A stretch of 46,669 nucleotides of DNA, taken from assembly GCA_938084765.1 (NCBI GenBank), contig CALKFO010000015.1, forward strand, positions 1-46,669. Reading direction: 5' to 3'. The position numbers were made by a program, and so were the translations under genes. The stretch is from Candidatus Bipolaricaulota bacterium. GTDB lineage: Bacteria; Bipolaricaulota; Bipolaricaulia; Bipolaricaulales; Bipolaricaulaceae. This document shows, one piece after another, positions 1 through 46,669 of the stretch (the stretch's first letter is position 1; every line of letters starts with the position of its first letter). The notes under the pieces are model-generated. The model saw only the letters and a program-made list of their open reading frames with translations. It had not been told where the DNA came from and ran no database searches.

Positions 1-537
1 AGCCGCGAGGAGGCCCTGCGGCTTCGGGAGGAAAAAGGGTGGCACGTGGTGGAGGACGCGGGCCGGGGTTGGCGGCGCGTCGTGCCCTCCCCGGACCCCA
101 AGGCCATCGTGGAGAAGGAGGCCATTCGCGTCCTCGTGGAGCACGGGGCCATCGTGATCGCCTCCGGCGGCGGGGGCATCCCCGTGATCAAGGAGGACGG
201 GGCCTACCGCGGCGTGGAGGCCGTGATCGACAAGGACTTGGCCGGCGAGCGCCTGGCTGAGGACGTGGGCGCCCAGGTCTTCCTCATCCTCACCGACGTG
301 GATCGCGTGCGCCTCAACTACCGCAAGCCCAACGAGATGGCCCTGGAGAGGATGACCGTGTCCGAGGCCAAACGCTATTTGGCGGAAGGGCACTTCGCCA
401 AGGGTTCCATGGAGCCGAAGGTGAAGGCCTGCGTGCGGTTCGTGGAGGCGGGCGGGGAGCTCGCCATCATCGCTTCCTTGAACCATGCTGCGGCGGCCTT
501 GGAGGGCCGCGCCGGGACGCAAATCGTGCGGGGGTGA
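1..537 (+). CDS. arcC: Carbamate kinase, C-terminal part (5' truncated by window edge)
   Basis: Open from base 1 in frame ([19 protein letters not shown]...); motifs [65 protein letters not shown] typical of carbamate kinase. Confidence 0.93.
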
Positions 538-560
538 CCCGCAACACAAGGAGGTTGAGT

Positions 561-1595
561 ATGGCAGCGACGGATCTTCGGGGTCGGGACTTCATCACCA
601 TCATGGATTTCGATAGGGAGGAGCTCGAGACCATCCTGGAGACGGCGTTCGACCTCAAACGCAAGTTCATCCGGGGGGAGCCTCACGAGCTCCTCAAGGG
701 CAAGACCTTGTTCATGTTCTTCTACAATCGCTCGCTTCGTACGCGCAACTCCTTCGAGGCCGGGATGACTCAGCTCGGCGGCCATGCCCATTACTTGGAG
801 CCGGAGGCCGTGTACACGCCGGCGCTCCCCGGTGAGGAGAAGGCCTACGCCACGGAGCGCATCGCCGACGTGGCCCGCGTCCTCGCGGAGATGGGCCATG
901 GCATCGCCATCCGCATCTACGGGAAGCCCACCGGCTGGATCTACGGTAAGGGACGGCTCATCATCCAGGAATTCGCCCGCTGGGCGAGGATCCCCGTGAT
1001 CAATATGGAGGACGACGTGGACCATCCCTGCCAGGCCCTGGCTGACATCATGACCATCATGGAGAAGTTCGGCACGGATCTCCGGGGAAAGAAGTTCGTC
1101 ATGAGTTGGGCCTATTCCGGCTCGGTGGAGAAGCCCCTCGCTGTGCCCCAGGGCGCCATCATGATCGCCTCCTACTTCGGCATGGACATCACCCTTGCCC
1201 ATCCCAAGGGCTTCGACTTGGATCCCAACATCCTGGGGTTCGTCCAGAAGAACGTGAAGAAGTACGGCGGGTCCTTCAGGATCGTGCACGACATGGATGA
1301 GGCCTTCAAAGACGCGGACATCGTGTACCCCAAGTCCTGGACGTGCCAGCCCACGGACGGCAAGACCCCGTTGGATGTGGAGAAGGCCAAGGCCTTGTTC
1401 GAGGCCAATCGCCACTGGATCACCACCGTGGAGAAGATGAAGCTCACCAACGACGCCATCTACATGCACTGTCTCCCGGCCGACCGCGGCATGGAGGTCA
1501 CCGACGAGGTCATTGACGGCCCCAACTCCGTGATCATCGAGCAGGCGGGCAATCGCCTCCATGCGCAAAAGGGCCTCATGGCCCTGATCATGTGA
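561..1595 (+). CDS. Knotted carbamoyltransferase, YgeW/N-acetylornithine carbamoyltransferase-like (paralogue 1)
   Basis: ATG at 561 after AAGGAGG. SLRTRNSFE carbamoyl-phosphate motif, DHPCQALADI, GKKFVMSWAYSGSVEKPLAVPQG (YgeW/AOTCase-type loop), DADIVYPKSW, MHCLPADRG. Confidence 0.9.
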   Translation: MAATDLRGRDFITIMDFDREELETILETAFDLKRKFIRGEPHELLKGKTLFMFFYNRSLRTRNSFEAGMTQLGGHAHYLEPEAVYTPALPGEEKAYATERIADVARVLAEMGHGIAIRIYGKPTGWIYGKGRLIIQEFARWARIPVINMEDDVDHPCQALADIMTIMEKFGTDLRGKKFVMSWAYSGSVEKPLAVPQGAIMIASYFGMDITLAHPKGFDLDPNILGFVQKNVKKYGGSFRIVHDMDEAFKDADIVYPKSWTCQPTDGKTPLDVEKAKALFEANRHWITTVEKMKLTNDAIYMHCLPADRGMEVTDEVIDGPNSVIIEQAGNRLHAQKGLMALIM

Positions 1596-1605
1596 GGGGG
1601 GCGCG

Positions 1606-2637
1606 ATGAGCTGGTACCACTTGGCGGGAAAGGACCTGATCAGCACGAAGGACTGGACGAAGGAAGAGCTGGAGATCGTGCTCAAGGTCACGGACGAGCT
1701 CAAGGCCCTGTATTACGCCGGCGTTCCTCATCACACCCTCAAGGACAAGACATTCCTCATGCTCTTTTTCAACCCGTCCACCCGCACCCGCCTCTCCTTT
1801 GAGACGGCCATGACCCAGCTCGGCGGGCATGCCCAGTACATCACCGGTGCCGATCTCCGTCTTTCCTTGGAGGACAAGCCCGGCGCGGGCGAGACGATCA
1901 AGGACACGGCCAAGGTCATGAGCCGCTACGCGCACGGCATCGGCATTCGTCTTCTGGAGGACAAGGTCTCCCGCTGGGGCGAGGACACGGAGATCCTCTA
2001 CAAGTTCGCCGAACATGCGGACATCCCCGTGATCAACATGGCCTCGAACTCTTGGCACCCCTGCCAGGGCCTTACGGATATCTACACCATTCGGGAGAAG
2101 CTCGGTCCAGACCTCAAGGGCGTGCGGTACACCATCATGTGGGCTTATTCTCCGTGGGCCCGCTCCCTGGGGTCGGTGCAGGAGGAGATGCTCGTGGCCG
2201 CGCGGTTTGGGCTGGAGGTGGTCGTGGCCCATCCCAAGGGCTACGAGCTCGAGCCTGAGGCCCTGAGTTTGGCCAAAAAGTACGCGGAAGAAAGCGGGGG
2301 CAAGTTCGAGGTCACGAACGACCTGGACGATGCCCTGAAGGGCGCGACCATCGTGTTCCCGCGGGGCTGGATGAGCCTACGGCGCTATGAGATCGGAAAA
2401 GAGGCGGAGATCAAGAACGCCGAGAAGTTCAAGGACTGGAAGTACACGCGCCAGCGCCAAAAGGAACTGTGCAAGCCGGGGTACCTCATGCACGTGATGC
2501 CCATCGACCGCGGGCACGAGGCGGACCCGGAGCTCTGCGACGATCCCGAGCTGTCCTGGATGTACGATCAGGCCGAGAACCGTCTGCACGTTCAGAAAGC
2601 CATCCTTTCCCTCACCATGGGGGGGCGACCGTCCTGA
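1606..2637 (+). CDS. Knotted carbamoyltransferase-like protein (paralogue 2, divergent active-site motifs)
   Basis: NPSTRTRLSFE, WHPCQGLTDI, MWAYSPWARSLGSVQ, FPRGWMS, MHVMPIDRG, AENRLHVQKAILSL; co-linear with paralogue 1. Confidence 0.85.
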   Translation: MSWYHLAGKDLISTKDWTKEELEIVLKVTDELKALYYAGVPHHTLKDKTFLMLFFNPSTRTRLSFETAMTQLGGHAQYITGADLRLSLEDKPGAGETIKDTAKVMSRYAHGIGIRLLEDKVSRWGEDTEILYKFAEHADIPVINMASNSWHPCQGLTDIYTIREKLGPDLKGVRYTIMWAYSPWARSLGSVQEEMLVAARFGLEVVVAHPKGYELEPEALSLAKKYAEESGGKFEVTNDLDDALKGATIVFPRGWMSLRRYEIGKEAEIKNAEKFKDWKYTRQRQKELCKPGYLMHVMPIDRGHEADPELCDDPELSWMYDQAENRLHVQKAILSLTMGGRPS

Positions 2638-2662
2638 GCGTCCGCGCATCGCCAAGTGGCCA

Positions 2663-2690
2663 GGGGCCAGAGGATCTGGCCCCTTCTTTA
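2663..2690 (+). terminator. Intrinsic terminator after the transcarbamylase pair
   Basis: GGGGCCAG-aggat-CTGGCCCC followed by TTCTTTA; directly abuts TACAAT (2692-2697) upstream of nagA. Confidence 0.75.
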
Positions 2691-2706
2691 TTACAATGGT
2701 CCCTGA

Positions 2707-3846
2707 ATGGAGCCGCTCAGCCTAGGGGAAGGGCTCCTCGTCTTGGAGGACAGGGTCCAGCCCGGCCACCTGGTCATCCGTGCCGGGAAGATCGCGGAGC
2801 TCGGCCCGGCGGCCAGGCCGCGGGGGACGGTCATCTCCGTCCAGGGCCTTTACGTGGCCCCCGGTTTCATCGACCTTCAGGTCAACGGCGGCGGGGGCTA
2901 CAACTTCGAAGACGCTGATGTGGACGAGATCCGAAAGATCGCGGATTTCCACCTCGCCCATGGAACGACGGGACTCTTGGCCTCCCTCGTGAGCGGGCCC
3001 ATCCCCCAATTGCGCCGGGCGCTCGGCCGTCTTGAGGAAGCCGGCCATCCCGCGATCCTGGGCGTCCACCTCGAAGGACCTTTCATCTCCAGCCACCGGC
3101 GGGGCGCCCATAATCCCGACCACATCTCCGCGGTTTCTCCCGAACGCTTTGACGCCCTGGTGCAGGGTTTTGAGGGCCTGATCAAGGTGGTGACCCTTGC
3201 GCCGGAGCTGCCCGGTGCGGAGCTTCTGATCCGGCGCATCCGGGAAATCGGTGCCGTGCCGGCCCTCGGACACACCGATGCCACCTACGCTCAGGCGAAG
3301 GCCGCCCTGGATCAGGGGGTTCGCCTGTTCACGCACCTGGGCAATGCCATGTCCCTTCTGGGCCAGCGGGAACCCGGGGCGGTGGGAGCCGGCTTGGATT
3401 CCGAGGCCTATGTGAGCCTCATCTGTGACGGGGTGCATCTGCACCCGGCTTTCGTGCGCTTGGTGGCTAAAGTCAAGGGGTTCAACCGCATCTGCCTCAT
3501 CACCGATGCCATCTCCGCCACCGGCCTTCCCGACGGGATGTACTCCCTGGGCGGTCTCCCGATAGAGGTCCGGGGAGGAGTGGCCCGCCTTCCGGATGGA
3601 ACCCTGGCCGGAAGCACCCTCACCATGGACCAGGCGGTGTGGAACTTCTGGAGGTTCACAGGGTGCTCCCTCCCCGAGGCTGTGCGCTGTGCCACCTTGA
3701 ATCCCGCGCGTCTTTTAGGGATCGCCGACCATAAAGGAAGCCTTGAGGCTGGAAAAGACGCGGACCTTGTCGTCTTCGACGAAGAGCTCCGTGTACACTT
3801 CACGATCCTGGGCGGGAGGATTGTATACCGGCAGGGCTTGGGATAA
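2707..3846 (+). CDS. nagA: N-acetylglucosamine-6-phosphate deacetylase
   Basis: PGFIDLQVNGGGG, GVHLEGPFIS, ALGHTDATY, THLGNAMS, ICDGVHLHP, LITDAISATGLPDG, LAGSTLTM motifs. Confidence 0.93.
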   Translation: MEPLSLGEGLLVLEDRVQPGHLVIRAGKIAELGPAARPRGTVISVQGLYVAPGFIDLQVNGGGGYNFEDADVDEIRKIADFHLAHGTTGLLASLVSGPIPQLRRALGRLEEAGHPAILGVHLEGPFISSHRRGAHNPDHISAVSPERFDALVQGFEGLIKVVTLAPELPGAELLIRRIREIGAVPALGHTDATYAQAKAALDQGVRLFTHLGNAMSLLGQREPGAVGAGLDSEAYVSLICDGVHLHPAFVRLVAKVKGFNRICLITDAISATGLPDGMYSLGGLPIEVRGGVARLPDGTLAGSTLTMDQAVWNFWRFTGCSLPEAVRCATLNPARLLGIADHKGSLEAGKDADLVVFDEELRVHFTILGGRIVYRQGLG

Positions 3847-3945
3847 GGGCTTAGGAGACGTGCGGCGGCCGGGATTCCTGGGGAGGGCGCGACGACCGCG
3901 GTTGGGCATGGCTGAACGGCTACAATCAGTTGGGAAAGGAGAGCC

Positions 3946-6273
3946 ATGACTGAGGTTTTGGTGCGCACGGAGCGGCGGACCAAGGTGGTGGGACAAGGCG
4001 TCCCACGTTTAGATGCCGAGGCCAAGGTGAAAGGTCAGGCTCGATACGCGGATGACCTTTCTTTTCCCGGCATGCTTTACGGCAAGGCCATTCGCTCGGA
4101 TCGGCCTCACGCCCGCATAAAAACGCTGGACCTCTCCGGGGTGATGGCTCACCCGGAGGTGGCCTGCGTGGTGACCGCCCAGGACATCCCGGGAAGGAAC
4201 TGCGTGCCCATCATCTACGAGGATATGCCCCTCCTTGCCGACGGGGTGGTGCGCTACGTGGGCGAGCCCATCGCCCTTTTGGCTGCCGAGAGTCCGGAAG
4301 GCGCGGAGGAGGCCGCGCAGCGCGCCAAGATCGAATACGAAGACCTTCCGGCAGTGTTTGATCCTCTGGAGGCGATACAGCCCGGAGCCCCGCAAGTGGC
4401 CGTCCCGTCCGCGGCCGAACAGGGGAACATCTTCAACCACATGGTGATCCGCAAGGGCGACGTGGAGCGCGGCTTCGCCGAAGCCGATGTGATTGTGGAG
4501 GGCGAGTACCGTGTGGGATACCAGGAGCACGCCTACTTGGAGACGCAAGGCATGATCGCTGTCCCGGAGGAGAACGGGATGGTGGTGTATGGGACCCTGC
4601 AATGCCCGTTTTATGTGCAAAAGGCGGTGGCCGCGGTATTGGGCCTTCCGCTTTCCCGGGTGCGCATTGTGCAGACGGCGACCGGCGGCGGTTTTGGGGG
4701 CAAAGAGGACGTGCCCTCCCAGGTGGCGGCCATGGCCGCCGTGCTGGCGTGGAAATCCGGGCGGCCGGTGAAGGTCGTGTTCGACCGCGAGGAGGACATC
4801 CTCACCACCTCCAAGCGGCATCCCGCTATCGTTCGGTACAAGACCGGCGCCAAGCGGGATGGGACGCTCACCGCGGTGGAGGTGGAGTTTTACTACAACG
4901 CGGGGGCCTATCAAACCCTGTCCTCCGCGGTCCTTTGGCGCGGGCTCATTCATGCGGCTGGCCCTTACCGCATCCCCCATGTTAAGGTGGACGCCTATTC
5001 CGTGGCCACGAACACCGTGCCTTGCGGGGCCTTCCGGGGGTTCGGCTCACCGCAGGTGATCTTCGCCCACGAGTCCCAGATGGACGAGCTGGCGCGGCGT
5101 TTGGGCCTGGACCCCCTGGAGCTGCGGCGCAAGAACGCCCTGCGGGAGGGCGACGAGACGGCCACCGCCCAAGTCCTCACCGAATCCGTGGGCCTTCTTG
5201 CCTGCATCGACCGCGCCAAGGAGCTCTCCCGTTGGGAGGAGCGCAAGCGGGCGGTGGCAGAGTTCAACGCCCGGGAAAAGTTCCGCAAGCGCGGGCTGGG
5301 TGTGTCCACGGTGATGTATGGGGTGGGGCTGGGCGCCAAGGCCCCCCTGTTGGATAAGGCCGGGGCATACGTGAAGCTCGAGGCCGACGGCTCCGTGACG
5401 TTGGCGGTGGGAAACACGGAGATGGGCCAGGGCGCGATGACGGTGCTGGCCCAAATCGTCGCAGAGGCCCTGGAAGTCCCGCTCTCCTCCGTGCAGGTGG
5501 CTCCGGTGGACACCGCGCGCGTTCCCGACTCCGGGCCCACGGTGGCCTCCCGCACCACCACCGTGCAAGGGTTGGCGGTTGTGGATGCGGCGCGAAAGCT
5601 CAAAGCCCGCATCAACCTCGCGGTGCAGGAAATCTTGGGCTGTGAGAACTTCGTGGTGGAGGGTCAGGTGTTCTTCGACCCCCGGGATCCCCGGCGGCGG
5701 GTGACCCTGCCCGAGGTGGCCCGGTGGATGTGGGTCCACAACTGGGACATGGGCGCCACGGGCTGGGCGGAGGCCGCCCCCGTGGATTGGGACCCCAAAA
5801 CCGGCCTGGGAAACGCTTACTTCGTTTACGCTTTCGCCTGCCATATCGCCGAGGTGGAGGTGGACGTGCTCACCGGTGAGACCCACGTGCGCGGATTTTG
5901 GGCCGTGCACGACTCGGGCAAGATCGTGAACCCGAAAACGGCCCATGGTCAGGTGGCCGGTGGCATCGCCCAGGGGATCGGCTACGCCCTCCTTGAGGAA
6001 TTACCCACCAAAGACGGCCGCATTCTCTACCCCACGTTCACCGCCTACCACATTCCCACTGCCCTGGACATGCCCGAAGAGCTGGTCATCGATTTTGTCG
6101 AAGCGCCTTATTCCGGGGGGCCCTTTGGGGCCAAGGGGTTGGGGGAGGTTCCGCTCATGGCGTCCCACGCCGCCGTGGCCAATGCCATCTCCCACGCCAC
6201 CGGCGGACGCCTGCGGGCCTATCCCGCCACGCCCGAGCGGGTGCTCTCCCTCTTGGAAGCGAACCCAAGGTGA
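3946..6273 (+). CDS. Xanthine dehydrogenase-family protein, molybdopterin-binding (large) subunit
   Basis: GQARYADDLSFPGMLYGKAIRS, TGGGFGGKEDVPSQVAAMAA, CGAFRGFGSPQ, GNTEMGQGAMTVLAQIVAEAL, GAKGLGEVPLM; RBS AAAGGAGAG before ATG. Confidence 0.93.
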   Translation: MTEVLVRTERRTKVVGQGVPRLDAEAKVKGQARYADDLSFPGMLYGKAIRSDRPHARIKTLDLSGVMAHPEVACVVTAQDIPGRNCVPIIYEDMPLLADGVVRYVGEPIALLAAESPEGAEEAAQRAKIEYEDLPAVFDPLEAIQPGAPQVAVPSAAEQGNIFNHMVIRKGDVERGFAEADVIVEGEYRVGYQEHAYLETQGMIAVPEENGMVVYGTLQCPFYVQKAVAAVLGLPLSRVRIVQTATGGGFGGKEDVPSQVAAMAAVLAWKSGRPVKVVFDREEDILTTSKRHPAIVRYKTGAKRDGTLTAVEVEFYYNAGAYQTLSSAVLWRGLIHAAGPYRIPHVKVDAYSVATNTVPCGAFRGFGSPQVIFAHESQMDELARRLGLDPLELRRKNALREGDETATAQVLTESVGLLACIDRAKELSRWEERKRAVAEFNAREKFRKRGLGVSTVMYGVGLGAKAPLLDKAGAYVKLEADGSVTLAVGNTEMGQGAMTVLAQIVAEALEVPLSSVQVAPVDTARVPDSGPTVASRTTTVQGLAVVDAARKLKARINLAVQEILGCENFVVEGQVFFDPRDPRRRVTLPEVARWMWVHNWDMGATGWAEAAPVDWDPKTGLGNAYFVYAFACHIAEVEVDVLTGETHVRGFWAVHDSGKIVNPKTAHGQVAGGIAQGIGYALLEELPTKDGRILYPTFTAYHIPTALDMPEELVIDFVEAPYSGGPFGAKGLGEVPLMASHAAVANAISHATGGRLRAYPATPERVLSLLEANPR

Positions 6274-7394
6274 ACCGTCTGCCGCGCCAAACCCGGGTCT
6301 GGCCGGTGAGCCTGGCCCATGGGCTCAACGACGGCTATGGCGCGTTCCTCTCCGCCCTCATGCCCCTGCTCATCGAGAGGTTGGGGATTTCCTTGACCCT
6401 GGCTGGACTTCTCACCTCGGTGCGCTCCAGCATCGCCTCCTTTGGGCAATGGCCCCTGGGCTTGGCCGCGGATCGTTTTGGTCCACGCGCGTTTGTCCTC
6501 GCGGGCCCCGCGCTCACGGTGACGGCCATGTGCCTTTTGGGGGTGGCGCCCAGTTATGTGGGGGTCGCGGCGCTCTTGATCTTGGCGGGATTGGGTACGG
6601 CGGCCTTCCATCCCGCCGGGGCGAGCTTGGTCCCCGAGGGCGAGGGTCGGGGCCTGCGCATGGCCCTGTTCTCCGCCGGCGGGACGTTGGGCGTGGCCCT
6701 GGGCCCCCTTTTGGTCACCCAGGTCGTCAGCCGGTTCGGCCTCTCCGCCCTCCCTTTTCTCCTCTTGCCCGGCGCGATCTGCCTTGTGCTGATCGGCATC
6801 TCCCTTCCCCAGGGAACCTCCTCCCCAGGGCTCAGGCGGGCCTGGGCCCGGCATCCGCACCGGACGAGCGTCCTGCGCCTGTGGGGCATGGGCATGTTCC
6901 GGGATATGGTGGGCACCGCGGTTTCCGGGTTCTTGGCGGTGGTGTGGACCCAGCGCGGTGTGCCTTTGACCTTTGCGGGGTTCAGCTTGGCCGTTTACGC
7001 GCTGGCCGGCGCCCTGGGGGATGTGGTGGGCGGCCGGCTCTCCGATCGCTACGGACGGAGGGTGATCCTCGTGGGTGCCCTTCTCTTGGCCATTCCCGCC
7101 CTTTACCTTTTCCTCTTCACCCGAGGCTTTCTTTCGCTGGCGTTCTTGGCCCTGTTTGGTTCCGCCTCGGCGGCCTCCGTCCCCGTGTCCGTGGTGTACG
7201 GCCAGGAGCTCATGCCGGAGAACCGGGGGCTGGTTTCCGGCCTTCTTTTGGGCCTGGCCTGGGGCGTGGGCTCCCTGTTGGTCACGGCGGTAGGAGCCCT
7301 GGCCGATCGCGTGGGGCTTGAGCCAGCACTGGCCTGCGTGGGTTTGGCCTTGATCCCCGCGGCCTCGCTCGCCCTGTCCCTGCCGCGGCGCTAG
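6270..7394 (+). CDS. MFS transporter
   Basis: About 12 hydrophobic segments; G-x-x-x-D-R-x-G-R motif GGRLSDRYGRR; GTG start overlaps the preceding stop. Confidence 0.85.
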   Translation: MNRLPRQTRVWPVSLAHGLNDGYGAFLSALMPLLIERLGISLTLAGLLTSVRSSIASFGQWPLGLAADRFGPRAFVLAGPALTVTAMCLLGVAPSYVGVAALLILAGLGTAAFHPAGASLVPEGEGRGLRMALFSAGGTLGVALGPLLVTQVVSRFGLSALPFLLLPGAICLVLIGISLPQGTSSPGLRRAWARHPHRTSVLRLWGMGMFRDMVGTAVSGFLAVVWTQRGVPLTFAGFSLAVYALAGALGDVVGGRLSDRYGRRVILVGALLLAIPALYLFLFTRGFLSLAFLALFGSASAASVPVSVVYGQELMPENRGLVSGLLLGLAWGVGSLLVTAVGALADRVGLEPALACVGLALIPAASLALSLPRR

Positions 7395-8554
7395 TGCCGA
7401 CGGTCCCGGTAGACCCAGCGCTCGGCGGCCCGGAAGAACCGGCCCAAGAGATCCACATGGAGATCGATGGCCCCGTAGCGGCAGGCCTCGTGGCAACACA
7501 TACAACGGATGCACGTCGTTCGATCGATCCAGGCTTTTTTCCCGCGGAACTGGGCTGCGCCGGTAGGGCAGGCCCGCACACACGCGCCGCACCCCACGCA
7601 CCGGCGGGGAACCACCACGGGCTGGGCCTGGAGGTGGCGCGTGGCCCAACGGGTGAGGGGGGCGGGCACCCGGCCCATCAGTTCTCCCGCCGCCGGAGGT
7701 AAACGGAAATCCTTAACACGCACGCTTTCCAAGCTTTCCCCAAGGACTTCGATCTTGTTCAGGTCCCCTGTTCCCAGTCCTCGCTGATGGGCGTGGTACG
7801 TGGTCCACACGCGCAAGGGGTCGAGCCCGATCACGGCCTGGGCCACGGCGTCCACGGCCACCGCATCGGGACCGGCGAGGATCAGGCCCAACGGCCGCGG
7901 TGTGCCGTTGGCCGGCCCCGCGCCCTCCATGGCCACGATCCCATCCATCACGGTGAGGGCCGGCTTGACCGCGGAGAAGATGTCCACCAGGACGCGGGCG
8001 AAATCCGCCGGCTGGGGGTGCTCGCCGTGCAACGCGGTGCGTTGGCCCGTGGGGATGACGCCATACAGATTTTTGATGGCCCCGGTGAAGGTGGTGAGGG
8101 CATGGGTTTTGAGCTTGGGGAGGTTCACGACCACGTCTGCCTCACGCACAGCGTTGGCGATGTAGACCTTTTTCAGAGCGCCCCCCTCCAGGGAGACCTC
8201 CGCGAAGCCGCGCTCGCGCAGGTTCACCAGCTCCACACCCAGCCGCTGGCACATCGGGCGGTAGCCGCCCACCTCGAAGCTGCGGGCCTCGTGGACGTCG
8301 TCGCCCACCACGATGTGGGGGGTGAGGTCCTTAAGCAAGGACAGCACTGCCTCCGTGAATGTGGGATGGGTGATGATGCCCCGTTCAGGGGGGGAAGGCG
8401 GGGGCAGAAGGTTCACCTTGACGAACACCCGGGACCCCCGGGGCACGAACTTCTCCAGACCGCCCAAAAAGGAAAAGGCCCTTTCCAGGGCGGCGCGCAA
8501 TTCCGCCGCCTCGTAGGTTTTGGCGCGTACAAGAGCGACCTTTGCAGAAGGCAT
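7391..8554 (-). CDS. DUF362 domain-containing protein with C-terminal 2x[4Fe-4S] ferredoxin domain
   Basis: VFVKVNLL, NLPKLKTHALTTFTGAIKNLYGVIPTGQRT, then CVGCGACVRACPTGA and CIRCMCCHEACRYGAI. Confidence 0.88.
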   Translation of the reverse strand: MPSAKVALVRAKTYEAAELRAALERAFSFLGGLEKFVPRGSRVFVKVNLLPPPSPPERGIITHPTFTEAVLSLLKDLTPHIVVGDDVHEARSFEVGGYRPMCQRLGVELVNLRERGFAEVSLEGGALKKVYIANAVREADVVVNLPKLKTHALTTFTGAIKNLYGVIPTGQRTALHGEHPQPADFARVLVDIFSAVKPALTVMDGIVAMEGAGPANGTPRPLGLILAGPDAVAVDAVAQAVIGLDPLRVWTTYHAHQRGLGTGDLNKIEVLGESLESVRVKDFRLPPAAGELMGRVPAPLTRWATRHLQAQPVVVPRRCVGCGACVRACPTGAAQFRGKKAWIDRTTCIRCMCCHEACRYGAIDLHVDLLGRFFRAAERWVYRDRRH

Positions 8555-8635
8555 GACGGGCCAAGTATACCGGGAGCTCGGAAGGCCTTGAGCCTTTCCG
8601 CCAGCCCCCCACGGGCAGGGGAAAGGGGCCCGGGG

Positions 8636-9565
8636 CTAGCTGGTGCGGATCTCGCGGCGCATGAACCCCAGATAGGCGGCAGCGAAACACACGGAGGTGA
8701 GGGCCAACAGGCCCACAAGCTGCGGCCAGCCCACGAGCAAGCTTTGGCCCAGGGGCAAGGGGTTCGTGGGCACCCCGGGTTGCGCAAGGAGCGCCAGGAG
8801 GCTTAGGCCCCGATACGTGGGCACGAGGATGGGAAGCGTAGCTTCCTCGAACAGGGCTACGGGGGAGAACCGCAGGATGGAATTGCGAAGGTTCTCGTTG
8901 CGCAGCCAGGCCTCGGCGGGGGAGTCGGCTCGCACCGGCACCACTTGGTCGGCAACCACCCCGGCGATCATGTACAGGAACAGCGTGAAAAAGAGCCAGG
9001 TGGCCACAGCGGCCAAAGCCGAACTGGCCGGGCTGCGAAAAAGCACGGAGTACAGGATTCCCAAGGCCAGCCAGAACCCCAGGTAGATCAAGGCCACCAC
9101 CAGGAACACCGCCAGCCGCGCAAGCTCAGGGCCGTCGGGCGGGAACCCCAAGGCAAAAAGCCCCAGGCCGAAGATGAGGAGAACAATGCTCACCACCACA
9201 ACCCCCAGTGTGCCCAAGCCGGCCAGAAACTTCCCGTTGATCCAGGCATCGCGATAGATGGGCTGAGCGAGGACCCGGCTCACTGTGCCCCGGGTGAACT
9301 CCGAGTTCACCGCGTCGAACCCCAAAAGGACAGCCAAAAGCGGCCCGAAAAAGGCCAAGAAGGAAAGAAACGAGGGGAGCGCACCCGGCGCGGTGGTGAG
9401 CAGGCGGAGGTAAGGGAACTCCTGGACCGCCGCGGGGTTCTGCTGAAAGCCTTGGATGCCCAAATACACGGATGTTCCGGCCACCACGAGGATGATGAGG
9501 CTCAGGATGAAAAACCGACGGCTTCCCAGGTGATCCGCAAGCTCCTTCCAAACTATGACACGCAT
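8636..9565 (-). CDS. ABC-2 type transporter permease
   Basis: Multi-TM protein; FDAVNSEFTRGTVSRVLAQPIYRDAWINGKFLAGL typical of ABC-2 permeases; downstream of its ATPase. Confidence 0.88.
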   Translation of the reverse strand: MRVIVWKELADHLGSRRFFILSLIILVVAGTSVYLGIQGFQQNPAAVQEFPYLRLLTTAPGALPSFLSFLAFFGPLLAVLLGFDAVNSEFTRGTVSRVLAQPIYRDAWINGKFLAGLGTLGVVVVSIVLLIFGLGLFALGFPPDGPELARLAVFLVVALIYLGFWLALGILYSVLFRSPASSALAAVATWLFFTLFLYMIAGVVADQVVPVRADSPAEAWLRNENLRNSILRFSPVALFEEATLPILVPTYRGLSLLALLAQPGVPTNPLPLGQSLLVGWPQLVGLLALTSVCFAAAYLGFMRREIRTS

Positions 9566-9571
9566 GGGAGC

Positions 9572-10480
9572 TCACCCCTGGAAGTAGCGCAGGTAGATCT
9601 CCTCGAGGGTGGGTTGTTTGGGCCGGAGTTCCAGGATCACCCCGCCCTCCTCGGCCACGAAGCGCAGGAGCTCCGCCCGCCCTCCCTCGGTTAAGGTCAC
9701 TTGCAGCTCTTGGGGTTGCATTTCCTCGACGCTGTGGGTCCAGTCTGCGGCCTCGAGCCGGGCCCGGAGGATGGGGCTCGCCTGGCCGATCCGGGCCACG
9801 TACCCGCCGGGCGCGGTGAGCTCGGCCACCCGCCCTTCGGCCACGAGATGCCCGCGGTGCAGAATGCCCACCCGGTCGCAAATCCTCTGCACTTGGTGCA
9901 AAAGGTGCGAGGAAAGAAGCACGGTCATGCCGGCCTCATCCCGCAGCCGACGGATGAGGTCCAGGATCTGGGCCGCGCCCTCGGGGTCAATCCCGGAGGT
10001 GGGTTCATCGAGGATGGCCAACTTCGGTTTCTTCACCAACACGTCCGCCAGCCCCAACCGCTGGCGCATTCCATGGGAGAAGGTGGCCACCGGCCGTTGG
10101 GCGACGTCCTTGAGGCCCACGTGTTCCAGGGCCTCGCCGATGCGGCGGTTGGCCTCCGCCTCCGGGATGCCGTTCAGCCGGGTGATGAACCGCAGGTTTT
10201 CGTAGGCGGAGAGCTCCTCGTAGAACCCGACCTTCTCCGGCATGTAGCCCACGAGGCGCTTCACCGCCAGGGGCTGGCGCACCGGGTCGTACCCGCACAC
10301 GCGCACCTCGCCGGCGGTGGGCTCCGTGAGCCCCAGGAGGATGAGGATGGTCGTGGTCTTTCCCGATCCGTTGGGCCCCAAGAGGCCATAGATTTCGCCG
10401 TCGGCAATGGCTAAATCCAGCCCATCCAGAGCCCAGACGCTGTTGTACCGTTTTTTCAGGCCTTTGGCCTCGACGATCAT
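9572..10480 (-). CDS. ABC transporter ATP-binding protein
   Basis: GPNGSGKTTTILILLGL Walker A, FSHGMRQRLGLADVLVKKPKLAILDEPTSGID signature/Walker B. Confidence 0.95.
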   Translation of the reverse strand: MIVEAKGLKKRYNSVWALDGLDLAIADGEIYGLLGPNGSGKTTTILILLGLTEPTAGEVRVCGYDPVRQPLAVKRLVGYMPEKVGFYEELSAYENLRFITRLNGIPEAEANRRIGEALEHVGLKDVAQRPVATFSHGMRQRLGLADVLVKKPKLAILDEPTSGIDPEGAAQILDLIRRLRDEAGMTVLLSSHLLHQVQRICDRVGILHRGHLVAEGRVAELTAPGGYVARIGQASPILRARLEAADWTHSVEEMQPQELQVTLTEGGRAELLRFVAEEGGVILELRPKQPTLEEIYLRYFQG

Positions 10481-10483
10481 GGG

Positions 10484-11713
10484 CTAGCGGCGGCCCAAAC
10501 GCACGAAGACGCCGGTGAGCCCCGCCAGGACCACGACCACCACGCCCACGCCCACCCAGCCCCAGCCCAGGCTTGCGGCCACCGTGACCCGCAGATCCAT
10601 CGTCTTGCGGTCCTGCACCCCCGAGGCCACGAGGCTCACCTGGTAGTCGCCAGGAATGGCCCGGGCCGCCGGCTTGATCTTCACCGTGACCTTCTCGGGC
10701 TTGAGCGTTAAGGAAAACGGCTTGAGCTCCTCAATTTTTTCTGGAACAAACGTGACGTCCCATCCCGAGGGCTTGGTGGCGAAGAACGTGATGTTGGTGA
10801 TGGGCGCCGTGCCCGCGTTCCAAAGGTACAGGGTGAACACGCGTTCCCGTCCCTCGGTGGCCCGAATGTTCCGGGTATCCCCTTGGCCGGTGACCTCGGC
10901 CTCCGTGCCCAGTCGGAGGTCGTAGGTGCCCGTGACCACCGCCTTCAGGTCCAGGGAGGCCACGTCCTCCTCGGCCTGGGCCACGAACACCAAGGGATAC
11001 TCGCCCTGCTCCACGCCCACCGGCGGGGTCACCACGAACCGTACCGTTTCCATGGAGTTCGCGCCGATCTTGATGGAGGTGATGCGGGTGTCGGTCTGCC
11101 AGCGCGGGGTGAAGTACGCCCGCCAGAGGAAGGGCACCTGGGCGCGGAGGTTCACGATGCGCTCCGTGTCCGCCTGGTTCCGGATGGTGATGTCATACGT
11201 GAAATCCTTTCCCGCCGGGTTTTCCACCGCCGGATAGGTCACGGAAAGGACAAGTTTTGTCTCTTTGGTCGTCTCCGTTGCTGGTGTGGCCGCCTGCACC
11301 ACCACCTTCACCGGGATGGACTGGCTGAGCTTTCCGTCCTCGGTGCGCGCGGTGAGGGTGAAGGTATAGGTCCCCGGCTTTGTGCCGGCAGGCGGCTTCG
11401 CTCTGAACCGCACGGTGGTAGGCTTTTCCGCCTCCGCCAAGAGGTGAACCGCGCTGATCTGCAATATGGGGTAAGAGCTCGTCTCAAAGCGCGCGTTCCA
11501 GCCCGCCGGCCCCGCGATTTCCAGGACAATCGTCTCCCCCGTGTTCCCGGTGTTGCGCAGAACCACGTCCAAGGAAAGCTCCCGATCCGGCGGGATGATC
11601 ACGGTGGGATATTCCGTGTACCACAAAAACGCGCGCTGCGCCATGGCCCCCACGGAGCACACGAAAAGAAGGAGCAAGGTGCCGACCGCTTTGGACTTGA
11701 AAGGCATTCTCAT
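10484..11713 (-). CDS. Exported NEW3-domain-like protein (signal peptide, repeated beta domains, C-terminal TM)
   Basis: Start at MRMPFKSK after GCAGGAGGTGG; signal peptide; repeated 'RVFTLYLWNAGTAPITNITFFATKPSGWDVTF'-type NEW3 segments; C-terminal TM helix. Confidence 0.75.
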   Translation of the reverse strand: MRMPFKSKAVGTLLLLFVCSVGAMAQRAFLWYTEYPTVIIPPDRELSLDVVLRNTGNTGETIVLEIAGPAGWNARFETSSYPILQISAVHLLAEAEKPTTVRFRAKPPAGTKPGTYTFTLTARTEDGKLSQSIPVKVVVQAATPATETTKETKLVLSVTYPAVENPAGKDFTYDITIRNQADTERIVNLRAQVPFLWRAYFTPRWQTDTRITSIKIGANSMETVRFVVTPPVGVEQGEYPLVFVAQAEEDVASLDLKAVVTGTYDLRLGTEAEVTGQGDTRNIRATEGRERVFTLYLWNAGTAPITNITFFATKPSGWDVTFVPEKIEELKPFSLTLKPEKVTVKIKPAARAIPGDYQVSLVASGVQDRKTMDLRVTVAASLGWGWVGVGVVVVVLAGLTGVFVRLGRR

Positions 11714-11782
11714 GCTGTCCACCTCCTGCGGGCCCACAATTATGAAGAGCGCACCAATGCCCCTCAAGCCTATAATCTCCCG

Positions 11783-12712
11783 ATGACACCCGGCTTCTGC
11801 GACCGTCCCTTGGCTCAGACCGAGCCCTCCGGTGTGTCCATCTCCACGCCCTATGGCTCATGCCTCCTTTTGGAGACCGTGGTTCCTTTGCAGCTTGCCC
11901 TTCCCAGACCCGAGGAGGCCCAGGCCCGCTTGAGCCAAGCCCTTTCCCTCATCTACGGGATCGGCCCGGTACGGGAGGCCCTCCTCAAAGCCCAGGGCTA
12001 CACGATGTTTGACCTCGTGCGCCATCCCTTGTATGGGCAAGATGCGGCCTTCTGGGCCGAGGCCCTGACACGGCGGGATCTTCCTCGGCTCGGCCAGGGC
12101 CTCTGCCGATGGTACTCGGCCTCCCACCCCCTCCTTCTTTCCCTGGTGGCCCTGGCCCAGGAAGACGACATCGTGCTCCTGGATGTGGAGTCCATGGGGC
12201 TTTCGACCCTTCCCGTGTTCTTGGTGGGGATCGGGCGGATTTCTCTGGGCGCCAAAAAACTATGGGTACGCCAGTTCCTCGCCCGCGATCTCTCCGAGGA
12301 GATGGCGGTGCTCGCGCAGACCCAGGCAGAGCTTCCTCCTCAACCCCTGGTCATCGGCTACAACAGCAAGGCTCACGATTGGCGGCAGTTGCAAGCCCGG
12401 TTGGCTTACTACGGATTGGGAAACCTTCCGGAGGCGGCGCATGTTGACCTCCTCTTTTTCGTCCGCCGTCTGTGGTCGGCGGGGCTGGGTGACTGCTCCC
12501 TCAGCCAGGTGGAGCGCCGCATCCTTGGCCGCACCCGGGCCATGGATGTGCCCAGCGAGCTTGTTCCTCTGTACTACGAGGCTTTTTTGCGCACCCATGA
12601 GCTGCGGTATATCCTGCCCATTCTCGCCCACAATCGCGAGGACGTGGTGAGCGTGGCCCTGCTCTTGGGTCGGATTGTGGAGGAACATGCACGAGGTGCG
12701 TTCTCGGCTTGA
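11783..12712 (+). CDS. yprB: YprB/MrfB-like DEDD exonuclease (RNase H-like)
   Basis: VLLDVESMGLSTLPVFLVGIG (D-x-E), VIGYNSKAHDWRQLQARL, AHNREDVVSVALLLG; overlaps the next gene. Confidence 0.82.
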   Translation: MTPGFCDRPLAQTEPSGVSISTPYGSCLLLETVVPLQLALPRPEEAQARLSQALSLIYGIGPVREALLKAQGYTMFDLVRHPLYGQDAAFWAEALTRRDLPRLGQGLCRWYSASHPLLLSLVALAQEDDIVLLDVESMGLSTLPVFLVGIGRISLGAKKLWVRQFLARDLSEEMAVLAQTQAELPPQPLVIGYNSKAHDWRQLQARLAYYGLGNLPEAAHVDLLFFVRRLWSAGLGDCSLSQVERRILGRTRAMDVPSELVPLYYEAFLRTHELRYILPILAHNREDVVSVALLLGRIVEEHARGAFSA

Positions 12713-14885
12713 GCAGAAGGGATGGTATCGGGGGCAGGTGGTGCAGGAGATAGTGGTGCCGCCCCGTCCCGCCGTTTACGCGGCCACTCCCCCGGGTCTC
12801 CCTACGCCGGCGCAGGCTTGGCTTGAGCGCCGGGGAGTTCGGCTCTTCGCTCATCAGGCCGAAGCCATCGAGGCCGTCCTCGCTGGTCAGGATGTGATCT
12901 TGGCTACGGGGCCCTCCTCCGGAAAGACCCTGGCCATGGCCCTGCCCGTCCTGGCCCACCTCCATGAGGATCCCCAGGCCACGGCCCTCCTCCTTTACCC
13001 CATGAAGGCCTTGGCTCAGGATCAGCTCCGCCAATGGCGGGAGATCGGGGAGTTCTTGGGCGTGGAGATGATGGGAATTTACGACGGCGATACTCCGGCC
13101 CATCATCGTCCCCGGCTGCGCAGCCGGGCGCGCGTCCTCCTCACCAATCCCTACGCCCTCCACCAGTACCTGGAGTGGCACCATCTTTGGGGCACGTTCT
13201 TCGCGCGCCTTCGGTACGTGGTGGTGGACGAGGCCCATTGGTATCAAGGCGCGTTTGGGTCCGGGGTGGCCCTATTGCTTTGGCGGCTCAAGCGGGTGCT
13301 GCGTCGGTACGGTGCCAACCCTGTGTTCCTTCTGGCTTCCGCCACCTCCGGTGATCCTGAGGGCCTGGCGTGGGCCCTTCTGGGTCGGCAGGTCCATCCG
13401 ATCACGGCCGACGGCTCGCCCCAGGGGCCGCGCACCTGGTGGTTTTGGGATCCTTGGCGCGATCCCCGAAGCTCCACGTTCGCTCAAGCCCTGCAGTTGG
13501 CCGCGTTTTTGGTGGAGGAAGGCTTGCAAACCCTCGTGTTCGTGCCCTCCCGGCGGATGGCCGAGGTGTTGGCTGCAGCCGTGCGCACCGCGCTCCCCCA
13601 TCTTGGGCCTACCGTCGCGACCTATCGGGCAGGCTATCTCCCTGAAGACCGAAGGGCCTTGGAGGCGGGTCTGCGCGAGGGGCGCTTGCGGCTGGTCGTG
13701 TCCACTTGCGCCTTGGAGCTGGGCGTGGACATCGGCGGGCTGGATGCTGTGGTCCTGATGGGCTATCCCGGGTCTTTGGCCTCCGCCCGGCAACAGGCGG
13801 GCCGGGCCGGCCGGTCCGGAAGGCCCGCCCTCGTGGTGTACATCCCGGAGGAGGACCCGCTGGATGCCTACTTCCTCTACCACCCTGAGGAGCTCGTCTC
13901 CGGTCCGGTGGAGGTTCCGGTCCTCAACCCGCGTCACCGTGGTCTCCTTATGCGCCATCTTCTGTGCGCGGCGGCCGAGCTCCCCTTGCGGGCTGAGGAG
14001 GTCCAAGAGTTCAGCGTTGGCGCGCAGGAGCTGCACGAGCTGGTGCGGCAGGGGGCTTTAGCCCCGACCCCAGCGGGGCTGGTCTACGCCGGGCGCAGCC
14101 GCGCCGTGGACCAGGCGCCCCTGGACGCCCTCTCCGCTCGCCAGGTCCGGCTTGTCTGGCAAGGCCAGACCCTGGAAGTTTGGGATGAGGTGCGCGCTCG
14201 GCGCGAGGCCCACCCCGGTGCCGTCCTCCTCCATCAAGGCCAGCCCTTCCGCGTGCACAACTTGGATCTGGAACAAGGTGTGGCCGAACTTGTGGAGCAC
14301 AAGGAGGAATACGTCACAAAGGCCGTGACCGCGGAGACGGTGCGCATCCTGGGCTGGGAGGTGCGGCGCGAGGGCCTGGGGTTCGGCTCGGTGGAGGTGC
14401 GGGAGGAGGTCCGCGCGTACAAGGTGGTGGAGCGGGGGCGCGTGGTGGACGTGCGGCCTCTTGAGCTCCCGCCTGTGGAATTCCAGACGGAAGGGATTTG
14501 GCTTTCTTGGCCCACGACGTGGGAGGAGCCCGGCGCGCTCCATGGCGCCGAGCACGCTCTTGTGGCGTTGGTGCCGCTTTTGGTGGGCGCAAGCGCCAAG
14601 GACGTGGGCGGCGTTTCCTCCCCCGTTCATCCGGACACGGGGCGGCCCACGATCCTCGTCTACGACGGTTTCCCTGGGGGGATCGGCCTCACCCGGGCGT
14701 TGCTTGGCCGCGTGGGGGAGTGGGTGCAGCGCACGGCTCAGCATCTGGCTTCTTGTCCCTGCGCGGAGGGGTGCCCGCGGTGTGTCCTTTCCGCACGGTG
14801 CGGTAGCGGCAACATCCCCATGGACAAGGCCGGTGCTTGCGCCCTCTTGCGCAGGTGGTGGGAACGCTATGGCCCTGTGGGTTAG
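12687..14885 (+). CDS. yprA: YprA/MrfA-like DEAD/DEAH-box helicase with C-terminal DUF1998 four-Cys motif
   Basis: ATGPSSGKTLAMALPVL, VVVDEAHWYQGAFGS, STCALELGVDIGGLDAVVLMGYPGS, QQAGRAGRSG, and CPCAEGCPRCVLSARCGSGN. Confidence 0.9.
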   Translation: MHEVRSRLEQKGWYRGQVVQEIVVPPRPAVYAATPPGLPTPAQAWLERRGVRLFAHQAEAIEAVLAGQDVILATGPSSGKTLAMALPVLAHLHEDPQATALLLYPMKALAQDQLRQWREIGEFLGVEMMGIYDGDTPAHHRPRLRSRARVLLTNPYALHQYLEWHHLWGTFFARLRYVVVDEAHWYQGAFGSGVALLLWRLKRVLRRYGANPVFLLASATSGDPEGLAWALLGRQVHPITADGSPQGPRTWWFWDPWRDPRSSTFAQALQLAAFLVEEGLQTLVFVPSRRMAEVLAAAVRTALPHLGPTVATYRAGYLPEDRRALEAGLREGRLRLVVSTCALELGVDIGGLDAVVLMGYPGSLASARQQAGRAGRSGRPALVVYIPEEDPLDAYFLYHPEELVSGPVEVPVLNPRHRGLLMRHLLCAAAELPLRAEEVQEFSVGAQELHELVRQGALAPTPAGLVYAGRSRAVDQAPLDALSARQVRLVWQGQTLEVWDEVRARREAHPGAVLLHQGQPFRVHNLDLEQGVAELVEHKEEYVTKAVTAETVRILGWEVRREGLGFGSVEVREEVRAYKVVERGRVVDVRPLELPPVEFQTEGIWLSWPTTWEEPGALHGAEHALVALVPLLVGASAKDVGGVSSPVHPDTGRPTILVYDGFPGGIGLTRALLGRVGEWVQRTAQHLASCPCAEGCPRCVLSARCGSGNIPMDKAGACALLRRWWERYGPVG

Positions 14886-15333
14886 GCAGGGGCGGAGACG
14901 GTGGGCGGTTGTCCGGGCCTTGCCTCCCTACGGCCCCCCGAGCTTTGTGCGCATCGCGCCGTCCCGGGAGGGCCCGCCCTGGTGGCTATCCTGGACGGTG
15001 GGGCCGAATTTTGGGGCCGATGCCCTGCCTGAGCTTCTGGGTGCGCTTCTTCAGGCCACCACCGCCCTTCCCGGCCCGCCGGAGCTGAAGCGGGTGGTGG
15101 GGGAAAGGCTGGAGCCGGTGGAGGAGATCCCGCCGTTTCCGCCGCAGGCCGTGCGCCCGCCCGGGCTCCTTTTCCAGCGCGTGCAGCTCCAACCCGCCCG
15201 CTGGCTCCTTCTCCTGTACCTCACCCGGAGCGGGGATAGGCTCCTCATCCCGGAGGTGGAGCGGTATGTGGCGGGAGGATGGTGGGCCTCCCTCGTTGCC
15301 CTCAAGCGGGCCTGTGAGGGTGAACGGAGCTGA
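14869..15333 (+). CDS. Hypothetical protein, overlaps the 3' end of the yprA-like gene
   Basis: ATG at 14869 overlaps the helicase stop by 17 nt; about 154 aa, no family recognised. Confidence 0.65.
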   Translation: MALWVRQGRRRWAVVRALPPYGPPSFVRIAPSREGPPWWLSWTVGPNFGADALPELLGALLQATTALPGPPELKRVVGERLEPVEEIPPFPPQAVRPPGLLFQRVQLQPARWLLLLYLTRSGDRLLIPEVERYVAGGWWASLVALKRACEGERS

Positions 15334-15366
15334 GGGAGGCCCACCCCATCGCGGGCCCTTGCGCCC

Positions 15367-16098
15367 TTACGGACAGTTCCCGAGGCAGATGCGGATCTGG
15401 AAGCGCCATTGGCCGTCCGGCCCCAGACACCAGCACCAACCCGGCCCTGGACACTCCCCACCCACGACCACTTGCCAGCTTCCCGTGCTGGGGTTGTAGT
15501 GCCAACACATGCCGGGGAAGACCACGCCCCAGCAGGGCGGGCACGGGCCGATCCAGCAGGGCGGGCAGGGATAGCCCACCGGACCCGGCAGGATCTGGAA
15601 GGTCGTCCACGCGGTGGCGCAGCAGCCACAGGTGGGGCCAGGGACCAGCCCGAGCACCGCAGCCCGACCGGATTGAGGATCCGGCCCCATGAGGGGGAAG
15701 GGATTCTCGGGCGTGCCCAGGGTGACGGGCAGAGGCTGGAGGCAAGCCACCGCTTGTAAGGTCTCCTGACCGGCCGGAGGGGTCACCCGGAACACGTAGT
15801 TCCCGTCAGGGAACACGTGGGTGCCCGCGGGCTTCCAGGGGTTGGGGGAATAGGGGTTGGGGAAGATCAGGCGTACGAATCCGTTGGGGTCGATGTCGAA
15901 GACGTAAAGGTACGCGGGCTGGGAAAGGTACACGAAAAAGCGGGCGGTCTCGCCCACGTAGTACTGGGGTTTTTCCGTCCAGATGGCGACGGTGAGGCCG
16001 GGGACGGGCTGGGGCACGAGGCCCAGTGGCGAGGGCCCCTGGGCCCAGACCAGGGTTGCACCGGCTATCGTCAAAAGAACAGGAAGAACGCTGCGCAT
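15367..16098 (-). CDS. Exported DUF4384-like protein with Cys/Pro/Trp-rich C-terminus
   Basis: Signal peptide; TVAIWTEKPQYYVGETARFFVYLSQPAYLYVFDIDPNGFVRLIFPNPYSPN is DUF4384-like; C-terminus has CPPCWIGPCPPCWG. RBS GGTGGAGGTG. Confidence 0.78.
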   Translation of the reverse strand: MRSVLPVLLTIAGATLVWAQGPSPLGLVPQPVPGLTVAIWTEKPQYYVGETARFFVYLSQPAYLYVFDIDPNGFVRLIFPNPYSPNPWKPAGTHVFPDGNYVFRVTPPAGQETLQAVACLQPLPVTLGTPENPFPLMGPDPQSGRAAVLGLVPGPTCGCCATAWTTFQILPGPVGYPCPPCWIGPCPPCWGVVFPGMCWHYNPSTGSWQVVVGGECPGPGWCWCLGPDGQWRFQIRICLGNCP

Positions 16099-16117
16099 CC
16101 TGGAATCACCTCCACCC

Positions 16118-17290
16118 TTAGGTACACCGCGCGCGGGCCCGGGGTTTTTCCGGCGTACGGGTCAGCAGGAGGCCCGACAGGAAGGCGCCCAACAGTCCCA
16201 GGCTTCCGCTCAGCAGCAGGGGGGCTGCGGGTCCGGCCAGGGCATGGGCCACGCCCGCCAACGTCGGCCCCAGGGACTGCCCGGAGGCGAAGGCAGCGTC
16301 CTGCACCCCGGTGACCGTGCCCATCCCGAGGGTGCGGCCCAGCTGGGTGCGGACCACGATGATGGATCCCCGTCCGCAGGCGCTCGCCGCCCCCATGAGC
16401 AGGGCCAGCAAGGCCAGTGCCCAGGGTGCGGACACCCGCGGCACGATGAACAGGGGCACGGTGGCCAGCATTCCTCCCACCAGCACTTGAGGCCTGGGGG
16501 GCAAAAGATCCGCTAAGTACCCGGCAGGGATTTGAAAAACACTTTCGCCCACGAAATAAAGGGTGAGCACGGTGCCGATCATCGTTTCGCTCAGGCCCCG
16601 TTCCGCGGCAAGGAGGGGGAAGAAGGCGTTGAACGCTTGGCGCCAGAACCCCCGCGTTCCCATGTACGCCACGATGGCCCAAACCTCCCGTCGGCCCAGG
16701 ATCACGCGCCAAGGGGGACGGCTGCTGGCCCGCGCCGCGGCGGGCTGGCCCTCCCTCGGCACCCCCCAGAGCACGGCCACGAGGGCCGCGCCGGTGAGCA
16801 AGCCCATGGCGTAAAAGGGGGCGGTCAGACCAAAGTGCTCGGCCAGGCTCCCACCCAAAAGAGGACCCAGCCCCAGGCCCACGAACTGGGCCGTGTAGAA
16901 GAGGTTGAGGGTGCGTCCCTCGCGGCCGGGCGGGGTGCGCTCCGCCACGTACGCCTGGGCTTGGGGGGTGACGAGGGTGGAGGCCAGCCCCTGGACCAGG
17001 CGCAGCAGCCCAAGCTGCCACAGGGACTGGGCCAGGGCATAGGCCACCGAGACGAGGGCATAGAGGCCAAGGCCGATGAGGATGAGGGGTTTGCGGTTCA
17101 GGCGATCGGAAAGCCGTCCGAAGAGGGGGGCGCCGAGGAACCGGGCCACGGCGAAGGCCGCAAACACCAGGCCCAGTTCTACCCCGCTTGCGCCGAAGGT
17201 GCGCATGTACAGGGGCAGGATGGGGGAGATCACGCCCAAGCCCAGCAGGGCCACGGCCACAGCGAGGAACAGCGGCCAAAACCCGGGCAC
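16118..17290 (-). CDS. MFS transporter
   Basis: 12-TM pattern, GAPLFGRLSDRLNRKPLI; GTG start at 17290 placed by TAGACT -10 seven nt upstream. Confidence 0.85.
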   Translation of the reverse strand: MPGFWPLFLAVAVALLGLGVISPILPLYMRTFGASGVELGLVFAAFAVARFLGAPLFGRLSDRLNRKPLILIGLGLYALVSVAYALAQSLWQLGLLRLVQGLASTLVTPQAQAYVAERTPPGREGRTLNLFYTAQFVGLGLGPLLGGSLAEHFGLTAPFYAMGLLTGAALVAVLWGVPREGQPAAARASSRPPWRVILGRREVWAIVAYMGTRGFWRQAFNAFFPLLAAERGLSETMIGTVLTLYFVGESVFQIPAGYLADLLPPRPQVLVGGMLATVPLFIVPRVSAPWALALLALLMGAASACGRGSIIVVRTQLGRTLGMGTVTGVQDAAFASGQSLGPTLAGVAHALAGPAAPLLLSGSLGLLGAFLSGLLLTRTPEKPRARARCT

Positions 17291-17397
17291 GGTCGCAAGT
17301 CTACCCGTTTTGTCCGCCCGGGGAGGGGGAAGTAGAATGGCCGGAACCGGAGCCGGTTTCCGACGTAATTGGCATAACACTTCCCGCAGGAGGTCTT

Positions 17398-18279
17398 GTG
17401 CGTATCCCGGAGAAGCGCCTCTTGGAGTGGTGGGAAGCCCCGGGCATCGAGGGCCGGGAGGCCTTCGATGAGGAGATCGTGTACCTCAACAACCGGGCCG
17501 AGTCCCTGACCCTGCCCCGTTGGGCCGTGCGGGTGCGGGACCTCATGCCCCGCTTGGGCTTCGAGCCCTGCGCCCATCGCTTCTTCGACGGGCTGGAGCA
17601 GGTGATGAGCATGATCGGCACAGGGAAACCCGGCCCACGCCTGGGAGGGTGCGGCGACGTTCCCCTGGCTGTGCACCTGCGCCTGCAGGCCCTCGGGCGG
17701 GAGTTCCTGGCTTGGGCCGCCGGAAAGGAGGCGGAGGAGCTGGGCCCGCTTTTGGGCAAGCGCACGCCCGCGCGCCTGGAGGCGGCGCGCGCCGTGGGCC
17801 AGGCCCTCGTCACCTTCGGCCAGGGCTGGGTGGCCACCGATGCCGTTCTGGAGGCCTGGGCGGAACAGGCCGCTCACGCGCTCACCCGCAGCATCGTGGA
17901 CGGCGACGAGGCCCCCTTGCCGAAGCTGTTGCGCCATGCCTGCGCCTACAACGTCCTCTTCAATGTGCGCCGCTTGGCCCAAGCCATCGGGGAGGAACGC
18001 CCGCCTGAGGTCCGGGTGTGTCAGGAGGCCTTGGCGGAGCTGCCGGCCCTCGCCCCGGAGCGGCTGGAACAGCTGTGGGTGGTGCTGCAGGCCCTGGCGC
18101 GCTGGCTCAACCACGAAGCCCCGCAGGACGCGGTGCAAGCCCACCTTCATGCCCTCCTGGGGGAGCGCGATCCCGTGCGGGAGTGGCTCGTGGCCTCCCT
18201 CTACAAATCCCTGAAGCTCTGGCAGGTGCACATCGACCGGCTCTTGGGCCAAAGGCACAAGCTCGTTTCCCTCATCTAG
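17398..18279 (+). CDS. Hypothetical protein, predicted mostly helical
   Basis: GTG start after GCAGGAGG; ~293 aa; no family recognised. Confidence 0.7.
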   Translation: MRIPEKRLLEWWEAPGIEGREAFDEEIVYLNNRAESLTLPRWAVRVRDLMPRLGFEPCAHRFFDGLEQVMSMIGTGKPGPRLGGCGDVPLAVHLRLQALGREFLAWAAGKEAEELGPLLGKRTPARLEAARAVGQALVTFGQGWVATDAVLEAWAEQAAHALTRSIVDGDEAPLPKLLRHACAYNVLFNVRRLAQAIGEERPPEVRVCQEALAELPALAPERLEQLWVVLQALARWLNHEAPQDAVQAHLHALLGERDPVREWLVASLYKSLKLWQVHIDRLLGQRHKLVSLI

Positions 18280-18320
18280 TGGTTGGCAAAGGGCTCCCGC
18301 ACGGATAACCTTCGGCGGCC

Positions 18321-18944
18321 ATGAAGAACCTGGTGCTCGTGCAGCATCCCCTGATCCAAGCCAAGCTCACCAAGCTGCGGGACAAGCGCACCGATCGGCT
18401 TCAGTTCCGGCAGATCCTGGAGGAGCTCACAGCCCTCATGGTCTACGAGATCACCCGGGATTTCCCCGTGCGGGCGGTGGAGGTGGAAACGCCGTTTGAG
18501 CGGACCCAGGGCGTGGAGCTGGCCCGCCCCGTGGTCCTTGTACCCATCCTGCGGGCCGGCATCGTCATGCTGGACGGCGTCCTCTCCCTCATCCCCAGCG
18601 CCTATGTGGGGCACATCGGGATTTATCGCGATCCGGCCACGCTCAAGCCCGTGCAGTACTTTGTGAAGTTGCCGGCAAACCTGGCGGAGGCCCTGGTGAT
18701 CGTGGTCGATCCCATGCTGGCCACCGGAGGATCGGCCGTGCACGCGGTTCAGGTGGTGAAGGAGCGCGGCGGCCGGGACGTTCGTTTCCTGTGTCTGGTG
18801 GCCGCGCCGGAGGGCGTACGGGCCATGGCCCAGGCCCACCCCGATGTCCCGGTGTACGCCGCGGCCTTGGACCGCGAGCTTGATAGCCACGGGTACATTC
18901 GGCCGGGGCTGGGCGACGCCGGCGATCGCTTGTTCGGAACATGA
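18321..18944 (+). CDS. upp: Uracil phosphoribosyltransferase
   Basis: HPLIQAKLTKLRDKRTD, VPILRAGIVMLDGVLSLIPSA, VVDPMLATGGSA motifs. Confidence 0.95.
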   Translation: MKNLVLVQHPLIQAKLTKLRDKRTDRLQFRQILEELTALMVYEITRDFPVRAVEVETPFERTQGVELARPVVLVPILRAGIVMLDGVLSLIPSAYVGHIGIYRDPATLKPVQYFVKLPANLAEALVIVVDPMLATGGSAVHAVQVVKERGGRDVRFLCLVAAPEGVRAMAQAHPDVPVYAAALDRELDSHGYIRPGLGDAGDRLFGT

Positions 18945-19678
18945 ACCGCGTGGCGTTGGTGACCGGAGGGTCTCGGGGAATCGGCGCGGCCACCGTGCAG
19001 CGCTTGGCCCAGATGGGCTTCCATGTGGCCTTCACCTACCGGGCCGCGCGGGATGAAGCCCAGGCCGTGGCCGCCCAGGTGGAGTCCTGGGGCAGGAAAG
19101 CCCTCCCCATCCAGCTGGACCTTGTGGAGCTGGGGCGCATCCAACCCACGGTGGATCTGGTCGCGGAAAAACTCGGGGGCCTTCATGTCTTGGTGAACAA
19201 CGCCGGATACGTGCAGCGCCTGCCCCCGGAGAGCCTGACGCTCGCGGATTGGGAGCGCATGATCCAGGTGGGGCTGACCGCGCCGTTTTTGTTCATCCAG
19301 GCCGCGGTGCCCCACATGAAGGACGCGGGGTTCGGCCGCATCGTCAACGTCTCCTCCCTCCGAGCTCTCACGGGTTCCGCGCACGGCGTCCATTACGCCG
19401 CGGCGAAGGCCGGGCTTTTAGGCCTCACCAAATCGTTCGCCCTCGCCCTTGCTCCCTACAAGATCACCGTGAACGCTGTGTGCCCCGGCTTTGTGGACAC
19501 GGACATCAACAAGGAGCAGCTGCGCACCAAGGGCGCGGAGATCCTCCGCCAAATCCCCTTGGGCCGCGTCGCGTCCCCCGCGGAGGTGGCCGCCCTCATC
19601 GCCTTCCTCTGCTCAGAAGAGGCGGGCTACATCACGGGCGCCACCTTCTCCATCAATGGCGGCTTGCGCATGGACTGA
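18941..19678 (+). CDS. SDR-family oxidoreductase, FabG-like
   Basis: VTGGSRGIGAATV, VNNAGYV, NVSSLRALTGSAHGVHYAAAKAGLLGLTKS, CPGFVDTDI, GATFSINGGLRMD. Confidence 0.93.
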   Translation: MNRVALVTGGSRGIGAATVQRLAQMGFHVAFTYRAARDEAQAVAAQVESWGRKALPIQLDLVELGRIQPTVDLVAEKLGGLHVLVNNAGYVQRLPPESLTLADWERMIQVGLTAPFLFIQAAVPHMKDAGFGRIVNVSSLRALTGSAHGVHYAAAKAGLLGLTKSFALALAPYKITVNAVCPGFVDTDINKEQLRTKGAEILRQIPLGRVASPAEVAALIAFLCSEEAGYITGATFSINGGLRMD

Positions 19679-19679
19679 G

Positions 19680-20483
19680 ATGGACCGCGCACAGCTCAGC
19701 TTGGCCACCTTTCATTGCCCGGGGATGACCCTGTGGTCCTGGGTGGAACTGGCCCAGGAACTGGGGCTGGGTGGGGTGGAGCTGCGGGCCGACCCGGGCC
19801 TCGCCCACCCGGATGAGCTCTCCCCCCAGGACCGTCGCCGGCTTCGCGCCCTCAGCGAAGGTGGGCTGTCCCTATCCCTGCATATGCCCATCCACGGGGT
19901 GAACCTCACCTGGCCGGTGCGGTCGGTGGCCGCGGCCTCGCTGGGCGAGCTCGTGCGCACCCTGGAGCTCGCCGGCGAAATCGGGGCCGACGTGGTGGTG
20001 ATCCATCCCGGACGCCTTCCCGCGGAGTACGTGCCGTTCCCGGAGTGGCACGAGCGCTCGTGGAACCTGTTGCGGGCGGCCTTGGGGCTCCTCCTTCCCC
20101 GGGCCGCCGGCCTGGGCGTCCGGATCGCCCTGGAGAACTTGGGCAACGGCCGCGATCGGGGAGTGGTGCAAACCCCCGCGGAGCACGCCGCGATCCTCAG
20201 GGAATTCCCCGAGCTTTGGGCCTGTTTTGACCTCGGGCACCTGCACACCTTGGGGGGTTCACCGGGGGAATACCTCGCCCTCATCGGGCCTCGCCTGATC
20301 CATGTACATCTTCATGACAATCGCGGGGATTGGGACGCCCACCTTCCTCTGGGCGAGGGCACGGCGCCCTGGCGGGAGACGCTTCAGGCGCTGAAGGCGC
20401 TGGGCTTTTCTGGCCGCATCGTCCTGGAATTGCCCGATGTCGACGGGCTAAAGAGGAGTGTGGCTCTCCTCACCGCCCCATGA
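19680..20483 (+). CDS. Sugar phosphate isomerase/epimerase (xylose isomerase-like TIM barrel)
   Basis: VELRADPG, LHMPIHGVNL, VIHPGRLP, IALENLGN, FDLGHLH, IHVHLHDNRGDWDAHLPLGEG. Confidence 0.87.
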   Translation: MDRAQLSLATFHCPGMTLWSWVELAQELGLGGVELRADPGLAHPDELSPQDRRRLRALSEGGLSLSLHMPIHGVNLTWPVRSVAAASLGELVRTLELAGEIGADVVVIHPGRLPAEYVPFPEWHERSWNLLRAALGLLLPRAAGLGVRIALENLGNGRDRGVVQTPAEHAAILREFPELWACFDLGHLHTLGGSPGEYLALIGPRLIHVHLHDNRGDWDAHLPLGEGTAPWRETLQALKALGFSGRIVLELPDVDGLKRSVALLTAP

Positions 20484-21751
20484 GCGCGCCGAAGTGGTAT
20501 GGGGCGTTCCTGGTGGTGAACGTGGCCCTGGGGGCGTTTTCCCAGCTTTTGCCCCTGTATGCGTACTTTTTGGGGGCAGGCGCGGGCGAGGTGGGGCTTT
20601 TGGCCGCGGTGGGCAGCGCCACGAACATCGTGGCCAGCCTGTTTTGGGGAAAGCTTGCGGATCTGAGCCCACGCCGTCGCCCCTTCGTGCTTCTGGGTTT
20701 CGTGGGGGTTGCCGCCTGCTATGCCCTCCTTGCTTTTCTCACCCGGCGGAGCGCCCTTTTCCCCCTCAACGCGGGCGCCACGTTCCTGTGGATGGCCGCG
20801 GGCACAGCCACCACCCTCCTCGTTCTGGCCACATTTCCCAAGGAACGGTGGGAGCGGGAGATCGGGCGGTTCAACGCCTACGGCGGGGTCGGCTGGACGG
20901 TCGGCCTCGTCCTTGGCGCGCTCTGGACCACGGTCCTTACGCGGGTCGTCGGCGAGGCCTGGGGATTGCGCTCCTTAGCGCTGCTCCTTGCGGTGATCGC
21001 TGGAGGGGCGGGTTGGCTGGCGTTGCGCAGCATTCCTGAGCCGCGTTCGCCCAGCAAGCGCACCGGCCTTTTCGACTGGACCCTGGGCGTCGGAACGTTC
21101 GTCGTGGAGAGGCTGCGCTACGGTCCTACCCACCTCGTCGAGGCCCTCAGCCCTCGCCAACTCGTGAGGTTTCTGCAGGGCCGCACGGCCTTCGGTCCAG
21201 AACTCGTCTTGTGTTATTACGGAGAGCTCCTTTCCTTCGTGGGTTTCGCCCTGGTGTTCGCGCCTTTCCCCGTGTTTTTGCGCCAGAATTTGGGTTGGCC
21301 CAACGAGTGGGTGTTCGCTCTGTACGTGGCGCACCACGCCATCGGCATTTTCGCTTATGAGTGGGCCAGGCGGGCCATCGCCCGCTGGGGCCACCGGCCC
21401 GCCCTGGCCTTCGCCCTGTTGGTGCGGGTGGGGATCTTCGTGGGATTTGCCGCGGTGGGGAAGGGCAAGGGTGCGTGGCTTTTGCCCCTGCTCTTTGCCC
21501 TGGCGGGGATCACCTGGTCCTTTTTCCAGCTGGCCACGACCGCGTTGGTGTCGCGTCTGGCGCCGGCGGAGCTGCGGGGGCAAGGTCTGGGGTTGTACAA
21601 CGCGGTGGCCGGCTTGGGCAACGTCATTGGTGCCGCGTTGGGCGGGTACCTAGCCGACGGCTTCGGCTATGCCGCGCCGTTCCTTTCCGGGGCAGCTCTC
21701 CTGTTTTTAACGCTTCCCATTTTCCTTGTGGAGAGCCGCCCCGCCAGCTAG
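20480..21751 (+). CDS. MFS transporter
   Basis: Multi-TM; FWGKLADLSPRRRPFVLLG; ATG overlaps the preceding stop. Confidence 0.87.
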   Translation: MSAPKWYGAFLVVNVALGAFSQLLPLYAYFLGAGAGEVGLLAAVGSATNIVASLFWGKLADLSPRRRPFVLLGFVGVAACYALLAFLTRRSALFPLNAGATFLWMAAGTATTLLVLATFPKERWEREIGRFNAYGGVGWTVGLVLGALWTTVLTRVVGEAWGLRSLALLLAVIAGGAGWLALRSIPEPRSPSKRTGLFDWTLGVGTFVVERLRYGPTHLVEALSPRQLVRFLQGRTAFGPELVLCYYGELLSFVGFALVFAPFPVFLRQNLGWPNEWVFALYVAHHAIGIFAYEWARRAIARWGHRPALAFALLVRVGIFVGFAAVGKGKGAWLLPLLFALAGITWSFFQLATTALVSRLAPAELRGQGLGLYNAVAGLGNVIGAALGGYLADGFGYAAPFLSGAALLFLTLPIFLVESRPAS

Positions 21752-21757
21752 CTCACC

Positions 21758-21833
21758 CCTTTTCCTTCACCTCGAGCACTTGCATCCCGTTGCAGACGCC
21801 TTTTCCTTCACCTTGCAGACCTGCATCCCGTTG
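21758..21833. repeat. Imperfect 35-bp tandem duplication, 41-bp offset, at the rpmF 3' end
   Basis: 21758-21792 ccttttccttcacctcgagcacttgcatcccgttg versus 21799-21833 ccttttccttcaccttgcagacctgcatcccgttg: 30/35 identical. Confidence 0.88.
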
Positions 21834-21982
21834 TAGTAACCGCAATGGGGGCAAACCCGGTGCGGAAGGCGAAAACCATGGCACTGCGGGCATTCCGTGG
21901 CTGCCTGGAGTTTGGCCCGCCAATGGGTGCGGCGCAGGCGCACTTCACGATGGGATCTCCGAGACTTCGGAACCGCTGCCAT
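21767..21982 (-). CDS. rpmF: 50S ribosomal protein L32 with an aberrant C-terminal tail
   Basis: MAAVPKSRRSHREVRLRRTHW..CPQCHGFRLPHRVCPHCGYYNGMQV is L32; tail altered by a tandem duplication. Confidence 0.87.
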   Translation of the reverse strand: MAAVPKSRRSHREVRLRRTHWRAKLQAATECPQCHGFRLPHRVCPHCGYYNGMQVCKVKEKASATGCKCSR

Positions 21983-22451
21983 TTTCCCTCCTTTGTGCAG
22001 ACGATTGTGCCCGCGGCCGCTCCAGAATCAAGGTCACGGGCCCATCGTTCACCAGGCCCACTTCCATGTGCGCGCCGAAGATCCCGGAGCGCACCGGGAT
22101 ACCCTCCGTCGCGAGGGCCTTCAGGAAAAGCTCGTACAAAGCGCGGGCCTGTTCTGCGGGCGCGGCACCGTCAAAGCTGGGCCTCCTCCCGGAAAGCGCA
22201 TCCCCATAGAGCGTGAATTGCGACACACACAGGATCTCTCCGCCCACCTCCCGCAAGGAGCGGTTGAGCTTTCCCGCTTCGTCCGGAAAGACCCGCAGAT
22301 CGGGGATGCGTTTGGCCCAAAAGCGGGCCTCCTCCTCGTCGTCCTCGCGGCCGATCCCCACGAGAAGGAGGAAGCCGGGCCCGATGCGGGCCACCTCGGC
22401 GCCTTGCACGCGGACCCAGGCCTCACGCACCCGCTGCAGGACGATGCGCAT
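21945..22451 (-). CDS. dtd: D-aminoacyl-tRNA deacylase
   Basis: MRIVLQRVREAWVRV, GFLLLVGIG, VSQFTLYGD, GRRPSFDGAAP, GIFGAHMEVGLVNDGPVTLIL. Confidence 0.95.
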   Translation of the reverse strand: MRIVLQRVREAWVRVQGAEVARIGPGFLLLVGIGREDDEEEARFWAKRIPDLRVFPDEAGKLNRSLREVGGEILCVSQFTLYGDALSGRRPSFDGAAPAEQARALYELFLKALATEGIPVRSGIFGAHMEVGLVNDGPVTLILERPRAQSSAQRRENGSGSEVSEIPS

Positions 22452-22968
22452 GTTCGTTGGGGAGGCTGAGGAGGAGGCTGTGCACGCGCCGCAGATCCTC
22501 CAGGGAGAAGGTGTCCAGGATGGCGAGGATCTCCTGGCGCAGGGACTGGCGCTCGCGCTCGGCACGCCTTTCCTCTTGGAGCGCCTGTTCGGCCAAGCGC
22601 CGTGCCGCCCGGTTCACCTCGTGGTCCACGTAGCGCACCCGGGCCCGCGGGAACCGACGCAGAAGGTCCTGGGCGAGCTTATTGAGGTGCTGCACGGCCG
22701 GATCCCGCGGGGGCAGGATGCCCTGAAGCTGGTTCACCACTTGATGGTTGTCGCTGAACACCACGAGCTCCTCGGGCTGCCGCTCAAGGGCCAGCCGCAA
22801 GCCCTCTAGAAGGGCCCGGTATTCGGCGACTTCCGGGGTGGCGCGGCCGATGCATCGGCCTAACCGTCCCAGCACGCGACCTTGGGGGTCGGTGAGGACC
22901 ACGCCGATCGCGGCCAAGCTCGGTTCGCCCCGGGCTGCGCCGCCCGTGGAGAGAAAAAGCTTGCGCAT
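22423..22968 (-). CDS. RNase HI-like protein with incomplete catalytic residues
   Basis: STGGAARGEPSLAAIGVVL, EVAEYRALLEGLRLAL, VVFSDNHQVVNQLQG, VDHEVNRAARRLAEQAL. Confidence 0.8.
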   Translation of the reverse strand: MRKLFLSTGGAARGEPSLAAIGVVLTDPQGRVLGRLGRCIGRATPEVAEYRALLEGLRLALERQPEELVVFSDNHQVVNQLQGILPPRDPAVQHLNKLAQDLLRRFPRARVRYVDHEVNRAARRLAEQALQEERRAERERQSLRQEILAILDTFSLEDLRRVHSLLLSLPNEHAHRPAAGA

Positions 22969-22972
22969 GTTC

Positions 22973-23044
22973 TGGGCCCGGCAGGGATTGAACCTGCGAC
23001 CAACCGGTTATGAGCCGGCTGCTCTACCCCTGAGCTACGGGCCC
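22973..23044 (-). tRNA. tRNA with CAT anticodon (Met or Ile2)
   Basis: GGGCCCGTAGCTCAGGGGTAGAGCAGCCGGCTCATAACCGGTTGGTCGCAGGTTCAATCCCTGCCGGGCCCA folds as a cloverleaf; loop CTCATAA; CCA not encoded. Confidence 0.95.
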
Positions 23045-23225
23045 ACCCACCTTTTATCCTAGTGAAGTTCCAGCCCAGCGGCAACCGTGCGGCCCGCGCG
23101 CCGTGGGAGTCCGGCGCGGGGACCTTGCGCGCCGGACGGGGGATGTTAAGCTTGGCCCCTCGTTGGCGGTTGGCAGGCTCGGCGCTTTCTTTTTTGCCTT
23201 TCGCCGGAAAACCCCGGAGGAGGAC

Positions 23226-25301
23226 ATGGAACGGCCGTTTGCTATGCACCGAATTCGCAACATCGGGATCGCCGCGCATATCGATGCCGGCAAGACCACC
23301 CTTTCCGAGGCCATGCTCTTTCTTTCCGGAAAGAAGCATCGCTTTGGGGAGGTGGATGAGGGGGAGGCCACACTGGACTGGATGCCCCAAGAGCGCGAGC
23401 GCGGCATCACCATCACCGCTGCGGCCACCACCATCGCCTGGAATGGCCACGCCCTCAACCTCATCGACACCCCGGGTCATGTGGACTTCACCGCGGAGGT
23501 GGAGCGCGCCCTCCGGGTGGTGGACGGGATGATCGCTCTGTTCTGTGCGGTGGGCGGCGTGGAGGCGCAATCGGAGAGCGTCTGGCGTCAGGCTGAGCGC
23601 TACGGCGTGCCGCGCCTGGCCTTTGTGAACAAGATGGACCGTGTGGGCGCGGATTTCTTCCGCGTGGTGGAGGAGATGCGCCGGAGCTTGGGAGCCAACC
23701 CGGTGCCCATCGTGCTGCCCCTGGGCGCGGAGGACAAGTTCCGCGGGATCGTCGATCTCTTGACCATGGAGGCCGTCCTGTTTGGGGACGGCGAAGGGAA
23801 AGCCGAACCCGTAGTCGTTCCCATTCCCAAGGAGGTCGCCAAGGACGCCCAAGCGGCGCGGGAGAGGCTCATCGAGGCCGTGGCCGAAGCCGATGACCTG
23901 TTCTTGGGGCTGTACTTGGCCGGCGAGGCGAGCACGGAGGATCTGCGCGCGGGGATTCGGCGCGGGACCCTCGCAGGGAAGCTCGTTCCCGTGCTGGCTG
24001 GGTCGGCCGCAAAGCTCAAGGGCGTGCGCCGGCTTCTGGACGCGGTGGTGGAGTTTCTCCCCTCTCCGGCTGACCTTCCGCCGGTTGAGGGCACGTGGGA
24101 GGGCCAGACCCTCACGCGCGTCCCTAGCCCTGCAGAGCCCCTTTCCGCTCTGATTTTCAAGATCCAGGCCGATCGGCATGTGGGGAAGGTGTACTACGTG
24201 CGGATCTACTCCGGCGTCCTCAGAGGTGGGGATCCGGTGCTCAACGCGGGCCGTGGCACCGTCCAGCACGTGGGACGTCTGTTCCAGGTGCATGCCAACG
24301 AACGCACGCCGGTGGAGGAGCTGGCGGCCGGGGAGGTCGGGGCCCTGGTGGGCCTGGAGGAGGCCCATACCGGCGACACCCTGTGTGCGCCCCGCGCGCC
24401 CATCGTTTTGGAGGCCATGGAGTTCCCCGCGCCGGTGGTGGACCTGGCGATCTCCCCGCTGCGGCGAACCGAGGCGGACCGGCTCTCCCGAGCCCTCGCC
24501 GCACTGGCCGCCGAGGACCCCACGCTCTTTTTGCGTACCGACCCAGAAAGCGGTGAGCTTATCGTCTCCGGCATGGGCGAGCTGCACCTCGAGATCGTGG
24601 TGGATCGCCTGCGGCGGGAGTTCGGGGTGGAGGTGGCGACGGGCGCGCCCCAAGTGGCCTTTCGGGAGACGCCCCTTCAGGCTGGCGACTTCGACCACAA
24701 GCTGGTGAAGCAAACGGGTGGCCGAGGGCAATACGCCCACATCGTCTTCCGGATCGAACCCACTGCGCCCGGGACCGGACTGGAATTCGAAAGCCAGGTG
24801 GTGGGAGGGCGCGTTCCTCAGGAGTACATCCCCGCGGTGCGCAAAGGCTTGGTGGACGCGATGGCCAAGGGCCCCCTGGGCTTCCCCGTGGTGGACCTCA
24901 AATTCATCCTCCTCGATGGCTCCTACCACGATGTGGACTCCTCGGAGCAGGCGTTCCGCCAGTGTGCGGCCCGGGCCCTGCGCGAGGCCCTCTCCCGGTT
25001 GGGCACAGCCCTTCTGGAGCCCGTGATGCACGTGGAGATCACCACCCCCGCGGAATTCGTGGGGAGCGTCGTGGGCGACCTCTCCGCCCGGCGCGGAAAA
25101 CTCCTGAGCCTCGAGAACAAGGGGAACTTTTCGGTGGTGACCGCCGCGGCACCTCTTGCCGAGCTCTTCGGCTATGCCACGGTTTTGCGCAGCCTGACCA
25201 GCGGCCGGGGCTCCTTCACCCTGCGCTTCGACCACTACCAACGCGTCCCCGCGTCCCTGGTGCCCAAGCTCGTCAAGCGCGTGCCCGTGTACTCCGGGTA
25301 G
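23226..25301 (+). CDS. Translation elongation factor G-family GTPase
   Basis: RNIGIAAHIDAGKTTLSEAML, QERERGITITAAATT, LIDTPGHVDFTAEVERALRVVDG, FVNKMDR, GMGELHLEI, KQTGGRGQYAHI. ATG after GGAGGAGG. Not in a str operon. Confidence 0.92.
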   Translation: MERPFAMHRIRNIGIAAHIDAGKTTLSEAMLFLSGKKHRFGEVDEGEATLDWMPQERERGITITAAATTIAWNGHALNLIDTPGHVDFTAEVERALRVVDGMIALFCAVGGVEAQSESVWRQAERYGVPRLAFVNKMDRVGADFFRVVEEMRRSLGANPVPIVLPLGAEDKFRGIVDLLTMEAVLFGDGEGKAEPVVVPIPKEVAKDAQAARERLIEAVAEADDLFLGLYLAGEASTEDLRAGIRRGTLAGKLVPVLAGSAAKLKGVRRLLDAVVEFLPSPADLPPVEGTWEGQTLTRVPSPAEPLSALIFKIQADRHVGKVYYVRIYSGVLRGGDPVLNAGRGTVQHVGRLFQVHANERTPVEELAAGEVGALVGLEEAHTGDTLCAPRAPIVLEAMEFPAPVVDLAISPLRRTEADRLSRALAALAAEDPTLFLRTDPESGELIVSGMGELHLEIVVDRLRREFGVEVATGAPQVAFRETPLQAGDFDHKLVKQTGGRGQYAHIVFRIEPTAPGTGLEFESQVVGGRVPQEYIPAVRKGLVDAMAKGPLGFPVVDLKFILLDGSYHDVDSSEQAFRQCAARALREALSRLGTALLEPVMHVEITTPAEFVGSVVGDLSARRGKLLSLENKGNFSVVTAAAPLAELFGYATVLRSLTSGRGSFTLRFDHYQRVPASLVPKLVKRVPVYSG

Positions 25302-26386
25302 CCCGTGAGCAAGAGGTCCCCCCCGACCTCCTCCACCGTCAGGTCTCGGACGCGGATCCCCTGAGAAGGGTCGGCGAACCCCTCTCCGCCCACGGCGGGG
25401 ACGGCCCGCCTTCCGCCCAGGATGAGGGGGGCGTAGAAAAAATAAATCTTGTGCACGAGCTCCTGGGAGAGGAAGGACCATGCCACCTCCCCCCCGCCTT
25501 CGACCAAGACGGAGTCGACCCCCCGCTCGCCCAGGACAGCCAGGAGCCTTCGGAGGTCCACCCCTTGTTCCTGGGCCGGGAGGCGCAGGACCTCCACGCC
25601 TTGGGCGCGCAAGGTCTCCTCCGTTTCCGGGCGCATACGGGCCGTGGCCACCAGGGTCTTGGCCGCGCGGTTGAACACCCGGGCCGAAGGGGGCACCCGA
25701 CCCTCCCCATCGAGGACGATCCTCAAGGGCTGAGGCCCAGCCACCTCGCGCACGGTGAGCTCCGGGTCGTCCAGGAGGACCGTGTTGGCCCCCACCAGGA
25801 CGGCGGCGTAGCGACGACGCAGCTCATGAACCCTCGTACGTGCCGCAGGCCCGGTGATCCACCGAGATTTTCCTGTGTGGCTCGCAATTTTTCCGTCCAG
25901 GGTGAGGGCGAGCTTCAGGGCCACAAAGGGCGTGCGCGTGGTGATCCAGTGGAAAAAGATCTCGTTGAGCTTGCGGGCCTCCTCGGCCAGGACGCCCTCC
26001 ACGACCTCGATCCCCGCGGCTTTGAGCTCGGCCACGCCCCGGCCGGCCACCGCGGGGTTGGGGTCCCGCACGGCCACCACCACCCGCCGGATTCCCGCGC
26101 GGATGATGGCCGCCGTACAAGGGGGCGTCTTCTTCCCCGGAAAGTCCACACAAGGCTCGAGGTTCACGTAGAGCTCCGCGCCTTGGGCCCTTTCCCCCGC
26201 GCGCTCCAAGGCCAGCACCTCGGCATGGGGACCACCAAACCGCTCGTGATAGGCCTCGGCGATGATGACGCCATCCTTGACCACGACGGCTCCCACGAGA
26301 GGGTTGGGGCGGGTGTAGCCCTCGCCCTGCCTGGCCAGGGCGAGGACGCGGCGCATCAATCCCTCGGGCGTCCAGCGGCCTTCCAT
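25235..26386 (-). CDS. ribD: Bifunctional riboflavin deaminase/reductase
   Basis: GYTRPNPLVGAVVV, GGPHAEVLAL, LYVNLEPCVDFPGKKTPPCTAAII, KLALTLDGKIA, RWITGPAAR, VEGGGEVAWSFL. Confidence 0.93.
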   Translation of the reverse strand: MEGRWTPEGLMRRVLALARQGEGYTRPNPLVGAVVVKDGVIIAEAYHERFGGPHAEVLALERAGERAQGAELYVNLEPCVDFPGKKTPPCTAAIIRAGIRRVVVAVRDPNPAVAGRGVAELKAAGIEVVEGVLAEEARKLNEIFFHWITTRTPFVALKLALTLDGKIASHTGKSRWITGPAARTRVHELRRRYAAVLVGANTVLLDDPELTVREVAGPQPLRIVLDGEGRVPPSARVFNRAAKTLVATARMRPETEETLRAQGVEVLRLPAQEQGVDLRRLLAVLGERGVDSVLVEGGGEVAWSFLSQELVHKIYFFYAPLILGGRRAVPAVGGEGFADPSQGIRVRDLTVEEVGGDLLLTGYPEYTGTRLTSLGTRDAGTRW

Positions 26387-27009
26387 AGCTCCAGCACGGC
26401 CTGGCGGGGGTCCGGCGCGCGGAAGATGGCCGCTCCCACCACCACCAGCTCGGCGCCGGCGTCAAGCACCGTGCGCACGTTCCCCGGCCCGATCCCCCCG
26501 TCCACGGCCAGCGTGATCGGCCGCCCCGCGATCTTCGCCCGCAGCTGCCGCAGCCGCTCCAGCGACTCCGGCAGGAACGCCTGGCCGCCGAACCCGGGCT
26601 CCACGCTCATCAGGAGGATCCAATCCACCTGGGGCAGCCAGGGCTCAAGCACGGAAAGCGGGGTCCGCGGCCGTAGGGAAACCCCGACCCGGCACCCCAG
26701 CCTCCGGATGGCGGCGATGGCCTCATCCGGCGGGTCCAGGGCCTCCACGTGGAAGATGACCACGTCGTCGGGGCGCACGGAGAACCGCGGGGCGTAGAGG
26801 GCCGGCTGGTCCACCATGAGGTGGATGTCGAAGGGGATGGCGATTTTGTCGCGCAGGGCGTTGGGGAGCACTGGCCCAAAGGTGAGGTTGGGCACGAAAT
26901 GCCCATCCATGACGTCGAAATGCACGTAGTCCACGAGGTCTGCTAGGCCCATGATCGTCTCGTGGAGGCGGGAGAGGTCGGCGTTGAGGATGGAGAGGGA
27001 AAGCTTCAT
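26356..27009 (-). CDS. rpe: Ribulose-phosphate 3-epimerase
   Basis: LSILNADLSRL, VHFDVMDGHFVPNLTFGP, DIHLMV, LLMSVEPGFGGQAFLPE, LAVDGGIG. Confidence 0.95.
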   Translation of the reverse strand: MKLSLSILNADLSRLHETIMGLADLVDYVHFDVMDGHFVPNLTFGPVLPNALRDKIAIPFDIHLMVDQPALYAPRFSVRPDDVVIFHVEALDPPDEAIAAIRRLGCRVGVSLRPRTPLSVLEPWLPQVDWILLMSVEPGFGGQAFLPESLERLRQLRAKIAGRPITLAVDGGIGPGNVRTVLDAGAELVVVGAAIFRAPDPRQAVLELWKAAGRPRD

Positions 27010-27696
27010 CTAGGAGCGGCGGCGGTTTCCGGCGATGAGGAGCATGCCCAGGAGCTGGGCCACGGCCATGGCTGCCGAGGCCACGTAGGTGAGGGCAGCG
27101 GCGGTGAGCACCTCCTTCACCGCGCCCAGCTCGCCCTCGGTCACCAGGCCTGCGGCCCGCAGGGCCGCGACCGCCCGCCGAGAGGCGTTGAACTCCACCG
27201 GCAACGTGACCAACGTGAACAGGACCGCGGCGGAAAAGAGGATGATCCCGGCGTTCACCAGCCCCGTGGACTGGAAGACGAGGCCGAGGAAGAAGAGGGG
27301 GAAGGCCAGTTGGGAGCCGAACATCGCGAGGGGCACCACGGCGGAGCGCAGGCTCAAGGGGGCGTAGCCCTGGGCGTGCTGGAGGGCGTGCCCGGCCTCA
27401 TGGGCGGCCACGCCCACCGCGGCCACGGAGACCGATTCCGGCGCGGACAGCCGCAACACGCGCCGCCGCGGGTCGTAGTGATCCCCCAGGGGTTGTCGAA
27501 TGGCTTCGATCCGGACGTTCGTTACCCCAGCCTGCTGGAGGAGCAAGCGGGCGGCCTCCGCGGCGCTCACCCGACGCTGGGTGGGCACCCGCAGGTACTT
27601 GGCATAGGCCGCGCGCACCTTATATTGGGCGTAGAGGGCCAAAAGCACCGCGGGGATGAGCAGGATCAACGTTTCCGGGTAGAAAAGCCAAATCAT
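27010..27696 (-). CDS. YugP-like membrane zinc metallopeptidase
   Basis: GVAAHEAGHALQHAQGYAPLSLRSAVVP, VEFNASRRA, multiple TM segments; RBS AAGGAGGTGAG. Confidence 0.9.
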   Translation of the reverse strand: MIWLFYPETLILLIPAVLLALYAQYKVRAAYAKYLRVPTQRRVSAAEAARLLLQQAGVTNVRIEAIRQPLGDHYDPRRRVLRLSAPESVSVAAVGVAAHEAGHALQHAQGYAPLSLRSAVVPLAMFGSQLAFPLFFLGLVFQSTGLVNAGIILFSAAVLFTLVTLPVEFNASRRAVAALRAAGLVTEGELGAVKEVLTAAALTYVASAAMAVAQLLGMLLIAGNRRRS

Positions 27697-27734
27697 GCGC
27701 TCACCTCCTTGCCGAGCACGGGGGCATTATAAGA

Positions 27735-28113
27735 AGGGGCGGGGGAGAGGGCCATAGGCCGGATTCTGTCGTGGGGAGCCATTCCTCTGTGCGGCCTACC
27801 CGGAGGCATCGGGCGGGCCACCCTCAAGCGCCTCCCTATTTGGCCTTGCTCCGGCCGGGGTTTGCCGTGCCCGGGAACCTCGCGGCCCCGGCGGTGGGCT
27901 CTTACCCCACCGTTTCACCCTTGCCCGCACCCCTCCCTCCGGGGGAGGAGCCGCTGGCGGTCTGTTTTCTGTGGCACTTTCCAGGGATCGCTCCCTCTCG
28001 GGTTTCCCCGAGCGGCCTGCCCTGCGGAGTCCGGACCTTCCTCAGGGGAAAAACCCCCTGCGGCTCCCTAGCCGTCTCCCCCGTCCCGCCCGGGTGTAGC
28101 GACACCGCGGGCA
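27735..28113 (-). ncRNA. rnpB: RNase P RNA, class A-like (ends approximate)
   Basis: Minus strand: GAGGAAGGTCCGGACTCC, AAGGGTGAAACGGTGGGGTAAGAGCCCACC, GGAGCAAGGCCAAATAGGGAGGC, ACAGAATCCGGCCTATGG; -10 TATACT at 28121-28126. Confidence 0.93.
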
Positions 28114-28683
28114 CACCCAGAGTATACCGCCCACCGAGGCCAACCGCCGAAGCGGCCGCAAGCAGTGGGGACAAAGGAGTCGCGCCAGGAGCATGACCGC
28201 GGCCAGCCCCACCAGCCCGGCCACCACCGCGACCCAGGACACGGCGAAGCCCCGACGTTTCGCGGCCGGCTCCTCCAGGGCGGAAAGCAGGGCTTCCACG
28301 AAGCGCACGGCGGCGTATCCAGGCCGAGTCCGGTTGGCCTCCGTCTCCGCCCGTTGGCGCAGCTCCTCGATGTGGGGAGGAAGGCGGACCGCGCTTCCCG
28401 CCCACAGCACGACGCGCCAGCGCCGATCCGCCCCTCGCAGGAACACCAAAAGCACGTGGTCCTCCCGCAAGTTCCAGGCGCGAAAGACCTCGGCCGCGTA
28501 GCGCTGGGGGTGGCCAAACGGATCGTGCCAACTGGCGAGGTACACGAGGTTCAGGCCGCGTTCGGCCAGCGCAGAGACCAGGGCCAAAAGCCGCCCGCGA
28601 TCCGCGGCCTCCAGGGTCTGCCCATAATCGTTGATTGGGCCGACCTGGAGGGGCAACGAATAGGGTTGGGCGCTGCCTACCAC
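28042..28683 (-). CDS. TPM-domain-like protein with TM helix and C-terminal zinc ribbon; 3' end overlaps rnpB
   Basis: INDYGQTLEAADRGRLLALVSALAERGLNLVYLA..; TM segment; CPHC..CPRC ribbon. Confidence 0.75.
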   Translation of the reverse strand: MVGSAQPYSLPLQVGPINDYGQTLEAADRGRLLALVSALAERGLNLVYLASWHDPFGHPQRYAAEVFRAWNLREDHVLLVFLRGADRRWRVVLWAGSAVRLPPHIEELRQRAETEANRTRPGYAAVRFVEALLSALEEPAAKRRGFAVSWVAVVAGLVGLAAVMLLARLLCPHCLRPLRRLASVGGILWVCPRCRYTRAGRGRRLGSRRGFFP

Positions 28684-29381
28684 CGCAACAGCAAGAACCG
28701 CGAGCAGTTTTCGCAGGTCACCACCTCCCGGCCCTCCCGCAGCTTCAGCATGGTGGCCTCGGAGAGCCTAAGATGGCACCCACTGCACGCTTGCCCATCC
28801 ACGTACACCACGGGGTTAGGAAAGCGAAGCCTGAGCTGGTCGTATTTTTGGCGGACGAAGGGGGGAAGGCGTCCCAGCACCTCACCGCGCTTCGCCTCGA
28901 GTTCCCCTTTCTCCCTGTCCAAGTCGGCTCGCTTTTTCCCGAGGGCCTGGATCTCGGCCTCCAGCTGGGCACGGCGCTCCCGATGGTGCTGTTCCTCCTC
29001 CGCCAGCTTGCGGGCGTCCTCCTCCACCGCGTCCATGAGCCGGAGGGCTTCCTCGCTGAGCTGGTCCAACCTGGCCCGCAGGATCTTCACCTGCTCGCGC
29101 AAAAACTCCATTTCCTTGTAGGAGATGATCTCGTGATCCAGCTTGTGCTGGTACTCGCGGATTTTGGCATCGGTGGCGTCCGCTTCGGCGGTGCGTTCCA
29201 GGGCCGTCTGGCGGAGCTTGCGGTGGGCTTCGCGGCGACGGGCCATGGCCTCGTCCGCCTCCCGCAGGCGCGCGTGCAGCGCGGCTTCTTCCTGGTCCAA
29301 ATCGGCCAGGCGGCCGGAGATGTGATGTAACGTATGATCCAGTTCGGCCAGCAAACGCAACAAGGTCAGGGCCTCGCTCAT
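28677..29381 (-). CDS. C4-type zinc ribbon, coiled-coil protein (DUF164/CT398-like)
   Basis: Long coiled coil then CSGCHLRLSEATMLKLREGREVVTCENCSRFLLL. Confidence 0.9.
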   Translation of the reverse strand: MSEALTLLRLLAELDHTLHHISGRLADLDQEEAALHARLREADEAMARRREAHRKLRQTALERTAEADATDAKIREYQHKLDHEIISYKEMEFLREQVKILRARLDQLSEEALRLMDAVEEDARKLAEEEQHHRERRAQLEAEIQALGKKRADLDREKGELEAKRGEVLGRLPPFVRQKYDQLRLRFPNPVVYVDGQACSGCHLRLSEATMLKLREGREVVTCENCSRFLLLRW

Positions 29382-30439
29382 CGCTCCATCACCTCAAGCT
29401 CGGGAAAACGCGCCCGCAGGAGGCTGGCCACGTGCCCCACGAAGGGCTTCTCCGTCTCCGCGTGGCCAAAGAGGGCCACGGTGAGCCCCGCTTCCTGGGC
29501 CTCCTGGACCCGGTGATAGCCCATTTCCCCGGCCAACAGGAGCTCCGCGTTGGCCTGGAGTGCGGCCGGAACCAGGTCTCCGGCGCTGCCCCCGCAGACC
29601 GCCACCCGCCTGACCTCGCGCTCCACGGCCCCGTACACCGCCTTCGGCCCAGGGACCCTCAACGCCTGGGCGAACCTCTCCACCAAAGCTGCGATCCTCA
29701 TGGGGTGGCGAACCACGCCCACGCGGCCCAAGCCATGGAGCTCGGCGGGGTTGGCCAAGGGGTACACATCGTAGGCCACCTCCTCGTAGGGGTGGGCGGC
29801 GAGCATGGCCCGGACCACCTTTTCCAACCTGTCCTCCGGCACGATCGTCTCTACCCGCGTTTCCTCCGCGTGCTCCTCCTGCCCCACCTTGCCCAGGAAG
29901 GGCTGGGCGCCTTCTTCCGGCAGAAAGGTGCCGGTGCCGCGCACGCGGAACGAACAGTGGCTGTACTTGCCGATGTTCCCCGCTCCGGCCGAGAAGAGGG
30001 CCTGAGCCACAGCCTCCTCGTGGGTGACGGGCACAAACACCATGAGCTTGTAGAGCTTCCCCTTGGGCCGCAGGGGCCTTACGTCTTGGAGATCGAGGTA
30101 TTCGGCCAAAAGATCGTTTAGGCCGCCGCGGGCCACATCATAGGGCGTGTGCAGGGCATAGAGGGCTGTGCCCGCGTGGAGAAGGGCCCGCAACTTCTGG
30201 CCCAGGGGCGTGCGGGGCTCCACCACCTCCAGCGGTCGAACGAGGAGGGGATGGTGGGTCACCACGAGATCCACCTGGTCGAGTGCGGAAAGGTGAGAGA
30301 GGGCGAAATCAAGGGTCACGAGCACCCGCCGGCACGGCGCGTTCAAAGGGCCCACTTGCAGGCCCGTGCGATCCCACTCCTCGGCCAGGACCTTGGGGAA
30401 ACGCTCCTCGAGAAAAGCGGTCACCTCGAGGCGTTGCAT
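29378..30439 (-). CDS. Nif3-like dinuclear metal-center protein
   Basis: EEWDRTGLQVG, VDLVVTHHPLLV, ALYALHTPYDVARGGLNDLLAE, VCGGSAGDL, LLAGEMGYHRVQEA. Confidence 0.92.
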   Translation of the reverse strand: MQRLEVTAFLEERFPKVLAEEWDRTGLQVGPLNAPCRRVLVTLDFALSHLSALDQVDLVVTHHPLLVRPLEVVEPRTPLGQKLRALLHAGTALYALHTPYDVARGGLNDLLAEYLDLQDVRPLRPKGKLYKLMVFVPVTHEEAVAQALFSAGAGNIGKYSHCSFRVRGTGTFLPEEGAQPFLGKVGQEEHAEETRVETIVPEDRLEKVVRAMLAAHPYEEVAYDVYPLANPAELHGLGRVGVVRHPMRIAALVERFAQALRVPGPKAVYGAVEREVRRVAVCGGSAGDLVPAALQANAELLLAGEMGYHRVQEAQEAGLTVALFGHAETEKPFVGHVASLLRARFPELEVMER

Positions 30440-30502
30440 ATCCTATGCAGTTTAGCGCGTTCCGGCCCCCGCGCAATGGGAGCGCTATACTCCCCAAGAG
30501 AA

Positions 30503-31387
30503 ATGGAGATGGTGTGCCTGCGGCCGGACGTCTGGGTCCTTCGCGGCGGGGTGAACCTCGGGGTCATCCTGGCCGAGGGCGAGGCGGTGTTTGTGGACGC
30601 GGGGCTGGACGAGGGTTCGGCCCGGCGGCTTTGGCGCTGGGCCGAGGAGCAGGGTCTACGGCCCCGCGCGGCCATCCTCACCCACGCCCACGCCGACCAC
30701 TTCGGCGGCGCCCATGTGTGGGAGGCCCGCGGCCTCCCCCTGTTCGCCCCGGCGTTCGAGGCGGCGATGATGCAGCATCCCCTGCTCGAGCCCATCTTCC
30801 TCTTCTCCGGGGCCTCTCCGCCGCCGGAGCTGTTGGGGAAGTTCACCCTGGCCCGGCCCCTGTCCGCTGTGTCCCACCTGGAGCCCGGCGCCCAGGCGTT
30901 CGGCCCCGTCTCCTTGGCCTGCATGCCCCTTCCCGGCCATTCCCCCGCCCAGGTGGGTGTGGCCGTGGGCAACATCCTGTTCTGTGCCGATGCTATCTTC
31001 ACCCCGGACGTCCTCCGCAAACACCCCATCCCGTTCTGCTACGACCTTGGCCAGGCCCTCGCCAGTGCGCAAGCGGTGGAGGAGTATGAGGTCCTCGTTC
31101 CCGGCCATGGTGCGCCCCTGGAGGGGCCGGCGGCCAAGGAGGCGGCGCAGGCCTACCGCGCCCACCTCCTGCGGTTGGTGGAGGAGGCGGAGAACGCCTT
31201 GGGTTCCCCCCTCACGGCGGAAGAGCTCCTTCGTGTGCTGGCACACAACCTGGGCTTGCCGAACCTGAACCTTGTAGGATTTCTTCTGGCCCGCACCACG
31301 GTGTTCGCTGTGCTGGCGTTCCTCGTGCGGGAGGGGCGAGCGGAACCCCTGCTGGAAGGGGGCTTCCTGCGGTGGCGGAGGAGATGA
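30503..31387 (+). CDS. MBL-fold metallohydrolase
   Basis: ILTHAHADHFGGAHVW (HxHxDH), PLPGHSPAQVGVAVGNILFCADAIF, LVPGHG. Confidence 0.92.
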   Translation: MEMVCLRPDVWVLRGGVNLGVILAEGEAVFVDAGLDEGSARRLWRWAEEQGLRPRAAILTHAHADHFGGAHVWEARGLPLFAPAFEAAMMQHPLLEPIFLFSGASPPPELLGKFTLARPLSAVSHLEPGAQAFGPVSLACMPLPGHSPAQVGVAVGNILFCADAIFTPDVLRKHPIPFCYDLGQALASAQAVEEYEVLVPGHGAPLEGPAAKEAAQAYRAHLLRLVEEAENALGSPLTAEELLRVLAHNLGLPNLNLVGFLLARTTVFAVLAFLVREGRAEPLLEGGFLRWRRR

Positions 31388-32465
31388 TGGCCACGCGCAC
31401 AGGTTTTGCCGATCTCCCCCTGCATGGTGGGCACGTGCCGCGCTGGTTGTTTGCGCGCATGGTGCGCCTGAGTCGGGCCATCCTCACCGCCCTTGTGGCG
31501 GAGTTCGGGACCGCGGAGGTCCTGCGCCGGCTCTCCGATCCCCATTGGTTTCAGGCGCTGGGGTGTCTGTTGGGGTTCGACTGGCACTCCAGTGGCCTGA
31601 CCACGACCACCTGCGGGGCGCTGAAGACGGCTCTCGCTGAAGTGGGTGCGGAGCTTGGGCTGTTCGCGGCGGGCGGGAAAGGAGCTGTCTCGCGAACGAC
31701 ACCCGCGGAGATCCAGTCCGTAGCCGAACGCCTTGGGCTTGATCCTTCCCCGTTGATCTATGCCTCGCGCATGAGTGCCAAAGTGGACTCCGCCGCCTTG
31801 CAGGACGGATTTCAAATCTATCACCACGCGTTCTTCTTCGACCAAGCAGGGCGGTGGTGTGTGGTCCAGCAAGGGATGCGGGAGAACATGCGGCTTGCGC
31901 GTCGGTACCACTGGCTCTCCGAGGGGCTGCAAAGCTTTGTAGTGGAGCCTCATACGGCGGTGGTGGGCGCGCGTGCTCCTTGGGTACTGAACCTGGTGGC
32001 CCGGGAGGCGGCCCCCGCCCGGGAGGTCCTTCCCGAGCTCGCGCAAAAACCGCCGGATCTGTTGGTGGCCGAGCTCCAAAGGGTGCAATCCCTTCGTCTT
32101 CCTCCCAGGCACGCCCTCCTTCTTTCGGACATCCACCCCCAACGCTTGGAGAGCGTGTTCCTTCGCACGTACGAGGCCGCCGCCCCGGATTTCGAGCGGC
32201 TGTTGGCCGTTCCGGGCTTGGGCCCGAAAGGCCTGCGGGCCTTGGCCCTCCTGGCGGAGCTCCTGTATGGGGCACCCGCGTCCTTCCGAGACCCCGCGCG
32301 TTTCTCCTTCGCCCACGGCGGAAAGGACGGCACGCCCTATCCGGTGGACCGCGCCACGTACGACCGCACCATCGCGGTGTTGGAGCGGGCCGTGCGCCAG
32401 GCCCGGCTGGGGGAGCGGGAGGAGCTCAACACCCTGCGCCGGATCCCGCTCCTCTTCCGCTCCCC

Positions 32466-32469
<4 letters not shown>
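31384..32469 (+). CDS. DUF763 family protein
   Basis: TGFADLPLHGGHVPRWLFARMVRLSRAI, LSDPHWFQALGCLLGFDWHSSGLTTTTCGALK, LYASRMSAKVDSAALQDGFQIYHHAFFFD, GVRAPWVLNLVA-like core (here GARAPWVLNLVA). Confidence 0.87.
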
Positions 32470-33325
<856 letters not shown>

Positions 33326-33326
<1 letters not shown>

Positions 33327-34210
33327 CACGCCTCCTCTCCGCGCAGGGCAGCCCGGATCACCGGGGCCGCCAGGGCGCCCAGCACCACCAGCGCCGTGAG
33401 CAGCCGCAGATCTGAGGCGGTAAATCCCAACGTGGCGCCGTAGCGCAGGGCCAGGGAGATGGCCAGGCGATACCCGACGGATCCGACCATCACGGCGACG
33501 AGGTGCGTGCAAATCCCCCGCGGCCGGAGCAGGAGCTCGCCGATCATCACGGAGGCCAGCCCGGCCACGATGGTGCCGATGCCCATGCCCACGTCCGCGA
33601 AGCCGGAGTACTGGGCGACGAAAGCGCCCGAGAGGGCCACCAGGCCGTTGGCGAGGGCCAGGCCTAGGACCACGAGGTTTTCGGGTGCTATGCCTAAAGT
33701 TCTTACCATATCAGGGTTTTGCCCCACGGCACGCATCGCGCCCCCAAGCTCGGTGAACAGGAAAAGCAAAAGCAAAAGGAGTGCGCCCCCCGCGAAGATG
33801 CCGGAGGTCACGAGGACTTCGTATCCCTTGGGCACCGCCAGGGTGGTGGCCAGGCGCAAGAGGGCCGAGGGTCGTCCCAAAAGGGAGAGGTTGGGGCGAC
33901 CCATGATGCGCAAGTTCAGGGAATAGAGCATGATCATGGTGAGGACTCCCGCCAGGAGTCCGGGGATGCGGAGCCTGGTGGCCAAGGCCCCGGTGAAGGC
34001 ACCGGCCACCAGGCCCGCCCCAAACGCGCCGAGCAGGGCGACATACGGGCTGAACCCACGCAGGACGAGCAGGGCCGCCACGGCCGCGCCCAACGGCAGC
34101 GTCCCGTCCACGGAAAGATCGGGGAAGGACAGCACCCGGAAGGAGAGGTAAACCCCCAGGGCCATGAGCCCGTAGATCAGCCCCTGCTCCACCGCGTGGA
34201 GGAACAGCAC
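33326..34210 (-). CDS. ABC transporter permease
   Basis: Multi-TM; VYLSFRVLSFPDLSVDGTLPLGAAVAA, TMIMLYSLNLRIMGRPN. Confidence 0.9.
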
Positions 34211-34214
34211 GGGT

Positions 34215-35177
34215 TCACTCCTTTATGAACCGCTGGCCGCCGAAGAGGAGGCCGGTGGCGAGCTTCTTGGCTTCCAAGGGGAACACGAACCCGATCTCCT
34301 CGGCCACGTCGAGGTTCAGCCACACCTGGGTCCCCGCTTGGCGCACGAAGGGGATGGCCGAGGGCGGGGTGCCCCCGAGGACCTGGAGGACGATCTGCCC
34401 GGTGAGGAGCCCGTGGTCGAAGTAGTCGAATCCGGTGCAGATCAACACGCCGCGCTCAAGACTCGTGGGATCAGCAAAGAGGAAGGGAATGCGATGGGCT
34501 TTGGACACGGCGACCACGGCATCCAGGGCGGCGGCCACGGTGTTGTCGGTGGTGCAGTAGATGGCGTCCACCCGGCCGATGAGGGACTGGACAGCCAAGG
34601 GGACCTCGGCGGTGGAGTTGGCTGCAGCCACGATGAGCTCAATGCCCAGCTCGGCGCAGGCTTTCTTCGTCATCTCGGTGAGGATGGCGGAGTTGGCTTC
34701 CCCTGGGTTGTACACCTGGCCCAAGCGCCGCAGGCCCGGCACGAGCTTGCGGAGGAGCTCCACATCGGCCCGGACGTCGATCATGTCCGAGGCGCCCGTC
34801 ACGTTGGGATAGCCGGTGAGGCCTGCTCCCACCGGATCGGTGACGGCGGAGAAGATGACGGGAATCGGGGTGTCGCGGAACACCTGCACCACGGCCTGGG
34901 AGCTGGGGGTGGTGATGGATATCACGAGATCCACGCCCCGGGCGCGGAAGTCCTGGGCGATGGCCATGGCCACGGAGAAGTCCCCCTGGGCGTTGGCCAG
35001 GATGTATTGGACGTTGTCTCCCGGCACATATCCGGCGCGGCGCAGGGCCTCGATGATCCCCTCTCGCACCGCGTCCAGGGCCGGGTGCTCCACGATCTGG
35101 GTGATGCCGATCACGAGGGGTCGGGCGGACCCCAGAATGCCCAAAACCACCAACGCCAAGACGACGAACTTCCTCAT
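34215..35177 (-). CDS. ABC transporter substrate-binding protein, TrpX-like (PF04392-type)
   Basis: Signal peptide; IGITQIVEHPALDAVREGIIEALRRAGYVPGDNVQYILANAQGD, VISITTPSSQAVVQVF, PVIFSAVTDPVGAGL. Confidence 0.88.
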   Translation of the reverse strand: MRKFVVLALVVLGILGSARPLVIGITQIVEHPALDAVREGIIEALRRAGYVPGDNVQYILANAQGDFSVAMAIAQDFRARGVDLVISITTPSSQAVVQVFRDTPIPVIFSAVTDPVGAGLTGYPNVTGASDMIDVRADVELLRKLVPGLRRLGQVYNPGEANSAILTEMTKKACAELGIELIVAAANSTAEVPLAVQSLIGRVDAIYCTTDNTVAAALDAVVAVSKAHRIPFLFADPTSLERGVLICTGFDYFDHGLLTGQIVLQVLGGTPPSAIPFVRQAGTQVWLNLDVAEEIGFVFPLEAKKLATGLLFGGQRFIKE

Positions 35178-35195
35178 TGCACACCCCCTTTAAAA

Positions 35196-35223
35196 CAAAA
35201 AACCGCAAGCTTCGGCTTGCGGT
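35196..35223 (-). terminator. Intrinsic terminator in the 5' UTR of the TrpX-like operon (putative attenuator)
   Basis: Minus: ACCGCAAGC-cgaa-GCTTGCGGT-TTTTTG, about 20 nt upstream of the ATG at 35177. Confidence 0.85.
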
Positions 35224-35226
35224 GCT

Positions 35227-35260
35227 GGGCATGACTCTCCTTCACGAGAGAGTCACGCCC
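35227..35260 (-). promoter_or_regulatory. Leader hairpin upstream of the terminator
   Basis: Minus: GGGCGTGACTCTC-tcgtgaag-GAGAGTCATGCCC, 13 bp with one G-U. Confidence 0.75.
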
Positions 35261-35332
35261 TCATGCGAACCAATACCCGCAGTACGCCTGCGCTCCCGCT
35301 ACCACCTCCTTTCCCCGCGTTCGTTCGATCAT
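35261..35332 (-). CDS. Putative aromatic-residue leader peptide MIERTRGKEVVAGAQAYCGYWFA
   Basis: 23 codons from ATG 9 nt after TATCTA; stop codon directly abuts the leader hairpin; Y, Y, W, F within the last seven residues. Confidence 0.55.
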   Translation of the reverse strand: MIERTRGKEVVAGAQAYCGYWFA

Positions 35333-35341
35333 CACGGTGCA

Positions 35342-35371
35342 TAGATACGACAAGACCATCCCCGCTGTCAA
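35342..35371 (-). promoter_or_regulatory. Sigma70-like promoter of the TrpX-like operon
   Basis: TTGACA (35371-35366), 18-bp spacer, TATCTA (35347-35342). Confidence 0.75.
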
Positions 35372-35530
35372 GGGGGGCAGGGCCTGGCGGTGCCGAAGCG
35401 CGCTCGCCGCTTTTTCGTTTGGGCATGGAGGTGCATCGGAATTGGGCCAAACCGGCGCGGCCCTCCGCGGACCATGAACCGGACCCAGCGCTGCGGTGTA
35501 TTTTTAGCATCACTCTTGGGGAGGTGGGGC

Positions 35531-36802
35531 ATGGCGAGGATCACTTGGATGGCTCTTTTTGTGGGCGTTGTCTTGGCCGTTGGCGCTTTGGGCCAACAAG
35601 AGGTGTACTACCTCACGGGCAACCTTCGGGAAGCCCGCGGCGTCATCACCACCGACAAGGGCGCGGAGGAAACGGTCTTCTTCGGACGGGTGGGGTTCAA
35701 AGTCATCCCTAGCCAAAAGGGAACGCAGCTTGGGCTCATCGAGCTCTCTTTGGTGTCCAAAGGGGTGGGCACGAGCAGCGGCCACACCGGGACGCTCGGC
35801 TTGAACCTCATCGATGACGACATCGCCTGGTACGATGCCCGTCTCCGCGGCGGGAGCTTCGCCCCCCGCATGGTCCTTCACTACGCCCTGATCGACCAAC
35901 TCCAGGGGTTCCAAACCCTGGGCACCCAAGGCGAGGACGACGCGTTCCTCCCCTTCACCGAGGGCATGGCGGGCAAGCTCACCCTCCGGCTTCCTGAGGG
36001 TTTGCAGCTGCGGGACAAAGGGTCCAGCACGGCGGAGATGGAGCTTGCCTTCGACCTCAGCTCTTCTGTGCTGGGCTTGGTCAAGCGGGTGGCGGTCTCG
36101 CTCAGGTTTTCCTTGGAATGGACGCGTTTGGTCTCCCCGACCTTGGTCCTCAAGGTTCAGCCCGTGTTCATCGGCTCGGGTCCTCTGGACCCCGCGCGCA
36201 CGGGCACCGCCTGGGACACCCTCATGTCCTATGCGCGCGTCCTTTGGGCCCGCTGCGGAAGCGTGCGCTGCATCACGTTTTCCGTGAATCCCCCGCTGTA
36301 CTTGAACAAACCGGCCTATAAAGTCCTGGAGACGCTGGACGAGGCAAGCGCTTTGCTGGGCGAGGTGGAGGTGGTGGACGCGGTGGAGGTGTTCGTGGTG
36401 AGCCGCATGGACTACGTATGCCGGACCGGAGGCGGAAGCTGCTACTCTGCGGGCACGGCCTCCGCCAAGATCGTGACCTGCGATCAGCAGCTTGCGGTTC
36501 CTAACCCCTGTCCCTGTCCAGATTATTGCCCCTCCACGTGTCCACCTTGTCCGCCGTGCCAAACTGGCAGGGTCAACCTGTACCATTTGGCCCATGAGCT
36601 GGGGCATGCGCTGAACTTGGCCCATCCGTCTGGCCCCAGCGGGAGCCTGGCCGCCAGTACCCCACGCTCCATCATGGAACCCAGCGGCTTTTGCTGCGAC
36701 AACCCCGCTGTGCAGAGCGCCAAGAACTGCCGCAACTTCAGCAATCCCCTTCTTCACTGGGGATACGCCGTCTGCAGCGGGAGCCCGGATATTCGGGACT
36801 GA
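35531..36802 (+). CDS. Secreted metzincin-like zinc metalloprotease
   Basis: Signal peptide MARITWMALFVGVVLAVGALGQ; YHLAHELGHALNLAHPS (HExxHxxxxxH) with downstream RSIMEPSG Met-turn; Cys/Pro-rich stretch before the zinc helix. Confidence 0.82.
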   Translation: MARITWMALFVGVVLAVGALGQQEVYYLTGNLREARGVITTDKGAEETVFFGRVGFKVIPSQKGTQLGLIELSLVSKGVGTSSGHTGTLGLNLIDDDIAWYDARLRGGSFAPRMVLHYALIDQLQGFQTLGTQGEDDAFLPFTEGMAGKLTLRLPEGLQLRDKGSSTAEMELAFDLSSSVLGLVKRVAVSLRFSLEWTRLVSPTLVLKVQPVFIGSGPLDPARTGTAWDTLMSYARVLWARCGSVRCITFSVNPPLYLNKPAYKVLETLDEASALLGEVEVVDAVEVFVVSRMDYVCRTGGGSCYSAGTASAKIVTCDQQLAVPNPCPCPDYCPSTCPPCPPCQTGRVNLYHLAHELGHALNLAHPSGPSGSLAASTPRSIMEPSGFCCDNPAVQSAKNCRNFSNPLLHWGYAVCSGSPDIRD

Positions 36803-36816
36803 GCGGCGCCGTGCAC

Positions 36817-36847
36817 GAGGGGCTGAGGGGGTGAGCCCCTCTTTTTT
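36817..36847 (+). terminator. Intrinsic terminator after the metalloprotease
   Basis: GAGGGGCT-gagggggtg-AGCCCCTC-TTTTTT. Confidence 0.8.
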
Positions 36848-38120
36848 ATGGCTTGGGGAGGCGGCGCACCCGCAGCCGGCGGCCCTCCTGGGCCGTCACC
36901 TGCACCCGCTCACCCCGGGTGATGGGCGGGTCCTCCGCCTGAGCCCACCAAAGCTCACCCCGCACGAAGATCCAGCCTTCAGGGTTGAGGTCGTCCCGGG
37001 CCTCGCCCACCAGGCCCACGAGGGTGGTGAGCGGTCGCGGCCTGTGCCGCTGAGCGGTGAGTCCCTTGGCCAACACGAAAAAGAGGATGGCGGTCAGGGT
37101 GCCCAGGGTCGCCGCTACCGTGGTCCAGGACAGCCGCACCACCGGGGACTCCACCTCGAACAGCGATAAAGAGCCCAGCACCAGGCTCGTCAATCCGCCC
37201 AGGGTGAGGAGGCCATACGAGGGGGTGAACACGTCGAGCACGATGAGGGCGATGCCGAAGAGGATGAGCCCCACCCCCACGAAGCTGATGGGAAGAAGCT
37301 GGAGTCCGAACAGGGCCAGAAGGAGGGAGGGGACGCCCACCACCAAGCCCAGCCCCACGCCCGGCGTGAGGAACTCGTAGATCAAGCCGTAAAGGCCGAG
37401 CATGAGCAGGATGTAGACAAGGTTTGGGTCGGCCAGATAGGCGAGGAGTTGGTCCCGGAAGGTCATGGAGAGCTCGCGCACCGGCAGGCCGCTTGGGGAA
37501 AGGACGCGACCGTCCCGCAGAGCGAAGCCCTCAAGCTTGCGCAGGAGGTCCGGGAAGGATTCGGCGATGAGATCGATGACGCCGAGTTCCAGGGCTTCGG
37601 TGGCGGTGAGGGTGGCGGACTGGCGCACGGCCTTTTCGGCCCAGTCCGCGTTGCGGCCGCGGGCCTCCGCAATGGCCCGGATGCGGGAAGCCGCGTCGTT
37701 CACGAGCTTTTGCACCGCAGGATCCTCCTTATCGGGGAGCTCCCCACCCAGGGCCACCGGGTGAGCCGCGCCGGTGCTGGTGCCCGGGGCCATGGCGGCC
37801 ACGTGGGCCGCAAGGAGGATGAAGGTGCCTGCGGAGGCAGCGCGGGCACCGGCCGGCCCCACCCACACCACCACCGGCACCGCGGAGGTCATGATGGCCT
37901 CCACGATCTCCTTCATGGCGGAATCCAGGCCGCCGGGCGTGTCCAAGACGAGGACCACCAGGGCCGCGCCCCGCTCGTGCGCCTCGCGCAGTCCGCGCAC
38001 CACGTAGCCGCTGGTGGCGGGGTTCACGGTGCCCTTGAGGGTGAGCTTGAGGATCTCGCCCGCCCCGCATCCCAGGGCCAGGACGAGGACGGGAATCCAT
38101 GCCCTCCAAAGCCTGCGCAT
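36846..38120 (-). CDS. NfeD-family protein with N-terminal ClpP-like serine protease domain
   Basis: LVLDTPGGLDSAMKEIVEAIMTSAVPVVVWVGPAGARAASAGTFILLAAHVAAMAPGTSTGAAHPV; 4-5 TM helices; C-terminal OB-like domain. Confidence 0.9.
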   Translation of the reverse strand: MRRLWRAWIPVLVLALGCGAGEILKLTLKGTVNPATSGYVVRGLREAHERGAALVVLVLDTPGGLDSAMKEIVEAIMTSAVPVVVWVGPAGARAASAGTFILLAAHVAAMAPGTSTGAAHPVALGGELPDKEDPAVQKLVNDAASRIRAIAEARGRNADWAEKAVRQSATLTATEALELGVIDLIAESFPDLLRKLEGFALRDGRVLSPSGLPVRELSMTFRDQLLAYLADPNLVYILLMLGLYGLIYEFLTPGVGLGLVVGVPSLLLALFGLQLLPISFVGVGLILFGIALIVLDVFTPSYGLLTLGGLTSLVLGSLSLFEVESPVVRLSWTTVAATLGTLTAILFFVLAKGLTAQRHRPRPLTTLVGLVGEARDDLNPEGWIFVRGELWWAQAEDPPITRGERVQVTAQEGRRLRVRRLPKP

Positions 38121-38209
38121 CGCAAGGATTGTACGCCCAAGGGAGGGGATTGCCCTCGGCGGCGGGGGTGCGCCCGGCGCGGCCGCGCCCAGGTTGAACA
38201 AACTGAAAC

Positions 38210-38843
38210 AGGAATCCTGCGCGGTTCTACGAGGAGGCGGAGGGGGATCGACGCTCTCCGTCGGCTGGCCGAGGACGCCCAAGCCCTTGCCGAAGTGACT
38301 AAGGAGGCCCTGCGAAGCCGCCACTTTTCCGAAACAGGTGAAAACCTGAGCGATGAGCACGCCGCGCGTTACGGATGCCTCCTCAGCTATGAAAACCACG
38401 CGGAGCTCTCCCACCTCAACCGCCTGTGGATTCGCCAGATCATTGGACAGCTTGCTCAATCCACGTTGGAGATCGAGCCCCAGACTCGAAGCCGGGAGGA
38501 TCAATACAAGTGGCTCTTGGAAAGGGTAGATCCCCGCTCATCTTTGGAGCAGGAGCTTCTGGAGCTTCTCTATCGCCAAGGTTTTTGCTGGCCAGATGAC
38601 GCCCAGCATCCCATCCCCGCGGCGGGAGCGATCACCGATTTTCTCTACGGGCCGAACGTCTTAGTGTTCTGTGACGGGCCGGATTACGATACCCCGGACC
38701 ACCGCGAAAGGGACAGCCAACAGCGGCAAGAGCTGCGTAACCGGGGCTACCGAGTCGTGGTGATCCGCTATGACGTGCCCTTGGCGGAGCAGGTCGCGCG
38801 TTATCCGGAGATATTCGGCCAGGGGGCAGGGACAAGCGGCTGA
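38210..38843 (+). pseudogene. 3'-terminal remnant of a large DUF1998-type helicase/nuclease, frameshifted
   Basis: ARFYEEAEG (one frame) / IDALRRLAEDAQALAEVTKEAL...AARYGCLLSYENHAELSHLNR...ITDFLYGPNVLVFCDGPDYDTPDHRERDSQQRQELRNRGYRVVVIRYD (other frame); no helicase core upstream. Confidence 0.6.
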
Positions 38844-38878
38844 GCCCTTGCGCGACGCCGAGGGATTAAAAAGGACAA

Positions 38879-38952
38879 TGGGTGGTGCAGGACTCGAACC
38901 TGCGACCCCACGCACGTCAAGCGTGTGCTCTACCGGGCTGAGCTAACCACCC
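38879..38952 (-). tRNA. tRNA-Val (GAC)
   Basis: GGGTGGTTAGCTCAGCCCGGTAGAGCACACGCTTGACGTGCGTGGGGTCGCAGGTTCGAGTCCTGCACCACCCA; loop TTGACGT. Confidence 0.95.
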
Positions 38953-39028
38953 TGGAGGCGGCGCCCGGATTCGAACCGGGGAATAAGGGATTTGCAGTCC
39001 CTCGCCTTAACCGCTTGGCTACGCCGCC
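38953..39028 (-). tRNA. tRNA-Cys (GCA), CCA encoded
   Basis: GGCGGCGTAGCCAAGCGGTTAAGGCGAGGGACTGCAAATCCCTTATTCCCCGGTTCGAATCCGGGCGCCGCCTCCA; loop CTGCAAA; TATAAT upstream. Confidence 0.95.
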
Positions 39029-39080
39029 CTCACGGTTCATTATAGTCTTCCCCCGGGTCCTAAGCCAGCCCACCCCGGCC

Positions 39081-39650
39081 TCATATCCGCTCGATGTACT
39101 CCGCGAACAGGGCCTCCTGCTCGGCCGGGGTGAGGTCGCCGGCCCGGCCCAGGGCCTGCCGGCGCGCCCGCGCCGCAAAGTACAGGGATATCCCCGCGGC
39201 CACCGACACGTTCAGCGACTCCGTGAGCCCCCACATGGGGATGCGAAACGTCCCGTCACAGTGGGCCAAAAGCTTCGGAGGAATCCCCTCCACCTCGTTC
39301 CCAAACACCAGGGCCAAGGGCTCCTCCCCGGGGAGCTCCTCCACGGGGAGGTCACCCTTGGGGCTGGCGGCCAGGATGCGAAAACCTTGGGCGCGCAGGG
39401 CCGCAAAGGCCGCCTCCCCCCGGCGAAAGCGCAGAAGGCGCACCCAGCGCTCGGCACCCTGGCTCACCTGCCCGGCCGGCCGAAAGGGCACGTCCTCCTC
39501 CACCACGTACACCTCCAGGATCCCCAGGGCTTCGCAGGTGCGGAGGATGGCGGCGACGTTGTGGGGATTTTGAATGTTGACGCAGACGGCTACCACGCTT
39601 CTAAGCCGCGTGGCCACCACTTGGCGCAACCGCTCCGAACGGGTCGCCAC
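39081..39650 (-). CDS. trmH: TrmH/SpoU-family RNA 2'-O-methyltransferase
   Basis: NIQNPHNVAAILRTCEALGI, LALVFGNEVEGIP, FRIPMWGLTESLNVSVAAGISLY. Confidence 0.92.
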   Translation of the reverse strand: MATRSERLRQVVATRLRSVVAVCVNIQNPHNVAAILRTCEALGILEVYVVEEDVPFRPAGQVSQGAERWVRLLRFRRGEAAFAALRAQGFRILAASPKGDLPVEELPGEEPLALVFGNEVEGIPPKLLAHCDGTFRIPMWGLTESLNVSVAAGISLYFAARARRQALGRAGDLTPAEQEALFAEYIERI

Positions 39651-39653
39651 TTG

Positions 39654-39845
39654 TCAAAACTCGTCCTCGTCCTCGTCGAAGTCCTCGTCGAACCCGAAGG
39701 CCACTTCCTCCAATTCCAGCGGGTCCTCCTCCACGACCTCCAACACCGACCCGCACTCGGGACAGGTCACTCGCCGGCCGAACACCGCTTCCGACGCGGA
39801 AAGCCGAAGCTCCGCGTCACACACAGGACAAGTGGCACGGGGCAT
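39654..39845 (-). CDS. LysW-like small zinc-ribbon protein with acidic tail
   Basis: MPRATCPVCDAELRLSASEAVFGRRVTCPECGSVLEVVEEDPLELEEVAFGFDEDFDEDEDEF; RBS AGAGGTGG. Confidence 0.78.
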   Translation of the reverse strand: MPRATCPVCDAELRLSASEAVFGRRVTCPECGSVLEVVEEDPLELEEVAFGFDEDFDEDEDEF

Positions 39846-40016
39846 AACCCACCTCTTTTCTCGAGCCTCGCGTGGCTCGTGTTTTTCCTTTCGCCCTTGC
39901 CACACGCACTTTTGGCCAAGGGCCGCGCGAGTGTAGAGGACCCCATCGAGCCTGTCAAACCTTGTAGCTGCGCAGAGCCGGCGAGGCCGAAACAACCCGG
40001 ATACAATGGCAGCCCT

Positions 40017-40775
40017 ATGCTCTTCTTCTTGCTGGCCCTGGCCGGGTTGGGCATCGGCGTGTTGGGCTCGCTGTTGGGTATCGGCGGCGGAATTTTTGTG
40101 GTCCCGCTCCTTCTCCTCACGGGCTTGGTGGGCACCTCCCAGGAGGCGGCCGGGACAAGCGTGGTCGCCGTGCTCACGACCGGGGCCTCCGCCTCCCTGG
40201 GTTATCTTCGGCGAAGGCTCACGCCCTGGTCGGTGAGCTTGGGCCTGATGCCGGGGGCTTTGGGCGGGAGCTACTTGGGCGCCCATCTCGCGGGCAAGGT
40301 CGCCTCCGGCGCGCTAACGTTGGCTTTCGGCGTGTTCCTGCTCTACCCTGCCACGGTCCTCCTCTTGGGAAAGGAGCCCAAGGAGCTTGTGCGCCGCCGG
40401 GATGCCCGAGCTTTCCCGGGGTGGGTGCTGGTCGTGGTGGGGTTCGCCGCGGGCTTGGCGGGGAGCCTTTTCGGGATCGGTGGCGGAACGATCATCGTCC
40501 CGATCTTGATTTTGTTGGGGCTACCCATGATCGAGGCCGTGGCGGGGAGCCTGTTGGTCATGGTGCCCACGGCGGCGTTGTCCACGGCCCTGCACGCCCT
40601 GGCAGGCCGCACCCACTGGGACCTGGCGTTGCCCTTGGTGGCCGGTGTATGGGTGGGTGGGCAGTTGGGGCCCATGCTTGCGGTGCGCCTACCGCAACGG
40701 GTCCTGCGCCGCCTGTTCGCCGTGGTTTTGCTGTATTCGGCGGCGAACATGATCCGCCGCGGCCTGGGCCTCTAG
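40017..40775 (+). CDS. TauE/SafE-family sulfite exporter/permease
   Basis: Duplicated GSLLGIGGGIFVVPLLL / GSLFGIGGGTIIVPILI; multi-TM; TACAAT upstream. Confidence 0.92.
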   Translation: MLFFLLALAGLGIGVLGSLLGIGGGIFVVPLLLLTGLVGTSQEAAGTSVVAVLTTGASASLGYLRRRLTPWSVSLGLMPGALGGSYLGAHLAGKVASGALTLAFGVFLLYPATVLLLGKEPKELVRRRDARAFPGWVLVVVGFAAGLAGSLFGIGGGTIIVPILILLGLPMIEAVAGSLLVMVPTAALSTALHALAGRTHWDLALPLVAGVWVGGQLGPMLAVRLPQRVLRRLFAVVLLYSAANMIRRGLGL

Positions 40776-41059
40776 CTGGCGAACGCGTCCACGAGGATGC
40801 GCACAAGAAGGAGCAGCCAGCCAATCCCCACCACGAACCAGATCACCTTCCGTGCGGCGGCGATCAGATTGAAAAGGAGAAGGAGCAGGGTCAACAGGGC
40901 CAGGTAGCCCAAGGGCAGGACCAGCTCGGGACTCACCCCGCGGCCAGCGGGAAGGACGAGGTCCAACAGGCGCACCAAGCCGCGGCCCAGGATCTCCGCA
41001 AGCTCCTGCAAAAACGTCAGGACCTGGGACCAGGAAAAGCCTGCGCTTCCGAGGTCCAT
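40772..41059 (-). CDS. Small hypothetical membrane protein
   Basis: MDLGSAGFSWSQVLTFLQELAEILGRGLVRLLDLVLPAG... with two TM segments. Confidence 0.55.
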   Translation of the reverse strand: MDLGSAGFSWSQVLTFLQELAEILGRGLVRLLDLVLPAGRGVSPELVLPLGYLALLTLLLLLFNLIAAARKVIWFVVGIGWLLLLVRILVDAFAS

Positions 41060-41082
41060 GGTTTGAGCGTACGCCCACCCCC

Positions 41083-41112
41083 AAAAAGAAAAAGCGCCGC
41101 GTGGGCGGCGCC
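41083..41112 (-). terminator. Intrinsic terminator downstream of the small coiled-coil ORF
   Basis: Minus: GCGCCGC-ccac-GCGGCGC-TTTTTCTTTTT. Confidence 0.8.
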
Positions 41113-41135
41113 TGAGGGACAAAGGTCAACCGGAC

Positions 41136-41294
41136 TCAGTCCTTGTCCTCGGCCTCCTCCACGGCGTCTTCGATCTTCTCCAGGAGGTCGGAGACCCGCT
41201 CGAACGCGGACTCCAGTTCCTCCCGCACCATGGCCAGTTCGGAGAGGAGCGGCTTGATCTTGTCAATGAGCTCTTTCTTGGTCACGTAGGCCAT
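41136..41294 (-). CDS. Small (52 aa) charged coiled-coil protein, absent from the supplied ORF track
   Basis: MAYVTKKELIDKIKPLLSELAMVREELESAFERVSDLLEKIEDAVEEAEDKD; RBS GCAGGAGGTGG; terminator follows. Confidence 0.7.
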   Translation of the reverse strand: MAYVTKKELIDKIKPLLSELAMVREELESAFERVSDLLEKIEDAVEEAEDKD

Positions 41295-41315
41295 AAACCA
41301 CCTCCTGCCCAAATT

Positions 41316-42620
41316 TTACACGATGCGGTCGAGAATGAGGGGGGAAGGGGCTGGGGGTGTGGGACCGATGACGAATGCTGAAAGCACAGTGGTGTGGGCT
41401 TCGGGGAGGCGATCCTGCCGGCCCACGTGGAGCCGCGCCACGGGCTGGCCCTTCTCCACCGGATCCCCGACTTTAGCCAGGAGCTCCACGCCCGCCGCTG
41501 GGTCCACCTTCTGGCCCTTGACCTCCCGGCCCGCACCCAAAAGGCCGCAGGCCACCCCAATGGCCCGCGCCCGCACCGCCTGGATGTACCCGCTATGGGG
41601 AGCCACGACCTCCACAACCTGGGCGGCTTTGGGCAGGCGCTCGGGCTCCTCCACCGCCCGCACATCCCCGCCTTGCGCGGCCACCAGCTCCCGGAACTTG
41701 GCCCAGGCCTTTCCCGTGTCCAACAGGCGGGCCAGCTTCTCCCGCCCCTCCTGGGGCGAGGAGGCCTCGCCCACCAGCACCAGCAGCTCGGCTCCCAGGG
41801 CGAGGATGACTTCCCGCAGGTCCGCCGGACCTTCGCCGCGCAGGACCTCGATGGCCTGACGCACTTCCAGGGCGTTCCCGGCCATCCGGCCCAGGGGCTG
41901 CTCCATGGCGGTGATGAGGGCCGCGAACTTTTTTCCTAACCGGTTGCCCACGCGCACAAGCGTCTCGGCCAAGGCGCGCGCCTCGGGCAAGGTGCGCATG
42001 AACGCGCCGTCCCCGCACTTCACGTCGAGAACAATGGCGTCCGCCCCTCCAGCGATCTTCTTGGACAGGACCGAGGCCGCGATGAGGGGAAGGGAGGGCA
42101 CCGTGCCCGTGACGTCGCGCAGCTCGTACAGGAGGCGATCTGCGGGGACGAGCTCGGCGGTGTGGTCGGCGATCACCGCGCCCACGCGTTGGGCTTGAGC
42201 CACGATCTCCGCAAGGGAGAGCTCGGTGCGCACCCCTGGGATGGCCTCGAACTTATCGATGGTGCCGCCGGTATGGCCCAGGGCCCGGCCGGAGAGCTTG
42301 GCCATGACGAGCCCCGCCGCGGCCATGAGGGGGACAAGGACCAACGTGACCGTGTCGCCCACCCCGCCCGTGGAGTGCTTATCCACTTTGGTCCCGGGAA
42401 TGGCGGAAAGGTCGATGCGTTCCCCGCTTTCCACCATGGCCTGGGTGAGGGCCACCGTCTCCGCCTCGCTCATCCCCTGGAAGTACACGGCCATGAGGAA
42501 CGCGGCCATCTGGTAGTCGGGGATGCGGCCGACCACATAGCCTTGGATGAGCCAACGGATCTCCTCCGCCGTTAACTCCCCACCATCCCTTTTCTTTTCG
42601 ATCAAGTCCACAGCGCGCAT
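41316..42620 (-). CDS. deoA: Pyrimidine-nucleoside (thymidine) phosphorylase
   Basis: MRAVDLIEKKRDGGELTAEEIRWLIQGY, DKHSTGGVGDTVTLVLVPLMAAAGL, MAKLSGRALGHTGGTIDKFEAIPG, LDVKCGDGAFM. Confidence 0.93.
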   Translation of the reverse strand: MRAVDLIEKKRDGGELTAEEIRWLIQGYVVGRIPDYQMAAFLMAVYFQGMSEAETVALTQAMVESGERIDLSAIPGTKVDKHSTGGVGDTVTLVLVPLMAAAGLVMAKLSGRALGHTGGTIDKFEAIPGVRTELSLAEIVAQAQRVGAVIADHTAELVPADRLLYELRDVTGTVPSLPLIAASVLSKKIAGGADAIVLDVKCGDGAFMRTLPEARALAETLVRVGNRLGKKFAALITAMEQPLGRMAGNALEVRQAIEVLRGEGPADLREVILALGAELLVLVGEASSPQEGREKLARLLDTGKAWAKFRELVAAQGGDVRAVEEPERLPKAAQVVEVVAPHSGYIQAVRARAIGVACGLLGAGREVKGQKVDPAAGVELLAKVGDPVEKGQPVARLHVGRQDRLPEAHTTVLSAFVIGPTPPAPSPLILDRIV

Positions 42621-42677
42621 GCTTTAAATTTTAGCCGTTTCGGCGGCGAGCGAGGTCAGCTATACTTGGAGTCGGCG

Positions 42678-44354
42678 GTGGTGCAGAAAACGCGCTGGAA
42701 ACGCTCCTTCTGGGTTCTCGGAGGCTTGGCTCTGGGGTTGCTAGCGGCCCTCGTATTGGGAGTGCTTGTGTTTTGGGTGCACCCCGCGGTGCAACGGGCG
42801 CGGAGCCCGCTCGCCGAGATCGTTGATGTTCCTTTTGTCGTGCGCTATGTGAAGACCTCGTCCCTTGCCGCGGAGGTCGTGAATGTTGCGCGCTGGGCGC
42901 GTCAGCAGTGGTTCGAGGTTCTCCAGCGCCTGGGCCTCATCGACTTCCCTTTCCCCGAGCGGATCCATCTTTACGTTTACGCCTCGCGGGAGGAGCTGAG
43001 CCTGGGGCTGGGCACGCGGATCGAGGAGGAGTCAACCCCCAGCGCCGTGATGGATCTTGTGGTCGCGGAGCGAGGGGCAGGGGAGTTCGCCCGGCTCGCC
43101 TGTTCGCTGGCCTGGGGCCGGCCGGGGAACCTCGTCTTCCCCCGCGGGCTGAGCTTGTACTTCGAGGAACCGCATCGCCCGTGGCTCGCCGAGGCTGGGG
43201 CCTGGCTTTCCTATGTCGATCCGCAGCTCCTTTGGCAGAGGGCGGGCGACCTTCTCCCCTATGACCCCTGGGAAAGCCTATATTTTCAGGTCAACGCGCC
43301 CTGGGTGGGAGCGGCGCCCACCTGGGAAACCCTGCGCAGCCTCACGCAGGTGTTCACCCGCGAGGCTGGGAGCCGGGGGCGGGTGTGGGAGGTGCTGGCC
43401 GCGGCTCAGGCCCAGTGGATCCTGCATACCTTTGGCCCCTCCGGGGCCCGGATTTTCTGGAAGGCCAGCTCTTGGGAGAGCGCAAGCGTCGCGCTGGGCA
43501 CGAGCTCGGAAAAGCTACGCGCGGATTTCATGGCCGCGGCGCAAGGGGCCTTTGCCCAAAGCCCCCAGCGCTTGTACTTCTCAGCCCTCTGCAACCTGTA
43601 CCGCGGCCGTGCCCAAACCGCGCTCTCCCAGCTTTCCGAGCTGGAGGACGACGACCTCCGAGAATTGCGGGCTTTGACCTGGTTAGCGTTGGGTGAAGTC
43701 TCTCGCTTTTGTGAACAGAGCAAGGAGTGCCCGCCAGGACTCGTTTCACTCCGAGAGGCCCCCAAATTTCAGCAAGGACGCTGGTGTGTGATCGGGAACG
43801 GAGTGACAGATGACGCACTGCACAGGGCGGTGCAGAGCGCCCAGAGACTGCTGGCCTTGTGGGGAAGCGATGAGAGCGTGTTACCCGAGCACGTCGTCTT
43901 TTACGTGGTGCAACCGGTTCCTGACCTCCGGGCTCCTTGGGGTGTGGTGTGGGTGCACACGGCGCAAGAGCTTCCCGAGAAGGCCGCCCGATTGGTTTTG
44001 GAAGCTTTCAGTCCTTACGGGTCCCCTTCCTTTTCCACGTTGGTAGAGGGGTTGGTGCTGTGGGCCGCTTATCCTGAGCGGGATTTTCGTGCTGAGGCCC
44101 AACGGCTGTTGGCCCAGGAACGATGGGTGTCTTTGGCCCAGCCCCTCTTTGGTGTCTATCCGCGGCCGCTGGCCGAGGCCGAAGCCGGAGCTCTTGTGGT
44201 TTTCTTGCTTGAAAAGTATGGCGCCTCCGCGATCCCAAAGCTTTGGGAGTCCTTGGTCCAGGGGGCGAGCATCTTCCGCGCCTCCCAAGACGTGCTCAGA
44301 GTTCCCTGGTCGCGGGTGGAGGCGGATCTTCTGGCTTGGCTCAGACAACCCTGA
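42678..44354 (+). CDS. Membrane-anchored protein with peptidase-MA-like C-terminal pattern but no HExxH
   Basis: N-terminal TM helix; ends LLEKYGASAIPKLWESLVQGASIFRASQDVLRVPWSRVEADLLAWL; start uncertain (GTG 42678 or 42681). Confidence 0.6.
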   Translation: MVQKTRWKRSFWVLGGLALGLLAALVLGVLVFWVHPAVQRARSPLAEIVDVPFVVRYVKTSSLAAEVVNVARWARQQWFEVLQRLGLIDFPFPERIHLYVYASREELSLGLGTRIEEESTPSAVMDLVVAERGAGEFARLACSLAWGRPGNLVFPRGLSLYFEEPHRPWLAEAGAWLSYVDPQLLWQRAGDLLPYDPWESLYFQVNAPWVGAAPTWETLRSLTQVFTREAGSRGRVWEVLAAAQAQWILHTFGPSGARIFWKASSWESASVALGTSSEKLRADFMAAAQGAFAQSPQRLYFSALCNLYRGRAQTALSQLSELEDDDLRELRALTWLALGEVSRFCEQSKECPPGLVSLREAPKFQQGRWCVIGNGVTDDALHRAVQSAQRLLALWGSDESVLPEHVVFYVVQPVPDLRAPWGVVWVHTAQELPEKAARLVLEAFSPYGSPSFSTLVEGLVLWAAYPERDFRAEAQRLLAQERWVSLAQPLFGVYPRPLAEAEAGALVVFLLEKYGASAIPKLWESLVQGASIFRASQDVLRVPWSRVEADLLAWLRQP

Positions 44355-45456
44355 ATGGATCGAAGGCATCGCGCAGGGCATCGCCAAGGAAATTGAAGGC
44401 CAGCACAGCTACGGTGATGAACAGCCCAGGGATCAACAACCAGGGATAGTTTTGGATGGTGGAGGCGTTGTTGGCCTTGGAGAGGAGGAGCCCCCAGCTC
44501 ACCATGGGTTCGGAGATGCCGATGCCCAAAAAGGAGAGGCCGCTTTCCCCGATGATGGCACCGGGGATGGTGAGGGTTACGTTGACGATGAGGTAAGAGG
44601 CGAGGTTCGGGACGATGTGCTTGGCGATGATGCGCAGGTCATTGGCACCCACAGCGCGTGCGGCCTCCGTGAAATCCATGGAGCGGATGGCCAGCACGAC
44701 CCCGCGGATGACGCGTGCCCGGCCGGCCCAGCCGATCAAGGCCATGATCCCTGCCAGCCCAAAGAAGCGGAGGGTGGGTGACCATCCCCTGGGCAGGGCC
44801 AGCCCCAACGCTAGCCACAGGGGCAGAGTGGGAATGGACATGACGATTTCAAACACGCGCTGAAGGAACATGTCCACACCCCCTCCGTAAAAGCCGGAGA
44901 CACCGCCGAGGAGAAGAGAGATGGGCAGGGAGATGGCCACAACGAAGGGGCCGATGACCATGGAAACCCGGCTCCCCATCATGATCCGGGAAAAGAGGTC
45001 GCGCCCCATTTCGTCGGTGCCGAACAGGAAAACACGACCATCCCCATCCACGCCGAACAGGTGGATGTCGGTGGGGATCAGGCCCAACAGCTTGTAAGAG
45101 AAGCCCCGGACAAAGAAGCGGAGAGGGTATTTTCGGGTTCGATCCTCGACATACTCCCAGCGCCAAAGCTCGGTGTTCAACGTGCGCTTTATCCCGTAGA
45201 CAAAAGGCCTGGTCAACCGCCCGTTCTCATCGAAGATGTGGATCCTGGTGGGCGGAGCATACGTGGCGTCACGGAACTGTTGGGTATGGGGGTAGGGGCT
45301 CAGGAATTCCGCAAACACAAGGACGAAGAGGAAAAGCCCAACGATCACCGCACCGGCTCGTCCTACCCGATGCCGCCGGAATCGCCGCCAAGCCAGCTGC
45401 CACTGGCTTACCCCGCGCTCCTCGCCTATCGCTGTTCCCTGTACGCGCTCAGTCAT
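44341..45456 (-). CDS. oppC: Peptide/nickel-type ABC transporter permease, OppC-like
   Basis: LFGTDEMGRDLFSRIMMGSRVSM, EAARAVGANDLRIIAKHIVPNL, ESGLSFLGIGISEPMVSWG. Confidence 0.92.
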   Translation of the reverse strand: MTERVQGTAIGEERGVSQWQLAWRRFRRHRVGRAGAVIVGLFLFVLVFAEFLSPYPHTQQFRDATYAPPTRIHIFDENGRLTRPFVYGIKRTLNTELWRWEYVEDRTRKYPLRFFVRGFSYKLLGLIPTDIHLFGVDGDGRVFLFGTDEMGRDLFSRIMMGSRVSMVIGPFVVAISLPISLLLGGVSGFYGGGVDMFLQRVFEIVMSIPTLPLWLALGLALPRGWSPTLRFFGLAGIMALIGWAGRARVIRGVVLAIRSMDFTEAARAVGANDLRIIAKHIVPNLASYLIVNVTLTIPGAIIGESGLSFLGIGISEPMVSWGLLLSKANNASTIQNYPWLLIPGLFITVAVLAFNFLGDALRDAFDPFRVV

Positions 45457-46438
45457 AGCGGATCCTTGGGTCCACCCACGCCAACATGATGTCGCCCAAA
45501 AGATTTCCTACCTGCAAGAGGAAGGCAAAAAAGAGGAGGCCGGACATCACCACGTATTCGTCCTGGCGGTTCAGCGCCTCCCAAAACGCCCGTTCCACCG
45601 TGGGGAGCCCCATGATGATCGCGGTGAAGAACGCGCCAGCAAAAAGGTCGGGCAAGGACATACCCAGCATGGTGATGAGCGGGTTTATGGCGTTGCGCAC
45701 CGCGTGTTTCCAGATGACCACCCGTTCTTTCAGGCCCTTGGCACGAGCGGTAAGCACATATTGCTGGCCCAGGGTATCGAGGAGCTGGCCCCGCATATAG
45801 CGGATGATCCCAGCCGTGCCGGACAGGCCCACCACGATGAGCACGGGCAACAGGTGCCACATGAAGTTCACGAATTTGGCCCAGCTCCAAGGGGCATTGA
45901 TGAACTGGACATCGAAAAGCCCGCCGACCCCCAAGCCCCGCTCGCCCACCCGCAGCACGGAGACCATGAACCAAATCACGACCAAGGCGAAGAAAAAGTT
46001 GGGGATGGATATGCCCACGAAGCCGAAAAATGTGAGGAGATAGTCAGCTACGGAATATTGGCGTATGGCGGAGAACACGCCAATGGGCACGGCGATCGTC
46101 CACGTGAAGATCAGGGTGCCAAAGGAGATGAGGAGCGTCCAACCCAGTCTCCCGCGGAACAGGGCATCGAACGCGGGCTGGCGGGTTTCCAAGGAATAGC
46201 CGAAATCGCCCCGGGTGATGATCCCGGTGATCCAGCGCCAATAGCGCACGTACGCGGGCTTGTCCAAACCGTAGCGTGCTTCCAGCCGAGCAATTTCCTC
46301 TTTGCTGAAGCGCGGGTTGAGTTTGAAGGCCGTGGTGAAGTTTCCAGGCATGAGCTGCAAGATGAAGAAGCTGATGATGGAGATGATGAGGAGCACCGGG
46401 ACCATGTACAAGATGCGGCGCACGATGTATCCCAGCAT
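45449..46438 (-). CDS. oppB: Peptide/nickel-type ABC transporter permease, OppB-like
   Basis: MLGYIVRRILYMVPVLLIISIISF, DYLLTFFGFVGISIPNFFFALV, RYMRGQLLDTLGQQYVLTARAKGLKERVVIWKHAVRNAINPLIT. Confidence 0.93.
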   Translation of the reverse strand: MLGYIVRRILYMVPVLLIISIISFFILQLMPGNFTTAFKLNPRFSKEEIARLEARYGLDKPAYVRYWRWITGIITRGDFGYSLETRQPAFDALFRGRLGWTLLISFGTLIFTWTIAVPIGVFSAIRQYSVADYLLTFFGFVGISIPNFFFALVVIWFMVSVLRVGERGLGVGGLFDVQFINAPWSWAKFVNFMWHLLPVLIVVGLSGTAGIIRYMRGQLLDTLGQQYVLTARAKGLKERVVIWKHAVRNAINPLITMLGMSLPDLFAGAFFTAIIMGLPTVERAFWEALNRQDEYVVMSGLLFFAFLLQVGNLLGDIMLAWVDPRIRYD

Positions 46439-46446
46439 AGCCAAGA

Positions 46447-46475
46447 AGTATAGAAAAGAAAAAGGGCGGCCACAA
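46447..46475 (-). promoter_or_regulatory. Promoter of oppBC embedded in a terminator hairpin
   Basis: TTGTGG (46475-46470), 17-bp spacer, TATACT (46452-46447), then 8 nt to the ATG at 46438. Confidence 0.7.
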
Positions 46476-46486
46476 GGACCGCCCTT
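46456..46486 (-). terminator. Intrinsic terminator of the upstream partial gene
   Basis: Minus: AAGGGCGG-tccttgtgg-CCGCCCTT-TTTCTT. Confidence 0.75.
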
Positions 46487-46504
46487 TTCCTTCCCGCACC
46501 CGGA

Positions 46505-46669
46505 CTAGCCTACCACCCTGTTCCCCACCATGTTGGGGTTCTTCTTCCACAGGACCTCGGCGAAGCCCAAAGCCCCGGCCAGCGGGCTGAACCCCGCGGT
46601 ATTCTGGAGGTTCTCGTAGTAGGCGTAGCGGTAGAGCATGTTCACGGTGTAAATGAGGAAGAGGTTCTC
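46505..46669 (-). CDS. 3' end of a gene upstream of oppBC, probably a peptide-binding protein (truncated by window)
   Basis: Open frame ENLFLIYTVNMLYRYAYYENLQNTAGFSPLAGALGFAEVLWKKNPNMVGNRVVG*; identity inferred mainly from position. Confidence 0.5.
   Translation of the reverse strand, partial: ENLFLIYTVNMLYRYAYYENLQNTAGFSPLAGALGFAEVLWKKNPNMVGNRVVG

Follow-up and report, generated by a model that had tools for sequence, protein, structure and literature searches.

The leader upstream of the TrpX-type ABC transporter operon in the window (the whole analysed stretch of 46,669 nucleotides) is very probably, as judged from comparison among relatives, an aromatic, Trp-centred ribosome-mediated attenuator. 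A more specific reading, favoured with reasonable confidence, is a ribosome-mediated transcription attenuator that senses aromatic amino acids, has Trp as the pivot codon, lacks an antiterminator, and works by collapse of a spacer; the collapse step itself we would put at slightly better than even. The chances are about equal for and against a separate antiterminator-free class of attenuators, represented in three families, in which a hairpin (H1) would serve as a retractable spacer, translation would be near-leaderless, and a Shine–Dalgarno sequence would stabilise the RNA or make the ribosome pause.

The window belongs to a genome of 1.17 Mb in 129 contigs, and the leader and the operon lie on its minus strand. 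The promoter TTGACA-N18-TATCTA (35342..35371; TTGACA at 35371–35366, an 18-nt spacer, TATCTA at 35347–35342) matches 9 of 12 consensus positions; the automatic promoter scan left it out because its -10 box ends in A. The leader ORF (V)MIERTRGKEVVAGAQAYCGYWFA* (35261..35335) starts with GTG at 35335 or ATG at 35332 and ends with TGA at 35263–35261. It contains an orphan extended Shine–Dalgarno sequence, AAAGGAGGTGGT (35301..35312; codons K-E-V-V), and the putative regulatory codon run Y C G Y W F A (35264..35284), with the pivot Trp codon at 35272–35270. The base right after the stop codon is the first base of H1 (35227..35260), a perfect hairpin of 14 bp (-26.9 kcal/mol), which is followed, after a gap of 3 nt, by an intrinsic terminator (35193..35223) comprising a hairpin at 35223–35202 (9 bp, 4-nt loop) and the U-tract TTTTTGTTTT. 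The leader transcript folds more strongly than its dinucleotide shuffles (z = -2.7). The first-pass annotation of this locus had listed promoter, leader ORF, hairpin, and terminator, all of which are present in the sequence; the hairpin does follow the stop directly, but is 14 rather than 13 bp long, and the terminator does precede the gene, but by about 25 nt, not 20. The near-leaderless start and the extended Shine–Dalgarno sequence inside the ORF are additional to that description.

Downstream of the terminator, a Shine–Dalgarno sequence read as AAGGGGGTGT (35181..35190) precedes the gene for a trpX-like substrate-binding protein (34215..35177; ATG at 35177, about 25 nt past the terminator hairpin), followed by genes with the Pfam domains of an ABC permease (PF02653; 33326..34210) and an ABC ATPase (PF00005; 32466..33326). 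The earlier assignment of the binding protein to the TrpX type (PF04392) is borne out by Pfam (244 bits), with the NCBIfam TrpX equivalog NF041285 matching at 211.7 bits, below its cut-off of 390 bits. Its PDB relatives 3lkv, 6hni, and 3lft are presumably binders of aromatic amino acids, and by family membership the transporter would carry these substrates. A divergent ORF on the plus strand (35390–36802) encodes HELGHALNLAH, a metzincin-like zinc protease motif.

A search over 100 genomes of the phylum yielded trpX relatives in 41 genomes, and 42 upstream regions were read. The leader is present in 41 of them, the exception (L123) being a paralogue with 29% identity; all intact trpX orthologs within the phylum have the identical set of parts, and no positionally conserved leader is seen at orthologs outside it. 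The leaders of the window's family (f1) end in [YF]xxYWFA-stop, with Trp (23 of 25) or Tyr (2 of 25) at codon -3 from the stop and Phe at codon -2 in all 25. Codons for Tyr and Phe in this run vary synonymously (TAT/TAC, TTC/TTT) with the residues unchanged, and the peptide outside the run varies freely. Among 22 aligned leaders, all gaps within the ORF are multiples of three, whereas those past the stop are not. Family f9 has the runs SRWYWFS..., FYWYWF..., and FFWYWT..., and its H1 is longer and includes the stop; f2 trpX leaders end in YSYWYPRF-stop or SYYYWFLRF-stop. Most relatives with the promoter region covered by sequence have a promoter score of 8–11 out of 12; the terminator is conserved in position in all relatives and differs in sequence from family to family. 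The original proposal of an aromatic leader that is translated and followed by a terminator ahead of a TrpX-type transporter is supported by this comparison. Two trpX copies occur in one genome, G025 (L086 and L111, 82% and 73% identical to that of the window), each with a full leader; in the G016 cluster L141, leaders are seen at 1930–2120, before a TrpB2 gene, and at 3484–3594, between TrpB2 and trpX, the latter with no obvious promoter of its own; and in G021 a TrpB2 gene is also found downstream of trpXYZ.

The codon run differs according to the gene that it precedes. A covariance model built from the f1 leaders recovered these and three new leaders. One of them, MEENPHRGEVIAGAKSFAWYWFN-stop with the run AWYWFN, precedes the TrpB2 gene in G016, its ATG lying 6 nt past the -10 box; the other two, ending in ...GYWFLMV-stop and ...LYYYFIWML-stop, precede LIV-type transporters. 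About 25 further leaders were found upstream of LivK-type genes, with runs such as FLVYFIIMLL, HLVYWITLF, and TLVIFVLM, and the LIV-type operons (L158, L159, L163–L190) show the same architecture with runs of L/I/V/F/Y/W/M codons. Three f2 trpE leaders (L199, L200, L201) are W-rich (...SWIFWPWFN-stop, ...ISWPWLN-stop, ...SISWLWIV-stop) and carry an SD-like sequence in the ORF, a hairpin, and a terminator, with a gap of about 8–11 nt, as measured by eye, between the last two. The residue facing H1 is Trp or Tyr in trpX leaders and mostly Ile, Leu, or Val in LIV leaders. Codon content therefore tracks gene function, being Y/W/F at trpX, W-rich at trpE, and L/I/V-rich at LIV operons. Of the comparative arguments for the reading of codons, this is the strongest; together with the conservation of the leader, it strongly supports ribosome-mediated attenuation. 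Non-conservation of the aromatic codons and the start in relatives had been named beforehand as grounds for rejecting the proposal, but both are conserved, and the sister leaders exchange the run along with the gene.

A different arrangement is seen at the trpE loci L196–L207, L210, and L211. Here a short ORF, usually with ATG and a strong Shine–Dalgarno sequence, reads M...[KR]GDR[LV]W followed by 4–23 codons, and the frame of trpE is +1 relative to it. The overlap AAGGGTGATCGNCTTTGG is similar to the +1 frameshift signal of prfB, except that TGA is replaced by TGG, the codon for Trp. In most cases a stop not far upstream of W closes the trpE frame, and the overlap offers no start other than a GTG that lacks a Shine–Dalgarno sequence. 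From its sequence, the overlap is a candidate for a starvation-programmed frameshift that would yield TrpE; no description of such a signal in trpE was found in the literature searched.

In the window, the GTG and ATG of the leader ORF lie 6 and 9 nt past the -10 box, and the start codon lies 5–11 nt past it in nearly all f1 and f9 trpX leaders with the promoter covered, whereas in f2 this distance is about 37–48 nt. By this promoter geometry, the f1 and f9 mRNAs should begin at, or 0–3 nt before, the start codon. A strict leaderless-promoter pattern occurs at only three sites in the window's genome, two of which are ahead of real genes. In two ordinary genes of this genome (L160 and L161, nucleoside-phosphorylase-like and FeoA-like by look), the start codon is 5–8 nt past a good -10 box; these sequences suggest that leaderless mRNAs occur in it.

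The orphan Shine–Dalgarno sequence AAAGGAGGTGRTC lies in frame within the f1 ORF. Its core GG.GGTG does not vary among 22 leaders of this family and is retained even where Glu is replaced by Gly. The consensus is complementary to the 16S 3' end GGCTGGATCACCTCCTTT, which is found in the genus and in 21 of 40 genomes of the family. In the f1 leader sequences, no start codon lies behind it at a spacing that would allow initiation, and translation start behind it was rejected on these grounds. At f9 trpX and LIV loci, an orphan GGAGGTG with no start codon is usually found just behind the terminator, in many of the trpX loci about 100 nt or more ahead of the real gene start. The best-known analogue is the STAB-SD of Bacillus thuringiensis cry3A (PMC4113751), likewise an anti-SD complement near the 5' end that pairs with 16S rRNA, starts no translation, and has no start codon behind it; the present element differs in lying inside the leader ORF (f1, f2) or behind the terminator (f9). 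The STAB-SD is marked, in addition, by 30S binding that blocks RNase J. The element in the leader ORF is probably accessory, a putative mRNA stabiliser that would bind the 30S subunit near the 5' end or, alternatively, a programmed pause site synchronising the ribosome.

The distances between codon run, H1, and terminator are confined to narrow limits. H1 starts 9 nt past the Trp codon in 18 of the 23 f1 leaders with Trp and close to that in the rest; in two other f1 leaders, it starts 9 nt past the Tyr codon. The leading edge of a ribosome is 15 nt from the first P-site base, hence the start of H1 coincides with the end of a ribosome that has the pivot codon in its A site. In L110, L116, and L118, H1 starts only 5–6 nt past W, which fits a Tyr rather than a Trp pivot. 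The gap between H1 and the terminator is 0–5 nt in all trpX and LIV sets. The length of H1 ranges from 28 to 61 nt (the automatic boundary finder over-extended it in about 7 of 40 trpX leaders): in f1, it is about 32 nt with the stop ahead of it, in f9, about 50 nt with the stop usually about 20 nt inside. H1 length and the stop position inside it are correlated (r = 0.83, mostly reflecting the two clades f1 and f9, with kinship ignored), and by this covariation the distance from stop to terminator stays near 36 nt. At 54 loci, it is 36.4 ± 5.9 nt (range 28–58, the minimum being 28), and shuffled stop positions (sd 13.7) never reach the observed spread; in L186 and L187, the stop is about 51 nt from the terminator. 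These distances are consistent with the published Escherichia coli range, where the tR2 terminator is nearly silent with a stop codon few nucleotides upstream and becomes fully active once the stop lies beyond about 27–30 nt, a threshold that applies to tR2 (PMC4824070). A trailing ribosome also reduces intrinsic termination in vitro (PMC10135430).

RNA folding with ribosome masks was computed for 40 trpX and 25 LIV leaders in three states, with no ribosome, with a ribosome at the pivot codon, and with a ribosome at the stop. In each of these, the terminator has a median probability of 0.96–0.98, while the H1 probability falls from 0.94–0.96 with the stalled ribosome to 0.00–0.04 with the ribosome at the stop. 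Upstream complementarity was compared with dinucleotide shuffles in three sets (52 leaders): no excess pairing is seen for the 5' strand of the terminator (mean z +0.32/+0.50/-0.01) or for its 3' strand (-0.10/-0.30/-0.48), with the two strands of H1 as a control reaching mean z of -4.2 to -4.5. RNAalifold on a MAFFT alignment did not show H1, because loop lengths differ, and pairs were therefore counted per sequence; as such counting is biased toward pairing, it is the shuffle test that carries the weight. The unaffected terminator and the lack of excess pairing indicate that the ribosome switches H1 and not the terminator fold. The first-pass annotation had been right to doubt that the two hairpins are mutually exclusive, and their compatibility is conserved across the whole leader class; as they never compete, blocking of the terminator seems to fall to the stalled ribosome itself. 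The leader shares with classical attenuators a conserved ORF with the putatively regulated codons, a terminator before the operon and, in silico, RNA folding altered by the stalled ribosome, whereas an antiterminator mutually exclusive with the terminator was not detected in these sets. A T-box or another Rfam RNA was rejected, with none found upstream of trpX and the sole sub-threshold match being a chance hit of a CRISPR repeat model.

These observations suggest the following scheme. The transcript would begin at or just before the start of the 23–24-codon ORF. With charged Trp, Tyr, and Phe tRNAs, the ribosome would get to the stop and cover the first 12 nt of H1 with its leading edge, so that, in constrained folding, H1 cannot form; at about 36 nt from the terminator it would permit full termination, both hairpins would form after its release, and the operon would be OFF. 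With uncharged aromatic tRNAs, the ribosome would stall in the run, and its edge would abut the first base of H1 when Trp is in the A site, so that H1 folds in silico. The folded H1 would take out about 34 nt of RNA and bring the ribosome to within 0–5 nt plus the width of the helix from the terminator, the effective distance being about 9 nt plus 0–5 nt plus one helix width. The bulky stalled ribosome may then keep the hairpin of the terminator from closing at RNA polymerase, with readthrough into trpXYZ (ON). Untranslated RNA would be terminated (OFF). Blocking with a hairpin between the ribosome and the terminator has no direct precedent.

A classical attenuator with a hidden antiterminator, in which an upstream segment would pair with a terminator strand upon stalling, is unlikely. 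Known ribosome-mediated attenuators do as a rule rely on such pairing (PMC9226507), and the overlap may be small, since the antiterminator of Corynebacterium glutamicum ilvBNC has only about 3 nt in common with the terminator (PMC11857589). However, the terminator strands lack excess upstream complementarity in the 52 leaders compared, no ribosome state disfavours the terminator, and its sequence changes across families with the leader logic retained. The one pairing suggested earlier, TGCGGGT:ACCGCA, does not survive comparison: most relatives have GTGTGG or similar at the former position, and the terminator sequence is wholly different in other families. About as unlikely is a role of H1 as a pause hairpin for RNA polymerase that only synchronises polymerase and ribosome, with regulation by the timing of release. 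Pause hairpins are known from leaders of the trp and vmlR types (PMC9226507), and H1 is both stable and melted by the ribosome; but the variable gap and H1 length leave no fixed pause register of 11–12 nt visible, and a pause by itself gives no reason for failure of the terminator under starvation.

Arrest by the nascent peptide, as in TnaC or Erm leaders, where the peptide itself would stall the ribosome, e.g., with free tryptophan or an antibiotic, could account for the strong conservation of YWFA* in f1, yet the rest of the peptide varies freely, other families carry WYWFS.., FFWYWT.., or SYYYWFLRF*, and the run is wholly different in trpX, trpE, and LIV leaders while the RNA architecture is the same; this explanation is improbable. 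Still less probable is translational control by masking of the trpX Shine–Dalgarno sequence with the freed 3' strand of H1. Among the closest relatives, pairing of CAUGCCC in H1 with GGGGGUGUG in that sequence is feasible, but the 3' strand shows no significant complementarity to the region downstream of the terminator (mean z -0.25/+0.39/-0.23), a strong terminator lies in between, and in f9 the gene starts about 130–310 nt past the leader stop. Nothing was found in favour of a non-regulatory locus, a chance ORF and an ordinary terminator of an upstream transcript. The leader is conserved at 41 loci, where gaps keep the codon phase, the geometry is fixed, and a promoter is present, and trpX orthologs of other phyla lack it; comparison leaves this reading a negligible probability.

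The preferred reading, attenuation with H1 as a ribosome-gated spacer, has partial counterparts in known systems. With trp, phe, and his attenuation of E. coli, the leader shares the short ORF of regulated codons, a terminator ahead of the operon, sensing through the position of the ribosome, and the (here predicted) ON state in starvation; it differs in having no antiterminator that shares a terminator strand, the ribosome gating a separate hairpin, and in its near-leaderless ORF with an orphan Shine–Dalgarno sequence inside. Suppression of a terminator by a close ribosome with no alternative fold, proposed here, is known from pyrBI (pyrL) and from terminators near stop codons (PMC4824070, PMC10135430). 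However, pyrBI responds to UTP through pausing of the polymerase, and translation of its leader extends as far as the terminator, whereas the ORFs described here end 28–58 nt before it, and amino acid supply would set the position of the ribosome and the hairpin its distance. The C. glutamicum ilvBNC attenuator, with Leu and Val as control codons, also has a leader hairpin adjoining the terminator, but there the antiterminator and the terminator share 3 nt and exchange pairs (PMC11857589), while in our leaders the two hairpins are separated by 0–5 nt and share no bases. The leader peptide ORF trpL of Sinorhizobium meliloti is leaderless, its AUG being the 5' end of the RNA, but it precedes trpE(G) and belongs to another phylum (PMC7298713). 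The trpX T-box of Streptococcus suis is reported as Trp-linked RNA control of the same transporter family (PMC9382623), in which the RNA reads uncharged tRNA directly, unlike the Bipolaricaulota trpX leaders, where no T-box was found.

Gene content also speaks for the attenuator reading. In the window's genome and genus, these genomes being incomplete, there are no matches to canonical trpB, trpE, or prephenate dehydratase (PDT), and two genus members have a TrpB2-like match only; the genus is apparently auxotrophic for aromatic amino acids. Among the 100 genomes, trpX and canonical trpB avoid each other (both in 5 of 100; Fisher p = 0.018, kinship ignored), and trpX shows no significant association with PDT.

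Textbook attenuation has two RNA folds competing for one strand. At least 65 leaders, upstream of two kinds of amino-acid transporters, have an attenuator-like layout with non-competing folds and distances in narrow limits. Leader-peptide attenuation, leaderless leader peptides, and suppression of terminators by ribosomes are each known singly; what is new is their combination without a competing fold, in Bipolaricaulota, for which the part of the literature that we searched describes no attenuator. If the proposed mechanism is true, amino acid supply could be read from ribosome position and distance alone, a two-hairpin switch of this kind could be designed, and suppression of intrinsic terminators by ribosomes would be a natural principle of control. 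The leaders would also provide a first picture of amino acid sensing in a largely uncultured and little-studied phylum.
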